This document shows positions 1 to 64,000 of a stretch of DNA of 64,000 bases, one piece after another. Made by a program: the position numbers and the translations under genes. The stretch covers positions 310,001 to 374,000 of the forward strand of contig JAFEBI010000011.1 of assembly GCA_018242725.1 (NCBI GenBank), written 5' to 3'. The notes under the pieces are model-generated. The model was not told where the DNA came from and ran no database searches. It saw only the letters and a program-made list of their open reading frames with translations. The number at the start of each line of letters is the position of its first letter. Position 1 is the stretch's first letter. Source of the DNA: Nitrospira sp. (GTDB taxonomy: Bacteria > Nitrospirota > Nitrospiria > Nitrospirales > Nitrospiraceae).

Positions 1-804
1 CTTCCCGTGGACGAACCGGACGGCATGCGAACCGAAAACTCGGTTGGGGCTGTGACCGTCACGCTTGAAGCGGAACAGACCCGCGCTCTGCTGTACGACG
101 TAGCCGGAGCGTATCACACGAGGATCGAAGATCTGTTGCTCACGGCGCTGACGCGAACGATCACCGAATGGACAGGATGTGCCGAGACCTTGATCGACCT
201 GGAATGGCACGGGCGCGAAGATCTGTTCCCTGACCTCGATCTGTCGAGGACCGTCGGATGGTTCACGGCAATTCATCCGATGCTGCTGCGCGTAGAAGGG
301 CAGGACACCGGCGACGACGTCAAATCGGTTAAAGAGCAACTGCGGAGGATTCCCGGTCGTGGCGTCGGATATGGCGTTTTGCGGTATCTGCTCAAGAGCG
401 AAGCTGAGACTGCATTGCGGCGACGTCCAGGCGCCGAAGTCTGCTTCAACTATTTCGGTCAATTGGACCGTGCAGTGGCCGAACGGTCGATGTTCGACTT
501 GGCACAGGAATCGGTCGGCAAAGAGCATGGGCCGGACAATCGGATGCCGTATGAGCTGACCGTGAATGCGGAGGTGCTTCGGGATCGGCTGAGCCTCACG
601 TGGAGTTACAGTCGAAACCGCTATCGACGGACGACGATTGAGCGTTTAGGACATGCCTATGTCGATCATTTGCATACCCTGATCACACATTGCACGTCTT
701 CCGAGGCGGGTGGCTATACGCCGTCCGATTTCCCCGACGTCGAGATTGAGCAGGATGTGTTAGACACAATATTGGAAAGAATGGATGAGAGCCATGCGAG
801 ATAA
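1..804 (+). CDS. NRPS C-terminal fragment: epimerisation (E) domain, 5'-truncated by window edge
   Basis: The reading frame is open from base 1 and ends at a TAA at 802-804, so this is the end of a larger synthetase. What is visible (about 267 residues) is the second half of an NRPS epimerisation domain. It has an E4-type HGRE (residue ~70), an E5-type RTVGWFT, an E6-type PGRGVGYG and an E7-type FNYFGQ. Such domains convert the carrier-bound L-residue to the D form before transfer to a D-specific condensation domain. The next gene starts inside this one (20-base overlap) with a condensation domain of the LSPLQEG type common after E domains, so the two subunits very likely work consecutively. 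The amino acid handled upstream cannot be seen here. Confidence 0.9.
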   Translation, partial: LPVDEPDGMRTENSVGAVTVTLEAEQTRALLYDVAGAYHTRIEDLLLTALTRTITEWTGCAETLIDLEWHGREDLFPDLDLSRTVGWFTAIHPMLLRVEGQDTGDDVKSVKEQLRRIPGRGVGYGVLRYLLKSEAETALRRRPGAEVCFNYFGQLDRAVAERSMFDLAQESVGKEHGPDNRMPYELTVNAEVLRDRLSLTWSYSRNRYRRTTIERLGHAYVDHLHTLITHCTSSEAGGYTPSDFPDVEIEQDVLDTILERMDESHAR

Positions 805-3800
805 GAGTCAGATCGAAGCCATGTACTATCTGTCCCCGCTCCAAGAGGGACTCTTGTTTCATCGGGTCGCCGAAGGAGAAGCCGATCCCTACTGGTATCA
901 ATATGGGTATCGCCTGCAGGGTGATCTGCAGGAAGACCTGTTTGTCCAAGCTTGGCAAGAAGCGGTCCGTCGGCATGCGATTCTTCGCACGGCGTTCATC
1001 TGGGAGGGGGTCGAGCGGCCGTTGCAGGTTGTGCGGCGTGATGTCGATATGCCCATTCATCGGCACGATTTCCGTGGGCTGTCCGTGTCCGATCGGGAGA
1101 AAGCGGTCGAAGCACTTCTCATGAAGGACCGGCAGGACGGCATGGATTTTTTGGTGCCGCCATTGATGCGATTGCATTTGGTCGCGACGTCGCAGGGCGA
1201 GTGGTATTTGTTCAACAGCCATCATCACATCCTTTTGGATGGATGGAGTATGTCGCTGCTGCTCCAGGACGTGTTGTCGATCTACGGTCTGCTCCGGAAA
1301 GGCGGCACTCCTCGGCGTTGTGAGTCGCGCCCCTATCGTGAGTATATTGCATGGAGAAATCGTCAGGACGAGCGGGCGGCGGAGGTCTTTTGGCGCACCC
1401 ACCTGGCCGGATTCCGCACTCCGACCACACTGGCTTTGCCCGGATCGGACGAGCTCGAGACAGACGAGCGCTTGCTCTATGCGGAACAAGAGACACGAAT
1501 CGATCCGTCGCGTTGGAAGATGATGCAGGCCTTCGCGCAGAAGCAGCGAGTGACGATCAATACCCTCATTCAAGGCGCGTGTGCGGTGCTGCTGAACCGG
1601 TACAGCGGCGAGCGGGACGTGCTGTTTGGGGCGACGGTATCTGGAAGACCCGTCGAGCTTGCGGGATCGGACAACATGGTCGGCCTCTTCATCAATACGA
1701 TCCCGGTGAGAGTCGCAGTGGCCGGCGATCAGACAATCGCGGAGTGGTTGAGCGCATTGCAAGTCCACAACAGTACAATCCGCCAGTACGAGTGGACGCC
1801 GCTGACCAAGGTCCAGCGTTGGAGCGAAATCGCAGCCGGCCGGCCGCTGTTCGACACGCTGGTCGTCTTCGAGAGCTATCCGGAACAGGGAGGCGAGGGG
1901 CCCGCGACCGGATTGACGATCAGTTCCCTCAAGACAGGGAGGCATGACGGAACGGAACAGGGCCCCATGCTTACGACCGGCCGGAACAATTATCCGCTCT
2001 CCCTCATGGTTGAACCGGGTGAAGAGTTGCGACTCATCGTCTCCTATGCTCGCCGTCGGTTTACGCATGCCAGTGTCCGCCGGCTGTTGAACGATGTCAC
2101 GACCTTAATCGATTGCATGATGGCCTCGCCGACCGGCCGGCTGTTCGAACTGTCCCTGGCAAAGCACGCCGAGCGGCGGCTGTCCCCACAATCATCCGTA
2201 TCCACTCTGCCTGCTCCGGCGGCGTGCATTCACGACGTATTCGCCGACTATGCGCACAAAGATCCGGATAGGATCGCGGTCGCCTACGAGGGGGACTCGT
2301 TGACCTATCGTGAACTCAACACGCGCGCGGACTCATTGGCATCCATTCTGCGCACGATGGGAGTCGGGCCGGAAGCGCTCATCGGAATCTGTATGGATCG
2401 GTCGCTGGATATGATCATCGGGCTCTTCGCCATCCTCAAAGCAGGTGCGGGATTTGTGCCGATTGATCCCAAGCTCCCGCAAGCACGGGTCGCCTTCATG
2501 GTGCGGGACAGCGGCGCCAACATCGTGCTCACGCACTCCGCAGGGGCGGAGTCGCTCCAAGGAATTGACACGACGTGTATTCATGTGGATCGAGAATGGC
2601 CTGTCGCGCAGGCCGGAACGATCGCGACGCACCCTGCGCCGGTACGTCCGTACCACCTGGCGTATGTCATCTATACATCCGGATCTACAGGCGAACCTAA
2701 AGGAGTGTCGGTGGAACACCGGCAGCTTGTCGCCTATGTGCGCGCCGTGCTGGAACGGCTCGCGCTGCCTTCCGACGCAAGTCTGGCAACCGTGTCGACA
2801 GTGGGTGCGGATTTGGGCCACACATCCATCTTCGGGGCCCTCTGTTCGGGGCGCACCCTTCATGTGCTATCGACGGATTGGGGATTCGATCCCGACGCCA
2901 TGGCGTCGTACATGCACGGCCATAGGATCGGCGTTCTCAAGATCGCGCCGAGTCATCTTGGCGGGCTGCTCGAAGCGGCCGAACCGGCCCACGTCCTTCC
3001 CCAGCATTGTTTGATTCTCGGTGGCGAGCGGGTGCGGCCCGAGTTGGTGAACAAAGTGAAGGCGTTGGCACCAACTTGTACGATCGTCAACCATTACGGC
3101 CCCACGGAAACCACGGTCGGCGTGATCGCCAATCGGTTGGACGACTGGTCCGGCGACGAGTCGGTGGTGCCGATCGGCTGGCCGCTTGAAGGAGCACACG
3201 CCTATATCCTCGATCACGATATGAATGTCGTCCCGCTCGGTGTGCCGGGAGAACTGTATATCGGAGGAGCTGGGTTGGCGCGTGGCTATCTGCGGCGCCC
3301 GGCACTGACTGCCGATCGATTCATCCCCAACTTGTTTGGAGGGCAACCAGGCGAACGACTGTACCGGACCGGCGATCGTGTACGCGAGCGAGAGGACGGG
3401 GCGATTGAATACATCGGTCGCATGGATCATCAGGTGAAGCTCAGAGGATTCCGCATCGAATTGGGCGAAATCGAAAACAGACTGCGAAGCGAAAGTGACA
3501 TTGGTGACGCAGTAGCACTCGTGCGCGACGTGGAAGGCGGCTCACAACAGCTGGTGGCCTATATTACGGCGCCTGCTCCGGTCGACATCGGAGACTTGCG
3601 CAACAGACTGAGCAGGGCGCTTCCGGAATACATGGTGCCCGCGTCGATTGTCGTGATGGAATCCTGGCCTTTGACTCCCAATGGGAAAGTGGATCGCGCA
3701 GCGCTGCCAGACCCCCAGAACGCGAGGACCGGCTCTGCGGGCTATGTAGCACCTCGCAATGAGGTCGAAGCAACTCTCGCCGCCATCTGGGCAGATGTGC

Positions 3801-6800
3801 TGCGCATCGAGCGTATCGGTATACACGACAACTTTTTTTCACTCGGAGGAGATTCTATCCGCAGCCTTCAAGTGATCGCCAGGGCTAATCAAAAGGGAGT
3901 GAAGCTCACGCCCAAGCAGCTCTTCGAGTGTCAAACCGTCGCTGAAGCCGCAGCGGTAGCGATAGGCCCTGCAACGGCACAAACTCCGATGGACGGTTCG
4001 GCCGCATTCGCGGATCTGCCCGCACCCGCTGACACCACTCCCGTGAAATCCATGAATTCAGAAGGACCTGGAGTTTTTCCGCTTGTCGCCATGCCCCATG
4101 ACGAACTGGCGCTTCTACGGGAAGACTGGGGACAGATCGAAGATCTCTATCCGCTTTCGCCCATGCAGGAGGGAATGCTGTTTCACACCCTGCTGAATCC
4201 CGGCTCGGGGATCTACCTGATGCAGCAACGATATATGTGGCGCGGCCCGTTGGATCGCGACCAATTCGTGGCCGCCTGGCACCGAGTGATTCAGCGGTAT
4301 CAGATCCTGCGGACATCGTTCATGTGGAAGGATCTCCCCAAGCCACTGCAGGCGGTGCACACGACGGTCGACCTGTCGTCGGTCATCGAAGAGCTCGATT
4401 GGCGAGAGTGCCCTGAATCGGAACATGACGAACGGCTGCAGGAGTTACTGCAAGCCGAATTGACGAAAGGCTTGGAGCTGGCCAGACCGCCGCTCATGCG
4501 GATCCATCTCATCCGTCTGGAGGACGAATCGTATGCCATCGTCAGAAGTTTCCATCATATCCTGACCGACGATTGGTGTTTCTCGCTCCTCATGATGGAT
4601 TTCAGGGCCTATTACCAGGCGTCTCTTCAAGGCCGTGACCTGGAGTTGCCGCCCGTCAAGCCCTATCGAGACTACATTGCCTGGCTTAAGAAACAGGATC
4701 TTGCCGCTGCGGAAACATTTTGGCGGAAGGAGCTCAAAGATTGCTCCGGGCCCACGGCCTTGGGCATTGAGCAAGCCACTGTCTCCGGCGAAGGAGACGA
4801 CACGGCGGTCGACGACGTCTACATGGAACTATCGGCCCAGGCAACTGAACAGTTGCAGACGATGGCCTCACGACATCACCTAACGCCGAATACGATTCTT
4901 CAGGGCGCCTGGGCCCTGCTATTGGCCCACTACAATGGCCAGCACGACGTGGTCTTCGGCGTCACGGTCGCCGGGCGACCGACGGACTTGGAGGGAGTTG
5001 AGTCCATCGTTGGCTTATTCATCAATAGCCTGCCTCTCAAAGTAAGAATCCAGTCTGAGATGTCAGTCGCCGAATGGCTCAAAGAACTCCTCGCACAAAA
5101 CTATCGGATTCGACAGTTCGAGTATGCCCCTCTGATCGACATTCAGCGATGGGGAGGCATGGCGGCGGGTCAGTCACTGTTTCACAGCTTGCTAGTGTTC
5201 GAGAACGCGCCGAAAGATCCTCGCCTTGGCGAGCAATGGGGAACGATCGACATCGCCTATGATCACGACAGGGTTCACACGAATTATCCTATGACAGTTG
5301 TGGGCTATCCCGGCCGAGAATTGGGCGTCCGCCTGTCATTTCAGACACGCTGCTTCGATCGCGAGTCGGTGCAACGGATGCTGGAGCATCTCAAGCATCT
5401 CCTTGAATGCATGGTCGCGAACCCCGAGACGCGGCTCGGTGATCTCTCGCTGATCACAGACGAGGAGCGGCGACAGCTGATCGAGAATTGGAGCATGACA
5501 AACGAGTCTCCGCTCCCGGACTACCGGTTCAACAGATTGTTCGAGGCGCAAGTGGTCAGGACTCCCGATGCCGTCGCTGCCGCTTGTCAGGGGAGAAGTC
5601 TGACCTATGCCGAATTGAACCGGCGCGCCAACGTGATCGCTCATGCGCTCCGCACTCGAGGGGCCGGTCCCGACTGCCTGGTGGCGATCTTGAACGAACG
5701 GGGTTTGGACCTGCTGCTGATGATCGTGGGTATTTTCAAAGCCGGGGCCGCCTATCTTCCCCTCGATCCCGGGCATCCGGAACGGCGCCTTGCCCAGGTG
5801 CTGGAGGACAGCCGAGCAGCGATGATCCTAACGACGAAAGGATATCTTGATCGGATTGAAAAGGCGATGGCGCTCGGTGCAGGGAGTGCGCCGGTATACG
5901 CGTTGGAACGGTTGTTGACGGAAGAGGTGGACGATTCCCATCCAGCCGTGGATGTCTCCCCGGCCAATCTCGCCTATGTCATGTATACCTCAGGGTCGAC
6001 CGGCGTGCCGAAGGGCGCCATGGTGGAGCACCAGGCAATGGTCAATCATTTGCTCAGCAAAATCCCTGCCTTGCAGTTGACCGGCTGCGATATCGTGGCC
6101 CAAACCGCATCGCAATGTTTCGACATCTCGGTATGGCAATTCCTTACGGCGTTACTATGCGGCGGACGCGTCGAGATCATTCCGAGTTCGGTCGTGCAGG
6201 ATCCCCGGGAGTTGTTGCATGAAATTCGTGCCAGAAACATCACGGTTCTGGAAATCGTTCCCTCGCTGATGAACGGACTTCTCGAAGAGGAGCCTCTGGC
6301 GCTTCCGTTGCGCTGGATGCTGCCGACGGGCGAGGCGCTGTCGCCAGAGTTGTGCCGGAAATGGTTCGCATGTTATCCGGCTGTGCCGCTGGTGAACGCC
6401 TATGGGCCAGCGGAATGCGCGGACGACTGTGCACTGCATACCATGATTGCCCCCGACCGATCCGAGAGCGGCTATGTCCCGATCGGGCGGCCGATTCCAA
6501 ATCTTCGCCTCTACCTGTCTGGACCCGATTTGGAATTGACTCCCGTTGGTGTGGCGGGCGAGCTGTGCATCGGCGGGGTGGGCGTCGGTCGGGGCTATCG
6601 AAATGATCCTGCTCGAACTGCTGCCTCCTTCGTGCCGGATCCGTTCGCAACCAAACCGGGCCTGCGACTTTACCGCAGCGGAGATCTGGTGCGGTTCCGC
6701 TCCGATGGCATATTGGAGTTTTTGGGACGGCGAGACCATCAGGTCAAAATTCGGGGATATCGTATCGAACTGGGGGAGATTGAAGCGCGAATTCTCCACC

Positions 6801-9748
6801 ATCCAGCCGTGCGGGAGGCGGTTGTGGTCGCGCGGGAGGATCGACCAGGAGATAAGCGACTGGTCGCCTATATCGTGAGCGAGAGGACGATGCGCGATGC
6901 GGCAAGTCTTCGAGCATTCGTCGCGGAGACGCTACCGGACTATATGGTGCCAACAGTCGTGATGTTCCTGGATGTGTTGCCGCTGACGCCAAACGGAAAG
7001 ATTGATCGAAAGGCTCTTCCAATTCCGGAGGAGGGCGACCTGTCACCACGCGGCGGAGGGCCTCGTACTGCAGTTCAAGAGATCTTGGCAGGAATCTGGG
7101 GAGAGATTCTCGGAACGAAGCACGTTGGCATTCATGACAACTTCTTCGAGCTAGGCGGCCATTCGCTTCTGGCGACACAGGTCGTCTCAAGAATCCGCTC
7201 CTCCTTCCAGGTCGAACTGCCGCTTCGAAGTCTCTTTGAAGCCCCGACGGTCGAGGCGTTCAGCGCCGTCATAGAGCAGGCCTGTTCCAGTCGTGAAGGG
7301 ACATCGTTGGTACCGCTGACTCCTGTCGAACGGCACGAACCGCTCGCACTGTCGTTTGCACAGCAACGGCTGTGGTTTCTGTCGCAGATGGAACCGGAAG
7401 GCTGGTCGTACAATCTCCCGTTTGCGTTACGGCTGTCCGGGACACTCGATGTCGATGCCTTGTCGCGAAGTTTCGAGCAGGTGATCGCCAGACACGAAAC
7501 GCTGAGAACGACATTCCATGAAAGCGACGGCGAACCGGTGCAAGTTATCGGCTCAGGAGAAGTATTCGCCTTACAGATTGACGACCTGAGCGGGGTGCCG
7601 GAAGAGCGGAGGAATGAAACTGTACGCCGAGCTGCTTCAGTGGAGGTACGGCGGCCGTTCCGGTTGGACGAAGACCAGCCCATTCGCGCGCGGGTACTCC
7701 GACTGACCGAGCAGGAACATGTTCTACTCGTCACGCTCCATCATATCGCCGCGGATGCCTGGTCGATGACACTCTTGGCCAGCGAAATTGCCGTCTTCTA
7801 TCAGGCTCGAGTAGGGCAGTCGGCGAACACCGCCGATGGACTCCCTCCGTTACCGGTGCAGTATGCGGACTTTGCCCACTGGCAACGGCAGTGGCTGCGA
7901 GGACCGGTGTTGGAAGCGCATCTGGCCTACTGGAAACAGCGGTTGGGCGTCAACCCGCCGGTGTTGAAATTGCCGACAGGTCGGCCGCGTCCGGCCGTGC
8001 AGAGCTTCCGCGGCGCGCGACATCCATTCATAGTTCCCATGGAACAAGCCGAGCGGCTGCGCATGTTGAGCCGTAAACAAGGCGTGACCTTGTTCATGAC
8101 ACTTCTGGCAGCCTTCAACACGCTGCTCTTCCGCACGACCGGGCAGGAAGACATTCTGCTCGGTACCGACGTGGCGAACCGCAACCGTGAAGAGACTGAA
8201 GGTCTGGTGGGATTCTTCGTGAATCTCCTCCCGCTTCGCAGCGATCTTAGCGGCAATCCCACGTTCCTGGAACTGCTGGCGCAGGTGCGGCGTACGGCTT
8301 TGGAGGCCTATGCACATCAAGATTTGCCGTTCGAAAAGATCGTGGAAACGCTGAAGCTCAAGCGGGATCTTGGAGGAAATCCGCTCGTGCAAGCGCTCCT
8401 GGTGCTGCAAAACGTCCCGCCGCCGTCCATGCAATTGCCCGGACTGGAAGTCGGCGCGCTTGAATTCGAAAGTGAGGTCGCCCGGTTCGACCTTGGGCTG
8501 TTTATGGAAGATTCCGACGAGGGCATGACCGGCCTGTGGAAATACAGCACGGATCTCTTCGACGCCGACACGATCGCCGCTCTATCGGAACGGTTCGTGA
8601 CGCTGCTCGGAAGTGTCGTTGCCCATCCGGAGGCAACACTGTCCACGCTCGAGATCCTGTCGCATACAGAAAAGGAGTCCGCCATGATCGAATCCAAGCA
8701 ACGAGCGGAGAATAAGTTCAAGCGATTCAAGACCATTCAGCCAAAAGCGGTGAACGTTGCTCAGAGGACGCTGGTCGAGCGGAGGTATCTCGAATCGGAT
8801 CAGCTGTTGCCGCTGGTCTTGCAACCCGCGGTCGACGACGTGGATCTTGCCGCCTGGGCGCAAGACCATCGGACGAAGGTCGAACAGGATTTGCTCGCGC
8901 ATGGAGCGATCTTGTTCCGCGGGTTCGCGCTCACAAGTCCCGAGGATTTTGAGCAGGTCGCGCAGGCGTTGTGTCCCACGCTGTTCGGCGAATACGGCGA
9001 TTTGCCGCGCGAGAAAGCCGGACGCCACCTCTATGGATCGACACCCTATCCCGCGGATAAGACGATTCTCTTTCACAATGAAAGCTCACATCTGCATCGC
9101 TGGCCATTGAAACAATCCTTTTTCTGCGTGCAGGCGTCGCAGGAAGGCGGGGAGACCCCCATCGTGGACTGCCGGAAAATGTACGAAGGTCTGCGGCCGG
9201 AGCTTCGCGAGAAATTTACGAAACGGGCATTGATGTACGTGAGGAATTTCACCCCGGGGTTCGACGTGAGTTGGCAGGAATTTTTTCACACCGAAGACAA
9301 GTCGGTCGTGGAAGAGACCTGCCGACAGCATGGCGTCGAATGGGATTGGACATCGGACGGAGGTCTGCGGACCAGACAGATCTGTCCGGCGATCGTGAAG
9401 CATCCCAGAACGGGAGACGTCGTTTTCTTTAATCAGATTCAACTGCATCACATCTCATATTTGGAGCCGGCGGTCCGGAATTCACTGGTCGAGGTGCTGG
9501 GCATTGATCGGGTGCCGCGCAACGTCTACTTCGGCGACGGCTCTCCGATCGATGACGAGACGGCGGCGGAAATCGGTGAGCTCTATGAGCGGACCTCGGT
9601 GCGGTTCCCTTGGCGGAATGGAGACCTGCTCATGCTCGACAACATGCTCGTGGCCCATGCCCGTTCGCCGTTCACGGGTCCACGCAAGATCGTCGTTGCG
9701 ATGGGAGAGATGATCAATCAACGGGACGTGCAGACGGTGAACGCCTAG
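785..9748 (+). CDS. NRPS subunit, C-A(Asp)-T-C-A(Dab-like)-T-C-hydroxylase
   Basis: A 2987-residue synthetase with two complete modules, a third condensation domain and a fused oxygenase. Domains in order: C1 (~12-450, HHILLDGW); A1 (~480-985, YTSGSTG); T1 (~985-1060, LGGDS); C2 (~1115-1545, HHILTDDW); A2 (~1580-2085); T2 (~2095-2165, LGGHS); C3 (~2180-2625, HHIAADAW); a TauD/SyrP-like Fe(II)/2-oxoglutarate hydroxylase (~2650-2985) with HNE at 2764-2766, distal His 2958 and Arg 2967. Specificity residues aligned by eye to GrsA give DLTKIGHVG(K) for A1, close to the known Asp code, and DIWELTADD(K) for A2, which resembles diaminobutyrate codes of pseudomonads. C3 has no A-T of its own, so it probably acts with the first A-T of the next subunit. 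The ATG at 785 has GGAAAG 5 bases upstream; the ATG at 794 is an alternative. The product is inferred, not proven. Confidence 0.93.
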   Translation: MRAMRDKSQIEAMYYLSPLQEGLLFHRVAEGEADPYWYQYGYRLQGDLQEDLFVQAWQEAVRRHAILRTAFIWEGVERPLQVVRRDVDMPIHRHDFRGLSVSDREKAVEALLMKDRQDGMDFLVPPLMRLHLVATSQGEWYLFNSHHHILLDGWSMSLLLQDVLSIYGLLRKGGTPRRCESRPYREYIAWRNRQDERAAEVFWRTHLAGFRTPTTLALPGSDELETDERLLYAEQETRIDPSRWKMMQAFAQKQRVTINTLIQGACAVLLNRYSGERDVLFGATVSGRPVELAGSDNMVGLFINTIPVRVAVAGDQTIAEWLSALQVHNSTIRQYEWTPLTKVQRWSEIAAGRPLFDTLVVFESYPEQGGEGPATGLTISSLKTGRHDGTEQGPMLTTGRNNYPLSLMVEPGEELRLIVSYARRRFTHASVRRLLNDVTTLIDCMMASPTGRLFELSLAKHAERRLSPQSSVSTLPAPAACIHDVFADYAHKDPDRIAVAYEGDSLTYRELNTRADSLASILRTMGVGPEALIGICMDRSLDMIIGLFAILKAGAGFVPIDPKLPQARVAFMVRDSGANIVLTHSAGAESLQGIDTTCIHVDREWPVAQAGTIATHPAPVRPYHLAYVIYTSGSTGEPKGVSVEHRQLVAYVRAVLERLALPSDASLATVSTVGADLGHTSIFGALCSGRTLHVLSTDWGFDPDAMASYMHGHRIGVLKIAPSHLGGLLEAAEPAHVLPQHCLILGGERVRPELVNKVKALAPTCTIVNHYGPTETTVGVIANRLDDWSGDESVVPIGWPLEGAHAYILDHDMNVVPLGVPGELYIGGAGLARGYLRRPALTADRFIPNLFGGQPGERLYRTGDRVREREDGAIEYIGRMDHQVKLRGFRIELGEIENRLRSESDIGDAVALVRDVEGGSQQLVAYITAPAPVDIGDLRNRLSRALPEYMVPASIVVMESWPLTPNGKVDRAALPDPQNARTGSAGYVAPRNEVEATLAAIWADVLRIERIGIHDNFFSLGGDSIRSLQVIARANQKGVKLTPKQLFECQTVAEAAAVAIGPATAQTPMDGSAAFADLPAPADTTPVKSMNSEGPGVFPLVAMPHDELALLREDWGQIEDLYPLSPMQEGMLFHTLLNPGSGIYLMQQRYMWRGPLDRDQFVAAWHRVIQRYQILRTSFMWKDLPKPLQAVHTTVDLSSVIEELDWRECPESEHDERLQELLQAELTKGLELARPPLMRIHLIRLEDESYAIVRSFHHILTDDWCFSLLMMDFRAYYQASLQGRDLELPPVKPYRDYIAWLKKQDLAAAETFWRKELKDCSGPTALGIEQATVSGEGDDTAVDDVYMELSAQATEQLQTMASRHHLTPNTILQGAWALLLAHYNGQHDVVFGVTVAGRPTDLEGVESIVGLFINSLPLKVRIQSEMSVAEWLKELLAQNYRIRQFEYAPLIDIQRWGGMAAGQSLFHSLLVFENAPKDPRLGEQWGTIDIAYDHDRVHTNYPMTVVGYPGRELGVRLSFQTRCFDRESVQRMLEHLKHLLECMVANPETRLGDLSLITDEERRQLIENWSMTNESPLPDYRFNRLFEAQVVRTPDAVAAACQGRSLTYAELNRRANVIAHALRTRGAGPDCLVAILNERGLDLLLMIVGIFKAGAAYLPLDPGHPERRLAQVLEDSRAAMILTTKGYLDRIEKAMALGAGSAPVYALERLLTEEVDDSHPAVDVSPANLAYVMYTSGSTGVPKGAMVEHQAMVNHLLSKIPALQLTGCDIVAQTASQCFDISVWQFLTALLCGGRVEIIPSSVVQDPRELLHEIRARNITVLEIVPSLMNGLLEEEPLALPLRWMLPTGEALSPELCRKWFACYPAVPLVNAYGPAECADDCALHTMIAPDRSESGYVPIGRPIPNLRLYLSGPDLELTPVGVAGELCIGGVGVGRGYRNDPARTAASFVPDPFATKPGLRLYRSGDLVRFRSDGILEFLGRRDHQVKIRGYRIELGEIEARILHHPAVREAVVVAREDRPGDKRLVAYIVSERTMRDAASLRAFVAETLPDYMVPTVVMFLDVLPLTPNGKIDRKALPIPEEGDLSPRGGGPRTAVQEILAGIWGEILGTKHVGIHDNFFELGGHSLLATQVVSRIRSSFQVELPLRSLFEAPTVEAFSAVIEQACSSREGTSLVPLTPVERHEPLALSFAQQRLWFLSQMEPEGWSYNLPFALRLSGTLDVDALSRSFEQVIARHETLRTTFHESDGEPVQVIGSGEVFALQIDDLSGVPEERRNETVRRAASVEVRRPFRLDEDQPIRARVLRLTEQEHVLLVTLHHIAADAWSMTLLASEIAVFYQARVGQSANTADGLPPLPVQYADFAHWQRQWLRGPVLEAHLAYWKQRLGVNPPVLKLPTGRPRPAVQSFRGARHPFIVPMEQAERLRMLSRKQGVTLFMTLLAAFNTLLFRTTGQEDILLGTDVANRNREETEGLVGFFVNLLPLRSDLSGNPTFLELLAQVRRTALEAYAHQDLPFEKIVETLKLKRDLGGNPLVQALLVLQNVPPPSMQLPGLEVGALEFESEVARFDLGLFMEDSDEGMTGLWKYSTDLFDADTIAALSERFVTLLGSVVAHPEATLSTLEILSHTEKESAMIESKQRAENKFKRFKTIQPKAVNVAQRTLVERRYLESDQLLPLVLQPAVDDVDLAAWAQDHRTKVEQDLLAHGAILFRGFALTSPEDFEQVAQALCPTLFGEYGDLPREKAGRHLYGSTPYPADKTILFHNESSHLHRWPLKQSFFCVQASQEGGETPIVDCRKMYEGLRPELREKFTKRALMYVRNFTPGFDVSWQEFFHTEDKSVVEETCRQHGVEWDWTSDGGLRTRQICPAIVKHPRTGDVVFFNQIQLHHISYLEPAVRNSLVEVLGIDRVPRNVYFGDGSPIDDETAAEIGELYERTSVRFPWRNGDLLMLDNMLVAHARSPFTGPRKIVVAMGEMINQRDVQTVNA
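8671..8686 (+). promoter_or_regulatory. Internal ribosome-binding site and in-frame ATG at the C3/hydroxylase junction
   Basis: Inside the large synthetase gene, AAAGGAG (8671-8677) sits 6 bases before an in-frame ATG at 8684, codon 2634. This is exactly where the third condensation domain ends and the hydroxylase begins. Translation from here would give a free hydroxylase of about 354 residues, the usual length of stand-alone SyrP-type enzymes. The site may be a relic of a gene fusion or a working second start. Confidence 0.45.
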
Positions 9749-9842
9749 CACGCTGCAACGTTCACTTCGATAATGGAACGGCCCGCGGGATGGTCACAAC
9801 GACCGTGTCGACGGACTTTTTTACCATTCTGCTAGAGGCATC

Positions 9843-12800
9843 ATGCAATCAAGCATCAACATCAAAGGATTTCGTCTTTCTCCTCAACAAAAGCGCCTGT
9901 GGGCACTTCAACAGCAGTTCGGGCCCGCCTGTGCGCAGGGGACGCTGGTCATCCAAGGTCTGCTGGACGTCGACCGTCTCGAACAGGCTGTGACTGCTGC
10001 GGTGGCCAAGCATGAAGCGTTTAGAACCCTGTTCTGCAGGGAACCGGGCGTCAAAGTCCCGCTGCAAGTGATTGTCGAGGACAGTCGGGTCATCTTGGAA
10101 CTGATCGAGATTCAAGCGGAGGATGCGGCTACGCAGGCGATGACGCGGAAGGAGTTGCTGGAAGCGCATCGCCGTCAGTCGATCGATTGGGAGCGAGGTC
10201 CGCTGTTTCGCTGCAGCCTGTGTCGGCTGTCGGACCGCGAGTATTGGTTTCTCATGAGTCTGCCTGCCATGTGTGCCGATGCCCACACGCTGCGCAATCT
10301 GAGCGAAGAGATTGCCGCTCGCTACGATGCTTTGTCACAGCAGGAAGCGGATCAGGAGCTGGTTCAGTACGCGCAGTTTGCAGAATGGCAGAATGAGTTG
10401 CTCGAAGACGAGGATGCGGCCAAAGGTCGGCAGTTTTGGCGAGACATGCTGGCCGTGGCTCCAATCACCCTGCCGTTCGAGCAAACGGAAGAAGTGATCG
10501 CCGGATGGCGAAATGAGTCACTCGTGTGGGAGCTGGACCAGGACATCGTCTCATCGTTGCTGGTGTTATCTGAGCAGCGCGAGACGCCGGTCGATGCACT
10601 CATCTTGGCCGCGTGGCAAACCGTCCTCAGCCGAGTCGGGGGCCGCCGGGAGTATCTCATGGCTCTGCTCGGCGACGGCAGGAAATACAATGAGCTGGAG
10701 TCCGGGATGGGACTCTTCGCCAAATGGGTGCCGCTGCGATGCCGGATCGATCCGGATACATCGTTTCAGGAAATGGCGGCTGTAGTCGCGTCGGACCAGC
10801 AACATGCACGGGAGTGGCAAGAGTACTTCGTGTGGAACAGCGGAACGGAAGCGGACAGCCTTGCGACGACGGAGTTGGTGGGATTTGAATTCGCGACGGT
10901 AAAGCCGCTCGCGCATACCGGAGATGTCGTTTTCTCATTTGAGCCGGAGGCAGTCCGGTTCGAGCCACTCAAGCTGACCTTGACCTGTGTGATGCGGAAC
11001 CGATCGATCCAGTTACGGTTGCAGGCGGATCCGGGACTGGTTCATGCGGAGGTACTTCCGATCCTCAGGGAGGCCTTGACGGCGGTACTCACCAGTTCGG
11101 CAGCGCAGCCGGAAGCCAATGTAGGGCTGTTGCCTTTGCTGGGTGGATCCCAACGACACCGGGTACTGCAAGCAGGCCAGGGTGCCCTGCGTCCTGTCTC
11201 TGCCGATCGATCCCTGCACAGTCTTTTTGAAAACCAAGCGATGGCGCGGCCCGATGCCATTGCCATCGTATGCGGCGATCACAGCATGGCCTACGCTGAA
11301 CTGAATGCCAGAGCGAACCAGATTGCACACGGTCTGAATCGAATGGGAGTCGGACGAGGTGCTTTGGTAGGACTGTGTGTCGAGCGTTCGATCGAAATGG
11401 TGGCGGGATTGTTGGGTGTCCTCAAAGCGGGGGCTGCCTATGTGCCGCTCGATCCGGAGAATTCTCCAGCGCGCCTCACGTTCGAGGTGTCGCAGGCGGG
11501 AATTGCAGTGATCCTGACGCAGGAGAAATGGCAATCGCGGTTGCCTGGTTCCGGAACGTTGCTGCGCTGCTTGGATTTCCATGGTTGGACCTTCGCGAAC
11601 GAGCCCTCATCCAATCCGGATCGGCCGGTTCACCCGATGCAAATGGCCTATGTGATCTATACCTCGGGATCGACCGGCGTCCCGAAAGGCGTGGCCGTCA
11701 CCCATCGCGGAGTGTTGAACTACACGGATTTCATCTGCCGCGCATTACGGGCGGAAGCGGATCTGCACTTTGCAACTGTCTCGACGCTCGGCGCGGATCT
11801 CGGCAATACCGTGATCTTTGCGTCGCTCGCGTCCGGCGGCTGCCTGCATGTCATCGGCTACGACATGGCGACCGACGGACGGAAGTTTGGGGAGTATTGC
11901 GCGAAGCATCCGCTCGACGTGTTGAAGATCGTGCCGGCCCATTTTCAGACGCTGCTCGCCACGTCGGAAGGTACCGAGGTGCTGCCTCGGAGACTGCTTG
12001 TGCTGGGCGGGGATGTCTTGTCTCACGCGCTGGCGAACCACGTGACGACTGCCGGCCGTTGCCGAGTGTTGAACCATTACGGACCGACGGAGGCCACGAT
12101 CGGATGCCTGACGTTTCCGTTCGAGCGCCATCATGAAACGGCGACATTTTCCGCCACTGTTCCGATCGGTCGTCCGATCGACAACGCGGAAGCCTATATT
12201 CTGGACGAGCAACTCGATCCGATGCCTATCGGTGTGCCGGGAGAACTCTACCTCGGTGGGGCAGGGCTGGCACGTGGGTATCTTGGACGGCCCGATCTCA
12301 CGGCCCAACGATTCGTCCCTCACCCTCTGGCGTCCGAACCGGGCAGCCGTCTCTACAAGACCGGTGATCTGGCGCGAGTTCTACCGGATGGGACGGTGGA
12401 GTTTCTCGGACGAACCGATTTTCAAATCAAGCTCAGGGGTTACCGCATCGAATTGGGCGAAATCGAAGCGCGTCTCACCGAGCACTCGGGGATTCAACAA
12501 GCGGTCGTGACAGCGCGTGAGACTCAAACTGGCGAGAAGTATCTTGCCGCTTATGTCGTGCCGCGCGATTCCACCGATGAGCCGGCAGGATGGCGTGAGT
12601 TTTTGAAGGAGCGTTTGCCGGACTACATGATCCCCACCGCGCTGGTCTGTCTGCCGGCGCTGCCGTTGAATCAAAACGGAAAAGTCGATCGGGCGCTTCT
12701 CCCGGATCCTGAAGCGTATCTGGCGTCGAGCCGCCGTTATGTGGCGCCGCGCAATCCGACCGAGGAAATGCTGACGGGCATCTGGGAGACCATTCTGAAA

Positions 12801-15800
12801 CGGGAACGGATCGGGATTCATGATAACTTCTTCGATCTCGGTGGACATTCGTTGCTGGCAACGCAAGTGATGGCCCGTGCGCGCTCGGTCTTTCATGTGG
12901 AACTGCCGCTGCGGACACTCTTCGAGGCGACGACGGTGTCCCAACTGGCCGAAGCCGTAGAGTCGGCCCGTCTTCAGGCCGGAGGCATGAACGTACCACC
13001 CGTGTCCATAGTGGAGCGGAACGGGCCGGTTCCGCTGTCCTTCGCCCAGCAGCGTCTCTGGGTGCTGACGCAACTGGAACCGGATGGGGCGTCCTACAAT
13101 TTACCGATCGCGCTGCGACTGTCAGGGACGTTGGATGCTGCGGCCCTGGAACGAAGTGTCAACGAACTGATCCGTCGTCACGAAGTACTGCGGACCACCG
13201 TCTCGCTGTCGGATGGACAACCGGTCCAAATCGTGATGCCGACGTCGACGATGTCGCTGCCTCTTATCACGCTCGACCATGTAATCGGAACCGAGCGGGA
13301 GGCGGCCGTCTTACGACTTGCAACCGCCGAAGCCCAGCGCCCGTTCGAGCTGGCTTATGGCCCTATGCTGCGGGTCACGCTACTGAAACTCGATGCGGAG
13401 GAACACGTTCTTCTCCTCACGATGCACCACATCGTGTCCGACGCGTGGTCCTCGCATGTTCTGGTGCGGGAAATGACCGAGCTGTACGTCGCTCAGATTC
13501 AAGGCAGACCGGCGTCACTGCCAGAACTGCCGGTTCAATACGCCGATTTCTCGATCTGGCAGCGGCAATGGCTGTCCGGCGCGCGCTTGGATCGCCAACT
13601 CGATTACTGGAAGCAGCGGCTGACTGATGCTCTTGAGCCGCTGAATCTTCCGATTGATCATGTGCGACCTCCGGTTCAGACATCTCGTGGCGCGTCTCTG
13701 ACACTCTCGTTGTCGCCTGAATTGTCCTCAGCGCTGATCGAGCTCAGCCGACGTGAGGGTGTGACGCTATTCATGACCCTCCTGGCGGGATTCTATGCGC
13801 TCTTGTTCAGGTACACAGGCCGGACTGACCTCGTCGTTGGGTCACCGATCGCCAATCGAACCCGCAGCGAGATCGAAGGACTCATCGGTTTCTTCGTGAA
13901 CACGTTGGCATTGCGGGCCGACCTGTCAGGAAGACAGACGGTCCGCGAGCTTCTCGGACTGGTTCGACAAGTCTGTCTCGGCGGGTACACACATCAGGAT
14001 GTGCCGTTCGAAAAACTAGTCGAGGTATTGCAGCCTGTGCGTGACGTCAGTTACTCGCCGATATTTCAAGTCATGTTTGAACTACAAAATGCGCCCACTT
14101 CCGAGTTGGCCGTTCCGGGACTCCAGATTGCCACGGTGAATGTGGAGCCGCTGACGGCCAAGTTCGATCTGACGTTATCTCTATGCGAAACCGAAGGCGG
14201 GCTGACGGCATCGATGGAATACAACAGCGATCTGTTTTCCGCCGACAGTGTCATGCGCATGCTCCGGCACTATGAATTGATCCTTCAAGGCATGGCCGCG
14301 CAGCCCGATACGACGATCGAGGAATTGCGGCTGTTAACCGACGAGGAAGAGCAACGGTTGCTGACAGACTGGAACGTGGGACCACGACTATCATTGCCGG
14401 ACCGATCTTTTTCGCAACTGTTCGAAGCGCAGGCGTCGGCGACGCCGGACTGTCTAGCAGCCGTCTGGTCGAATCGGCGCATGACCTATGACGAATTGAA
14501 TCGCCGGGCCAATCGGATCGCCCACGCATTACTGCTCAAGGGAGTGAAGCCTGAAACAGTCGTGTCGCTTTTAGGTGACCGAGACCCGGACTTTCTCGCA
14601 ATGCTACTGGGAATTTTTAAGGCCGGGGGCATCTATCTGCCGCTCGACGCGGAACATCCGGATCATCGGCTGGTCCATATGCTCGGCGAGAGTCGCGCGC
14701 GAGTGCTGCTGACCACGGAGACCTACCGGCAGCGCGTGAAGCCGTTGCTTGAAGGGCTCGTCGAGAGCGCGATGCCGATCTTGCTGACGATGGAAGAGGT
14801 TCAGTCGTCGGTGAAATACGACGGTAATCCCGACAGGCCCTGGCACGCAGCGGAAGCCGCCTACGTGATCTATACGTCCGGCTCCACCGGAGCGCCCAAG
14901 GGAGCGATCGTCGAACATCGAGAAATGCTCAATCATCTGTGGGGAAAATTGCGGACGCTTGATTTGACCGCCGCCGACGTGATCGCTCAGACCGCATCTC
15001 AGTCCTTCGACATTTCCGTCTGGCAGTTTCTCGCTCCGCTTTTGTGCGGTGGACAAGTCTGCATCGTACCCGACGAAATCGCCCATGACCCGGCGCGGTT
15101 GCTGTATCACGTAGAAGCGGCGGGCATCACGGTTCTCGAAACGGTACCAGCCCTGCTGCAGGGCATGCTTGATATGACAGATGATGCGGATAAGCTAGGA
15201 CCCGATCTCAAACGGCTCCGGATGATCCTGCCGACCGGAGAAGCGCTGCCTGCGCAGCTGTGCCGACGCTGGATCGGCCGCTATCCGTCGATTCCGCTCG
15301 TCAATGCCTATGGCCCGGCGGAATGCGCGGACGACGTAGCGTTGTATCAGATCAATCAAAGCCCGGAGGGGCAAGTCGCTTTTATGCCGATCGGCCGGCC
15401 GGTGCCAAATATTGAGCTCTACGTACTGTCACCGTCTCTAAAGTCGCTGCCGGTCGGAGTGGCTGGAGAATTATGCGTGGCGGGGGCCGGTGTCGGTCGG
15501 GGTTACCTGTTTAATTCTGCCAAAACGGCCGAAGTATTCGTGCCCCATCCCTTCGCGAAAGAGCCGGGCGCGCGTCTCTATCGGACCGGTGACATGGCCC
15601 AGTATCTGTCGGATGGCGTCATTCAGTTCCTTGGCCGCATGGACCATCAAGTAAAGGTACGGGGTTTCAGAATCGAACTGGGAGAAATCGAGTCGCAACT
15701 TCTCGAGCATCCGGACGTGTATGAGGCTGTCGTCGTGGTCAAAGAAGATGCCGGAGGGGATAAACGGCTCGTCGCGTATGTGGCGGGAGGGGCCTCTCAT

Positions 15801-17057
15801 GAAATACTGCGCGAATTTCTGCGCGAGCGAGTGCCCGATTATATGGTGCCGTCCACTATCGTCGTACTGGCGTCGTTGCCTCGCAATGCCAACGGTAAAG
15901 TCGACAGGCGATCATTACCCGAACCCGACTTCCGGGGTTCGCTACAGACGTTCGTTGCACCCCGCACGGACATGGAAACGAGGTTGGCGCGCGAGTGGGC
16001 GGAGGTGCTTGGCCTGCCGCAAGTAGGAATTCACGACAACTTCTTCGATCTCGGAGGTCATTCGTTGAGGGCGGTGCAGCTCGTATCGCGCGTCCAGAGG
16101 ATAATCGGAAATCCGATCGCGCTGCTTGACCTCTTTCAGGCCCCGACGGTGGCGGGTTTGGTGGAACGGATCTCCGGCCAAGCCGAGGCGGCGTCTTCTC
16201 CATTCGTGGTGCTTCAGGCCGGACGGGAGGGCGAGCCGCTTTTCTGTTTCGATCCGACCGGAACGCACGTTTCGGCCTATCAATCACTCGCTTATGCGTT
16301 GGGTGAAGACCGGCCTGTCTATGGATTGGCTTTGAGCTGGATCTTCTCGGAACCCTGGAATGTCCTGTCGATGGATCGGATCGCGGCACGCTACACCGCC
16401 ATTATACGCGAGCGGCAGCCCGACGGGCCGTATCATCTGCTCGGATGGTCCAATGGGGGGGGTATTGCCATGGCTGTAGCCCACTTGCTTGAACGGCAGG
16501 GGCAGTCGCTCGCATTTCTAGGCATTCTGGATACACAGCCTCAGGCGACATCGGAGTCTACTGCTTCGGTCGGTGAGGAGCTGAACCATTATATACAGGG
16601 TGACCGCAAGGAAGCCTTTCTGGCCTTGCCCGATGCGGAGCGGCAAGCACTGAAAGCTGAACTCGCTCAACTGAGCGAGGAAGACCGGATTGAACATGCA
16701 ATTCGATGGGCGCAAAACCGTAACCTCCTGTCTCGTGAGGAGTCCGATGCGTCCGTCGCTTCCTTGAAGGTTGCTTATGCCTTGGACCGTGAAACGGCGA
16801 AAATTCTGCGCGATGCAATGCAGGATCCCTTGCGGGCGCCGATTCATGCCTGGTGGACCAGCGCGACTCTTCGGAAGCACGGGAAAGCTCCAGTCGATTG
16901 GTCTTTGTACACGAAGGGGAGTGTGGAGGTGAGAACCATTGTGGGAGAGCATACCGATGCGGTGCAGAGTATCCAGGTTCATCAACGCATCACTGAAATA
17001 TTGACAATGAAGCGGGTACGTGGCGCACAGGAGGAATTGTATGCAATACAACCCTGA
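9843..17057 (+). CDS. Terminal NRPS subunit, interface-like-A(Asp)-T-C-A(Dab-like)-T-TE
   Basis: A 2404-residue synthetase. Residues ~5-440 have a condensation-domain fold signature, but the catalytic HHxxxDG is replaced by PAMCADA (~140), as in the noncanonical interface domains that partner NRPS-linked beta-hydroxylases. Then come A1 (~458-960), T1 (~975-1045, LGGHS), C (~1055-1490, HHIVSDAW), A2 (~1520-2020), T2 (~2040-2110) and a thioesterase (~2125-2400) with nucleophile Ser ~2203 in GWSNGG. Pocket residues are DLTKVGHIG(K), identical to the canonical Asp code as I recall it, and DIWELTADD(K), the same as A2 of the preceding subunit. The preceding subunit ends with C3 plus hydroxylase, so the Asp loaded here is the likely hydroxylation substrate. 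The TE marks this as the last subunit and should release or cyclise the peptide. TAGAGG 4 bases before the ATG serves as RBS; the gap to the upstream gene is 94 bases. Confidence 0.93.
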   Translation: MQSSINIKGFRLSPQQKRLWALQQQFGPACAQGTLVIQGLLDVDRLEQAVTAAVAKHEAFRTLFCREPGVKVPLQVIVEDSRVILELIEIQAEDAATQAMTRKELLEAHRRQSIDWERGPLFRCSLCRLSDREYWFLMSLPAMCADAHTLRNLSEEIAARYDALSQQEADQELVQYAQFAEWQNELLEDEDAAKGRQFWRDMLAVAPITLPFEQTEEVIAGWRNESLVWELDQDIVSSLLVLSEQRETPVDALILAAWQTVLSRVGGRREYLMALLGDGRKYNELESGMGLFAKWVPLRCRIDPDTSFQEMAAVVASDQQHAREWQEYFVWNSGTEADSLATTELVGFEFATVKPLAHTGDVVFSFEPEAVRFEPLKLTLTCVMRNRSIQLRLQADPGLVHAEVLPILREALTAVLTSSAAQPEANVGLLPLLGGSQRHRVLQAGQGALRPVSADRSLHSLFENQAMARPDAIAIVCGDHSMAYAELNARANQIAHGLNRMGVGRGALVGLCVERSIEMVAGLLGVLKAGAAYVPLDPENSPARLTFEVSQAGIAVILTQEKWQSRLPGSGTLLRCLDFHGWTFANEPSSNPDRPVHPMQMAYVIYTSGSTGVPKGVAVTHRGVLNYTDFICRALRAEADLHFATVSTLGADLGNTVIFASLASGGCLHVIGYDMATDGRKFGEYCAKHPLDVLKIVPAHFQTLLATSEGTEVLPRRLLVLGGDVLSHALANHVTTAGRCRVLNHYGPTEATIGCLTFPFERHHETATFSATVPIGRPIDNAEAYILDEQLDPMPIGVPGELYLGGAGLARGYLGRPDLTAQRFVPHPLASEPGSRLYKTGDLARVLPDGTVEFLGRTDFQIKLRGYRIELGEIEARLTEHSGIQQAVVTARETQTGEKYLAAYVVPRDSTDEPAGWREFLKERLPDYMIPTALVCLPALPLNQNGKVDRALLPDPEAYLASSRRYVAPRNPTEEMLTGIWETILKRERIGIHDNFFDLGGHSLLATQVMARARSVFHVELPLRTLFEATTVSQLAEAVESARLQAGGMNVPPVSIVERNGPVPLSFAQQRLWVLTQLEPDGASYNLPIALRLSGTLDAAALERSVNELIRRHEVLRTTVSLSDGQPVQIVMPTSTMSLPLITLDHVIGTEREAAVLRLATAEAQRPFELAYGPMLRVTLLKLDAEEHVLLLTMHHIVSDAWSSHVLVREMTELYVAQIQGRPASLPELPVQYADFSIWQRQWLSGARLDRQLDYWKQRLTDALEPLNLPIDHVRPPVQTSRGASLTLSLSPELSSALIELSRREGVTLFMTLLAGFYALLFRYTGRTDLVVGSPIANRTRSEIEGLIGFFVNTLALRADLSGRQTVRELLGLVRQVCLGGYTHQDVPFEKLVEVLQPVRDVSYSPIFQVMFELQNAPTSELAVPGLQIATVNVEPLTAKFDLTLSLCETEGGLTASMEYNSDLFSADSVMRMLRHYELILQGMAAQPDTTIEELRLLTDEEEQRLLTDWNVGPRLSLPDRSFSQLFEAQASATPDCLAAVWSNRRMTYDELNRRANRIAHALLLKGVKPETVVSLLGDRDPDFLAMLLGIFKAGGIYLPLDAEHPDHRLVHMLGESRARVLLTTETYRQRVKPLLEGLVESAMPILLTMEEVQSSVKYDGNPDRPWHAAEAAYVIYTSGSTGAPKGAIVEHREMLNHLWGKLRTLDLTAADVIAQTASQSFDISVWQFLAPLLCGGQVCIVPDEIAHDPARLLYHVEAAGITVLETVPALLQGMLDMTDDADKLGPDLKRLRMILPTGEALPAQLCRRWIGRYPSIPLVNAYGPAECADDVALYQINQSPEGQVAFMPIGRPVPNIELYVLSPSLKSLPVGVAGELCVAGAGVGRGYLFNSAKTAEVFVPHPFAKEPGARLYRTGDMAQYLSDGVIQFLGRMDHQVKVRGFRIELGEIESQLLEHPDVYEAVVVVKEDAGGDKRLVAYVAGGASHEILREFLRERVPDYMVPSTIVVLASLPRNANGKVDRRSLPEPDFRGSLQTFVAPRTDMETRLAREWAEVLGLPQVGIHDNFFDLGGHSLRAVQLVSRVQRIIGNPIALLDLFQAPTVAGLVERISGQAEAASSPFVVLQAGREGEPLFCFDPTGTHVSAYQSLAYALGEDRPVYGLALSWIFSEPWNVLSMDRIAARYTAIIRERQPDGPYHLLGWSNGGGIAMAVAHLLERQGQSLAFLGILDTQPQATSESTASVGEELNHYIQGDRKEAFLALPDAERQALKAELAQLSEEDRIEHAIRWAQNRNLLSREESDASVASLKVAYALDRETAKILRDAMQDPLRAPIHAWWTSATLRKHGKAPVDWSLYTKGSVEVRTIVGEHTDAVQSIQVHQRITEILTMKRVRGAQEELYAIQP

Positions 17058-17811
17058 TAGCAGCGGAAAGTTCACGATTGTGATGAATACCTATCGGGTA
17101 TTCGGGTTCTGGGAGACCATCAAAGAAGTCATCCTCTATCTCTTAAGCCAAAAGCCTCACGACGACTTCGACAAAAAATATGGTGTCGTGACATCCGGCG
17201 TCACGGAGTCCTCCGACGCTGGCATCGCCGATGAAACGGCGAGGAGTCTGGCGGTAGGTTATGTCCCGACGAGAGAGGTCGTCATTCGGCATATTCTGCA
17301 GAACACGACGAGGAATCTTGATCTCCAAGAGTATTCATTCATAGATCTAGGCTGTGGGAAAGGCCGTACCTTGATCGTGGCGGCTCAACAGCCGTTTGAG
17401 GAAGTAATAGGTGTGGAACTGTCCCCCTTGCATTGCAAGGTAGCGGAAACCAACATCGATCGGTATTTGTCGAACACCCAGAACCCCGTTCTCTGCCGAA
17501 ATGTCAGGGTTAGTTGCGTCAATGCGGCGGATTTCGTGTTTCCGGACACGAATCTTCTTATTTACATGTATCGACCATTCCTAGGGCCAATATTCAAGCA
17601 CGTCGCTGAGAATCTGCGTCGCTTCCAATCCGTCACGGGCCACCGGGTGCTCATTGCCTATTCCTGCCCGGTCGAGGAATTGATGCTTGAGGAATACCCA
17701 GGGTTTGTCAAACGAACCGAGTATCAAGTGATCTCAATGGACTATTCTTGGAGCTTCTGGGAGTGTCAAGCGAAAGAACCATCGGTACTTGCTCTAACTG
17801 AGCATCGCTGA
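17041..17811 (+). CDS. Class I SAM-dependent methyltransferase
   Basis: A 256-residue protein with a Rossmann methyltransferase core: motif I FIDLGCGKGRT (~100) followed by an acidic VIGVEL (~122). I place the start at the ATG at 17041 because AGGAGG lies at 17029-17034, 6 bases upstream; an in-frame GTG at 17020 would start before that site. The gene overlaps the end of the terminal NRPS gene by 17 bases, which suggests translational coupling. A tailoring methylation of the peptide is possible, but the family is broad and the substrate cannot be read from sequence. It is the last gene of the NRPS block; about 560 bases without a gene follow. Confidence 0.8.
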   Translation: MQYNPDSSGKFTIVMNTYRVFGFWETIKEVILYLLSQKPHDDFDKKYGVVTSGVTESSDAGIADETARSLAVGYVPTREVVIRHILQNTTRNLDLQEYSFIDLGCGKGRTLIVAAQQPFEEVIGVELSPLHCKVAETNIDRYLSNTQNPVLCRNVRVSCVNAADFVFPDTNLLIYMYRPFLGPIFKHVAENLRRFQSVTGHRVLIAYSCPVEELMLEEYPGFVKRTEYQVISMDYSWSFWECQAKEPSVLALTEHR

Positions 17812-18371
17812 TTTCGTATGCTTGGCCGAACGCTGCTTGTATAACAAGATACTAACGACCCGACCCTTCTTACCCTGCCCCCGTGTCTCGGCGAACATCC
17901 AATCAAAAAAACGAGACTAACAGGTGAGGAATTGTTCAGAATAATTCAGTCAGCGGTCTAACCCTCTTTTCTCCTGTCTGATGGAGGGTAAGATAAATCA
18001 AATGCGAACCCAACGCATGTGAGTAATCCCATTAAGAGTCGCTTACTCCGGATGTACATAACAGCTCGTCTCTGGTTGGATCTTTGAAGCAGGGAAGGTG
18101 GATCATTTCACTGGACTTCAACCGGTCGGCATCAATGTATCCCAAGAACGGCAAGCCGGCTGACTAATCGACCTCCTCTGAGTTCTCACATGTTCCCAAA
18201 GGGGTTTGCCCTTCGAGAGTCCGCTATGGTATCTCACTAACATATGGAGATATCTCTATATATTGTGATACAGCTGGTCACGGAGGCGCATGCCTCCCTA
18301 TTGCAGATGACCTTTGCGTCTCATGTCCGTCAGAAGTATCCCACTGTGTGAATTACACATGGAGAAGCTCA
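17812..18371. other. Intergenic stretch between the NRPS block and the cytochrome block
   Basis: About 560 bases with no convincing ORF in either strand. It holds a perfect 10-bp palindrome, GAGATATCTC at 18247-18256, inside an A+T-rich stretch, and a 6-bp stem GGAGGC/GCCTCC at 18282-18297 without a following T-run. These may belong to the promoter of the downstream membrane-protein gene. I see no strong -35/-10 pair. Confidence 0.4.
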
Positions 18372-19103
18372 ATGCTCCTTGAAGACACCGCAAGCAGGCC
18401 GAACGCGCCGACAACATCTTCAACCGCGGGAAAGCTCATCGTCGCGATGCTGTTTCTTACGGCCATCGGCGCGTTCTACTTTTTCGATCTCATGGCGTAT
18501 CTCTCGCTAGATGTGCTGAAGGCCAATCGCGACAAACTCTTAACCTTTACCGAAAAGCATTACTGGTCGGCAGTGGGATTGTTCATTCTCACCTATATTA
18601 CCCAGACGGCCTTCTCGCTCCCTGGCGCAACCCTGATGACGCTTACTGGTGGCTTTCTCTTTGGGAGCCTGTGGGCTGCGCTGTATGTGAACATCGGAGC
18701 GACGACGGGCGCCACTTTGGCATTTTTGGCGTCGCGGTATCTGCTTCGTAGCTGGGTAGAACAGCGATTCGGAAACCGGCTCGCAGCGTTTCAAGAGGGG
18801 TTTCGACAGAACGCGTTCAATTATCTCCTCACCTTGCGACTCATTCCGCTGTTTCCATTCTTCCTTGTAAACCTCCTTTCCGGATTGACGAGAGTGAACG
18901 CCGGCACATACGTGGCCGCAACGGCGCTCGGCATCATTCCCGGCAGTCTGGCCTATACCTTTGCCGGTCGCCAGTTGAGTACGATCAATTCCCTTGCCGA
19001 ATTGGCTTCGCCACGACTGCTCCTCGCCTTCACGTTGCTGGGCCTGCTGTTTCTTATGCCTGTGGTGTATCGGAAGTGTATTCGCGATTCCAAACCTGAG
19101 TGA
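18372..19103 (+). CDS. TVP38/TMEM64 (VTT-domain) family membrane protein
   Basis: A 243-residue integral membrane protein with about five or six hydrophobic segments. The centre carries the VTT-domain signature: FSLPGATLMTLTGGFLFG, then a glycine/alanine-rich helix (NIGATTGATLAFLASRYLL) and a later RLIPLFPFF. Proteins of this family are often encoded beside oxidoreductases and are usually annotated as transport or membrane-homeostasis proteins of uncertain function; some are now linked to lipid scrambling or undecaprenyl-phosphate handling. The ATG at 18372 is preferred because GGAGA lies 7 bases upstream; an in-frame GTG at 18348 has no RBS. It probably forms one unit with the cytochrome and flavoprotein genes that follow. 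Confidence 0.8.
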   Translation: MLLEDTASRPNAPTTSSTAGKLIVAMLFLTAIGAFYFFDLMAYLSLDVLKANRDKLLTFTEKHYWSAVGLFILTYITQTAFSLPGATLMTLTGGFLFGSLWAALYVNIGATTGATLAFLASRYLLRSWVEQRFGNRLAAFQEGFRQNAFNYLLTLRLIPLFPFFLVNLLSGLTRVNAGTYVAATALGIIPGSLAYTFAGRQLSTINSLAELASPRLLLAFTLLGLLFLMPVVYRKCIRDSKPE

Positions 19104-19160
19104 TAACGGAGATATGTGACCCTGTCATGAAAAACATCAGCACAGGGAATGGAGATATAG

Positions 19161-20426
19161 ATGCAGTGGTTCAAGAGAATGTTCATTGGATTCGTCATAC
19201 TGGGCGGGCTCACATACCTTTATTATACGGAAGTGAAACCGACAGTCATCTTCGGTTTGCGGGAAGACTATGCTCACGCTATTTCCTATCAAAAGATCCC
19301 GGAAGGTCTGACGAGTCTGAAAGCAGAGTCGTGCGGCACGTGTCATACCGAGATTTATAATGAATGGAAGACCAGCATCCACTCCCATGCCTACGAAGAT
19401 CCCTTCTTCCATGCCTATTGGACGAAGGACAAACACACGTGGGTGTGTCTCAATTGTCATTCACCGCTGGAGAACCAACAACCCACACTGATTAAGGACA
19501 TCCCACGCGACCGAGTCGAACGTGCTGTCCAAGAACCGAATCCGCATTACGACCAGGAGTATCAGCAGGAAGGCGTCACCTGCGCGGCGTGTCATGTTCG
19601 AGATGGTGTGATCCTGGGGCCATTTGAGGATGCAAAGGCGCCTCATCCGACCAAGTACGATCCCATGTTTCGCACTACGCAACTCTGTTATCGCTGTCAT
19701 AGTGTCGTCGGTGGACCAGCACAGTTCTACAACGGCGGGCCTTGCGGCACCTATCCCGAATACGAGGATGGGTACTGGAAGAAAGAGCGAGGCTTCATTT
19801 GCCAAAGCTGTCATATGCCGGAGATCGAGCGACCAGTTGCAAGCGGCGGCCCGGTCCGCCAGGGCCGTCAGCATCTCTGGCGAGGTGGACACGACCCCGC
19901 GATGGTCAAACGGGCCATCGACGTGAGGTTGACGGCTGAGCCGGCCGAACCAAAACCCGGCGACAAGGTTCGGGTCACACTGACATTGGTCAATGCAGGC
20001 GCAGGGCACAAACTTCCCACGGGAGACCCTGATCGCCACTTCTCGGTTGAGTTTGCGGTGGAGGATCAGAATGGCACGGTGGTGAAACAACAGTCCGACA
20101 CGATGGGGCGCTGGATCATGTGGCAACCGGCGATAGTCGAGCTCTACGACAATCGGCTGATGCCGTTGGCCAGCCGGGACTATATGTTCGAGTATGAGGT
20201 GCCAAAGGACAGAACCGGGTTCAAATTGAGCACGAGGGTGCGTTACCACATACAGACGGAACGTCAACATCAAATGCTGATAGACAGGTACGGCCTTACG
20301 GCCAAAGACCCATACAATTTTATCGTGTACGAACGAGCGGTGCCCTTGACCGGCAAACTTGCAGAACATTTGCAGAATAATGGGCAGACTTCCGACGTAG
20401 CTTGCACCGCCCCGAATCACAGCTAA
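19161..20426 (+). CDS. Membrane-anchored pentaheme c-type cytochrome
   Basis: A 421-residue protein with one N-terminal hydrophobic segment (~6-22), consistent with a signal anchor, then a periplasmic part. Five CxxCH haem-binding motifs are visible: CGTCH (~59), CLNCH (~96), CAACH (~138), CYRCH (~176) and CQSCH (~214). The spacing and the fold around them resemble the cytochrome c554-like multihaem family. The C-terminal ~150 residues lack haem motifs and look like a beta-sandwich (VTLTLVNAGAGHKLPTGD). The role is periplasmic electron transfer; the partner may be the flavoprotein encoded next. The ATG at 19161 has GGAGA about 7 bases upstream. Confidence 0.88.
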   Translation: MQWFKRMFIGFVILGGLTYLYYTEVKPTVIFGLREDYAHAISYQKIPEGLTSLKAESCGTCHTEIYNEWKTSIHSHAYEDPFFHAYWTKDKHTWVCLNCHSPLENQQPTLIKDIPRDRVERAVQEPNPHYDQEYQQEGVTCAACHVRDGVILGPFEDAKAPHPTKYDPMFRTTQLCYRCHSVVGGPAQFYNGGPCGTYPEYEDGYWKKERGFICQSCHMPEIERPVASGGPVRQGRQHLWRGGHDPAMVKRAIDVRLTAEPAEPKPGDKVRVTLTLVNAGAGHKLPTGDPDRHFSVEFAVEDQNGTVVKQQSDTMGRWIMWQPAIVELYDNRLMPLASRDYMFEYEVPKDRTGFKLSTRVRYHIQTERQHQMLIDRYGLTAKDPYNFIVYERAVPLTGKLAEHLQNNGQTSDVACTAPNHS

Positions 20427-20465
20427 AAAACAATTCTCAGACATGAAGCAAAGACAAGGATTTAA

Positions 20466-21632
20466 ATGACAAAAACGATCATTATCGTTGGCGCCTCATT
20501 TGCCGGCATCAAAGCGGCATGGGATCTTCGACATCTTCTCGGCGATTCGCATCGGATCGTGATCATTTCCGACAAACCGCGCACGACATTCCGAGCCTCG
20601 TTTCCACGAGTGTTGTTTGAACACCTCGATCTTGAAAAGATCACCATGGATCTTGTTGAGAACTTTAAAAATACCGGCATTGAGTTCATCTGCGACCCGA
20701 TGATGTCTGTAGACCAGGAGAGCGATGAAATTGTTTGCCAAAGCGGGCGTCGTCATTTTGATTACCTCATCCTCGCGACAGGCGCACGCCATGCATACGA
20801 AGTCCTATCCGGATCACGCGAGTTCGCTTATTCGGTGTGCGATCCTGGAAGAATCCTGGAGACACGAGATGCTCTGATGAACTTTCATGGCGGTGAGTTT
20901 TTCTGCGGAGTGGGTGCCGGTTATACACCCTGCGATGGGCCACCGATGGAAGTTCTCATGGATCTCGATCACCACTTACGCATGGCGGGGATTCGTGAGC
21001 AGGCGCGGCTACACCTGATCAGCGACAAGGAATGTCTGTTACCCCCCGGTGGTCCAGAGATCTGGAGCTATCTGGAAGAGCTCTTCGCAAAGCGGGGAAT
21101 CCTTGTCCATCTGGAGGTTGGTCTTGTTAGACTCGACGCAAAGACCCTCTACTTTAATGATGGGACCAGGCTGCCGTATGACCTGTGTGTCCTAGTCCCT
21201 CCGTACCGAGGCATTAAGGCGCTTGAAGGCTCCGGGTTGATCGACGAACGTGGGTTTATTCCCGCAGACTGGAACACGTGGCGTGCGGATCACTCCATCC
21301 ACCGGAACATTTACGCCGTGGGGGATTGCATCGGCAATCCCGGTCCCAGACAAGGCCACCTTGCCTTGATGCAGGCGACGGTAGCCGCTGAGCATATTGC
21401 TTGGAGGATCAACCGGAAGGGCTCGGTGAGGGCCTATCTTCCTGAATTTCGGTGCGTCATGGATCAAGGGGGCGGCGAAGGGCTGTATCTCTATTCCCAA
21501 TACATGTCGGACGGCGATGTGTTGGAAATTCAGCTGGGCACTGAGCCCTATGCATCAAAAATCCGCTTCGAAGAAATCTTCATGGAAAAGAAGGGTGACA
21601 TCGGCGAACTTCATCATCAGATGGTCAAATAA
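20466..21632 (+). CDS. FAD/NAD(P)-dependent oxidoreductase, sulfide:quinone reductase / NDH-2-like
   Basis: A 388-residue two-dinucleotide-binding-domain flavoprotein. The N terminus has the FAD-binding IIIVGASFAGIKAA. FDYLILATGA lies at ~97, a GVGAGYTPCDGPP segment at ~140, and the C-terminal FAD contact IYAVGDCIGNPGPRQGH at ~280. The GPRQGHLALMQATVAAEHI stretch and the Cys in YTPCDGPP resemble sulfide:quinone reductases and flavocytochrome c sulfide dehydrogenases, but assigning a substrate would need the full cysteine set checked. It follows the pentaheme cytochrome by 39 bases and has AAGGA 5 bases before the ATG. It may feed electrons from a reduced substrate to quinone or to the cytochrome. 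Confidence 0.8.
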   Translation: MTKTIIIVGASFAGIKAAWDLRHLLGDSHRIVIISDKPRTTFRASFPRVLFEHLDLEKITMDLVENFKNTGIEFICDPMMSVDQESDEIVCQSGRRHFDYLILATGARHAYEVLSGSREFAYSVCDPGRILETRDALMNFHGGEFFCGVGAGYTPCDGPPMEVLMDLDHHLRMAGIREQARLHLISDKECLLPPGGPEIWSYLEELFAKRGILVHLEVGLVRLDAKTLYFNDGTRLPYDLCVLVPPYRGIKALEGSGLIDERGFIPADWNTWRADHSIHRNIYAVGDCIGNPGPRQGHLALMQATVAAEHIAWRINRKGSVRAYLPEFRCVMDQGGGEGLYLYSQYMSDGDVLEIQLGTEPYASKIRFEEIFMEKKGDIGELHHQMVK

Positions 21633-21642
21633 CGTGCTAACT

Positions 21643-21670
21643 GGGAAAGGGAAGGGTATTACCCTTTCCC
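21643..21670 (+). terminator. Probable transcription terminator after the flavoprotein gene
   Basis: A perfect 9-bp stem, GGGAAAGGG / CCCTTTCCC, with a 10-base loop lies 10 bases after the flavoprotein stop codon. The downstream tract (AACCTTTC) is only weakly T-rich, so termination strength is uncertain. Confidence 0.6.
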
Positions 21671-22523
21671 AACCTTTCAGCTAGTCTGACTATCGGACGA
21701 AATCGGCTAATGTTTAGTGGCCATCACGACCCGACATTCAATCCGCGAGTAAGGCTATCACAACTCTCCTGAAGTGCTGATCCCTTCATAGATCCAGCTC
21801 AACCGTCCGTTGCCCTCGGCAGCTTATCACAGGACATCTCAATGTAAGGGGCGACGCTGCCGGAGGCCCTGATTTTCACTTCGAGAGTGAGCTGCACATA
21901 CAAGCTGTCGAGAGGGCTTGTCGACTGTTGAAGGCTTTTCAATACGGACGTTATTTGATACATACTTCGGAGCTAACAGTCGAGGTTATCCTCCGGCTTT
22001 TTTCCGAAAATGAGAATCACAGGACGGTTAACACTTTCTCGGTAGCCCAGTCACACTTCGGGAACGGAAGGCCATGGACGTCTGCAGCCACCGGGTACGC
22101 TTCCTCTAGCTTGGTGATTTCATCCATGAGATTCTCGGCAGTGTTATTTTGATAATCTCGTCCTTATAAGTTTCCCCTCTCGCTGACAATCTTGCATCAT
22201 GTGCTCGTCATCGGAGTGCACTGCTAAATGCTGACTTCTTCTATAGATCAGGCAAATGGCTCGGGAGCATGGGTACTCAGCAATCGAAGAGTATGGAACG
22301 TGACGGTCACTGTAGAGAAGTCCCTTCCTTTCTGCGGCCCCCTACCTTTTCGGTATGGTGAAAAATTCTGAACCCTCTCATAAGTGCCACTCCCGAGGGT
22401 TGTGCGAAGGTGTCGGTCGGCTCACTCGACCGAATGTGTAAAGCATGACGTGAAAGGCTGCTGCACAGAAACGGGATTGAGAGGCACGTCTGTTCAATGG
22501 GCGAGAACTAAGTGGGGGAATCC
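21671..22523. other. Gene-poor stretch upstream of the excisionase/integrase pair
   Basis: About 850 bases without a convincing gene; a 74-codon ORF at 21928-22152 has no recognisable product or RBS. Just upstream of the excisionase gene there is a perfect inverted repeat TCGGTCG / CGACCGA (22413-22433, 7-base spacer), a possible operator for the recombination genes. The stretch could be eroded island DNA. Confidence 0.4.
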
Positions 22524-22799
22524 ATGACACTCTTAACAATTTTTGAGGCAGCGAAGTTTTTGAGGCTGACAAAACGGACCCTCTATCAGCGTGTCGATAT
22601 CCCTCGGGTTCGCTATGGGCATCGTGTCATGTTTGTCAAAGAAGATCTTGAAAATTGGGTCAGAAGCTTATGTGAGGGCGGCGTGGTGAAAGACCTCCAT
22701 GAGCAAGGAAGATTGCCGAAGCCCGTTGACGGCAGACCTGGCAAGGTCTACCATCGGAACCCTTTGTTTGTGTTGCCTCGTCAGAAAGGCCTGCGATGA
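22524..22799 (+). CDS. Excisionase-like MerR/AlpA-type helix-turn-helix protein
   Basis: A 91-residue DNA-binding protein. The N-terminal half has the winged-helix layout of excisionases and AlpA-like regulators: LTIFEAAKFLRLTKRTLYQ, then a basic RVRYGHRVMFVKEDLENWV. The tail is basic and carries no other domain. The ATG at 22524 follows a G-rich GGGGGAA; an in-frame GTG at 22512 is an alternative. Its stop overlaps the integrase start (ATGA at 22796-22799), so the two are translationally coupled. The likely role is direction control of the adjacent site-specific recombinase and possibly repression of the pair. Confidence 0.75.
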   Translation: MTLLTIFEAAKFLRLTKRTLYQRVDIPRVRYGHRVMFVKEDLENWVRSLCEGGVVKDLHEQGRLPKPVDGRPGKVYHRNPLFVLPRQKGLR

Positions 22800-24028
22800 A
22801 TATTCAGCGCATTAATACTCCCAAGGGAACACGATCGATTCTGACCTATTGGTATCGTGGAAGGCGCTATCGACCGGTCCTTGGGTATAACTTGACGCTC
22901 GATCGTGAACGAGAGAGTGCGCTCGAAATCATGACTGCGATTCATACGAATTCATTGGAGCCGGAAAGAAAGAAAGCGCCGATCCCTCTTGCTGGCCAGC
23001 CTTCAACGTTGACGTTTGCTGAGTTTGTCCCCATCTACCTGCAATATCTCAAAGCCAAGCGGCCGAAGAATGATGGGCGAAACCAAACCGTTCTGACGCA
23101 CCATCTTATTCCGCATTTTGGCGACAAGAAGCTCTCGGATATCCGCCTTGAAGATGGATTGGCCTTTCTGGAAAAGCGTCGCTCTGTCCTGATCGGTCCG
23201 GACAATAAGAAACGACATGTGGCTCCAGGAACGATTGAGCGAGAGTGTGCGGCCCTGATGGCCGTGCTGAATTTAGCCGTTGATATGGACCATCTGGATA
23301 AGAATCGGCTCAAGCGCTTGCCGGTGCCTGAATATGTGAAGCGCGAGCGGATTGTTGAAGGCTGGGAGCTGCTCAAAATCCGTGATGCCGCCTCACCGAA
23401 CGTGTGGCGGCTTGCGATGGCCGCGCTGCAGATCGGCCTTCGGGAGAACAAGCTGATCGAGATCCATGAAGAGTGGCTGATGCAACGAGGAGACGGCTGG
23501 TGGGTGGTTCCCTCCCCAGGCCAAACAAAAATCAAAGGGGTCCCTAAAATGGTTCCCCTGAATGGTCTGGCCTACGAGGCGTTGTTCGGAAAAACTCCAC
23601 GAATCGGTGGCCGATTTTTCCATCACTGGAAAGACGGGAATTCCTTCAAGCATACCTGGATGAGAACCTGTGAGCGGGCAGGGGTGCACGATCTGCATTT
23701 CCACGATCTTCGCCATACCTTCACGACTTGGCTCACACAATGTGGCGTGGATTACGCTGTGATCCAGACGTTAAAAGGTGAACCGCTGCCTGGTTCAGCG
23801 AAGTACTACATTCACAATTGGAACGCGCGATTGCGGGATGCAGTGACACGGCTGGAAGCATTTACGAAGGCAGTTCTCAGCGGGAAAAACGATGTTCAGG
23901 TGCCAGTTACTGCCACTTGGGTGCCACTTTCCAGTGGGTCAGAATCTGTAAGTATGCGGAATGTGGTGCCGAGGGACAGAATCGAACTGTCGACACCAGC
24001 CTTTTCAGGGCTGTGCTCTGCCAACTGA
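22796..24028 (+). CDS. Tyrosine-type site-specific recombinase (integrase) whose 3' end lies inside tRNA-Phe
   Basis: A 410-residue phage-type integrase. It has an N-terminal SAM-like DNA-binding region (FAEFVPIYLQYLK, ~78) and a catalytic part with the first Arg in GLRENKL (~223), HDLRHTF (~305) and the nucleophile Tyr in AKYYIHNW (~342). The usual R...HxxR...Y set is therefore present. The last ~21 codons (ending ELSTPAFSGLCSAN) are read antisense through a tRNA-Phe gene, and the stop codon lies inside it. This arrangement is typical of an island that integrates into the 3' part of a tRNA gene and places its integrase next to the junction. The element would extend leftwards from here. No second copy of the attachment core was seen to the left within this window. 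Confidence 0.88.
   Translation: MNIQRINTPKGTRSILTYWYRGRRYRPVLGYNLTLDRERESALEIMTAIHTNSLEPERKKAPIPLAGQPSTLTFAEFVPIYLQYLKAKRPKNDGRNQTVLTHHLIPHFGDKKLSDIRLEDGLAFLEKRRSVLIGPDNKKRHVAPGTIERECAALMAVLNLAVDMDHLDKNRLKRLPVPEYVKRERIVEGWELLKIRDAASPNVWRLAMAALQIGLRENKLIEIHEEWLMQRGDGWWVVPSPGQTKIKGVPKMVPLNGLAYEALFGKTPRIGGRFFHHWKDGNSFKHTWMRTCERAGVHDLHFHDLRHTFTTWLTQCGVDYAVIQTLKGEPLPGSAKYYIHNWNARLRDAVTRLEAFTKAVLSGKNDVQVPVTATWVPLSSGSESVSMRNVVPRDRIELSTPAFSGLCSAN
23964..24000. other. Candidate integration site (att) in the 3' part of tRNA-Phe
   Basis: The integrase coding sequence runs directly into the 3' half of tRNA-Phe, so the crossover core should lie within the tRNA 3' end and T-arm. Coordinates are approximate because the matching distal copy was not found in this window. 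Confidence 0.5.
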
Positions 24029-24039
24029 GCTACCTCGGC
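23964..24039 (-). tRNA. tRNA-Phe (anticodon GAA)
   Basis: Read on the minus strand this is a full 76-nt cloverleaf with encoded CCA. Acceptor GCCGAGG pairs with CCTCGGC followed by A and CCA. The D arm is GCTC/GAGC. The anticodon stem CAGCC/GGCTG encloses a 7-base loop CTGAAAA with anticodon GAA. The T arm GACAG/CTGTC encloses TTCGATT. The gene is intact, and its 3' end is occupied by the oppositely oriented integrase gene, marking it as the likely chromosomal target of the island. Confidence 0.95.
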
Positions 24040-24198
24040 ACGATACAGATGACGAACGCGGGGCCATCATACCAAGGTCAGACCCAGGACTTCCACATCT
24101 TTTGTAACTCCCTATGGTCAAGCTGATAGGGGGGCTGATGCACTCGATCACAATCTGGAATTTCTGGTATGCCAGGTCCTTTTGAGAAGGGACAGTGT

Positions 24199-25038
24199 AT
24201 GCGCCAGACGTATCCCAGCGATATCAGTCGGGAGGCATTCGAGAACGTTCTTCCCATTTTAGAGCGGGCACGGAAGAAAACACGTCCACGTGAAGTGGAT
24301 TTATACGAAGTCTTCTGCAGTGTTACCGCTGTGTTCAAAAATGGCTGCCATTGGCGGATGCTGCCGAAGGACGACGCCAACTGGCGTACTTGCCACAGCT
24401 ATTTCCAGTAATGGAGTGAACTGCACAAGAACGGCATCAGCCTTCTTGCGCAGGCCTTAAAAAGAGTGGTTGGGGCGGTGAGGCAATACAATGGTCGGAC
24501 CGAGAAACCCCTGCTTTATCATCGTTGATGTCCAGAGCGTCAAGGATACGGACGCCGCCGAAGAGAAGGGCTACGATGGTGGCAAGCTGGTGCCGGGCAT
24601 CAAGCGTCATATCGACGTGGATACGCAAGGCCGATCACATGTGATTCACATCACGACCGCTAATGTCACTGACCGGGCGGGCGCACTTGCAGCATTCGGG
24701 CTGCATCACACCAGCCTCTCCGACGTCAACAAGGTATTAACGGATGCGAGCTATACAGGGGAGACGTTTGCCAATGGCGCAAGGACATCCTGAGGTGTCC
24801 CGTTGAAATGGCTACGCGCACAGAACTCCATACGTTTGCTGTCATTCCCAAACGCTGGAGCGTGGAACGTTCTTGCGCAGGGCTCGAAAAATGCCGCAGG
24901 CTCTGGAATAACTGCGAACGTAAACTCGAAACCAGCCTCAATATGGCCGTGTTCGCCTTTTTCGTCTTGCTTCTCAAAAATTATGAACGGGCTCTTAGTG
25001 TTGCGGGGAAAAACTTGCTGATCGTACTGATGCAATAG
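24199..25038 (+). pseudogene. Decayed IS5-family transposase
   Basis: Pieces of one transposase lie in order but in different frames. The N-terminal piece (24199-24411) has VLPILERARKKTRPREVDLY and ends in a premature TAA after HSYFQ, where WSEL continues in the same frame. A middle piece begins at 24491 in another frame with DVQSVKDTDAAEEKGYDGGK and KRHIDVDTQGR, and ends at 24793. The C-terminal piece (24808-25038) reads HTFAVIPKRWSVERSCAGLEK in a further frame. One nonsense mutation and at least two frameshifts separate them, so no active enzyme is made. The family is the IS5-type DDE transposases with a DUF4096-like N terminus. Terminal inverted repeats were not recognised, so the element ends are not fixed. 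Confidence 0.85.
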
Positions 25039-25047
25039 TGACTGCTG

Positions 25048-25731
25048 TTAGGCAGGAGTGACTTGAAGTTGATGAGCGTGGACCATGAGTTTTTGGCGAT
25101 TCGGGACACCTACCTTGTCGAAGATGCTCGTGAGATGATGTCGGACCGTACTATCCGAAATAGATAACTGGTGGGCAATGTCTTTGTTAGACAGCCCTTG
25201 CTCAACCAGATTAATTACCTCGCGTTCGCGCTCCGTCAGTGCATCAGGCCAACCTGGTTGCCGTAGGATCGGTTTTGTCGGCACCTCGAAAGGTATTGGG
25301 AGCTCTTGATAGGTTACCGTATGGTCTCCAGTGCCGGGAGAACGGCGTGATGAAGGGCAGAGCGCCTGGATCGCGGCAATGATGACTGTGGGGGGGTGAA
25401 TCTTTAGGATCACTCCGTCGATGCCGTATTCAAGCGCCTCGCGTACGGGATCCTTTTGTTCAAACCCGCTCAATAGCATCACCTTGCTGTGTGGAATGGA
25501 GTCCCGAAGTTGTTTGATCCCATCTATGGCATCTCGCTCGGTTTCTGTATCGATGATGATGACATCAGGCTGATAATCGGCAATGGCTTCAGGGGCCGCG
25601 AGGCGTTGAATAGGTGAGCCGACGATTCGGAATGTGTGGGTGCTCTCGAGAATGGTCTGCAAGCCTATCCAGATAAGAGACTGGCCGCTGATAATGGCGA
25701 CCTTCGTGAATGAACCAGCGTTCACGGCCAT
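25048..25731 (-). CDS. LuxR/NarL-type response regulator
   Basis: A 227-residue regulator. Residues ~8-125 form a receiver-like domain with VAIISGQSLIWIGLQ and a probable phospho-acceptor Asp in DVIIIDTET (~61), plus LLSGFEQKD and a Lys in GVILKIH. Residues ~160-225 are a GerE/LuxR helix-turn-helix (LTEREREVINLVEQGLSNKD, then STVRHHLTSIF). The acidic pocket at the N terminus looks reduced (no DD pair after the first strand), so phosphorylation may be atypical. The gene is divergent from the exopolysaccharide locus across an 860-base A+T-rich region with a tandem repeat array. It is the best candidate for the locus regulator. No histidine kinase is adjacent. Confidence 0.85.
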   Translation of the reverse strand: MAVNAGSFTKVAIISGQSLIWIGLQTILESTHTFRIVGSPIQRLAAPEAIADYQPDVIIIDTETERDAIDGIKQLRDSIPHSKVMLLSGFEQKDPVREALEYGIDGVILKIHPPTVIIAAIQALCPSSRRSPGTGDHTVTYQELPIPFEVPTKPILRQPGWPDALTEREREVINLVEQGLSNKDIAHQLSISDSTVRHHLTSIFDKVGVPNRQKLMVHAHQLQVTPA

Positions 25732-26085
25732 GATTTATGTTCCTTCCGACCTTAATTCAAGCGCGTGACATGATCTTACGGATCTAGATTAAATACGTAT
25801 GTTAATGTTGTAAAAAACATGCAGGTGGCATTAGCTGCTGGTTGGCATTGACAAGTTGTTGAGAAAACGTTGAGACGCTAGCTAAAAACTGCCTTGCTCT
25901 GTCCGTTTGCAGAGCTGCAATATATGAAGCATCTGCCGGTGAAGCGAACTGGGAACTCTGTGACCGTTGACTTGTTATGGCACGTGATCCGCAGCTAATC
26001 GAACCCTCATTCGCGCTTCTTACTTTGTCACCAAGAGCTAGCGACGAGCTATTTGGCCTTGTATCATAATGCCTGCCAGGTAGCC

Positions 26086-26186
26086 AGATCTAAATTACTA
26101 GATAATCAGATCAAAATTACCAGATAACCAAATCTAAGTTACCATATAGCCATATCTAAATTACGTACAGACGGATCTAGTTAAAT
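26086..26186 (+). repeat. Imperfect 22-bp direct repeat array, about 4.5 copies
   Basis: Copies begin at 26086, 26108, 26130 and 26152, exactly 22 bases apart, with a partial fifth near 26173. The conserved core is AGATCTAAATTAC (variants AGATCAAAATTAC, AAATCTAAGTTAC, ATATCTAAATTAC), followed by a less conserved AGATAACC-like part. A 22-bp period is about two helical turns, so bound proteins would line up on one face of the DNA. This looks like an array of regulator-binding sites. Confidence 0.8.
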
Positions 26187-26303
26187 ATTTTCTCGATAAG
26201 TATTTGAATTTAAAAACGAAAATATTCAAATGTTCAATTGAAGACGATCGGCAATATCAGAAGTCGAGAGTGGCATGTGTTAAAAGTGTTTCACAATGAA
26301 ACA

Positions 26304-26325
26304 GTTATTGACGTATAGCAATAAC
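26304..26325. promoter_or_regulatory. Perfect inverted repeat GTTATTG-N8-CAATAAC, possible operator
   Basis: Two 7-bp arms with perfect dyad symmetry and an 8-base spacer lie about 270 bases before the antiterminator gene, in the A+T-rich leader of the exopolysaccharide locus. It could be a regulator site or a small RNA hairpin; nothing else supports either reading. Confidence 0.35.
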
Positions 26326-26593
26326 GTTCTGATCCAATTTCAGGTGATAGAAGTCCTTGTTTCTTCAGGTTTAGAGAGTCGAGTGAGCAGATGAAAAGAT
26401 CTCCTCCATCCCATGTGTGTTAGTTGTCTCCCACCGCTCAGGTAGTCGTTGGCTTATCAGACAAACGTGCCGGTGAGAAGTATGTGATCGCACATAAACC
26501 AGACATATGTCCGATGGCCATGAGGCAGATGCCCCTGTATAGCTGTTCTTTAAGTTGGTGGTTGGGGATGGATGGGACTCACAGGGCGAAGCT

Positions 26594-27145
26594 ATGTCCG
26601 CGTTTAATTCGCGACAGGAATCGATGAAACAAGAAGAAGGGCTCATCCCAAGGGACGAGTCTCTCTGGTATGCCCTTCAAACTCGCGCTCGTCATGAAAA
26701 GCAGGTTCGCGACCGGTTGGCGGCAGCTGGGATGAAGCCATTGTTGCCGTTGAGTCGGCAATACCGTCAGTGGTCTGATCGGAAAATGTTGACGACCGTG
26801 CCTCTCTTCGGCGGGTACTGTTTTGCAAATTTTTCAGTAACCAGGATCCGGAACGTCCTTCAGATTCCCGGTGTGGCCAGAATAGTTGGAACCACAAAAC
26901 CAGAGCCCATCCTTGATGAAGAAATTGCTGCTTTCCAGCGGCTCTCCTGTGTCGATCGGATTGTAGAACCTTGTGACTACCTGATTGAAGGTGCATGGGT
27001 AGAAGTTGTGCGAGGGCCGCTCACAGGACTTCGTGGCCAATTTGTCAGACCAAATAAGCATCATGGGTTGGTGATTCGTGCCACACTCATTCAGCAAGCA
27101 GCATTCGTTCACATTAAGGCTGATGAGGTTGTGTCGATGCGGTGA
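26594..27145 (+). CDS. NusG/RfaH/UpxY-like transcription antitermination protein
   Basis: A 183-residue protein with a NusG-type N-terminal domain (WYALQTRARHEKQVRDRLAA, then LFGGYCFANF and IPGVARIVGT) and a C-terminal KOW-like segment (EGAWVEVVRGPLTGLRGQFV). Specialised NusG paralogues of this kind (RfaH, UpxY, LoaP) ride with RNA polymerase and allow read-through of long polysaccharide or secondary-metabolite operons. It is the first + strand gene of a locus of more than 37 kb, the position expected for that role. Start choice is uncertain: the ATG at 26594 has AGGG about 7 bases upstream and the ATG at 26624 has AGGAA close by. Confidence 0.85.
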   Translation: MSAFNSRQESMKQEEGLIPRDESLWYALQTRARHEKQVRDRLAAAGMKPLLPLSRQYRQWSDRKMLTTVPLFGGYCFANFSVTRIRNVLQIPGVARIVGTTKPEPILDEEIAAFQRLSCVDRIVEPCDYLIEGAWVEVVRGPLTGLRGQFVRPNKHHGLVIRATLIQQAAFVHIKADEVVSMR

Positions 27146-27175
27146 ACTTCTTATCTCTTTGTGAACTGTTAACTA

Positions 27176-27182
27176 GCGGTAG
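27176..27182 (+). promoter_or_regulatory. Possible ops-like element GCGGTAG
   Basis: The core of the RfaH-recruiting ops sequence (GCGGTAG) occurs once in the 61-base gap directly after the NusG/RfaH-like gene. Only 7 bases match and the flanks differ from the enterobacterial consensus, so this is suggestive only. Confidence 0.25.
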
Positions 27183-27206
27183 AGCAGACCCTGGTGGTGG
27201 CCGATT

Positions 27207-27491
27207 ATGGCCAAGTGCGCATTGACTCGAGAGCAGAAGAAGGAAGCACTACTCAAGCTTGATGCCGGGTGCAAGGCCAGAGATGTCTCTCGTGAGCATG
27301 GTGTATCTGTGCGGACGCTGTATCGGTGGCGTGCGAATGTGATGCGGAGCCGGCAACGCGTCGATGGTAATGAGCGGTTGCGGACCCTGGAAATCGAACA
27401 TCGACAATTACGACAGCGATTTGCCGAACTGACGCTTGATTACGCCACGCTCAGGGCGGCATTGATGAAAGATGTGAAAGGAGACTGTTAA
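27207..27491 (+). CDS. Orphan IS3-type OrfA-like helix-turn-helix protein
   Basis: A 94-residue protein with an N-terminal transposase-OrfA/HTH_Tnp_1 helix-turn-helix (EQKKEALLKLDAGCKARDVS, then SVRTLYRWRANV) and a C-terminal coiled coil with spaced leucines (LRTLEIEHRQLRQRFAELTL). OrfA of IS3 elements normally precedes a DDE integrase OrfB by frameshift; here no OrfB, no terminal repeats and no remnant follow. The gene is intact and lies tightly between the antiterminator and the Wza-like gene (3-base gap to the latter). It may be a domesticated regulator, or simply a remnant that has stayed open. Confidence 0.7.
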   Translation: MAKCALTREQKKEALLKLDAGCKARDVSREHGVSVRTLYRWRANVMRSRQRVDGNERLRTLEIEHRQLRQRFAELTLDYATLRAALMKDVKGDC

Positions 27492-27494
27492 CGT

Positions 27495-28169
27495 ATGAAA
27501 ATTGCGGATGGGATGTCTCGCATGCAAGGAAACGTCATTGAGGTTATGAAGATTGTCGGGCATTTGGTTATCCTCGTGACGGTCTTGGGGCTTAGTGCTT
27601 GTGCCGTATCACTGCCATCGCCTGATGTTGTTGCTGAAGCCAATAGTGCAACCATGAAACAATTTCTTCTAGGGCCTGAGGATATCCTCGAAATTGCGGT
27701 GTGGAAGAGCGAAGAGCTTACACAAAAAGAGGTGGTCATCAGACCAGATGGGAAGATTGGTATTCCCTTGATTGGAGATGTGGATGCCAGCGGTCGGACG
27801 GCCGATGAGCTTGCGAGTCATATCGCCGGGCTGCTCAAGAAGTTTAAAGAAAATCCGTCAGTCTCGGTGAAGGTCCGGGAGGTCAATAGCTACTATGTGT
27901 ATGTCTTGGGAGATGTGGTAAAGCCGGGCAAGTATCAGCTGAAGTCTCAGGCAACTGTGTTGCAAGCTCTCGCGATGGCAGGGGGGTTCACACTCTATGC
28001 AGCAAAGAACAAGATGCAAGTCCGGCGCACGGTCGTTGGTCAGGATGATGTCTCCAAAGATTTCACGATTCCTGCCCGGTATGATGACTTGATGTCAGGA
28101 AATGGAGCTATAAAAGACTTTGTCCTGAAGACCGGAGACCTCGTTGTGGTACCGACCAGAGCGTGGTAA
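27495..28169 (+). CDS. Wza-type polysaccharide export lipoprotein (Poly_export/SLBB)
   Basis: A 224-residue outer-membrane export protein. A hydrophobic stretch ends in the lipobox LSAC (Cys 36), which predicts a lipoprotein. The polysaccharide-export domain follows (LLGPEDILEIAVWKSEELTQ, then VVIRPDGKIGIPLIGDV), and an SLBB-type ligand-binding fold (YVLGDVVKPGKYQL, ~140). It would form the periplasm-to-outside channel for the polymer with the Wzc-type kinase encoded two genes downstream. The ATG at 27495 has GGAGA 10 bases upstream; in-frame ATGs at 27513 and 27546 would give a shorter signal sequence. Confidence 0.88.
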   Translation: MKIADGMSRMQGNVIEVMKIVGHLVILVTVLGLSACAVSLPSPDVVAEANSATMKQFLLGPEDILEIAVWKSEELTQKEVVIRPDGKIGIPLIGDVDASGRTADELASHIAGLLKKFKENPSVSVKVREVNSYYVYVLGDVVKPGKYQLKSQATVLQALAMAGGFTLYAAKNKMQVRRTVVGQDDVSKDFTIPARYDDLMSGNGAIKDFVLKTGDLVVVPTRAW

Positions 28170-28175
28170 CGAGGC

Positions 28176-29483
28176 ATGGGATGGACACGAGACGCGCTCA
28201 AAAGTTGCCTCACTCTGGCTACTGTCTGTGGAATGGTGATGGAGAGTTTCTCTCTGGCGTATGCGCAATACTCCTCCGTACCAGGGGCCGAGACGCAAAT
28301 GATCGCGGGACCTGAGGGAAGAACGACGGGTGAATCAGCGACGACAATTATTCCATCGCTTCGATTGGCCGAGCGGTACGATAGCAACGTCTTTTTTGTG
28401 AAAGGACAGAGTCTTGAAGACTACGTGACGACGGTTTCGCCTCAGCTAACTGCAACTCATCAAAATCCATGGGTGGAGATGAGGGTCAGAGGAGGACTGA
28501 CGGGTGAAGTCTATGCCAAGAACCCTGGGCTGAATTATGTGGGTGCGAATGGGATGGTCGATCTCAAATTAGATGGTGCAATGAATGCATTGTTACCTGG
28601 GTTGGGGTTGCATATTTCCAACGGTATATTTTACACACCACAGCCACCGGCATTTGCCGCCCCAGCGAGCGGGAATCAAATCTCCGACACGTTTGTGCAG
28701 GGGCTTCAGGCCAGACGTGCGAATTCTTTTTCGAACATGGCCAGCGTAGAGGCATCGTATTTCTTTCTTCCCCATGTAGGTGTTTCCTCAACGTATACGG
28801 ATAGTCGATTGCGATTCGGAAAAGCATTTTCTACGCCAACGGGACTCGTGCAAAGAGGGGAGTTTATCAATACGAATTTTCAGACGTTGACCTCAGGGTT
28901 CATTGTGAGACCGTCGCCGGCTGATACGATCTCGCTTTCTCATCAGTACAGAAAAGCAACCTTTTCTGATCCTGATAGACCAGATAGAGGTTTCTCGACC
29001 CAAGGAGCGATTGCGAGCTGGTCGAAATCCATTACTCCGGAGCTAAAGATGATCGGCAATGGAGGCTTTTCCGTGTTGAGCCAACGTAGCGGCATATACC
29101 CAGTAGGTGGGGCGTCATTGGAGTGGCAGGGGACGTATACGACTGTACGAGTGTCCTATTCGAGGGCCATCAGCCCCAGCTTTTTGTTTGTATCCGGAGC
29201 GTTGGTAAACGAAGTTGTGACAGGGGCGGTGACACGTCAGATGGCTGAGCCTTTCACATTGTCGCTGAGTGCAAACTATGCCATCAATCGCTCCATACCG
29301 GATAGTTCGACTGTGCGGTTTGAGTCCTATTCGGTGACGCCGAGTGTTACCTATAAAATCGGACCGAGTCTCACGGCGTCGCTCAGCTACACGCATAGCG
29401 AGTTTCAACGAGTATTCTCGGGACAAGCCATCGAGTTTAACCGAAATATGGTCATGCTTAATTTGCTGGCCGAATGGAGATGA
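28176..29483 (+). CDS. Outer-membrane beta-barrel protein of the exopolysaccharide locus
   Basis: A 435-residue protein with a Sec signal peptide (hydrophobic core ~9-25, likely cleavage after AYA at ~30). The mature part is rich in alternating hydrophobic/polar strands with aromatic ends (SASYFFLPHVG-like and VTYKIGPSLTASLSYTH patterns) and ends with a strand LNLLAEWR. This suits a transmembrane beta-barrel porin-like protein of the kind found next to wza and wzc genes in exosortase-type and related polysaccharide clusters. It lies 6 bases after the export lipoprotein gene, and its end overlaps the first possible ATG (29474) of the kinase gene. A role in polymer passage or secretion is inferred from context. 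Confidence 0.7.
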   Translation: MGWTRDALKSCLTLATVCGMVMESFSLAYAQYSSVPGAETQMIAGPEGRTTGESATTIIPSLRLAERYDSNVFFVKGQSLEDYVTTVSPQLTATHQNPWVEMRVRGGLTGEVYAKNPGLNYVGANGMVDLKLDGAMNALLPGLGLHISNGIFYTPQPPAFAAPASGNQISDTFVQGLQARRANSFSNMASVEASYFFLPHVGVSSTYTDSRLRFGKAFSTPTGLVQRGEFINTNFQTLTSGFIVRPSPADTISLSHQYRKATFSDPDRPDRGFSTQGAIASWSKSITPELKMIGNGGFSVLSQRSGIYPVGGASLEWQGTYTTVRVSYSRAISPSFLFVSGALVNEVVTGAVTRQMAEPFTLSLSANYAINRSIPDSSTVRFESYSVTPSVTYKIGPSLTASLSYTHSEFQRVFSGQAIEFNRNMVMLNLLAEWR

Positions 29484-29485
29484 GT

Positions 29486-31813
29486 ATGTACAAAGCCATC
29501 CAACCTGCGAGATCGGGTGCACAGGCTGAACCGATTTCCGTGAAGATGCAGGAATATTGGGGAATCATCGTTCGAAGGAAATGGGTGGTGTTAGCCTCCA
29601 TTCTTGCTGGCATTGCCGTTGGCGTGGGGCTTTGCCTCGTACTACCGAAGAGTTATCGTTCGAGCACAGAAATTCTGATTGAGAATCAAAAGATTCCCGA
29701 TGAGTATGTCAAAGGTATTGGGGTGGGTAACATTGAAGCGCGACTTGTGATGATTCAGCAACAGGTGATGAGTCGTGGACTTCTCAGCCAAATTCTCGAG
29801 GAGCACAGCTTGTATGAAGGGCTCATTCAACGTGACGGCCTTGAATCAGCTATTGAGAAATTGCGTAAGGGTATCAAGGTAGAGATGGTTCGATCCCCAG
29901 ACCTCAGAAAGCAGACAGTTGAGGCGGTAAACATATCCTTTGCGGATGAAAATCCGATGACGGCCATGAAGGTGACCGCAAAGTTGGCGTCATTGTTCAT
30001 TGAGGAGAATCTCAAGAATAAAGAACAGCTTGTGACAGGTGTTTCCGCCTTTCTGGAGCAAGAGTTGGAAGATGCCAAGAAGGCCTTGGAAGGGCAAGAG
30101 CAGGCCATTAGTCAGTACAAAACGAAGTATGCGGGACTTCTGCCTGAACAGATTGAAAGCAATCTGAGAGCGCTCGATCGCCTTCAGATGGAATTGAGTG
30201 CGGCGACTGATTTGCTTCATTCTCGGACCGACAAGTTAAGTTCGCTGGAACGGTCGATTGCTGAATATCAGGCCAGTGTCGCGCCAGGTGTGGAATCGGA
30301 TGGCCCTAAGTTTATTCGAAAAGATCTCGATCCTCTGATCACGAGGTTGCGTCAACTTGAGCAACGACTGACCACGCTCCGAGCCGAATGGAAGGAGACT
30401 TATCCCGACATCACGGACACAAAGCAGGAAATCCTCAGTTTAAAAGAACAACTCGGTGAAAAGTACGGAACCTCGTTCGTGGATGATGCTGCCGTGGTGA
30501 ATCAGGAAAGTGAGCCGACGGGACGGAAGGACTTACCTCCGGACTTCTATATCTATCTCAGGGAACTGAAGACACAGCGCAATGATCTGCTGACGGAGCT
30601 TTCCTCCCTCAAGAATCGCCGCGAGAGACTGTTGCAGCTTATTAAGGAAACGGAGCGACGTGTTGAGCAGACGCCAGTACGTGAACAAGAGCTCATGATT
30701 CTTGTCCGAGACTATGAAAATAGGCGAAAAAACTATCAAGCATTGCTGGATAAACGACTCAATGCCCACGTGGCCGTCAATATGGAGAAGCGACAGAAAG
30801 GAGAGCAGTTTCGGATCCTAGACCCAGCAAATCTTCCCAGTAAACCAGAGAGCCCCAATCATCTGCAGATTATGATGGCAGGGTTGTTGGGTGGATGTGG
30901 GTTGGGTACCGTGTTAGCGTTTGGACTTGACCATGTTAATCCGACGTTTCGGCGTCGGGAGGATCTGGAGCAGATTCCTGGCGTACGGGTGTTGGCGACG
31001 GTACCGTTGTTCACGGCAACGTCTGACCATGTTCCGGTGAAGAGACGTGCCGAACTATCGGCAAGCAAGAACGATAGTGTGGTTCGTACGCCCTCCACTA
31101 AATCTGTTCCACACGGGGGTCTGGTTGCCAAGTGGCAACCAGGCTCAATTGCGGCCGAGCAATATCGTATGGCTGCGACGAGAATGGTCCTGTCGATCGA
31201 GAAACGTCTGTCAACTGTCATTGAAATCACCAGTGCGTTGGAAGGTGAAGGCAAGACAACAACGGTTGTAAATTTGGGATATACGATCGCTCGGGACCTT
31301 GGAAGACAAACACTACTGATCGACTGTGATTTTCGACGCCCCGCACTTCACCATTATGTCAGTCTATCGGCCCGTGCGGGACTGTTGGATCTGTTGGATG
31401 GAGGAGCAGCTATCGAGGAGTGTGTCTCGATGGTCGACGAAGCCGCTTGTTCCATTATGACGGTGGGTCGGTCAAGAGGCGAGTTGAATGAGTTGGGGAG
31501 AATCGAGCAGCTCAGGGAGCTCTTGCCAGAGTTACGTACCCGATTTCAGTATATCATCATCAATACTCCCCCGGTCCTGGCCAGTGCCACAATGGGGAGT
31601 CTGGTGAGTTTGGCCGATGAGGTGGTGATGGTCATCAAAGCGGGCTCGTCCCCGCAGCACGTCGTACAGAAAGCGTTTGCACTACTTGGACTGACTGGGG
31701 AGAAGTACGCTGTGCTGAACGGAGTCGATGAGCATAGCCTTCCCCACTACTTGTATGGGTACAGCATGCCGTATGGTGGCGACCCAGCAGTTGAAGCGAC
31801 GGTGGTCAGATAG
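29486..31813 (+). CDS. Wzc-type chain-length determinant / bacterial tyrosine autokinase
   Basis: A 775-residue inner-membrane protein. A Wzz domain begins near residue 10 with a transmembrane helix (VVLASILAGIAVGVGLCLVL). A long periplasmic coiled coil follows (~170-420), then a GNVR-type segment and a second helix (~470). The cytoplasmic kinase part has a Walker A SALEGEGKTTT (~582) and Walker A' LLIDCDFRRP (~610). The C terminus has a small tyrosine cluster (YLYGYSMPY), the usual autophosphorylation tail. It controls polymer length and export together with the Wza-like lipoprotein. I prefer the ATG at 29486 because GGAG lies 6 bases before it; ATGs at 29474 and 29480 are in frame but lack their own RBS. 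Confidence 0.88.
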   Translation: MYKAIQPARSGAQAEPISVKMQEYWGIIVRRKWVVLASILAGIAVGVGLCLVLPKSYRSSTEILIENQKIPDEYVKGIGVGNIEARLVMIQQQVMSRGLLSQILEEHSLYEGLIQRDGLESAIEKLRKGIKVEMVRSPDLRKQTVEAVNISFADENPMTAMKVTAKLASLFIEENLKNKEQLVTGVSAFLEQELEDAKKALEGQEQAISQYKTKYAGLLPEQIESNLRALDRLQMELSAATDLLHSRTDKLSSLERSIAEYQASVAPGVESDGPKFIRKDLDPLITRLRQLEQRLTTLRAEWKETYPDITDTKQEILSLKEQLGEKYGTSFVDDAAVVNQESEPTGRKDLPPDFYIYLRELKTQRNDLLTELSSLKNRRERLLQLIKETERRVEQTPVREQELMILVRDYENRRKNYQALLDKRLNAHVAVNMEKRQKGEQFRILDPANLPSKPESPNHLQIMMAGLLGGCGLGTVLAFGLDHVNPTFRRREDLEQIPGVRVLATVPLFTATSDHVPVKRRAELSASKNDSVVRTPSTKSVPHGGLVAKWQPGSIAAEQYRMAATRMVLSIEKRLSTVIEITSALEGEGKTTTVVNLGYTIARDLGRQTLLIDCDFRRPALHHYVSLSARAGLLDLLDGGAAIEECVSMVDEAACSIMTVGRSRGELNELGRIEQLRELLPELRTRFQYIIINTPPVLASATMGSLVSLADEVVMVIKAGSSPQHVVQKAFALLGLTGEKYAVLNGVDEHSLPHYLYGYSMPYGGDPAVEATVVR

Positions 31814-32130
31814 TCTGCGCGTAGATCGGTGTATGTCTGGCATGTTCTTGCGGGTGTGCTGCCGGTACGGCTCAGGACCGGTGCGATTTCGATTTTTCCA
31901 GTCGAGTCTCTTCTGGTTGTCTCGTAATTCACTCAGACCTGCAAGACGACAATAACAGTGTTTCACGGACAATCCTGTTCCACAAAGGTCATTGCGAAAT
32001 CATAGTCGGCTCATGTCGAGGGTTGTGGAATCGTGGTCGTTCCACAGCGCCGCATCGTTCCTTGTCCGGAGGTGTCAGGTGTCTGACGTTATAAGTGGTC
32101 CATGGCTGAATGACTTACGCAGGAGCACGA
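31814..32130. other. 317-base gap before the sugar-transferase gene, with a hairpin
   Basis: No gene was found. A perfect inverted repeat TGTGGAA / TTCCACA (32024-32046, 9-base loop) lies about 85 bases before the downstream start. It has no T-run, so it is more likely an operator or RNA structure than a terminator. The gap might hold an internal promoter. Confidence 0.4.
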
Positions 32131-33177
32131 ATGATGGATGCGATTGTTGATACCAGACCACCATCCGCACCGCCTCGAGTAACGCTGCATCCAGTCACCG
32201 CAGAGGAGTTGAAAAGCCGGCGGCAGGTATTAATACTTGGTCAGGGAGAATTCGCACTGACTTGTCAGCAAGTACTCATGAGTGAACCGCGCATGGCTGG
32301 ACGGGTCATCGGATTTGTCAATCACTCTGACGGTGAACCCACCGGATACCCTGTGCTCGGAACCTTTGCCGATCTTCCTGAGCTGGTTGATCGATATAAA
32401 GTTGGACTCATCGCCGTATGCCTGGATGATCAACGGGCTACTCTTCCCGTGGATCTTCTACTTGATCTCAAGGTTGCCGGGATTGAGGTCATTGATGGCC
32501 ATCGCTTATTTGAAAAAGTGACAGGTCGACTCTCCATTGATTCTCTCAGGCCCAGTGCGCTGATTTTCTCCCCGGGCTTTAAGCGTCATGCAGCCACTGC
32601 AGTGGCGAAACGTGTGGTGGACGTCACGATTGCCTCAGTGAGTCTGCTGACGATGGCCCCGTTCTTGCTGATTGTGGCCATGCTCATCAAGCTGGATTCT
32701 CCTGGGCCGATCTTTTACCGTCAAAAACGAGTCGGATTCCACTCCCGTCCATTCATGATTATCAAATTTCGATCAATGGTGGATGGCGCAGAGACGTCAG
32801 GACCTCGTTGGGCGGAGCAAAATGATCATCGAGTGTCGCGCGTAGGACGCTGGTTGAGAAAGTCGCGGATCGATGAAATCCCACAATTCATCAACGTACT
32901 GAAGGGAGAGATGAGTGTCGTCGGGCCTCGGCCTGAGCGTCCAATCTTTGTGGAGGAATTGCGTACGCAAATTCCGTATTACGATATTCGACATACCGTG
33001 AGGCCTGGTATTACGGGATGGGCTCAGGTCATGTTCGGCTATGCTGCCTCTCAAGAAGACTCGCATCTCAAATTTCAATATGATTTATATTACATCAAGA
33101 ACCAGTCGTTTTGGCTGGACCTCAAGACGTTGGGAAAAACCGTGCGGGTTCTCATGAAGGGCGAGGGAGCCCGGTAA
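32131..33177 (+). CDS. Initiating sugar-phosphate (polyprenyl glycosylphosphotransferase) enzyme, short form
   Basis: A 348-residue protein. Residues ~30-110 form a Rossmann/CoA-binding-like domain (QVLILGQGEFALTCQQVL). Then come a membrane-associated helix (~163-190) and the bacterial sugar-transferase catalytic domain, with the typical sequence DSPGPIFYRQKRVG, IKFRSMV, SRIDEIPQFINVLKGEMSVV and GPRPERP. It transfers a sugar phosphate from UDP-sugar to undecaprenyl phosphate, the first step of repeat-unit assembly. The four N-terminal transmembrane helices usual in this family (about 460 residues) are missing, and no remnant of them is seen upstream. The start at 32131 follows AGGAG by 5 bases. 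Confidence 0.88.
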   Translation: MMDAIVDTRPPSAPPRVTLHPVTAEELKSRRQVLILGQGEFALTCQQVLMSEPRMAGRVIGFVNHSDGEPTGYPVLGTFADLPELVDRYKVGLIAVCLDDQRATLPVDLLLDLKVAGIEVIDGHRLFEKVTGRLSIDSLRPSALIFSPGFKRHAATAVAKRVVDVTIASVSLLTMAPFLLIVAMLIKLDSPGPIFYRQKRVGFHSRPFMIIKFRSMVDGAETSGPRWAEQNDHRVSRVGRWLRKSRIDEIPQFINVLKGEMSVVGPRPERPIFVEELRTQIPYYDIRHTVRPGITGWAQVMFGYAASQEDSHLKFQYDLYYIKNQSFWLDLKTLGKTVRVLMKGEGAR

Positions 33178-33223
33178 CAAAGTGATGGTCGTGAGGCAGC
33201 ACTGTGAGCGACTCGGTTAGGCC

Positions 33224-34705
33224 ATGAAGGATCGTATTGCGAAGTCAGTATTTTGGATTGTCTGGACCCGCGGCGGCGTGCAGGTGTTGTCCTTCCTGAG
33301 TACCCTTCTCGTGATTCGCCTATTAAGCCCGTCTGACTACGGTCTGATGGCGTTAGCGGGTATGTGGACGGCAACATTATCCCTCCTAACCGAAATGGGC
33401 CTGGGCGCCGCTATTATACAATTTAGAGAAATAGACGATCGCGATCTCAATGCGTGTTTTTGGATCACGCTTGGACTGGGAGTGCTTGGCTACGGAATGC
33501 TGTATGCGATCGCCCCCTGGAGTGCGGACTGGTTTAAGAGCCCAGAGTTGACGGCAGTCCTGCGGGTCAGTGGTTTGTCATTGCCATTAATTGCGTTACG
33601 AACTGTACCGGATAGCCTTCTTCGCAAGCGACTGTTGCTGGATAAAATCTCGATAGCTGAGTTGATTGCCATGATCGCGACGTTTCCGTTGGTTCTGGGG
33701 TTAGCCTGGAAAGGTGCGGGGGTCTGGGCACTTGTGGCAGGCTCGTTGGTGACGCCTCTTATGCAGCTGATGGTCACGGGATGGTATATGCGGTGGTGGC
33801 CGGGGTTGCGCATCGGGGGAGGCGCAAAATTGAAGGAGATGGTGCGGTATAGCTTGGCCACGTTAGGCTCTCGGTTATCGTGGGGGTTGTATCAACAAGC
33901 TGATGTATTCGTACTGGGACGATTGGGCGGAGACTATGTACTGGGGCTCTATACGATGGCGAAACAGTTGGCCACACTGCCTGTGAGCAAGATAACTCCG
34001 ATGGTCAATCAACTTGCGTTTCCCGTCATGGCCGAGCTGCAAGGCAATGCGTACGCATTACGATCAGGTTTCTTGAAAGGTGTGCGATTGGTCAGCGCAG
34101 TGGTGTTCCCCATCAGTATGGGACTGATGATGGTCTCCGATTACATTGTGATGTTGGTGCTTGACGTCAAGTGGGCAGCGATTACGCCGATGTTCAAAAT
34201 ATTATGCGGCTACGCTATGGCTTCTGCGATCGCCACTCTGTTGTTCCCACCGCTGATGGTGAAGCGACGTCTTGACCTGCAACTGACTTATACGACAGCT
34301 CAACTCGTCATTATGCCACTAGGATTTTTGGTCGGGGCATCTGCTGCCGCAGGGATCGGAGTGTCGCTCGTGTGGGTCATCCTGTATCCGTTGCAGTTGC
34401 TGTGGCTGACGAAGTGGGCCTTGAGAGAGTTGGGAGTCAGCTGGTGCGAATTTGGACGGCAGTTATGGCCTCAAACGCTTGCAGCGGGAGTCATGACGAC
34501 AGTTGCTGCCTTGATACAGCAGATACCTACCATGAGTGCTGTATCGGCTTGGATGCAAATGATCCTCATTGTTCTGATGGGGATGAGCATATATGTAGCC
34601 GTGTTAAGATCCTCTGGACCCCAATTATTTTCGGAACTAACCGAAATTGCTTCCTGGGTACTGGGGTACAAGCCGATACTGACTCCCCGCCCAAATCCTA
34701 TTTAG
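33224..34705 (+). CDS. Polysaccharide flippase (Wzx/MOP family)
   Basis: A 493-residue membrane protein with about 12-14 hydrophobic helices. The N terminus is the conserved flippase opening (FWIVWTRGGVQVLSFLSTLL, then RLLSPSDYGLMAL), matching the WzxC/polysaccharide-synthesis-3 group. It would turn the undecaprenyl-linked repeat unit to the periplasmic face for polymerisation by the Wzy/ligase-like protein encoded further along. It lies 46 bases after the initiating transferase on the same strand. Confidence 0.88.
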   Translation: MKDRIAKSVFWIVWTRGGVQVLSFLSTLLVIRLLSPSDYGLMALAGMWTATLSLLTEMGLGAAIIQFREIDDRDLNACFWITLGLGVLGYGMLYAIAPWSADWFKSPELTAVLRVSGLSLPLIALRTVPDSLLRKRLLLDKISIAELIAMIATFPLVLGLAWKGAGVWALVAGSLVTPLMQLMVTGWYMRWWPGLRIGGGAKLKEMVRYSLATLGSRLSWGLYQQADVFVLGRLGGDYVLGLYTMAKQLATLPVSKITPMVNQLAFPVMAELQGNAYALRSGFLKGVRLVSAVVFPISMGLMMVSDYIVMLVLDVKWAAITPMFKILCGYAMASAIATLLFPPLMVKRRLDLQLTYTTAQLVIMPLGFLVGASAAAGIGVSLVWVILYPLQLLWLTKWALRELGVSWCEFGRQLWPQTLAAGVMTTVAALIQQIPTMSAVSAWMQMILIVLMGMSIYVAVLRSSGPQLFSELTEIASWVLGYKPILTPRPNPI

Positions 34706-34754
34706 CAAACACTCAGGTTCTGTAGGATCGAAAAGAGTTGCTAAGAGACACAGG

Positions 34755-34817
34755 ATGCCTTGTCTGCAATGTGGGAAGTTGATCACGGTGCGTGGTCATG
34801 ACGAAGGACGGTTGTGA
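34755..34817 (+). CDS. Possible 20-residue leader ORF with a CxxC motif
   Basis: A short ORF reads MPCLQCGKLITVRGHDEGRL and its TGA directly abuts the ATG of the next gene, so it could couple translation. An ACAGG lies just upstream. It may be chance; there is no homology argument. Confidence 0.2.
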   Translation: MPCLQCGKLITVRGHDEGRL

Positions 34818-36359
34818 ATGATAGCGCAGAATCAACTCAGCCAATATGAACTTCTACAGCTCGATGAAGAGCCATATTTCCTGGCCCACTTCCAGGACGG
34901 CAGGGTGGTATCTCGGGGGATATCGCAAGTGATGCTTGGTCATAAGATCAACACCCCCGGATCTCCGGGCCAAGATGGGGTGTTTGTGGAGTGGCAATGG
35001 GATGGGGATACATTAGTTGTACGAAATGATGTCAGTGGTATGTATCCCTGCTACTACGCCACATGGGATAACACCATTGCAATTTCTCCCTCTATTCCAC
35101 GGCTCCTTCTCCTCGGTGCGCCGTCAGAACTTGATGGGGCTGCACTAGCGGTCTTTTTCAGGCTCGGGAATTTTATTGGCGAAGACACACCCTTCCACGC
35201 CATTCGTGCCTTACCACCCAATGCAGTCCTGGAATGGAAAGACAAGCGACTCTCGGTTCGTGGCCGGCGCAGCATTGGTGTTGAGGCAAAGATATCACGA
35301 TCGGCGGCGATCGATGGGTATGTGTCGTGTTTTCGAGATGCGGTTCGGAGGCGAATTCCTGAGGGAAAGGCAGCCGTCACCCTGAGCGGGGGGAGGGACT
35401 CACGACATATTTTGCTAGAACTCTGTGAGGCAGGGCATCCTCCCGCGTTGGGTGTCACGGTAGGCGAGTACTTGTACAACCATAGCAATGAGGCTGAAAT
35501 TGCCGCGCAACTGGCACAACTGGTAGGCGTTTCCCATGTGATTGTGTCTCAAACGGAGTCGCCGTTTCTGCTGGAACTCAAAAAGAATGTCTTGACCAAC
35601 TTTTGCAGCGATGAGCATGCGTGGTTTTTCTCCGTAGCTGATTATCTGAGAGGCAAGGTTGAGGTTGTCTATGATGGGTTAGGGGGGAGTCTGTTCTGCG
35701 ACGGATTCGCATTGACGGATGAACGTCTGAATCTGTGTCGTGCCGGGAAGCTGCGAGCGTTGGGGGAAGATCTCTTGGGCGCTGATGCGACCATGTGTTT
35801 TCTCAACGCGGAGGTACGCCGACAGTGGTCTCGTGAGTTGGCTGTGACACGGCTGCTTGAGGAGCTTGAGCAACACAGCAGTGCCCCCAACCCAGTCAGT
35901 TCGTTCTATTATTGGAATCGGAGTCGGAGAGAGGTCTCGTTAAGCCCGTATCGGTTGTTGAGAGGGTTTGATGTCGTCATGAGTCCTTTCTGTGACTATG
36001 GCGTCTATCAGCACCTTGCCAGTTTGCCGGCCGCCATGGTGATTGACCATACGTTTCACAATGACACGATCACGAGGGCCTTCCCAGCAGCGGGTGCCAT
36101 TCCTTATGCATACAAGCCAAAGTTTCGGGAGAGGGATGACAAGGAACTTGTCCGATTGTCCCATGAGTTTCTACAGTATTGTTATCGTCAGTGGCGCTCA
36201 TCATTGGTGTCGTTTTCGTATGTTGTGCCGAGGGCGGTGCGATGTCTGATGGATCGGGCGTATGCGTCGACTATGCTGTGGCTAGCTCCTCCGGCAATCT
36301 ACCTACTACAGCTCGAATCCATGATACACCGTGCAAAACACCCCTCCGTCGTCTCTTGA
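34818..36359 (+). CDS. Asparagine-synthase-like protein lacking the glutaminase nucleophile
   Basis: A 513-residue protein with the overall layout of class B asparagine synthetases. The C-terminal ATP-pyrophosphatase domain shows the PP-loop TLSGGRDSRHILL (~188) and a YDGLGGSLFCDGF segment (~290). The N-terminal region resembles the glutamine-amidotransferase fold but begins MIAQNQ, with no Cys at position 2, so it cannot use glutamine in the normal way. Such enzymes use ATP to activate a carboxylate and may form an amide with another amine, as beta-lactam synthetase and lasso cyclases do. In this locus it may modify a sugar carboxylate or a lipid-linked intermediate. It is one of four related genes in the locus and the only one lacking the Cys. 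Confidence 0.78.
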   Translation: MIAQNQLSQYELLQLDEEPYFLAHFQDGRVVSRGISQVMLGHKINTPGSPGQDGVFVEWQWDGDTLVVRNDVSGMYPCYYATWDNTIAISPSIPRLLLLGAPSELDGAALAVFFRLGNFIGEDTPFHAIRALPPNAVLEWKDKRLSVRGRRSIGVEAKISRSAAIDGYVSCFRDAVRRRIPEGKAAVTLSGGRDSRHILLELCEAGHPPALGVTVGEYLYNHSNEAEIAAQLAQLVGVSHVIVSQTESPFLLELKKNVLTNFCSDEHAWFFSVADYLRGKVEVVYDGLGGSLFCDGFALTDERLNLCRAGKLRALGEDLLGADATMCFLNAEVRRQWSRELAVTRLLEELEQHSSAPNPVSSFYYWNRSRREVSLSPYRLLRGFDVVMSPFCDYGVYQHLASLPAAMVIDHTFHNDTITRAFPAAGAIPYAYKPKFRERDDKELVRLSHEFLQYCYRQWRSSLVSFSYVVPRAVRCLMDRAYASTMLWLAPPAIYLLQLESMIHRAKHPSVVS

Positions 36360-36427
36360 TGAGCAGTGACTCATCGTGTCCATAGTCTCTCCTATTATCG
36401 ACGCAAAAGGTAAGGATTAAACGGAGT

Positions 36428-37807
36428 ATGTCTCGAAAGGTTCTGATGGTCACTCACAGTTGGCCGCCGGACGCCTGCGTCGGGGCTGTACGCCCTGTCA
36501 ATATCGTACGTGCAACGAAGGCGTATGGTTTGGAGATCATGATCCTGACCGTACAGGCTCGATACTATCGGTACCGCCAGCAACAGGATGACAATGAGTC
36601 TGCCTTGGCTCAGGTGACCAGGACTCGTTGTGTCCCTCATCCATTAGAACTGTACCGAGCGGTGAAGACATGGATGCCGAGTGCTTCACATGCGACGGCA
36701 GGTACGCCTGCAAGCGAGGAAAGCGGTCTTAGACCTCCGTCCGGTTCGCGAATGAATGTGCGATCGATCTTGAGCCGTATTCGGCATGTGATTGTGTCAA
36801 TGTTGAATACACCGGACGAGCAACTGGGGTGGTTGCCGTTTGCGGTCTGGAGAGGCCGTCGATTGATTCAACGACAGCACATCCCTTGCGTGATTACGAC
36901 GGGGCCTCCGTTTTCCGCCCATCTTGTTGGTTTGTGTCTCCGACTGGTATGTCCGGTTCGCTGGATCGCAGAATTTCGGGACCCTTGGGTGGGAAATGTC
37001 CAAAAAGACCTATCCATGAGAAGTGCGTTGGCGGATCGCTGTGATCAATGGTTGGAGGCATTGGTCATTCGACATGCAGATCGTGTGTTCTGTGTGACGG
37101 AATCAATGACCAAGCTGTTCCAGCAACGATACCCAGGGGAACCGAGAAGCAAGTGGGTGACGATGCCCAACGGTTTCGATGAAGACGAGTTCAAGACGCT
37201 CGGCCCTATTATCCTGGAGAAGCGATTTACCATCACGTATGTAGGAGGATTTAACTATACAAGAAGTCCTCAAACGTTGCTGCTGGCGCTCCAACAGGTG
37301 CTGAGTGGCGGGGAGATTAACAGAACCGACCTGCGGGTGCGATTTATCGGGGTGTGTCGGTCTGCTGGTGGTCGTTCTGTGGAGGAGATGATCAAAGAGT
37401 CCGGGTTATCGGGTCTGATCGAAATTGTGGATCTCTTGCCGAGAAAGCAGGCACTCAAGGCCATGCAGGAGGCCCATGTGCTTCTGTTATTGGCAAATGA
37501 ACAGCCGTTGCAGATTCCAGGCAAGGCCTATGAGTATCTTGCCGCAGGACGGTGGATCTTGGCTGAGACAGAAGAAAAGAGTGCGACCGCGCAGCTGATC
37601 CGGGATACGCGGAGTGGGGAGGTCATTGAGCCGGGTGATGTTGAACGGATGTCCCGTGCGGTTGTCCAGGCGTATGTGGCCTCTCGTACGTATGGCTCGG
37701 CGGAGTGTAGGGAGGTGACAGACAGTCGGTCTCTGTATTCGTGGAAGACACTTGGAGCAAGGTACGTGGAATGCCTGGAGGGATTAGCTGGAGCATCGCT
37801 CTCATGA
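36428..37807 (+). CDS. Glycosyltransferase, GT4-like (GT-B fold)
   Basis: A 459-residue cytoplasmic glycosyltransferase. The N-terminal domain opens KVLMVTHSWPPDACVGAVRP, with WIAEFRDPW at ~177. The C-terminal nucleotide-sugar domain carries FTITYVGGFNYTRSPQTLL (~270) and the late IPGKAYEYLAAGRWIL (~360), in place of the usual E-x7-E. It belongs to the family that transfers sugars with retention onto the lipid-linked unit. The donor is not predictable. Its stop overlaps the start of the methyltransferase gene (ATGA). Confidence 0.82.
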   Translation: MSRKVLMVTHSWPPDACVGAVRPVNIVRATKAYGLEIMILTVQARYYRYRQQQDDNESALAQVTRTRCVPHPLELYRAVKTWMPSASHATAGTPASEESGLRPPSGSRMNVRSILSRIRHVIVSMLNTPDEQLGWLPFAVWRGRRLIQRQHIPCVITTGPPFSAHLVGLCLRLVCPVRWIAEFRDPWVGNVQKDLSMRSALADRCDQWLEALVIRHADRVFCVTESMTKLFQQRYPGEPRSKWVTMPNGFDEDEFKTLGPIILEKRFTITYVGGFNYTRSPQTLLLALQQVLSGGEINRTDLRVRFIGVCRSAGGRSVEEMIKESGLSGLIEIVDLLPRKQALKAMQEAHVLLLLANEQPLQIPGKAYEYLAAGRWILAETEEKSATAQLIRDTRSGEVIEPGDVERMSRAVVQAYVASRTYGSAECREVTDSRSLYSWKTLGARYVECLEGLAGASLS

Positions 37808-38703
37808 GGATGCATCCTGAGTCCATGACACCCTCGGCGTCACTCGGCGATGTTCTGCGACTAGTGCATAGCGAACGGTCTATGAAACAGGCGGTTTTGA
37901 GGCTGTTGCGCGGAACTGAGGGATCTGTCCATCCGGAAGCTCGTAGGAGCCAATCAGTTTGGGAACTTCACTATGAACGACTGGCTGAGGTCGGCCTCGT
38001 GGCGTCTCAGGAGGAGGGAGTATGGACGCTCACCGAAAGAGGTCATCAAGTGGGGACGTATTTGGCCCAGTGTGAGGCTGGAGACGAGCTTGATCTTATG
38101 TTCAGCCGACTTGATTGTCAGGCGGATTCAGTCTTTCTGGATTTAGGTTGCGGAGCCGGCCCAGCGCTGATCAAGGCGTCTGAGTTGTCCACGCCTCCTC
38201 AATGGATGATTGGGATCGATATCGATCGGTCATCCCTCGTCGCTGCGGATGCTGCATTGGGAGGGCATCGACCTCAATGCCTGTTAATTCAGGCCGACCT
38301 GTCTGCGTTGCCCATTCGAGATGGAGCGGTGACCCGTGTGTCGTCTCGATTGTCCCTGCCGTATGTCGATCAGCGGGCATCTTTGGCCGAGTTGGGAAGG
38401 GTCATGGCACCAGGCGGTCAGGCATTTCTTCAAGTGCATTCCGTCGGGTTTTATCTCCGTTTGTTATGGGATGAACGACTCCAGTGGAAGCGCGTGATAC
38501 TAAATGGGTTTTGTCTGCTGAATGGCTTCATGTTCGCGTTGTTCGGTGTGCAACTCAAAGTTCCTAATCGTCATGGTCTGTATCAGGAACTCTACCAGAC
38601 GCGGGGTGGACTGGCCAAGATTCTCAAGCAACAGGGCATGACAATTCTCTGGTCTGAACGAGATCGGCTATTTCGAGTTCTCGGGAAGAAAAACGGAGCA
38701 TGA
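37804..38703 (+). CDS. Class I SAM-dependent methyltransferase
   Basis: A 299-residue protein with motif I FLDLGCGAGPALIKA (~111), an acidic MIGIDIDRSSL (~137), the adenine contact LIQADLSALPIRDGAV (~160) and a downstream hydrophobic region (~220-255) that may sit at the membrane. It starts at 37804 in an ATGA overlap with the upstream glycosyltransferase; a longer frame from 37741 would run further into that gene. Methylation of a sugar in the repeat unit is likely from context. The next gene overlaps by 4 bases. Confidence 0.82.
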   Translation: MRMHPESMTPSASLGDVLRLVHSERSMKQAVLRLLRGTEGSVHPEARRSQSVWELHYERLAEVGLVASQEEGVWTLTERGHQVGTYLAQCEAGDELDLMFSRLDCQADSVFLDLGCGAGPALIKASELSTPPQWMIGIDIDRSSLVAADAALGGHRPQCLLIQADLSALPIRDGAVTRVSSRLSLPYVDQRASLAELGRVMAPGGQAFLQVHSVGFYLRLLWDERLQWKRVILNGFCLLNGFMFALFGVQLKVPNRHGLYQELYQTRGGLAKILKQQGMTILWSERDRLFRVLGKKNGA

Positions 38704-40535
38704 ACGGAGTAGCCACCGAACTTCAGGACACACGTGAACTGTCGGTTCGAGCGCTGGGGGCCTCGGATGCGAAGGGGGCGATGACCGTTCGAGAGATCAT
38801 CGGACGGGAGGCGCTGCAACATGCCGTAACCCAGGATCATCTGGAATCGCGATGGGAAGAATTATTGAAAGGAGATCAGACCGCATCATTTTATCAGACT
38901 CCCTTGTGGTGCCTGACCTGGTATCACTGCTATCACGATGAATATGAGCCGGTCGTGCTCACCGTATGGATCGGGAATCAGCTTCGTGGTGTTGTACCCT
39001 GCGCCCAGGCCAGGACAAACCAACAGTTGATCTTTGCTGGAGCTGGAATGGCCGATTACCGGGATGTCGTCAGTGCATGGGCCGATCGGGCCGCAGTTCT
39101 CGATGTGATCATTCCCCGGATGCAGGCGTACGCCGGAGGGCATCCCATCGCGTTTGGTCAAACACAACCGGATTCTCCGACTACGGCGTTAGTTGAGACG
39201 TGGGCACAACGGCATGCCGGACAGCGAACCGTGCGAGTCACTCATCCGTGCTATCGCTTCACCTATGGGGGGCACAGTTCGCAGCAGATAGAAGAGATGT
39301 ACAAGAAAAAGACCATTCGCCAGGCCTTTGCCTACTATCAGCGGCGTGATGGCTTGCATCTGCAGATCGTCGATACAACGGCGGACTGGGCCAGACTTCG
39401 AGAGGAGTATTTTACGCAGCATGGCTTACGGCAGGCTGGTTCCGATCGTGCCGAAGCCTTTGAAGACCCTCGCAAACAGCGGTTATATGACCAGCTCTTT
39501 ATCAGCGGCTCACCAACGATCCACTTCTCGTGTTTGTGGACCGGAGGCAAACCTCTGGCATTTGCCTTCTGTTTTATCTTCCGTAAAGTTCTGTACTATG
39601 GCGCTCCATCTTTTGACATTCTCGAAACAAAACATTCGCCAGGGATGTTACACATCATTGAATTGGTAAAGTCTTGTCATCGCGAGCAGTATGCTGAGGT
39701 GGATTTAACCATTGGGTCTGCCGCATTCAAAGGACGGATCGGGAATCGATGTGTGCAATTACCGACAGTGTATCTCTATGAGGGGAAGAGACGATATTGG
39801 AGAGCCAGAGCGCGTGGAGTTGTGGTGGATCGGTTCAAATGGGCGCTCAGAGCAATTGCGCCAGAAAGAGATATCTGGGGGAAATTAAAAGAATATGCAG
39901 ACCACATCACCTGGTATCGAGCGCGATACCGTCAGTCAACGTGGCGTCGAATATTACGGTTCGGAGTAGAGCGGGCAACAAAGCTCGTTCATTGGAACTA
40001 TTGTGCCGATGTCTATGCGGTATCCCCTGATAGGTTTCAGTGTATGAGGGGGCCTGATTTAGGAGATTCCCTGGTTCTGTTTCATACGAATCGATTAGCC
40101 GATTTCCTTGCGTTGGATGGGCCGGAGCACCGTGATCGAGCATTCTATGTTCAAGATGCAGTGCGGCAGCTTGGTCAAGGGCGGACCCTGCATACGGTCA
40201 TGGTAGACGGAAAACTTGCGCAGTTTGGGTGGTCGTTCAGGCCGGTGGGAGTCGTCGCGATGCCGGAGACTGAATCGGAGATCATGGTGCCAGAGCAGAC
40301 GGTCTCACTGTATCAATTTTATACCTGTGAAGCGTTTCGCGGGCGGAAATTGTACCAGGCGAATCTTGCGAAGATTGTGAACCAAGAATTTGCCAACGGC
40401 GCGATGATGGCGGTGATTGTCTGTGAACGTCGAAATGTCACCTCGCGGTCGGGGATTCTTAAGTTGGGATTCGTACTGCGTGAAACGCACCGGCTTATCC
40501 GATGGGGGTGGTGGGAGCGAAAGGGTATCGACTAA
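38700..40535 (+). CDS. Tandem GNAT / FemAB-like acyltransferase fusion
   Basis: A 611-residue protein with two acyltransferase-like halves. Residues ~45-350 match the FemAB/CelD-type GNAT fold common in polysaccharide clusters (SFYQTPLWCLTWYHCYHD, YKKKTIRQAFAYYQRRDG, YGAPSFDILETKHSPGMLH). After a basic linker, residues ~430-605 look like a second GNAT-type domain ending YTCEAFRGRKLYQANLAKIV and LGFVLRETHRLI. It would transfer an acyl or amino-acyl group to a sugar amine or hydroxyl. It starts in an ATGA overlap with the methyltransferase gene. The second domain's assignment is less certain than the first. Confidence 0.75.
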   Translation: MNGVATELQDTRELSVRALGASDAKGAMTVREIIGREALQHAVTQDHLESRWEELLKGDQTASFYQTPLWCLTWYHCYHDEYEPVVLTVWIGNQLRGVVPCAQARTNQQLIFAGAGMADYRDVVSAWADRAAVLDVIIPRMQAYAGGHPIAFGQTQPDSPTTALVETWAQRHAGQRTVRVTHPCYRFTYGGHSSQQIEEMYKKKTIRQAFAYYQRRDGLHLQIVDTTADWARLREEYFTQHGLRQAGSDRAEAFEDPRKQRLYDQLFISGSPTIHFSCLWTGGKPLAFAFCFIFRKVLYYGAPSFDILETKHSPGMLHIIELVKSCHREQYAEVDLTIGSAAFKGRIGNRCVQLPTVYLYEGKRRYWRARARGVVVDRFKWALRAIAPERDIWGKLKEYADHITWYRARYRQSTWRRILRFGVERATKLVHWNYCADVYAVSPDRFQCMRGPDLGDSLVLFHTNRLADFLALDGPEHRDRAFYVQDAVRQLGQGRTLHTVMVDGKLAQFGWSFRPVGVVAMPETESEIMVPEQTVSLYQFYTCEAFRGRKLYQANLAKIVNQEFANGAMMAVIVCERRNVTSRSGILKLGFVLRETHRLIRWGWWERKGID

Positions 40536-40599
40536 AGAGAAAAATGCCGGTCGTAGTTCGGATGGCCGTGGTGCGGAGAAGATTCAGAGGGTGAGTTTG

Positions 40600-41802
40600 A
40601 TGGCGATGGCTGCCTTGTTGATAACCATGGTGGGGTTGGTAGTGGGAGTGATCCTCCGCGAGTTGCGGAAGAAACATGTGCATCTCTGGATTGGTTCTTA
40701 TTGCACGCAACGTTTTGCAGGACGGCGAGCGCGACGGGAAGCAGAGCGTCAACCAGTGATTCATGTTCTGTTCTGCATGGTGGATCATTTTGAGCCAATT
40801 TCGGCTGGGTCCACGCCCGAAGTGGAACGTGACCGTATGAAGGATTGGTTGGTTCGTTATCCTGCTCTTGCCCGCCGTCATCGAGACTCCAATGATCGTG
40901 CCGTGCAACACTCATGGTTTTATCCCGGTGAGGCATATCACCAGGAATATCTGGATAACTTGACGGACTTATGCAGACAGGGCTTAGGCGAGATTGAGCT
41001 CCATCTGCACCATGGCCATGACAACGAAGAGACACTGGCGAGAAAAATCAACCATGCGGTTGAGTTATTCGGTCAACATGGAGCATTGCGGGCGCAGTGG
41101 GGGCAGGGCCGTCCTGTCTATGGATTTATTCATGGCAACATGGCTCTGGATAATTCTCGACATGATCCTCAGTATTGTGGGGTCAATGGGGAACTCACAG
41201 TATTGCGGGAAACCGGATGCTATGCAGATTTTAGCCTGCCGACGGCCCCGTGTGAGAGCCAGTCGTCCATGGTGAATACGATATTTTATGCCACAGACGA
41301 TCCCTATAGGGCCAAATCGTTTGATCGTGGCGAAGAAGTTGTTCTAAACGGCAGGACGACCGGTGACCTCATGATCGTCCCTGGTCCGCTGACATTCAAT
41401 TGGGCTAGCCGAAAATGGGGGCTCATTCCTCGAATCGAGAACGGTGAGATTCAGGGTTCGAATCCGCCGACCCGTGGTCGTGTGCGTCTTTGGGTAGAGA
41501 CGCATATACATGTGAAAGGACGGCCTGAATGGGTCTTTGTCAAAGTCTCCTGCCATGGAGCCGAAGATCGAAGCCGCGATGCCCTACTGGGCGAGGCCGC
41601 CGACGTCATGTATGAAGAGTTAGAATGCCGATATCGCGAAGGTCGGTATCGCTTGCACTACGTCACGTCTCGAGAAATGTACAACATTATCAAAGCGGCG
41701 GAAGCGGGAAAAACAGGAGATCCCCGAAAGTACTACGACTTTGAGATTGCACCGTACAGGACGCATTGTCTCGCAGTTCCGCAAGAGGTCTCAGGGCTCT
41801 AG
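40600..41802 (+). CDS. Polysaccharide-deacetylase-like membrane-anchored protein
   Basis: About 400 residues from the preferred ATG at 40600. One transmembrane helix lies at the very N terminus (AMAALLITMVGLVVGVIL). The rest is probably periplasmic and opens with VIHVLFCMVDHFEP. ELHLHHGHDNEETL and GFIHGNMALDN follow, a histidine/aspartate-rich pattern like carbohydrate esterase/deacetylase TIM-barrels, although the canonical NodB TFDDG is absent. It may remove acetyl groups from the polymer, but this is tentative. The reading frame is open back to 40417, inside the upstream gene; AGAGG at 40586-40590 supports the start near 40591-40600. Confidence 0.55.
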   Translation: MAMAALLITMVGLVVGVILRELRKKHVHLWIGSYCTQRFAGRRARREAERQPVIHVLFCMVDHFEPISAGSTPEVERDRMKDWLVRYPALARRHRDSNDRAVQHSWFYPGEAYHQEYLDNLTDLCRQGLGEIELHLHHGHDNEETLARKINHAVELFGQHGALRAQWGQGRPVYGFIHGNMALDNSRHDPQYCGVNGELTVLRETGCYADFSLPTAPCESQSSMVNTIFYATDDPYRAKSFDRGEEVVLNGRTTGDLMIVPGPLTFNWASRKWGLIPRIENGEIQGSNPPTRGRVRLWVETHIHVKGRPEWVFVKVSCHGAEDRSRDALLGEAADVMYEELECRYREGRYRLHYVTSREMYNIIKAAEAGKTGDPRKYYDFEIAPYRTHCLAVPQEVSGL

Positions 41803-41808
41803 AATCCC

Positions 41809-43140
41809 ATGGCGACGGCTTCTTCAAATCTCTGGGCCTTGTCCGAGCCTCACGAAGAGGTTTCGAGGAATGCTTTCGAACCCGAGCGCGAAGATGAAGG
41901 CTCTCCGCTGGCGTTCGGAGCTCTGTTGCTGCTGATATTCGTTATTTATATAGCCCCGCAAGTAATCTTTCCAGTCCTTGAGCCGCTCCATCTCGCAAAG
42001 GTCTCAGCCGCCTTGGCTGTAGTCGCGTATGTGACCTGGGTGTGGAGGAACGGCGCCGGGTGGACGTTCATGAGTCGGGAAGTGCGCTTGATGCTGATTC
42101 TCATCGGCATTGCCTTAATCTCCATCCCGTTCTCATTGTGGCCCGGGGGAAGCCTGCAGTATTTAATCGATCAATATTCCAAGTCCATTATCATCTTTTT
42201 CTTGGTCGCAAACGTGTTGACGTCTTTTCGACGTTATCGAATCTTTGTCTGGGCGATGTCGGTCTTCGCGGCTTTTAACGCCTTCCAAGGAACAAAGCAT
42301 TATGTCGCCGGGGAGGTCTGGAAGTATGGGCGGGTGTTGGGCGGTGCATCCAGCATCGCCGGAAATCCAAATGATCTCGCTCTCGTCCTCAACCTTTCCA
42401 TCCCATTTCTCTTCTACCTCTACGAGACAGCGAGGAGCATGAGACAGCGCGTACTGGTTGTTCTGTTGATCGGCATTGACCTGGGTGGAATTATTACCAG
42501 TTTTTCTCGTGGCGGATTCCTGACTCTGGTCGCCATTGTGTTGTGGACCGCTTGGGTCGTCGGAAAGCGCAAGGGGACGGGAGTTTTCGTGAAGACCTGT
42601 GCCGTGGTGTTGGTATGTGGGCTGGTATTAGCCGTTGCGGGGCCTAGCGGGTACGGGGATAGAGTGGCATCCATCGGGGACATGTCAAAAGATCAGACGG
42701 GATCCTCGAATGCACGATGGAATCTGATGGTTGGGACGGCTCAGGGCATGTTGCTTCATCCGCTTGGGGTTGGCCTGCACATGAATAATCTCTTGCTTCA
42801 CGAGACAGGCTATGGGTGGGAAGGGGTACACAATGTCTACCTCGAGTTGGGTACGGAGATCGGGATTCCAGGGCTTGCTGTATTGCTCTGGTTGCTCTAT
42901 CGCTTGATCAGTTCCATGAAGGAAATACGGATCGGATATGAGCAGGTGCCGGAGCTTTCAGCTCTTGCGCAAGCCGCCGGAGGGGCGATGGTGGCGTTTG
43001 TCACGGCGGGGATGTTTCATCCGGTGGCGTTCCATTTTTACTTATACATCGTTGCCGGATTAGTTATCGCGTGCCAGCAGCTGGCACTGCGGGTTGACCT
43101 TGCCATGGAACAGGAAACTGACCGCGCCGAGTTCGGTTGA
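41809..43140 (+). CDS. O-antigen ligase / Wzy-type polymerase membrane protein
   Basis: A 443-residue membrane protein with about ten to twelve hydrophobic helices and one large periplasmic loop (~290-345). The loop holds the conserved Wzy_C/WaaL features: RWNLMVGTAQGMLLHPLGVG and WEGVHNVYLELGTEIGIPG, which contains the invariant HN...E. It would polymerise or ligate undecaprenyl-linked repeat units in the periplasm. It starts 6 bases after the deacetylase-like gene. Together with the flippase and the Wza/Wzc pair it makes this a Wzy-dependent pathway. Confidence 0.85.
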   Translation: MATASSNLWALSEPHEEVSRNAFEPEREDEGSPLAFGALLLLIFVIYIAPQVIFPVLEPLHLAKVSAALAVVAYVTWVWRNGAGWTFMSREVRLMLILIGIALISIPFSLWPGGSLQYLIDQYSKSIIIFFLVANVLTSFRRYRIFVWAMSVFAAFNAFQGTKHYVAGEVWKYGRVLGGASSIAGNPNDLALVLNLSIPFLFYLYETARSMRQRVLVVLLIGIDLGGIITSFSRGGFLTLVAIVLWTAWVVGKRKGTGVFVKTCAVVLVCGLVLAVAGPSGYGDRVASIGDMSKDQTGSSNARWNLMVGTAQGMLLHPLGVGLHMNNLLLHETGYGWEGVHNVYLELGTEIGIPGLAVLLWLLYRLISSMKEIRIGYEQVPELSALAQAAGGAMVAFVTAGMFHPVAFHFYLYIVAGLVIACQQLALRVDLAMEQETDRAEFG

Positions 43141-43307
43141 TGGCAGTCGGATACCCACCCTGTGAGTTGCTGTCCGAAGACAACATCGTTCCCATCCATA
43201 CGCTGTCTGTCACGCCCGTGCAGTAATCTGAATACACTCCCAGCAGGTCATTGCCGGTGGTTTGACCGAGAGAGAGTCGGTCGAGATTGTCTTGGGAAAC
43301 TGTGACC

Positions 43308-45200
43308 ATGTGTGGAATTGTCGGATACAGCCATGTGAGTCCCTCGGAGCAAGCGGATCCCGTTGTTCTGGCGGACATGTGCGGGACGATTATTCATAGA
43401 GGGCCGGACGACCAGGGAATTTACACGCATGGTCAGACTGGTTTGGCAATGCGTCGTCTCAGCATCATTGACCTTCATACAGGTCACCAGCCGATCGCCA
43501 ATGAGACGGAAACGGTGTGGATCGTCCAGAACGGAGAGATCTACAACTATCAAGAACTAGCTCAATGGCTTCTGCAGCGCGGCCACCGATTGAGAACCGC
43601 TTCCGACACTGAAGTGATCGTCCATCTCTACGAGGAGCTCGGAGAGCGGTGTCTTGATCGGTTGAGAGGGATGTTTGCATTTGCTATTTGGGATCAAGTT
43701 CAGTCTTCCCTTTTTCTTGCTCGAGACCGTCTTGGTGTGAAACCGCTCTATTACTATTGGGACGAAGCGCGACTGGTCTTTGGGTCTGAACTGAAGACGT
43801 TGTTGGCTCACCCTGACGTGGATGTCTCCATCGACGTCACAGCGATAGAGACGTTTCTACGTTATTCCTACATTCCAGATCCACAGACAATTTTCACACG
43901 TATCAAGAAGCTGCCCCCCGCGCACTATTTGGTCCTCAAAAACGGGAAACTTTCTCTTGATTGCTACTGGCATGGATTGAAACCTCATCCGGCTGAACCG
44001 ATGGCATTGCCGGAGCCTGAAGCGCTTGCCAGGCTCGAACAGTTGCTGGAAGAGGCCGTGAAATTGCGCATGGTCAGTGATGTACCGGTGGGGGCGTTTC
44101 TCAGTGGGGGGTTGGACTCCAGTCTCGTTGCCGCATTGATGGCGCGTCACACCTCCCGTCCGGTAAAAACCTTTTCTATCGGTTTTTCTGAGTCAGCGTA
44201 TAACGAACTGCCCTTTGCGCGGCAGATGGCCACGCATCTGGGGACCGATCATCAAGAATTCGTTGTCGAGCCTCAAAACTGTGACGTGATTGAGCGCTTG
44301 GTCTCGCACTTTGATGAGCCGTTTGGTGATGTGTCCGCTCTTCCCATGTACTTCCTCTGTCAGATGGCTGCGCAATCAGTCAAGGTTGCATTAAGCGGTG
44401 ATGGTGGTGATGAGCTGTTCGCGGGGTACGAACGGTATCACGTGGCTTTGCAGCAACAGCGTCGAGCACGGATTCCCACTGTTTTGCGCCAGGCTTGTGG
44501 ATGGGTTGGCACGCAGCTTCAGGATGGCGCAAAAGGAAAGCGGTTTCTTCAGAACATGGCTCTTTCTGGACCCGATCAGTATCGAGAGGCTGTGACGTAT
44601 ACGCCTGAGACGCTTGCCTACAGGCTTCTGGCGCCGGATATCGTCGAAACCCTCAGAGTGTCGTCTGGCGATGATCAATTGTTCCACCACTTTGCAATGG
44701 TTGCAAACCAGCCGTGGCTTGCTCAACTGCAGTATGTCGATGGGCAGTGCTACTTACCCGCTGACATCATGACGAAGGTGGATCGGATGAGTATGGCGCA
44801 CTCCATTGAGGCCCGAGAACCGCTGCTTGACCATAAGCTCGTCGAGTTCGCAATGCGCATCCCGATAGAGCTTCGAATTCGGAACGGCTCCGGGAAATAT
44901 CTCCTGAAACGAATCGCGGAACGCTATCTTCCTAAGGCCATTATTTATCGTAAGAAGCAAGGATTTGGGGTTCCACTTGCGTATTGGTTTAAAGGTGATC
45001 TGCGTGAGTATGTGAGAAGCGTGTTGTTCGATCACCAAGCGAAACAACGGGGGCTTTTTAATTTCAATGGGCTCGAAGAGCTCGTGGCGCGGTACGAGTC
45101 AGGTCGTTCCGAGTATGCACACACCATTTGGCTGTTGCTGATACTCGAAGTGTGGTGTCGACTCTATCTCACACGTTCGAATGTTCTACCCGTTGGCTAG
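43308..45200 (+). CDS. Asparagine-synthase-family amidotransferase (glutamine-hydrolysing)
   Basis: A 630-residue class-II amidotransferase. The start at 43308 places the catalytic Cys at position 2 (MCGIVGY). The glutaminase domain shows IIHRGPDDQG and NGEIYNY, and the synthetase domain has the PP-loop FLSGGLDSSL (~262) and LSGDGGDELFAGY (~365). Length and sequence resemble the amidotransferases of exosortase-type polysaccharide clusters rather than housekeeping AsnB. It probably amidates a uronic-acid carboxyl using glutamine and ATP. An upstream TTG at 43287 is in frame but would bury the Cys, so it is rejected. Confidence 0.85.
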   Translation: MCGIVGYSHVSPSEQADPVVLADMCGTIIHRGPDDQGIYTHGQTGLAMRRLSIIDLHTGHQPIANETETVWIVQNGEIYNYQELAQWLLQRGHRLRTASDTEVIVHLYEELGERCLDRLRGMFAFAIWDQVQSSLFLARDRLGVKPLYYYWDEARLVFGSELKTLLAHPDVDVSIDVTAIETFLRYSYIPDPQTIFTRIKKLPPAHYLVLKNGKLSLDCYWHGLKPHPAEPMALPEPEALARLEQLLEEAVKLRMVSDVPVGAFLSGGLDSSLVAALMARHTSRPVKTFSIGFSESAYNELPFARQMATHLGTDHQEFVVEPQNCDVIERLVSHFDEPFGDVSALPMYFLCQMAAQSVKVALSGDGGDELFAGYERYHVALQQQRRARIPTVLRQACGWVGTQLQDGAKGKRFLQNMALSGPDQYREAVTYTPETLAYRLLAPDIVETLRVSSGDDQLFHHFAMVANQPWLAQLQYVDGQCYLPADIMTKVDRMSMAHSIEAREPLLDHKLVEFAMRIPIELRIRNGSGKYLLKRIAERYLPKAIIYRKKQGFGVPLAYWFKGDLREYVRSVLFDHQAKQRGLFNFNGLEELVARYESGRSEYAHTIWLLLILEVWCRLYLTRSNVLPVG

Positions 45201-45235
45201 TGCCTCCGTGACGATTGGAGACCGTGGGATAGGGC

Positions 45236-46366
45236 ATGAGACGATTGCGGGTGCTTGTCTTCGCCAATAGTTTTCGGCGAGGAGGATCAGAGCGTCAGGC
45301 ATTGGAACTGTTCAGGAACCTGGACCGTTCGAAATATGATGCTCGCTTAGCGACTGCGAACACGGATGGGCCGCTCCGGGCACTGTTGCCCTGTCACGTG
45401 GAGGATGTACAGGTCTATCCCCTCGTGAGCTTTAAGGATGCATCCTTTGTGAAGTCTGCGGTTCGGTTCTATCGATATCTTCAGCACGAGCAGATTGATG
45501 TGGTGCAATGTTTTGATTTCTATTCAAATCTCTTCGCTATCCCTGTGGCACGGATGGCGCAAGTGCCGATTGTTCTTGGTGCACGGCGTGAAGAATCAAC
45601 GGTTAAGACTCCAATGCAACGGCGGATTCAGCGATGGGTGTACCGATTGGCGAAGGGAGTCGTCGCCAATGCAGGCTCAATCCGAGATCTACTGATCAAG
45701 GATGAACAGCTTCCGCCTCCTTCTGTGTGGGCGATCCCGAATGGGTTGGATCTAGAAGCCTTTGACAATGCCGTTACGCAATCACGGTACCAACGAAATG
45801 AGAATCGTGTTCAGTTCGCAGTTATCGCTAATCTTCGACCTGAAAAGGGGCATCAGATATTTCTTGAGGCGGTTGCGAAGATAGCCAGACAGCAACCGCA
45901 GTCTCGGTTTCTCATCGCCGGCGAAGGTCCGATGAGAGGAGCGATTGAAACGGCCATCAGACGATTGCGCTTGGAGCACACAGTTGAACTGATTGGAGAG
46001 GTTCAAGACGTTCCGGCGTTCTTGACCTCAATCGATGGGGTGGTTCTGCCGTCGGTTTCGAATGAAGGTTTTCCGAATGCTGTGATGGAGGCGATGGCCG
46101 CGTCCTTGCCCGTCGTAGCGACTGATAGTGGTGGAACTCGTGACTTGGTGGTTGAGGGAGAAACCGGGTTTGTTGTGCCGACGAACAACGTCGGGGTGCT
46201 CGCGTCCAAGATCGAGATGCTCTATCGGGACAAAGAACTACGGAGAAAGATGGGAGAGGCTGGGCGATGGAGGATTGCGACCTGTTTCACCACCCGGCAT
46301 ATGGCCAGGCAGTATGAAGCCCTGTATGAAATGCTACGCGCGAAGTCGATGATTCACTCTTTATGA
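45236..46366 (+). CDS. Glycosyltransferase, GT4 family
   Basis: A 376-residue GT-B glycosyltransferase with the N-terminal FANSFRRGGSERQALEL, a middle NLRPEKGHQIFLEAVAKI (~205) and the C-terminal donor-site SNEGFPNAVMEAMAASLPVV (E-x7-E type), then GGTRDLVVEGETGFVV. It is a retaining sugar transferase using a nucleotide sugar. It lies 35 bases after the first amidotransferase gene and 22 bases before the second, so the three form a compact group. Confidence 0.88.
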   Translation: MRRLRVLVFANSFRRGGSERQALELFRNLDRSKYDARLATANTDGPLRALLPCHVEDVQVYPLVSFKDASFVKSAVRFYRYLQHEQIDVVQCFDFYSNLFAIPVARMAQVPIVLGARREESTVKTPMQRRIQRWVYRLAKGVVANAGSIRDLLIKDEQLPPPSVWAIPNGLDLEAFDNAVTQSRYQRNENRVQFAVIANLRPEKGHQIFLEAVAKIARQQPQSRFLIAGEGPMRGAIETAIRRLRLEHTVELIGEVQDVPAFLTSIDGVVLPSVSNEGFPNAVMEAMAASLPVVATDSGGTRDLVVEGETGFVVPTNNVGVLASKIEMLYRDKELRRKMGEAGRWRIATCFTTRHMARQYEALYEMLRAKSMIHSL

Positions 46367-46388
46367 GACAGGGAAGTGTAACGCATTC

Positions 46389-48269
46389 ATGTGTGGCATA
46401 GCTGGAAAGTTGGGGTTTCATCCCGCTGCATTTCCGACGCACGCGTTGCTGGCCGATATGTGTAACACGATTGCGCATCGAGGACCCGATGACGCCGGAT
46501 ATTTCATCCAAGGCCCGATCGCGCTGGGACATCGTCGTCTATCGGTCATCGATGTGATGTCAGGGCATCAGCCCTTAGGGAATGAAGACGATACCATTTG
46601 GGTCGTCTTGAACGGAGAGATCTATAACTTTGTGGAGCTGCGTGAGCAGCTCGAACAAAAGGGGCATCGACTCCGGACCAGGTCTGATACGGAGGTGATC
46701 GTTCATCTCTATGAAGAGTACGGGGAGACGTTTGTTGAACACCTCCGCGGTATGTTTGCCATTGCGCTCTGGGATACGCGTTGCCGGCGATTAGTGTTGG
46801 TGCGAGATCGACTGGGGAAGAAGCCGCTCTATTACGCGGTGGTTCCCAATCATGGCATTGTATTCGCCTCAGAAATTAAAGCTATCCTGGAAGACTCGAG
46901 CGTCCCACGAACCCTGAACTACGAGGCATTCGATGCGTATATGAGTCTCCTCTATGTGCCGAGTCCGATGAGCATATTTCAGGGGATTCAGAAACTTCCG
47001 GCCGGCCATCTCCTAACCTGGTGCGATGACAAGATTGAGATTACGCAATATTGGGATCTGGTCTTTCAGGCCCGCGCAGAGTTGAGCGAACGCGCGGCGT
47101 TAGAAGAGTTAGAAGCCACGATTCGGGAGGCTGTTCGGATCCGTCTACGGAGTGATGTTCCACTCGGAGCCTTCTTGAGTGGGGGCATCGATTCATCGCT
47201 TGTCGTACGGCATATGGCGGATCAAGTGTCGAGGCCGGTTCTGACCTGTTCCGTCGGGTTTGATGAGCATGACGAGAATGAGTTGGAGTACGCAAAAGAA
47301 ATCGCACAATTTCTACAGTGCACGCATCATGAGCACACAATTGTTCCTCGGGTCGAAGACATTGTGAGGAAGTTGACGCGGCTGTTCGATGAGCCGTTTG
47401 CCGACTCTTCGGCAGTTCCCACGTACTATGTATCCGAAATGGCGCGACGCCACGTCACGGTGGCGCTCTCAGGAGATGGAGGGGATGAGGTATTTGCCGG
47501 CTATGCCCGTCACTATCTGCATCGTATCGACGGGGTGTTGAGGAAATACCTTGGACCGGTGGGATGCCACGCGGTGAGTCGAGTCGCGCATCTGTTGCCT
47601 CCGTTCAAAGGGCAAAAGATCCTTGCACGGCTGGGTATGAGCCCAGGCATCGCCTGCGCCAAGCCGCATACCGATATTCTGTTTGGGGCAGAGTTAAAGC
47701 GTCGGGTGTACTCGACGGACTGTGCGGAATACTGCCGGCGGTTTGAGATTGATACCATATTTACACGTCTCTATGACCAGTGTACGGCAAGCGATCCTTT
47801 GGACAAGGCCCTGTACGTCGATATGAAGACGTACCTGGTCGACGATATTCTGGTCAAGGTCGACCGGATGAGCATGGCGCATGCACTCGAAGTTCGGGCC
47901 CCACTGCTCGACCATAAGCTTGTCGAGCTCAGCGCGACGTTGCCGTCTGCCATGAAATTGAACGGGCATACGACCAAGTATCTTCTGCGACAAAGCTTAC
48001 GAGGACATGTTCCAGATAGCGTGCTCAATCGGAAAAAACAAGGATTTACCATGCCGTTGGCTGGATGGTTGCGCGGACCACTTCGTCCAATGGTCGAGGA
48101 CACGGTATTGAGCCAGCGGGCCTTCCAGCGTGGACTCTTTCATAGACAGGCTCTCAGGGATTTGTGGAGCGCTCATCTCGATCACCGAGCGGACTATTCG
48201 CATCAGCTCTGGCAACTGTTCATGCTTGAACTCTGGCATCAGGAGTATCTGGATCCTGTAACCTCATGA
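46389..48269 (+). CDS. Asparagine-synthase-family amidotransferase (glutamine-hydrolysing), second copy
   Basis: A 626-residue protein with Cys 2 (MCGIAGK), IAHRGPDDAGY and NGEIYNF in the glutaminase half. The synthetase half has the PP-loop FLSGGIDSSLVV (~260) and ALSGDGGDEVFAGY (~360). It is clearly a paralogue of the gene at 43308 but diverged along its length, so the two probably act on different acceptors. Its stop overlaps the next glycosyltransferase (ATGA). Confidence 0.85.
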   Translation: MCGIAGKLGFHPAAFPTHALLADMCNTIAHRGPDDAGYFIQGPIALGHRRLSVIDVMSGHQPLGNEDDTIWVVLNGEIYNFVELREQLEQKGHRLRTRSDTEVIVHLYEEYGETFVEHLRGMFAIALWDTRCRRLVLVRDRLGKKPLYYAVVPNHGIVFASEIKAILEDSSVPRTLNYEAFDAYMSLLYVPSPMSIFQGIQKLPAGHLLTWCDDKIEITQYWDLVFQARAELSERAALEELEATIREAVRIRLRSDVPLGAFLSGGIDSSLVVRHMADQVSRPVLTCSVGFDEHDENELEYAKEIAQFLQCTHHEHTIVPRVEDIVRKLTRLFDEPFADSSAVPTYYVSEMARRHVTVALSGDGGDEVFAGYARHYLHRIDGVLRKYLGPVGCHAVSRVAHLLPPFKGQKILARLGMSPGIACAKPHTDILFGAELKRRVYSTDCAEYCRRFEIDTIFTRLYDQCTASDPLDKALYVDMKTYLVDDILVKVDRMSMAHALEVRAPLLDHKLVELSATLPSAMKLNGHTTKYLLRQSLRGHVPDSVLNRKKQGFTMPLAGWLRGPLRPMVEDTVLSQRAFQRGLFHRQALRDLWSAHLDHRADYSHQLWQLFMLELWHQEYLDPVTS

Positions 48270-49357
48270 GAAAAGTCCTGCTGATCGGGCCGTATCCCCC
48301 TCCGTTCGGAGGATTGGCCGTACAGCTGTGCCAATGGCAACGCTACCTGTCATCGAGCAACGAGTACCAGTGCGAGGTGTTGAACATTGGAGAGGGGCGA
48401 ACCACACCTCTCGAAGGCTGTCGTCCTGTCACAAGCGAATGGCATTTTGTTCAACAAGTCACGCGGTATAGTCGTCAGGGGTATCTGCTTCACTTGTTGA
48501 CCAATGGGCATAATCGAAAAAGTTGGCTCTCGTGTCTCGTCTGCGCAGCAGCAGGACTCCTGAACGGCCGACGAACGGTTCTTGTCCTTGGCTCTGGAAA
48601 TACGGCGAACTATCTCTCACGCACAGGGTTTACAGATGGGAGGGTAGCTCGCTTGGCGATCAAGTTGGCAGGCCATATGATTTGTCGTAATGAATCAGCG
48701 AGAAGGGTATTGATGGAGATGGGGGCTCACGACAGTCGGGTCTCGGTTCTGCCGGGCTTCTTGGGTGTGGGGGACGCCTCCGATCAAACGGTCCCGTCGC
48801 ACGTGCGACAGTTCATGAACGACCATGCTCCGGTGTTAGGGGCGACTGCGAGTAATGATCCCGAGTACGGCATCCCCTTGATGATCGATGCTCTTGCCAG
48901 TCTCCGGGAACGCCATCCGAAGGCCGGACTCGTTTTGATGGGGCCGCACCGAGGACAGGTTGAACAACAATACGGTCCTCTTCCAGACCATATTCTCGTC
49001 ACCGGAGGGCTTCCGCATGATGCCGTCATGGCGACGATGCAGCATCTCCATATTTTTCTTCGCCCGACCTCGTTCGATGGAGATTCGATCTCTGTGCGTG
49101 AGGCCCTGTCTATGGGGATACCGGTTGTCGCAAGTAATGTTGGGTTTCGGCCAGAAGGGGTCGTGTTGTTTCCGTCGGGCGAGCTGTCGGGGTTCGTGGA
49201 GTCGATTCTTGGATTGCTGAGCCATCCTCTGAGTCGATTCGACGGTCGACCTCATCAGCAGTCCGAGACAGGGGATCGGCTGCTCGCCCTGTACGACAAG
49301 CTATTCGTGTCAGGCTCAAAAAACGACCGGACACATGTTGCAATGGGGCGCATCTAG
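48266..49357 (+). CDS. Glycosyltransferase, GT4-like
   Basis: A 363-residue GT-B protein opening VLLIGPYPPPFGGLAVQL and ending with FLRPTSFDGDSISVREALSM and PVVASNVGFRPEGVVLF, the donor-binding region. It is coupled to the upstream amidotransferase gene by an ATGA overlap. Donor and acceptor are unknown; it is one of several sugar transferases that together build the repeat unit. Confidence 0.83.
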   Translation: MRKVLLIGPYPPPFGGLAVQLCQWQRYLSSSNEYQCEVLNIGEGRTTPLEGCRPVTSEWHFVQQVTRYSRQGYLLHLLTNGHNRKSWLSCLVCAAAGLLNGRRTVLVLGSGNTANYLSRTGFTDGRVARLAIKLAGHMICRNESARRVLMEMGAHDSRVSVLPGFLGVGDASDQTVPSHVRQFMNDHAPVLGATASNDPEYGIPLMIDALASLRERHPKAGLVLMGPHRGQVEQQYGPLPDHILVTGGLPHDAVMATMQHLHIFLRPTSFDGDSISVREALSMGIPVVASNVGFRPEGVVLFPSGELSGFVESILGLLSHPLSRFDGRPHQQSETGDRLLALYDKLFVSGSKNDRTHVAMGRI

Positions 49358-49358
49358 C

Positions 49359-51356
49359 ATGCGTGAGAAGGATGATGTGGTGTCGTCAGCGATGCAGAGG
49401 GTGTTCTCTCGCTGGTGGGGGTGGGATACGCTGCTGGTGCTCTTGTTTGTGATGATAGGTGCTGTCCTCAGGCTGTACCGCGTGGTTGATTGGCAAGCGG
49501 GGACGATAGAACCGTGCGATTTTCCATTTGTGGATGAAATCACGCCTCTCGTTCAGGCGAGAAACCTGCTTCATTTTGACGTGTTCTTCTATCCTCCGGT
49601 AGCGCCGATCCTAGTCGGCGCCTTGTCGCTCCCTGGAGCGATCCTGATGCCTGAGAGTTTCAATGTGGGGGCGTTTTGCCGGGGTATCACGATCATGGCG
49701 AGTTTGGCCACTGTCCCCGTTGTCTATCTTATCGGACGATTTTGGGGAGCGCGTGTCGGCTTGGTTGGGGCGGGGCTATTTTCCGTCAACATGATTGCGG
49801 TCAATAGTACCGGAAACGTGCAAGTCTATTCGGTGCTGTTCGTCGGCCTTGCGATGTATTGGGCACTCCGAGCTTATCAGCGGCTTACGATCGGGGCCTT
49901 GTGTTGGGTCGGAGCGCTATTGGGGTTTGCTGTCGCGACGAAGTACTTTCCAGCCTTTCTTTTCCTCTTACTCTTCGTGGGATTAGTCGCGAATCGGACA
50001 CCGGAGTTCAAGATCGACCTCGGAGCGTATGCGGAGCGGCAGGCGATCAAAAAAATCTGGATAGCGACGCTGGTCGGAGTAGTGGTGCTTGCCGGGATAA
50101 CGCTGGTTATCGGACTGGTGGCACAGGAGTCTGTGTTGGCGCTCGCTCAGCGGATCTACGATGGGCATCCGCATGACCATCCGTTCACCTACCATCTTCC
50201 ATCGATAATCAAGCTGTTGCATCTAGGGTTGCTGGTGGTCGCGGCTGTGGCAGTCTGTGCCAGCTGTTTGCTGGTGGTGCCGATCCTCCAAGGGTGTCAT
50301 CCCTGGAAATGGGCCATACATCAGTTTAATAGTCATGCGATATGGCTTATCCCAATGAGTGCTGCAGGTCTGGTCGTAGTCGTGACCTTCGTTCTTCCGG
50401 TCGCAGCCAATCTCAATAATTTTGCCAAGTATGCCGTATGGACGCTCAAGGCCTATGCCTCCACCGACGGAGGGATGTTTCCGGCGGCTAAACCGGCTCC
50501 GTCATATCTTCTCGCCTACCTTCCTGAGAACTTTGGATTGCCCGGTTATGTGTTGGCGCTCTTTGGCGTGGTGTTAGCCGTAGCTCGCCGTGACAAGAAG
50601 CTGCTCTTGTTACTCCTCGCTGCCCTCCCTTTATGGGTCATGTTGGAGAGAAGTTCAGTGAAGGTGAACCGGTATATTCTGGAATTGACACCGTTTCTCT
50701 GCGTGGCGGCAGGTTTTGCCTTTGAGTGGCTGTGGACTGTGGCTCGACAATATAAGAGCCATTGGATGGCATCAGGGCTTTTTGCAGGGATCTACCTCTT
50801 TACAAGCATTTATTCGCTCGCATGGGCTGAATTTTTTCGTCCGGGTCAGGACATTCCCCAACAAGCGGCCTCATGGGTGCAGACCAGCGTGCCACGCGGT
50901 GCAGTGGTCGGTCTCCGCTCTTCGGTCATTGTGGACCATATCCCTCCATATTTACCAGATGACCAGCAACTGGATGGGTATCGACTGGTGCGGTACGACG
51001 AATATCCCGATTATATTTTGCTTCCCCGACTCGTGTACGAGGTTGTTCGCCAGCATCTTGAGTTGTCCCGTCAGGGAAAAGGGTACCAAGATACCGATTG
51101 GTTTCCCTATCCCCCGCCGACGCAGGCTGACTTACGATTCATGGAGGAATTAGTTTCTGGTAGCCGCTATGAAGTTCTTAAAGAAATCACCAAGGTTCCA
51201 GAATTTGGAGGGTATGTACCAGGAGCGCAGGCCATTCGTGGATATACTTGGCTGCGTGAGCATACCTCCTACAGCATCCTTATTTACCGCCGAGTATCGT
51301 CGTCTGAGAGAGTGGATCAGCGAGATCATGCCTCAAAAAGTACGGTGTCGAATTAA
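49359..51356 (+). CDS. GT39-like (ArnT/PMT-type) membrane glycosyltransferase
   Basis: A protein of about 665 residues with roughly ten to twelve transmembrane helices. The first periplasmic loop carries the acidic DE of the lipid-linked-sugar transferases (FVDEITPLVQARNLL, ~50) and an aromatic YPPVAP. A soluble C-terminal part follows the last helix (~510-665). Enzymes of this type take a sugar from a polyprenyl phosphate donor in the periplasm and add it to lipid, protein or glycan. The start is uncertain: the ATG at 49359 has GGGGCG 8 bases before it, while the ATG at 49335 overlaps the previous gene. Confidence 0.8.
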   Translation: MREKDDVVSSAMQRVFSRWWGWDTLLVLLFVMIGAVLRLYRVVDWQAGTIEPCDFPFVDEITPLVQARNLLHFDVFFYPPVAPILVGALSLPGAILMPESFNVGAFCRGITIMASLATVPVVYLIGRFWGARVGLVGAGLFSVNMIAVNSTGNVQVYSVLFVGLAMYWALRAYQRLTIGALCWVGALLGFAVATKYFPAFLFLLLFVGLVANRTPEFKIDLGAYAERQAIKKIWIATLVGVVVLAGITLVIGLVAQESVLALAQRIYDGHPHDHPFTYHLPSIIKLLHLGLLVVAAVAVCASCLLVVPILQGCHPWKWAIHQFNSHAIWLIPMSAAGLVVVVTFVLPVAANLNNFAKYAVWTLKAYASTDGGMFPAAKPAPSYLLAYLPENFGLPGYVLALFGVVLAVARRDKKLLLLLLAALPLWVMLERSSVKVNRYILELTPFLCVAAGFAFEWLWTVARQYKSHWMASGLFAGIYLFTSIYSLAWAEFFRPGQDIPQQAASWVQTSVPRGAVVGLRSSVIVDHIPPYLPDDQQLDGYRLVRYDEYPDYILLPRLVYEVVRQHLELSRQGKGYQDTDWFPYPPPTQADLRFMEELVSGSRYEVLKEITKVPEFGGYVPGAQAIRGYTWLREHTSYSILIYRRVSSSERVDQRDHASKSTVSN

Positions 51357-51365
51357 AGGATACCA

Positions 51366-52301
51366 ATGTATAAGAATCGTCGCATAGGCGTGGTGATTCC
51401 TGCGTATAACGTGGTTCATCACATTGAAGATGTGCTGAAGACATTGCCGCAGTTTGTCGATCGAGTGGTGCTGGTCGATGATTGTGGAACAGACGGAACC
51501 ACCCAGTTGTTGGGATTGCTGGAGGACGCTCGAACGGTGGTGGTACGGCACTCGGCGAATCAGGGGGTCGGCGGCGCGATGGTCAGCGGCTTCACGAGAG
51601 CCTTACGGGAGGATGTCGATATCGTCGTGAAAATGGATGGTGATGGGCAGATGGATCCAACGTATCTCCCGTTGCTGTTGGATCCTATTATTGAGCAGCA
51701 ATATAGCTATGCCAAAGGGAATCGCTTCCTGAACAATCGCGCGTTGGAAGCGATGCCGGCATTACGGTTGATTGGAAACTATGGGCTGACGTTCTTAACG
51801 AAGCTGGCTTCCGGGTACTGGCATGTATTTGACCCGCAGAACGGGTATTTGGCAATTCATGCAGATACCTTGCAACAGATGGACCTTGATCATTTAGCAA
51901 AACGGTACTTCTTTGAGAACGACATGCTCGTGCATCTCAACATTCTCGGAGCCCGCATTAAGGATGTGTCAATTCCTGCTCGATATGGAGATGAGCAGTC
52001 TTCGATGCGAATGTCCGAGATATGTCTCACGTTTCCACGTTATCTCTTTGGTCGATTTTGGTACCGCGTGTATCAGAAGCATGTTCTAAGAGACTTTTCC
52101 CCGATTGCCCTATTTTGGGTGTCTGGCATTCCGCTGTTGATGTGGGGAGGAGGATTTGGAGCCTATACGTGGGCCAAGTCATTCTTGACTGGTCAGCTGG
52201 CAACAACCGGAACAGTCATGTTGAGCGTGTTGCCGTTTCTCTTGGGCTTTCAGCTCATGCTTCAGGCTATCCTGCTCGAAATTTCCGAGTCACCCAAATA
52301 A
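51366..52301 (+). CDS. GT2 glycosyltransferase with C-terminal membrane helices (polyprenyl-phosphate type)
   Basis: A 311-residue protein with a GT-A domain (GVVIPAYNVVHHIEDVL, then VVLVDDCGTDGT and the metal-binding KMDGDGQMDP) and two C-terminal transmembrane helices (~245-300). This layout matches dolichol/undecaprenyl-phosphate sugar synthases. It may make the lipid-phosphate sugar donor used by the GT39-like protein encoded just upstream, which would explain their adjacency (9-base gap). Confidence 0.85.
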   Translation: MYKNRRIGVVIPAYNVVHHIEDVLKTLPQFVDRVVLVDDCGTDGTTQLLGLLEDARTVVVRHSANQGVGGAMVSGFTRALREDVDIVVKMDGDGQMDPTYLPLLLDPIIEQQYSYAKGNRFLNNRALEAMPALRLIGNYGLTFLTKLASGYWHVFDPQNGYLAIHADTLQQMDLDHLAKRYFFENDMLVHLNILGARIKDVSIPARYGDEQSSMRMSEICLTFPRYLFGRFWYRVYQKHVLRDFSPIALFWVSGIPLLMWGGGFGAYTWAKSFLTGQLATTGTVMLSVLPFLLGFQLMLQAILLEISESPK

Positions 52302-52319
52302 TGCGCAGAAGAGCAAAAG

Positions 52320-53213
52320 ATGTCGAAATACGCGAGTCCTTCGAGAGAGACCATGGCAAGGGACCACACTAAATGCCCAGTCTGTGAGAATGATCTTTCT
52401 CGGGGACTCACGTCCTGGCATCTGGTCTGTACAGTTTGTTTGTATGAGTCAGCTATCCTTACACCACACATAAATGTGGAGTCGGTTCACGCTTCGGTTG
52501 ATGAGGTCTCTAGGGAATCCGGATTGAAGACGCTCCGGATCAGTAATTTTGAGAGATTACTCAACAAGATCAGACAGCTGAAAGGTGATGGGGCATTGCT
52601 TGAAATAGGCTGCGCCCATGGATGGTTTCTTGAGAAGGCACAATCGGCTTTCGATGTCTTTGGAGTAGAACCTGACCAGAGTATTTATGCTGGTGTACAG
52701 GGGAAAGGGCTGAACGTACGACTAGGATATTTCCCTGAGGTGTTGGAGCCCGGAGAGGTTTTTGATGTGATTGTGTTCAACGATGTGCTCGAGCATATTC
52801 CTGATGTCAACAGGGTGCTCGATGCCTGTCGTCGGCACATGGCCGACAAAGGTATTCTGGTGATCAATCTTCCGAATAGCAGAGGGGTTTTCTATCGGAT
52901 TTCAAAACTACTATGCAAACTGTCCGTGCCCAGTTTTTTCGAGCGATTGTGGCAAAAGGGGTTACCGTCGCCTCATGTGCATTATTTTGATAGCTCGAAT
53001 CTGGCCAGGATTCTTCGAGTACACGACTTTGTAATCAGAGCGGGAGGTAGACTTTCGACGGTTGAGGCCTCCAGCTTGTACGATAGAGTTGCGTACGCGG
53101 GGAGTGGGAGTGTCGTGCGCGATCTCCTGGTCTGTGTGGGGATCATTGGGCTGCTTCCTCTCCAATCGATCCTCCCCAGCGATATCGTGTATCTCATCGC
53201 GGAGAAGAACTAA
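52320..53213 (+). CDS. Class I SAM methyltransferase with N-terminal zinc-binding motif
   Basis: A 297-residue protein. A zinc-ribbon-like pair CPVC (~19) and CTVC (~37) precedes the methyltransferase fold: LLEIGCAHGWFLEKA (~93), FGVEPDQS (~114), FDVIVFNDVLEHIPDV (~147). This is the Methyltransf_23 type common in polysaccharide loci, used on sugars or lipid-linked intermediates. A hydrophobic C terminus (~260-290) could hold it at the membrane. A short 145-base gap with a small AGCGC/GCGCT hairpin follows it. Confidence 0.82.
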   Translation: MSKYASPSRETMARDHTKCPVCENDLSRGLTSWHLVCTVCLYESAILTPHINVESVHASVDEVSRESGLKTLRISNFERLLNKIRQLKGDGALLEIGCAHGWFLEKAQSAFDVFGVEPDQSIYAGVQGKGLNVRLGYFPEVLEPGEVFDVIVFNDVLEHIPDVNRVLDACRRHMADKGILVINLPNSRGVFYRISKLLCKLSVPSFFERLWQKGLPSPHVHYFDSSNLARILRVHDFVIRAGGRLSTVEASSLYDRVAYAGSGSVVRDLLVCVGIIGLLPLQSILPSDIVYLIAEKN

Positions 53214-53358
53214 AACGCTCACGACGCGGAACGTTACAGCGCCTGAGCGCTACCTCCCCACCATCTTCATCTTTTTCTTCTGATGGGCCGAGAGGTTCGG
53301 ATACTCCTCCGGTATATGCCGCCTTTTTGTGAACACGCATAGTAGGAGAGACTCATTT

Positions 53359-53832
53359 ATGAATGCGCTTACCTTGCATCGAGTGGGGCATCGATCGCGA
53401 CAATTAGGTATTCCATTTGTTCCTCGCATCGTTGATAAGCTTGTTGTCGTGTTATGCCGTTGCGTTGTACCAAGTCGGTGTGAGATCGGGACAGGAACAG
53501 AATTAGGCTATGGTGGCATCGCAGTGGTTCTCCATGAACGAGTGCGTGTTGGAAAAAATGTAATGATCGGGCCCTGTGTGACCCTGGGTGGGCGTTCGGG
53601 GATCGTCGGTGTTCCGGTGATCGGTGACGATGTCTTTATTGGAACTGGTGCGAAAGTGTTGGGTGATGTGCGTATTGGGAACCGAGCTGTTATTGGGGCC
53701 AATGCCGTGGTGCTGCAATCCGTTCCTGATGATGCGGTGGTTGCCGGCGTACCTGCGAAAATCATTCGAATTCAGGTCCGAGATCCTGAGAAGCATCCCG
53801 TAGAGATGCTGTCGGTAATGCAGGCTGAGTGA
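53359..53832 (+). CDS. Hexapeptide-repeat acetyltransferase (serine-acetyltransferase-like)
   Basis: A 157-residue left-handed beta-helix acyltransferase: hexapeptide turns CEIGTGTELGYGG, RVGKNVMIGPCVTLGG, VIGDDVFIGTGAKVLGDVRI and AVIGANAVVLQSVPDDAVVA, then AGVPAKII at the end. It would transfer acetyl from acetyl-CoA to a sugar. The ATG at 53359 follows AGGAG by 10 bases; an upstream GTG at 53329 is less likely. It overlaps the next gene by 4 bases. Confidence 0.85.
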   Translation: MNALTLHRVGHRSRQLGIPFVPRIVDKLVVVLCRCVVPSRCEIGTGTELGYGGIAVVLHERVRVGKNVMIGPCVTLGGRSGIVGVPVIGDDVFIGTGAKVLGDVRIGNRAVIGANAVVLQSVPDDAVVAGVPAKIIRIQVRDPEKHPVEMLSVMQAE

Positions 53833-55007
53833 TGGATATGGAAATCGCTTCAAGACTTATTCTATGGGGATCTTTTGTAGGATTGTTCTTCGCATACATT
53901 GGGTTTCCTGTCGTCATCTTCATCTGTTCGCGACTGTTCGGTCATCGTCCCGCGCCTCCTCCATATCAGCTTCGTCAACACCTGCCGACGGTCACCATCC
54001 TCATTTCAGCGTTAAACGAAGAGGCTGTTATTCGAGAACGTCTCGAAAACGTGTTGTCGATCGATTATCCGCCGGACAAACTGGAAACCGTTATCGCTTC
54101 AGATGGGAGTACGGATCGAACCGGTGCACTGGTCCGGCAGTATGCCGAAACGTATCCTGGATGTGTGCGACTGCTTGAGTATCGGGAACGAAGGGGGAAA
54201 GCAACGGTCCTCAATTCAGTCGTGCAGCAATTACAGTCGGATATAGTCGTGTTTTCAGATGCGAACACGATGTTTCATTCCCAAGCAGTCCTGAATCTCA
54301 TTCGGTGGTTCCAAGATCCTACTGTCGGAGTAGTATGCGGGCAACTGCATTTGCAGGATGCCGCGACAGGGAAAAATGTGGATGGACTCTACTGGCGGTA
54401 TGAAAACCTGTTGAAGGAGTGCGAGGGACGGTTGGGTGCTCTGCTCGGTGCAAACGGTGCGATCTATGCCATGCGCCGTACCGTGTTCGTGCCGATTCCC
54501 GGAGACACGATCGTGGACGATTTTGTGATTCCTCTGTTCTCAAAGCTACGCTTCAAGCACCGCACTATTTATGACACAGAGGCCATTGCAACCGAAGAGA
54601 CGGCGCCGAATATTGAGGGCGAGTTCCGTCGGCGATGCCGCATCGGAGCCGGGAATTTCCAAAGCCTTGCTCGTCTATGGCCGCTGCTGTTTCCGCCACA
54701 AGGCTGGATCAGCTTTGTTTTCTTTTCGCACAAAATACTTCGCTGGTTCTGCCCGGCATTTCTCCTCCTTGCGCTTATGAGCAACATTTGGCTTTCGGAT
54801 CAGTCCACGTACCAGTGGTTGCTGTTGGCTCAGACCGTCTTTTATGTGGCCGCCTACCTTGGGCATCGATTTGCGAAAGGAGCATTGGGTAATCGAGCCG
54901 TTCGATTGGTTACGATGTTTGTCGCTATGAATATAGCTCTCGCGGTAGGGTTCTGGCGTTGGGTCACAGGGGAACAACGAGGAACGTGGCAGCGTACCAT
55001 CCGCTGA
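53829..55007 (+). CDS. Processive-type GT2 membrane glycosyltransferase
   Basis: A 392-residue protein: one N-terminal helix (~8-32), a GT-A domain with TVTILISALNEEAVI, ETVIASDGSTDRT and IVVFSDANTMF, a catalytic Asp in TIVDDFVIP, and a basic RRRCRIGAGNFQ in the position of the QxxRW of polymer synthases. Three or four C-terminal helices follow. It resembles poly-N-acetylglucosamine-type synthases but lacks an exact QxxRW, so either elongation or single-sugar transfer is possible. It is the last gene of the + strand run before the orientation changes. Confidence 0.82.
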   Translation: MMDMEIASRLILWGSFVGLFFAYIGFPVVIFICSRLFGHRPAPPPYQLRQHLPTVTILISALNEEAVIRERLENVLSIDYPPDKLETVIASDGSTDRTGALVRQYAETYPGCVRLLEYRERRGKATVLNSVVQQLQSDIVVFSDANTMFHSQAVLNLIRWFQDPTVGVVCGQLHLQDAATGKNVDGLYWRYENLLKECEGRLGALLGANGAIYAMRRTVFVPIPGDTIVDDFVIPLFSKLRFKHRTIYDTEAIATEETAPNIEGEFRRRCRIGAGNFQSLARLWPLLFPPQGWISFVFFSHKILRWFCPAFLLLALMSNIWLSDQSTYQWLLLAQTVFYVAAYLGHRFAKGALGNRAVRLVTMFVAMNIALAVGFWRWVTGEQRGTWQRTIR

Positions 55008-55057
55008 AAATACTGAGGGATAAAGAAGAAGGGTCATGAAGCGATGGTGTTTGCTCG

Positions 55058-55630
55058 TTAGGAAGGTGAGGATGGGACGCTTCTGATCCGAACGACCTTT
55101 GCCGGTATGCCGACTGCCGTGGCTCCATTGGGGATATCGCTAAGTACTACGGCATTGGCCCCGATGTTGACATCACTTCCAATGGTCACCGCTCCGACAA
55201 TTTTGGCCCCTGCGCCGATGAAAATGTGATCTCCAAGGATAGGGCTTGCCCTTCGTTGCGCGCCTATCGTTACCTGATGTTCAAGATAGATATGGGAACC
55301 TCCGCGTACCTGACCATTGATCACGATCCCGGTGGAGTGGATGAATACCAGACCTGGGCCAAACTCTGCTCCACGACCGATAATGCAATTGCAACAGATC
55401 GCATTCAGTTTGTTGAAGAGCAGTTCAAGCGGAGTCAGTTGCCATCGCCGAGACCATTGCATGAGCCGATACCACATCATTGCCGCTGTTCCGTCTGTCA
55501 GCAGAGCTTTGAGGATTGATCGCCAGGCGGTGCTGTCGTAGCACCAACGTGCCTTTGCTCGGATGTCTTCAGCGAGTAGACGGAGAAGGGGTTCCTGTCG
55601 GTTTGAGGACTTCATGTTCGTGGTATGCAT
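55058..55630 (-). CDS. Serine-acetyltransferase-like hexapeptide acyltransferase, minus strand
   Basis: A 190-residue protein with an alpha-helical N-terminal region (LLRLLAEDIRAKARWCYD) and a hexapeptide beta-helix (IIGRGAEFGPGLVFIHSTG, HQVTIGAQRRA, GDHIFIGAGAKIVGAVTIGS, NIGANAVVLSDIPNG), ending GIPAKVVRI. The arrangement is that of CysE-like enzymes, but the locus makes sugar O-acetylation more likely than cysteine synthesis. It is transcribed against the surrounding genes and is divergent from the first beta-helix gene. Confidence 0.83.
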   Translation of the reverse strand: MHTTNMKSSNRQEPLLRLLAEDIRAKARWCYDSTAWRSILKALLTDGTAAMMWYRLMQWSRRWQLTPLELLFNKLNAICCNCIIGRGAEFGPGLVFIHSTGIVINGQVRGGSHIYLEHQVTIGAQRRASPILGDHIFIGAGAKIVGAVTIGSDVNIGANAVVLSDIPNGATAVGIPAKVVRIRSVPSSPS

Positions 55631-55912
55631 CGAAGGCGTTGTTAGAATACTTAATAATCACGAGCTTTTACCATCGGTGTTTTAGTTGATTTAGAATCAG
55701 GAATGCAATGTAAGGTGGTAGCGATGTCCCCTGTAGGTAAATACAGCCAGCATGGATGCAGGAGCCTTCAGGTTGTGACGAGGGTTAATGGTAATGAGTG
55801 CGAAATAGTAGGACAACGGACAAAGACTTGACAGTGGATGTGAGGCATGAGCTTTGCGTTCATGTCAATCCAAACGGGTTTGGTCCCTATAAGGATTGAC
55901 TGGGAGGAACGT

Positions 55913-57682
55913 ATGCATGCCTGTCGACGCAAAGAGATTGCGAAGTGGGTAGGGAGGAAGATTCGATTCATCAATCTGGTCGCCGCTTCGTTGATCGTCG
56001 CTTGTATCGCTACAAGATTGCCCACCAACGAATCCCTTGCGGCTGTCGCAGTGCTTCCCCAGTCAACTGTAGATGTGACAATGCCCACCGCACCGGCTCT
56101 CATCACGGTCTGTAGCTCCGGCTGTACCTATAAGAATTCGCAACTACAGACGGCTATTGACGCGGCGGTACCAGGTACGACCATACAGTTGAAAGCCGGT
56201 GAAATCTATCAGTCACCTCCAGACGATAAGGGCTTCATTCTTCGCAATAAGGCGGGGGCTGGCTGGATTATTATTCGAACAAGTACGCCGGATGCTCAGT
56301 TTGCTCCGGCAGGCGAACGTCTGACTCCCAGTGATGCACCCAAGCTCCCCAAACTTGAACGGACTGGAACGTATGGGATGACGTGTGAGCCGGATGCGCA
56401 CAACTATCGCATCATCGGCGTGGAGTTTCGCAATCCTGGTAACGCTGCCACTGGCCATTCTTCCGGTGCCTTCATTCATTGCGGGCGATTTGAAACAAGT
56501 GTGGACGATCAGCCCCACCATATTGTTTTTGATCGCGTGTATGTTCATGGCCCATCAATTGCCGGGCAAGATGTTCGGTTTGGCGTGATCTTGCAGGGGC
56601 GACATCAGGCGGTCATTGACTCATGGATCTCGGATATCAAGCACAACTATTCCGAGGCCAGCGCCATAGCGAGTTGGGGAGCTGCCGGGCCTTTACGGAT
56701 CGAAGACAATTACATTGAAGGGGCTTCGATCAACATTCTCATCGGAGGGGCAGATCCGCTTGTGCCTAATCTAACCCCTTCTGATATCACGATTGTCAAG
56801 AATATGATCAGTAAGCCGGTCCGTTGGAAGAATCCGGAATTTGCACTCTTGAGCATCAAGAACCTACTTGAGCTCAAACATGCTCAACGGGTGTTGATTG
56901 AGGGCAATACGTTTGAAGGGGTGTGGCCTGATGCGCAGGCGGGTTTTGCCTTCATGCTCACTCCGAGACAAGGTTCGGGCGTCGGCGCAAAATGTGGTCC
57001 GGCTGGTTCCCCGGGTTGTGCTCCATGGACGATCGTCCAAGACGTCACGATCAGAAATAATAAGGTGAAAGCTGCTTCCAGCGGTGTCGCCGTTTCCGGC
57101 CGTGATCCTGGTGGGCCCTATACGTACGCGACTCGCGCGGGAAGCCGGTTTACTATTCAGAATAACATCCTCGAAGGGCTTGGAGGCTATCCAGGAACCG
57201 GCATTGCCTTTGCCATTGGCAATGGCCCTAGCAATGTCACAATCACTCACAATACGGTTGTGAAGTACAATGCAACCAATCTTGATGGAAAGGGGTTGGA
57301 TCTGCAAGCCGGTTCACCATCAACTTCATCAGGGTTTGTCTTTCAGAACAATATTTTGCCCGCTCGAAAGTATCCCTTGTTTGGTTTCATTGGGGGTTGT
57401 TCCAGTACGGCCCTGGTCACGTATACTCCTGGCTTTCAATGGACCCATAATGCGATCGTCGGCCCATGGCCAACTCCGACTGGTTGTACGACTGGAATTC
57501 TTCCAGGATGGAGTGCAGAGAATGCCTTTCCAGTGAGTGAAGCAGCCGTCGGCTATGAAAATTATTCGTCCGGCATGTACCGACTAACAAGTACCAGCCC
57601 GTTTAAGCTTGCGGGATCAGACGGGAAGGATCTTGGCGTCGACTACGTTGAATATGTCGCGGCCCATGGCTTGTTGCCGTAG
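55913..57682 (+). CDS. Secreted right-handed parallel beta-helix protein A
   Basis: A 589-residue protein with an N-terminal hydrophobic segment (~20-42) acting as signal or anchor, then a long beta-helix of the pectate-lyase-like class. Recurrent short strands with asparagine ladders are visible (VTIRNNKVKAASSGV, FTIQNNILEGLGG, VTITHNTVVKYNATN). It has QTAIDAAVPGTTIQLKAGEIY near the start and a central GGADPLVPNLTPSDITI then PVRWK. Such proteins are usually polysaccharide lyases or epimerases acting on uronates. The start at 55913 follows GGAGG by 5 bases. A diverged paralogue lies convergently downstream on the other strand. Confidence 0.78.
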   Translation: MHACRRKEIAKWVGRKIRFINLVAASLIVACIATRLPTNESLAAVAVLPQSTVDVTMPTAPALITVCSSGCTYKNSQLQTAIDAAVPGTTIQLKAGEIYQSPPDDKGFILRNKAGAGWIIIRTSTPDAQFAPAGERLTPSDAPKLPKLERTGTYGMTCEPDAHNYRIIGVEFRNPGNAATGHSSGAFIHCGRFETSVDDQPHHIVFDRVYVHGPSIAGQDVRFGVILQGRHQAVIDSWISDIKHNYSEASAIASWGAAGPLRIEDNYIEGASINILIGGADPLVPNLTPSDITIVKNMISKPVRWKNPEFALLSIKNLLELKHAQRVLIEGNTFEGVWPDAQAGFAFMLTPRQGSGVGAKCGPAGSPGCAPWTIVQDVTIRNNKVKAASSGVAVSGRDPGGPYTYATRAGSRFTIQNNILEGLGGYPGTGIAFAIGNGPSNVTITHNTVVKYNATNLDGKGLDLQAGSPSTSSGFVFQNNILPARKYPLFGFIGGCSSTALVTYTPGFQWTHNAIVGPWPTPTGCTTGILPGWSAENAFPVSEAAVGYENYSSGMYRLTSTSPFKLAGSDGKDLGVDYVEYVAAHGLLP

Positions 57683-57891
57683 CATCCGCAACACGGCTCG
57701 GTGATGTCGCAACAGGCCAGTCGGCGTGCAGATGCCGAAGGATCTGCGGTGTAGTCGTGCAGTACACTGAGGATCCACAGGACGAGCCCGTCGGCCACTG
57801 GCTTGTCGGAACAGCAGATCAATGATTGCAGCAAAAGTGTGTATGCATAATGAGAGACGAGTGTTGCTCAATGATTCGGTATTGTTGCCTG

Positions 57892-59559
57892 TCATGGACC
57901 GATGGTGAGAGTGGGGGCTTCCAAATGGACATCGGAGCGAGGGGCGATATTGCCCGTTTCTACATGGAGCGCCGCTTGCAGTTGTGACCAGTTAATGCCG
58001 ATATCAGTATTATCGGTACCTTTTTTGAAGTAAGGGCTGGTCGGGTTGAGACTGTAGTCGTCAGAACCAACATTCGTAAATCCGACGGCAGTAACTCCCG
58101 CCGGGTTGAAATTGTCCGACGGATAATTCTTGGGAAATGGATTTGAGATCAGGACATTCGTGCTGAACTTGAATTCTGGGAAGTACTTGTTCAGCGTGAC
58201 TAGACCGACGCCGGCTCCGTCACCGAACACTCCATAGGCATTGTGAGGCGTGATGTTGTCGCGGAAGATAAAGTTTAGACTCGGTATACTCCCCGCCGCG
58301 TACAGTATTTGACCTGTCTGAAATCCGGTATTGTGTTCGATCGTGACATCTGAGGGACCGTTAGAAATCTGAAACAACCGACCGCCGCCACCCCATTGTG
58401 GGTTGCCCACATCCAGAAAGAGATTGTTCTTGATCAACACACGCTTGGTGGGTTGACTGGGATAGTTGCTGTCAAGACCAGAGAGACCGATGCCGTTAGC
58501 GGTATGCCTGATAATGTTATTCGTGAAGGTAATGTCCTCCGTGATGGACCATGGAGCAGTGTTGCTTTGGTTACGGACGGTGAACATAATGCCGTAGCCA
58601 ACCTGAGCGTGAACCCAGCTATACTCAAAGATATTCCCATCAATCAAAACCCGACGAGCGTTCTTCAGTTCGAATAGATTCTTAATTTGCCATGGGATTC
58701 CCGCATAGGATGCGTCCCCAATTTTCCACCGTAACGGCTTTGTGAAGAGGTTCTTGCGGATCTCGATGTCCGATGGAACGAGATCCGGAATGCGTGGATC
58801 CGCTCCACCGAACATGACATTTTCTCCCGCTCCCTCCAGATAATTGTTGAGAATCACAAACGGACCAGGGCCGGTCCACCCTCCAATGGCTTGGGAGTCG
58901 AAACCACGTTCCTTGCAATCGGCGATGTACGAGTTCTTGACTGTGGAGGAAGCGCTGTTTAGGAGTATACAAAACTTTAATGCCGATGTTGGTAAACCAT
59001 GGACGTACATTCTGTCTAACTCAATATGATGTGGGACTTGCGACAGATCGGTCATACGGCCGTCCCCCAACTCAATCAACTGAGAGACAAAGGCGTCGTT
59101 ATTCTGTTTTGTTACTTCTAGGCCAAGCAGTCGGTAGTGGTGAGCCCCATATTCGGTCTTGATCGCATGTTGATTCAATCCTGGTGACACAATTTTCGCC
59201 ATCACGTTGGCATACTCCGGAGAGATGCGCTCGCCAGTCGGCGGCAGGGCAGAGTCTGGGGCCGAGGTGCGGATGGTGATGCAGCCGGTGCCCGGTTTCA
59301 CTTTCAGGGTAATGGGACCGACGAATGTCGCACCGGCCTCTAGCAGGATTCTATCTCCAGGAGAGGCCGCATCGATTACGGCTTGTAGTTTGCCTCCGCT
59401 GGGAACCATCGTTGTCTTACCGGACGAAGTCCCGCAGCTAATATCCGGGATCACTGGCAGCTGAGGAAGCGTCTGACTGAGGGCCAGGACTGGCCACCCC
59501 ATTAAGAGGCACAATCCAGCTGAAATCGCATGGTGATTGAATCGCGTGAGATGGATCAT
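57892..59559 (-). CDS. Secreted right-handed parallel beta-helix protein B (paralogue)
   Basis: A 555-residue protein with a cleavable signal peptide (AISAGLCLLMGWPVLALSQ). The same framework as protein A is visible: QAVIDAASPGDRILLEAGATF, HHIELDRMYVHG, GGADPRIPDLVPSDIEIRKN, KPLRWK, LFELKNARRVLIDGNIFEYSW. The order and spacing match protein A, so the two are paralogues, now in opposite orientation. A lyase/epimerase-type role on a uronate polymer is inferred. It is divergent from the C5-epimerase-like gene. Confidence 0.8.
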   Translation of the reverse strand: MIHLTRFNHHAISAGLCLLMGWPVLALSQTLPQLPVIPDISCGTSSGKTTMVPSGGKLQAVIDAASPGDRILLEAGATFVGPITLKVKPGTGCITIRTSAPDSALPPTGERISPEYANVMAKIVSPGLNQHAIKTEYGAHHYRLLGLEVTKQNNDAFVSQLIELGDGRMTDLSQVPHHIELDRMYVHGLPTSALKFCILLNSASSTVKNSYIADCKERGFDSQAIGGWTGPGPFVILNNYLEGAGENVMFGGADPRIPDLVPSDIEIRKNLFTKPLRWKIGDASYAGIPWQIKNLFELKNARRVLIDGNIFEYSWVHAQVGYGIMFTVRNQSNTAPWSITEDITFTNNIIRHTANGIGLSGLDSNYPSQPTKRVLIKNNLFLDVGNPQWGGGGRLFQISNGPSDVTIEHNTGFQTGQILYAAGSIPSLNFIFRDNITPHNAYGVFGDGAGVGLVTLNKYFPEFKFSTNVLISNPFPKNYPSDNFNPAGVTAVGFTNVGSDDYSLNPTSPYFKKGTDNTDIGINWSQLQAALHVETGNIAPRSDVHLEAPTLTIGP

Positions 59560-59884
59560 CGTAGATCTCCAGGTTATCTGCCCAGTGGGATGTATTCTCC
59601 TAACCGAAACGCTGTGTCAATCTTGTCAAGGGACTGTCCGTTGATGCTTCCGGTGGCATAGACTTTCCTTCAAGCCACGCAATAGGCGTGCCACTCGACT
59701 AGTTCTGCAGTTGAGAAAAACCACTCCCAACTGCTCCAAATCACGAAAGTGATGTGAGCAACGTAGCTTGTTGTGAACGTTAGACGCAACAACGTCGTTC
59801 ACATTTATCCAAGTCGTTAAGACAATGATTACGCACTGCAGGGCATTGGTCGCCATATGATCTATTTGTGGACCTGGCAATGCG
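59560..59884. promoter_or_regulatory. Divergent promoter region with a perfect inverted repeat
   Basis: About 325 bases between the minus-strand beta-helix gene and the + strand epimerase gene. It contains TGTGAACG (59772-59779) and its exact complement CGTTCACA (59796-59803), 16 bases apart, a possible regulator dyad. No coding sequence was found. Confidence 0.4.
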
Positions 59885-60886
59885 GTGAGAATGTTACGTA
59901 ACACGATGAGTGGGAAACGGACAGTGTCTCAACTTCAACATGCGTTTCGTGCGCTGAAGCGCGAAGCGGTCGGATTCACCTTCTCGTTTCCGTTACAGGC
60001 ACGCGTGCACGCGGCTCGTGCTGGAGCACTGGAGTACTACATTGTCAGTGATGTTCTCTTTTTAGATGATATGCGCTTCGATACGCAAGGCGTGGTGCAG
60101 AAAGTGTATCGAGCGCAGGGTCCACAATATAATCCGCTGTTTATTGCTTGGTGGGGGCTGCATCGGCTAGGGGTCTTTCATGCCACCGGGGACTCGAACG
60201 CGTTAAAGGATTTCTGGATACAAATCGAGTGGCTGCGATTGCATGCCTTGCAACGACAGGATGAGGCGGTTGTCTGGCCCTGTGCCTTTGATTGGCAAGA
60301 AGGAGCCGCGCGACTGAAGTCCCCCTGGATCTCAGCGATGTATCAAAGCGTCGTGATCAGCGCGCTTGTGCGGGCCTATCGTTTGAAGAAGGATTCCGAG
60401 TTGATCGACCTCTGTCTCAAGGCCACGAACGTATTTGCCCTCTCGATTGAAGACGGAGGAGTACGTACTGTGATGGGGCGCGGTGCGCTGTATGAGGAGT
60501 ATCCAGTGTATCCACTTCCTCGGGTCTTAGATGGGTTCTTATTCAGCTTGTTGGGGTTGTACGATTTGGCGGTCGAAACGGGCTTGCCACAGATTCATGG
60601 TCTCTTTGCGGATGGCGTGTGCGGCCTGCGCGAGGCCCTTGGTATGTGGGACTACCGCGGGAAGTGGAGTTGGTATGGGACGCATGGTTATCTTTGTCCG
60701 CCTCATTATCATCAATTGAATGCGTGTTTGCTCGAGTTGGTTGGAACGCTGGCAGGTGATGAGGAGCTGGTGATCCGTGCGCACCGATGGCTTCCGCCTC
60801 ACCGATCCGCAGTTGATAGACTGGAGATCTACAGTGTCTTTCTTCTCACCAAGAATCTGGCGCGCATTCGCCTCCCGAGGAACTGA
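59885..60886 (+). CDS. D-glucuronyl C5-epimerase-like protein
   Basis: A 333-residue protein matching the C-terminal catalytic region of glucuronyl C5-epimerases: YNPLFIAWWGLHRLG (~80), WIQIEWLRLHAL (~107), WPCAFDWQEG (~127), PWISAMYQSVVISALVRAY (~143) and LPRVLDGFLFSLLGLYDL (~205). In this family the enzyme flips the C5 carboxyl configuration of glucuronate in a polymer, as in heparosan modification. There is no signal peptide, so it may act in the cytoplasm on lipid-linked units, or the start may be misplaced; GTG 59885, ATG 59891 and ATG 59906 are all possible. The next gene follows after 3 bases. Confidence 0.72.
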   Translation: MRMLRNTMSGKRTVSQLQHAFRALKREAVGFTFSFPLQARVHAARAGALEYYIVSDVLFLDDMRFDTQGVVQKVYRAQGPQYNPLFIAWWGLHRLGVFHATGDSNALKDFWIQIEWLRLHALQRQDEAVVWPCAFDWQEGAARLKSPWISAMYQSVVISALVRAYRLKKDSELIDLCLKATNVFALSIEDGGVRTVMGRGALYEEYPVYPLPRVLDGFLFSLLGLYDLAVETGLPQIHGLFADGVCGLREALGMWDYRGKWSWYGTHGYLCPPHYHQLNACLLELVGTLAGDEELVIRAHRWLPPHRSAVDRLEIYSVFLLTKNLARIRLPRN

Positions 60887-60889
60887 CTG

Positions 60890-62764
60890 ATGTGTGGAAT
60901 TGCGGGGATTGTGTATCTGAACGGAGCCGGAACTGTCCGACATGGCCAGCTGCAAGTGATGGCGAATACCATCTCGCACCGGGGTCCGGATGATGAGGGG
61001 TTTTTTATTGATGGACCTGTGGGGTTGGCGCATCGACGGTTGAGCATTATTGATGTCAGTCAAGGGCATCAACCCATGTTTAACGAAGATGATCGCCTCG
61101 CGATCGTCTTCAACGGAGAAATTTACAATCACGCTCAACTACGAAGTCGATTGGAGGTCGCCGGCCATCGGTATCGGACACATTCCGATACGGAATCCAT
61201 CCTACATGCCTATGAAGAATTTGGAGATGAGTTTGAGTCTCAGCTCACTGGCATGTTTGCCTTTGCCATTTGGGATCGAGTGCGGAAGCGATTGGTGTTG
61301 TCCAGAGACAGACTTGGGATTAAGCCACTCTACTATGCCATCGTTGGGAATCAGCTGGTGTTTGCTTCGGAGATCAAGGCGCTGCTCACCATTGAGGAGA
61401 TCGAGCCCCAGGTGGATTACGACGCACTCGATGCGTACTTGAGTTTACGGTATGTGCCGGGAGAGAAGACGCTATTTCGGGGGATCTTCAAACTGTTGCC
61501 GGGACATACCCTGGTGGTGGAAGAAGGGGTGTGGACGGTCCGACAATATTGGGATCTTACTTTCCATCCAGAACCTCGAGATGAGTCTCAGCTCAAAGCA
61601 GAGTTGGAAAAACTGCTAGTTGAAGTCTGTCAAGATCATTTAATGAGTGAAGTGCCGTACGGCGTATTTCTTAGCGGCGGGATTGATTCCAGTACCGTTG
61701 TGGCTGTGCTGCATCGCATCCTGAAAGACCCGGTTCGGACATTTACCGTCGGTTATGAGCAGGTTGCAGATGTGAATGAATTTGACTATGCCGGGCTCGT
61801 CAGTCGGGCTACGGGATCTGAGTATCATGAGTTGCGACTATCGGCTCAAGACTTTGCTGAATGGATTCCTCAGCTCGTGTGGCATCTTGATGAGCCTGTA
61901 GGAGATGCAGCCTGTATCCCATTGTATTTCTTGGCGCGGTATGCCAAACCGCGTGCCACGGTTCTTGAATCGGGGGAAGGGGCCGACGAGATTTTTGGTG
62001 GGTACTCGATCTATCACAAGATGCTCACCATGGCACGGACGCGAGCGTTGATGCCTGCTTCCGTATCCACTTTGCTCAGTCGGCTAGGAGAGACTGTCGG
62101 TGGAGGGGGGAAACTATCTCGGTATTGTCGCCTCTTCGGGAAATCACTTTCGCAGTCCTATCGTGGCGTCTCCGGGCATTTTCTCGAAGGCATGCGGCAC
62201 ACGTTGATCAGACCAGAGTGGAGAATCTCTGAGGGGGGGGACAACTATCTCTCCCACACGTTCTCATCATGTTTCGCCCGCGTGCAGGGTTGCGATCCAC
62301 TCAATCAAATGCTCTACATCGATTCAAAGACGTGGCTGCCGGATGATCTATTAATTAAGGCAGATAAGATGACGATGGCGGCATCCGTCGAATTGCGGGT
62401 GCCGTTTCTTGATCACCGGCTCGTGGAATTTGCTGCAGGGCTTCCCACCGATTATAAGATCAAAGGCCGAATAACCAAGTACTTGCTGAAGCAAGTTGTC
62501 GAGCCGTATCTCCCGCACGAGATTGTGCATCGTCCGAAGAAGGGGTTTCCTGTTCCTGTGGCTGATTGGTTTCGAGGGGAGTTATACGACGTGGCTCATG
62601 ATGTATTGTTGGGACGGAATAGCCGCATTGTTGACTATCTTCACAGAGCCGAAATGGCCGCTCTTTTGCAGCGGCATAAGGCAGGTGGCGTTGATTTCTC
62701 GAATGAACTCTGGGGGTTGTTGGTCTTGGAGTATTGGTTTCAACGATTTGGAGTACAGACATGA
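60890..62764 (+). CDS. Asparagine-synthase-family amidotransferase (glutamine-hydrolysing), third copy
   Basis: A 624-residue protein with Cys 2 (MCGIAGI), ISHRGPDDEG and NGEIYNH. The PP-loop is FLSGGIDSSTVV (~259), and the synthetase site is LESGEGADEIFGGY rather than the SGDGGDE of the two upstream copies, placing it in a different branch. It sits 3 bases after the epimerase-like gene and overlaps the next glycosyltransferase (ATGA), consistent with amidation of the uronate that the neighbour epimerises. Confidence 0.84.
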   Translation: MCGIAGIVYLNGAGTVRHGQLQVMANTISHRGPDDEGFFIDGPVGLAHRRLSIIDVSQGHQPMFNEDDRLAIVFNGEIYNHAQLRSRLEVAGHRYRTHSDTESILHAYEEFGDEFESQLTGMFAFAIWDRVRKRLVLSRDRLGIKPLYYAIVGNQLVFASEIKALLTIEEIEPQVDYDALDAYLSLRYVPGEKTLFRGIFKLLPGHTLVVEEGVWTVRQYWDLTFHPEPRDESQLKAELEKLLVEVCQDHLMSEVPYGVFLSGGIDSSTVVAVLHRILKDPVRTFTVGYEQVADVNEFDYAGLVSRATGSEYHELRLSAQDFAEWIPQLVWHLDEPVGDAACIPLYFLARYAKPRATVLESGEGADEIFGGYSIYHKMLTMARTRALMPASVSTLLSRLGETVGGGGKLSRYCRLFGKSLSQSYRGVSGHFLEGMRHTLIRPEWRISEGGDNYLSHTFSSCFARVQGCDPLNQMLYIDSKTWLPDDLLIKADKMTMAASVELRVPFLDHRLVEFAAGLPTDYKIKGRITKYLLKQVVEPYLPHEIVHRPKKGFPVPVADWFRGELYDVAHDVLLGRNSRIVDYLHRAEMAALLQRHKAGGVDFSNELWGLLVLEYWFQRFGVQT

Positions 62765-63933
62765 TGCATGGGCAGAATATTATCTGTTTTGCGAATGATT
62801 GGGATGCGGACCCGACCAGCAAACACCAAGTCATGAAGATTCTTGCGAGAAGCAATCGTGTTCTGTGGGTGAATTCTATTGGATTGCGGCGGCCAGGGGC
62901 ATCTGCGGGAGATGCATCGAGAATGCTGCAAAAGCTCAAGAAATTCATGCAAGGGCCTGTGAATGTCATGCCCAATTTGCATGTCGTGACTCCTCTGGTG
63001 ATTCCCTTTCATGACATCAAGGGCGTTCCGACGTTTAATGCGTGGTTTCTCGCTCGGTATATACGATATCAGGCCACTCGCTTAGGGATGAGTGACTTTC
63101 AAGTCTGGACGTTTATGCCGACGATGGCGTCGGTGATTTCCCACTTACGGCCTCGAAAAGTTATTTATTATTGTGTGGACGAGTGGTCTGCCTTCAGCTT
63201 TCTCAATGCGAAGCTGATGGCAGACATGGAAGCTGAGGTGATTCGACAGAGCGATCTCGTTATCACATCGGCGGAAACGCTCTACGAGAGTAAGCGAGCC
63301 CTTCACCCCAAGACCTATCTGGTATCCCATGGGGTTGATAGCGAACATTTTGGGAAAGCCACTTCCTCTGATACCGCTGTTCCGGGAGAGGTTGCAAGGC
63401 TGCCGCATCCTGTGATCGGCTTTTGGGGACTGATTCATGAGTGGATCGATCTCGAACTGATTGCTGAGGTTGCGACGAAGCGACCGCAGTGGTCTTTTGT
63501 ACTGATAGGAAAGAGCGGCGTCGATTGCAGTGTGCTCGAGCGGTTACCCAATGTACATCTCTTGGGGGTTCGGTCGTATGACACATTACCGGCATTTGCA
63601 AAGGGGTTTACGGTCGGCATCATGCCGTTCAGGATTAATCGGCTAACCGACAATGTGAATCCGATCAAACTGCGTGAATACTTAGCCTCAGGGCTTCCGG
63701 TCGTCTCCACACCAATGCGGGAGGCGAAAGCGTACCAGCATGTGGTGCGGTTTGGCTCCACGGCGGTGGAGTTTACTGCTGCGTTGGACGAGGCGATTGA
63801 AATCCGCCAAGAGCTGGACGCCAAGGTCTTTCTGGATGCCGTCGCCGATGAAACATGGGTTTCTAAGGTTCAGTACATCTCACGTTTGATTGACGAGTTG
63901 AACGGTGCGATGCCCTCTCAAAGCCGGGGATAA
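62761..63933 (+). CDS. Glycosyltransferase, GT4-like
   Basis: About 390 residues from the ATG at 62761, which overlaps the upstream stop codon. GT-B layout: NIICFANDWDADPTSKHQVM at the N terminus, YYCVDEWSAF at ~135, VIGFWGLIHEWIDLELI (~220), and the donor site NPIKLREYLASGLPVVSTP (~300). It is the family that also includes the WsaF/TuaH-like transferases. Donor unknown. The next start codon lies 30 bases after its stop. Confidence 0.82.
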   Translation: MMHGQNIICFANDWDADPTSKHQVMKILARSNRVLWVNSIGLRRPGASAGDASRMLQKLKKFMQGPVNVMPNLHVVTPLVIPFHDIKGVPTFNAWFLARYIRYQATRLGMSDFQVWTFMPTMASVISHLRPRKVIYYCVDEWSAFSFLNAKLMADMEAEVIRQSDLVITSAETLYESKRALHPKTYLVSHGVDSEHFGKATSSDTAVPGEVARLPHPVIGFWGLIHEWIDLELIAEVATKRPQWSFVLIGKSGVDCSVLERLPNVHLLGVRSYDTLPAFAKGFTVGIMPFRINRLTDNVNPIKLREYLASGLPVVSTPMREAKAYQHVVRFGSTAVEFTAALDEAIEIRQELDAKVFLDAVADETWVSKVQYISRLIDELNGAMPSQSRG

Positions 63934-63963
63934 TTGAGTGCTTGATAGCAGAAGGATGACACT

Positions 63964-64000
63964 ATGAAGGAAGCGGATCATCTGACTCCACCGATGAGAG
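63964..64000 (+). CDS. Start of a further gene, truncated by the window end
   Basis: An ATG at 63964 preceded by AGAAGGA (7-base spacing) opens a frame reading MKEADHLTPPMR up to the window edge. The position, directly after the glycosyltransferase gene, suggests that the locus continues. Nothing can be said about the product. Confidence 0.5.
   Translation, partial: MKEADHLTPPMR

Follow-up and report, generated by a model that had tools for sequence, protein, structure and literature searches.

A 22-bp tandem repeat array, probably a local operator, in the leader between a divergent luxR gene and an exopolysaccharide operon of Nitrospira

The window (the whole 64,000-nucleotide stretch of Nitrospira sp. 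DNA analysed here) contains a Nitrospira exopolysaccharide (EPS) operon with a divergent NarL-type luxR gene, and the leader between them carries four tandem 22-bp units and a partial fifth. The array is probably a tandemly amplified local cis-regulatory operator that controls both promoters. We regard it as a real, clade-specific local operator array, ordinary in kind and, as far as the literature searched goes, unstudied in this lineage; the search turned up no work on LuxR/NusG in the control of Nitrospira exopolysaccharide. The features of the locus are:

25048–25731, minus strand: divergent NarL/FixJ-type LuxR regulator, with a receiver lacking the acidic pair and a GerE domain (domain profiles, alignment).
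25778–25799, plus strand: luxR-proximal sister site ACGGATCTAGATTAAATACGTA (match to the array end, recurrence in genomes with the luxR ortholog).
26076–26163, plus strand: four 22-bp tandem units, consensus CYAGATAGCCAGATCTAAATTA, with a GAT-N6-ATC dyad core in each (Tandem Repeats Finder, shuffles).
26164–26185, plus strand: partial fifth unit, half-site GGATCTA plus GTTAAA, in phase with the array.
26574–26595, plus strand: near-invariant GGGACTCACRGGGCGAAGCTRT directly before the antiterminator gene, an ops-like candidate.
26594–27145, plus strand: NusG paralog, nearest to UpxY/RfaH-type antiterminators (UpxY model 94 bits, cut-off 100).
27207–27491, plus strand: small IS3-OrfA-like HTH protein, conserved in the operon, a rival candidate for array binding (profile and locus comparison).
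27495–31813, plus strand: first EPS genes, encoding a polysaccharide export protein, an outer-membrane beta-barrel and a chain-length determinant/tyrosine autokinase (XrtA/PEP-CTERM-type families).

Tandem Repeats Finder placed the array at 26076–26164 with a period of 22, 4.0 copies and a score of 108. The runner-up in the 64 kb scored 36, so this is the sole strong tandem array of the window. The units are, in order, CCAGGTAGCCAGATCTAAATTA, CTAGATAATCAGATCAAAATTA, CCAGATAACCAAATCTAAGTTA and CCATATAGCCATATCTAAATTA, followed by CGTACAGACGGATCTAGTTAAA, and ATCTA-type words begin at 26087, 26109, 26131, 26153 and 26175, exactly 22 bp apart. When self-identity over 66 bp was calculated at lags of 10–60, the leader reached 0.79, compared with at most 0.56 in 1000 dinucleotide shuffles of it (0/1000). 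The earlier note's description of four copies plus a partial fifth is thus confirmed, as is the A+T richness that it reported (67% in the array vs 58% in the leader). Its placement of the array before the antiterminator gene also stands, with the start of that gene amended from the TTG at 26555 in the ORF list to the likely ATG at 26594. Measured from there, the array extends from about 520 to 410 bp upstream (its end lies ∼410–430 bp from the ATG), and it lies 345–455 bp from luxR.

The consensus contains the short dyad TAGAT-N6-ATCTA, whose 16-bp span would fit the footprint of a dimeric HTH protein. The best-kept part of the dyad is the inner GAT-N6-ATC, and the neighbouring AATTAC is likewise conserved. 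With a spacing of 22 bp the units share about one helix face; no 11-bp sub-period as in pho boxes was seen by eye within the unit.

Pattern searches of the 4.0-Mb genome that contains the window (G000) located the exact core AGATCTAAATTAC only once. The 21-bp unit with up to 3 mismatches gave 4 matches, all inside the array, and the control gave 0. The genome-wide motif search suggested by the earlier note therefore shows a unit restricted to this array, and a genome-wide regulon was rejected. The perfect TAGAT-N6-ATCTA dyad has zero occurrences in the genome because every unit deviates from the consensus. Against viral contigs, an exact 15-mer gave 22 single matches, not inspected individually, which were taken as chance. 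A sigma-70 promoter scan of the leader recognised none from which the position of the array with respect to transcription initiation could be read.

We aligned six orthologous luxR-nusG leaders, namely those of G000, G062, G032 (UW-LDO-01), G011, RBC069 (G100) and G034. In a collection of named genomes, orthologous loci were found in Nitrospira sp. UW-LDO-01, RBC069 and UBA5698. Copy number varies among these relatives, as in a variable-number tandem repeat: G000 and G062 have 4 units each, G032 has at least 3.7 (a lower bound, since its contig ends inside the array in apparent sequencing-adapter sequence), and G011, RBC069 and G034 have 1 each. The single site of the last three aligns to the first unit of the array and is one of the five 20-bp blocks with the highest conservation in the leader. 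The GGATCTA/GACCTA of the partial fifth unit is kept in all complete orthologous leaders. The earlier note held that absence of the array from close relatives with the same operon would count against its reading. The outcome is divided: at least one copy is kept in all six leaders, but it is multiplied in three of them and single in the other three.

Since multiplication is confined to half of the leaders, the tandem copies might have arisen by slippage from one conserved site and be neutral, their number having no effect. The units also diverge almost as quickly as their flank: between G000 and G062 the array is 77% identical, little above the 70% of the luxR-side leader, a margin too small to demonstrate strong purifying selection on each unit. 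Units at the same position in the two genomes differ at 5.0 of 22 positions, the same as units at different positions, and the constraint on individual units is not statistically strong. Against neutrality, two lineages have kept four copies in exact 22-bp phase although the adjacent luxR genes differ at 43% of fourfold sites. The array is also free of indels where the neighbouring 338 bp show 8 gap runs, a weak contrast as only ∼2 would be expected. On this sequence comparison the four units look as if they have been kept in phase since long ago, and we consider neutral slippage rather unlikely. Most parsimoniously, a single ancient site underwent one amplification, either in the shared ancestor of G000, G062 and G032 or with later transfer among these three.

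Identity to G062 jumps to the right of the array (26164–26300), from ∼70–80% on the luxR side to ∼94% on the operon side, and fourfold differences fall from 43% to 11–13%. This suggests a recombination boundary close to the right edge of the array.

A sister sequence, ACGGATCTAGnTTAAATA, sits 50–67 bp before luxR and repeats the end of the array (ACGGATCTAGATTAAATA vs ACGGATCTAGTTAAATA). Its recurrence at the array end was equalled in 0/500 shuffles in G000 and 1/500 in G062. The match is not significant singly in G011, RBC069 and G034; in G011 and G034 the highest-scoring counterpart of the luxR-proximal site again lies within the array site, with a score that alone is non-significant. When a degenerate pattern of the luxR-proximal site was searched in 79 genomes, it occurred at this place in exactly the 6 with the luxR ortholog, with one extra one-mismatch match elsewhere in G032. 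The claim of a regulatory site is accordingly supported by a copy in all six leaders, by uniqueness, by a shared helix face where the site is multiplied and by the sister site before luxR.

The LuxR-type protein is the simplest candidate to bind the array, as the earlier note proposed, and we hold it to be plausible rather than probable. It is the natural choice because it is encoded locally, the site is local and unique, a sister site precedes its own gene, and the dyad looks made for a dimer. The protein has a C-terminal GerE HTH (PF00196, E 3e-18, above the cut-off) and an N-terminal receiver (PF00072, 36.9 bits). The phospho-acceptor D61 is present in 21/21 aligned proteins and the conserved K110 in most, while the acidic pair of the Mg2+ site is missing family-wide (S15-G16 align with the DD of VraR). 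Counting against LuxR are about 15 paralogous loci in the genus with the order luxR, nusG-like gene, HTH gene and export gene. Their LuxR proteins share the recognition helix of the window protein, DSTVRHH[L/M]T.IFDKVGVPNRQKL, and when a 26-bp weight matrix was run across every fetched locus, their leaders yielded no site scoring above control. Many of those leaders have a dyad, TACYnCCYATTnGTAGGG, at the corresponding place. NarL heptamers have the sequence TACYYMT, which this dyad resembles at the sequence level. It has no convincing match in the window-clade leaders, whose array units carry TAGAT-N6-ATCTA. If recognition helices decide, LuxR would bind the NarL-like dyad and not the array.

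One or two NarL-like dyads are present in the paralogous leaders L065, L067 and L059; two copies lie 103 bp apart in G007 and G092 and 26 bp apart in G031. At L012 2175–2209, in G003, two 17-bp tandem copies of TCATGATGCTTCCCTAT stand directly before a paralogous luxR and overlap its start region.

Alternatively, a real operator might serve a different local regulator, such as the IS3-OrfA-like HTH protein of the same operon. With its HTH and a tail like a leucine zipper, the protein resembles those OrfA proteins that attach to the ends of insertion sequences. Its gene, which follows that of the NusG paralog and precedes the export gene, is found in nearly every luxR-linked EPS locus and is missing from most nusG-like loci without luxR. 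The putative recognition segment reads GVSVRTLYRWR in the window clade and mostly GIS.STLYRWR at other loci; in this it parallels the leader sites, which also differ between clades, while the recognition helix of LuxR stays the same. This covariation is a correlation along gene lineages only, and DNA binding by the protein is putative here. Overall, we consider binding by such a regulator unlikely. The protein looks like a domesticated transposase HTH in sequence. The narrower proposal, that a domesticated IS3-OrfA-type transposase HTH protein and not LuxR reads the array, as a repressor or activator of transposase origin whose operators are clade-specific, is improbable. If true, it would make the OrfA-like protein part of a three-regulator module, with LuxR and the NusG paralog, governing Nitrospira EPS operons. 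Beside LuxR, the HTH protein or another local regulator, and copies without function, the remaining probability falls to an operator with an unnamed binder.

Plasmids carry 22-bp iterons, and an integrase gene (22796–24028) beside tRNA-Phe lies in the window; iterons, an integration site, a CRISPR-like array or an RNA-level leader element are nevertheless very improbable, since the array sits in a leader conserved across species, the plasmid collection gave no match, no replication gene occurs among the genes examined around it (luxR, the nusG-like gene, the HTH gene and EPS genes; integrase and transposase fragments lie farther to the left), folding analysis detected no RNA structure on one strand or the other (z +0.62 and +0.36), and Rfam gave no match. 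The lack of an RNA fold and of an Rfam family favours a role at the DNA level.

To return to the local operator: the array, its conservation in single copy, its uniqueness, the sister site and the gene order are observed, and binding by a protein, cooperativity, the identity of that protein and the sign of regulation (activation or repression) are matters of inference. Most likely, a dedicated regulator would recognise a single conserved operator between the two divergent genes. The ancestral state would be a single site, GATAGCCAGATnTAAATTACGT, with GGATCTA ∼20 bp further on, and tandem duplication would have produced four 22-bp units in the lineage of G000, G062 and G032. Bound dimers would lie on one DNA face, able to sit side by side, so that four in-phase units might raise local occupancy and the response may steepen. 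The suggestion in the earlier note that the 22-bp spacing suits cooperative binding agrees with the shared helical face; as a general requirement, cooperative multi-site binding cannot hold, because three of the six orthologous leaders have a single site. The array-binding protein probably uses the sister site too, which would link luxR autoregulation with operon control; the DNA at the two sites, 280–400 bp apart, may come into contact. At its distances from both genes the array is far for a classical activator site of either, unless transcription starts inside the leader or the DNA loops.

The arrangement is like the multi-site promoters of NarL (PDB 1je8), VraR and BvgA, in which a GerE HTH regulator adjoins a region with several short dyads, and the 16-bp dyad span is alike. 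VraR and NarL are among the top full-length structural-sequence matches of the window LuxR. It differs from NarL/FixJ systems in that its receiver lacks the acidic pair and in that the array units are regular 22-bp copies without the TACYYMT dyad of the paralogous leaders. VpsT and CsgD are biofilm regulators of a comparable kind, since here too a LuxR-type regulator with a degenerate receiver adjoins biofilm polysaccharide genes; similarity of the window LuxR to them is restricted to the HTH domain.

Control of exopolysaccharide would shape floc and biofilm formation by nitrite oxidisers in water treatment. The array, the single-copy relatives and the sister site form a natural series (1 vs 4 copies) on how operator multiplication alters regulation, and the array offers a fixed DNA target for finding which of the three locus regulators acts there.

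As with the UpxY, RfaH and LoaP paralogs of polysaccharide operons (PMC7593976), the first gene of the window operon encodes a NusG paralog that presumably serves its own operon, although its UpxY score is slightly below the cut-off. How NusG paralogs encoded within operons are recruited is described as unknown (PMC7593976). The array itself lies well upstream of the gene and does not resemble an ops element. Directly before the gene, GGGACTCACRGGGCGAAGCTRT is nearly invariant across 23 Nitrospira loci and has 2 genome occurrences, each before a nusG-like gene. By analogy, its GC-GAA-GC could form a mini-hairpin resembling the RfaH ops element, and this element is possibly more interesting than the array.

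Two further elements were seen in the leader. GACAAAnGTGCC and the palindrome GACATnTGTC, at 26457–26515, are conserved in both window-clade and paralogous leaders, ∼90–160 bp ahead of the NusG-paralog start. They are probably a core promoter or another operator, and would offer an alternative LuxR site. At 26284–26306, the inverted repeat GTGTTTCA-CAA-TGAAACA is recognisable in 3 further orthologous leaders (G062, G011 and RBC069) and is a possible additional operator. To the left of luxR, at 22796–24039, the tyrosine-recombinase integrase gene stands beside tRNA-Phe, with IS4/5-type transposase fragments beyond it; the integrase gene and these fragments are the remains of an integrated element.
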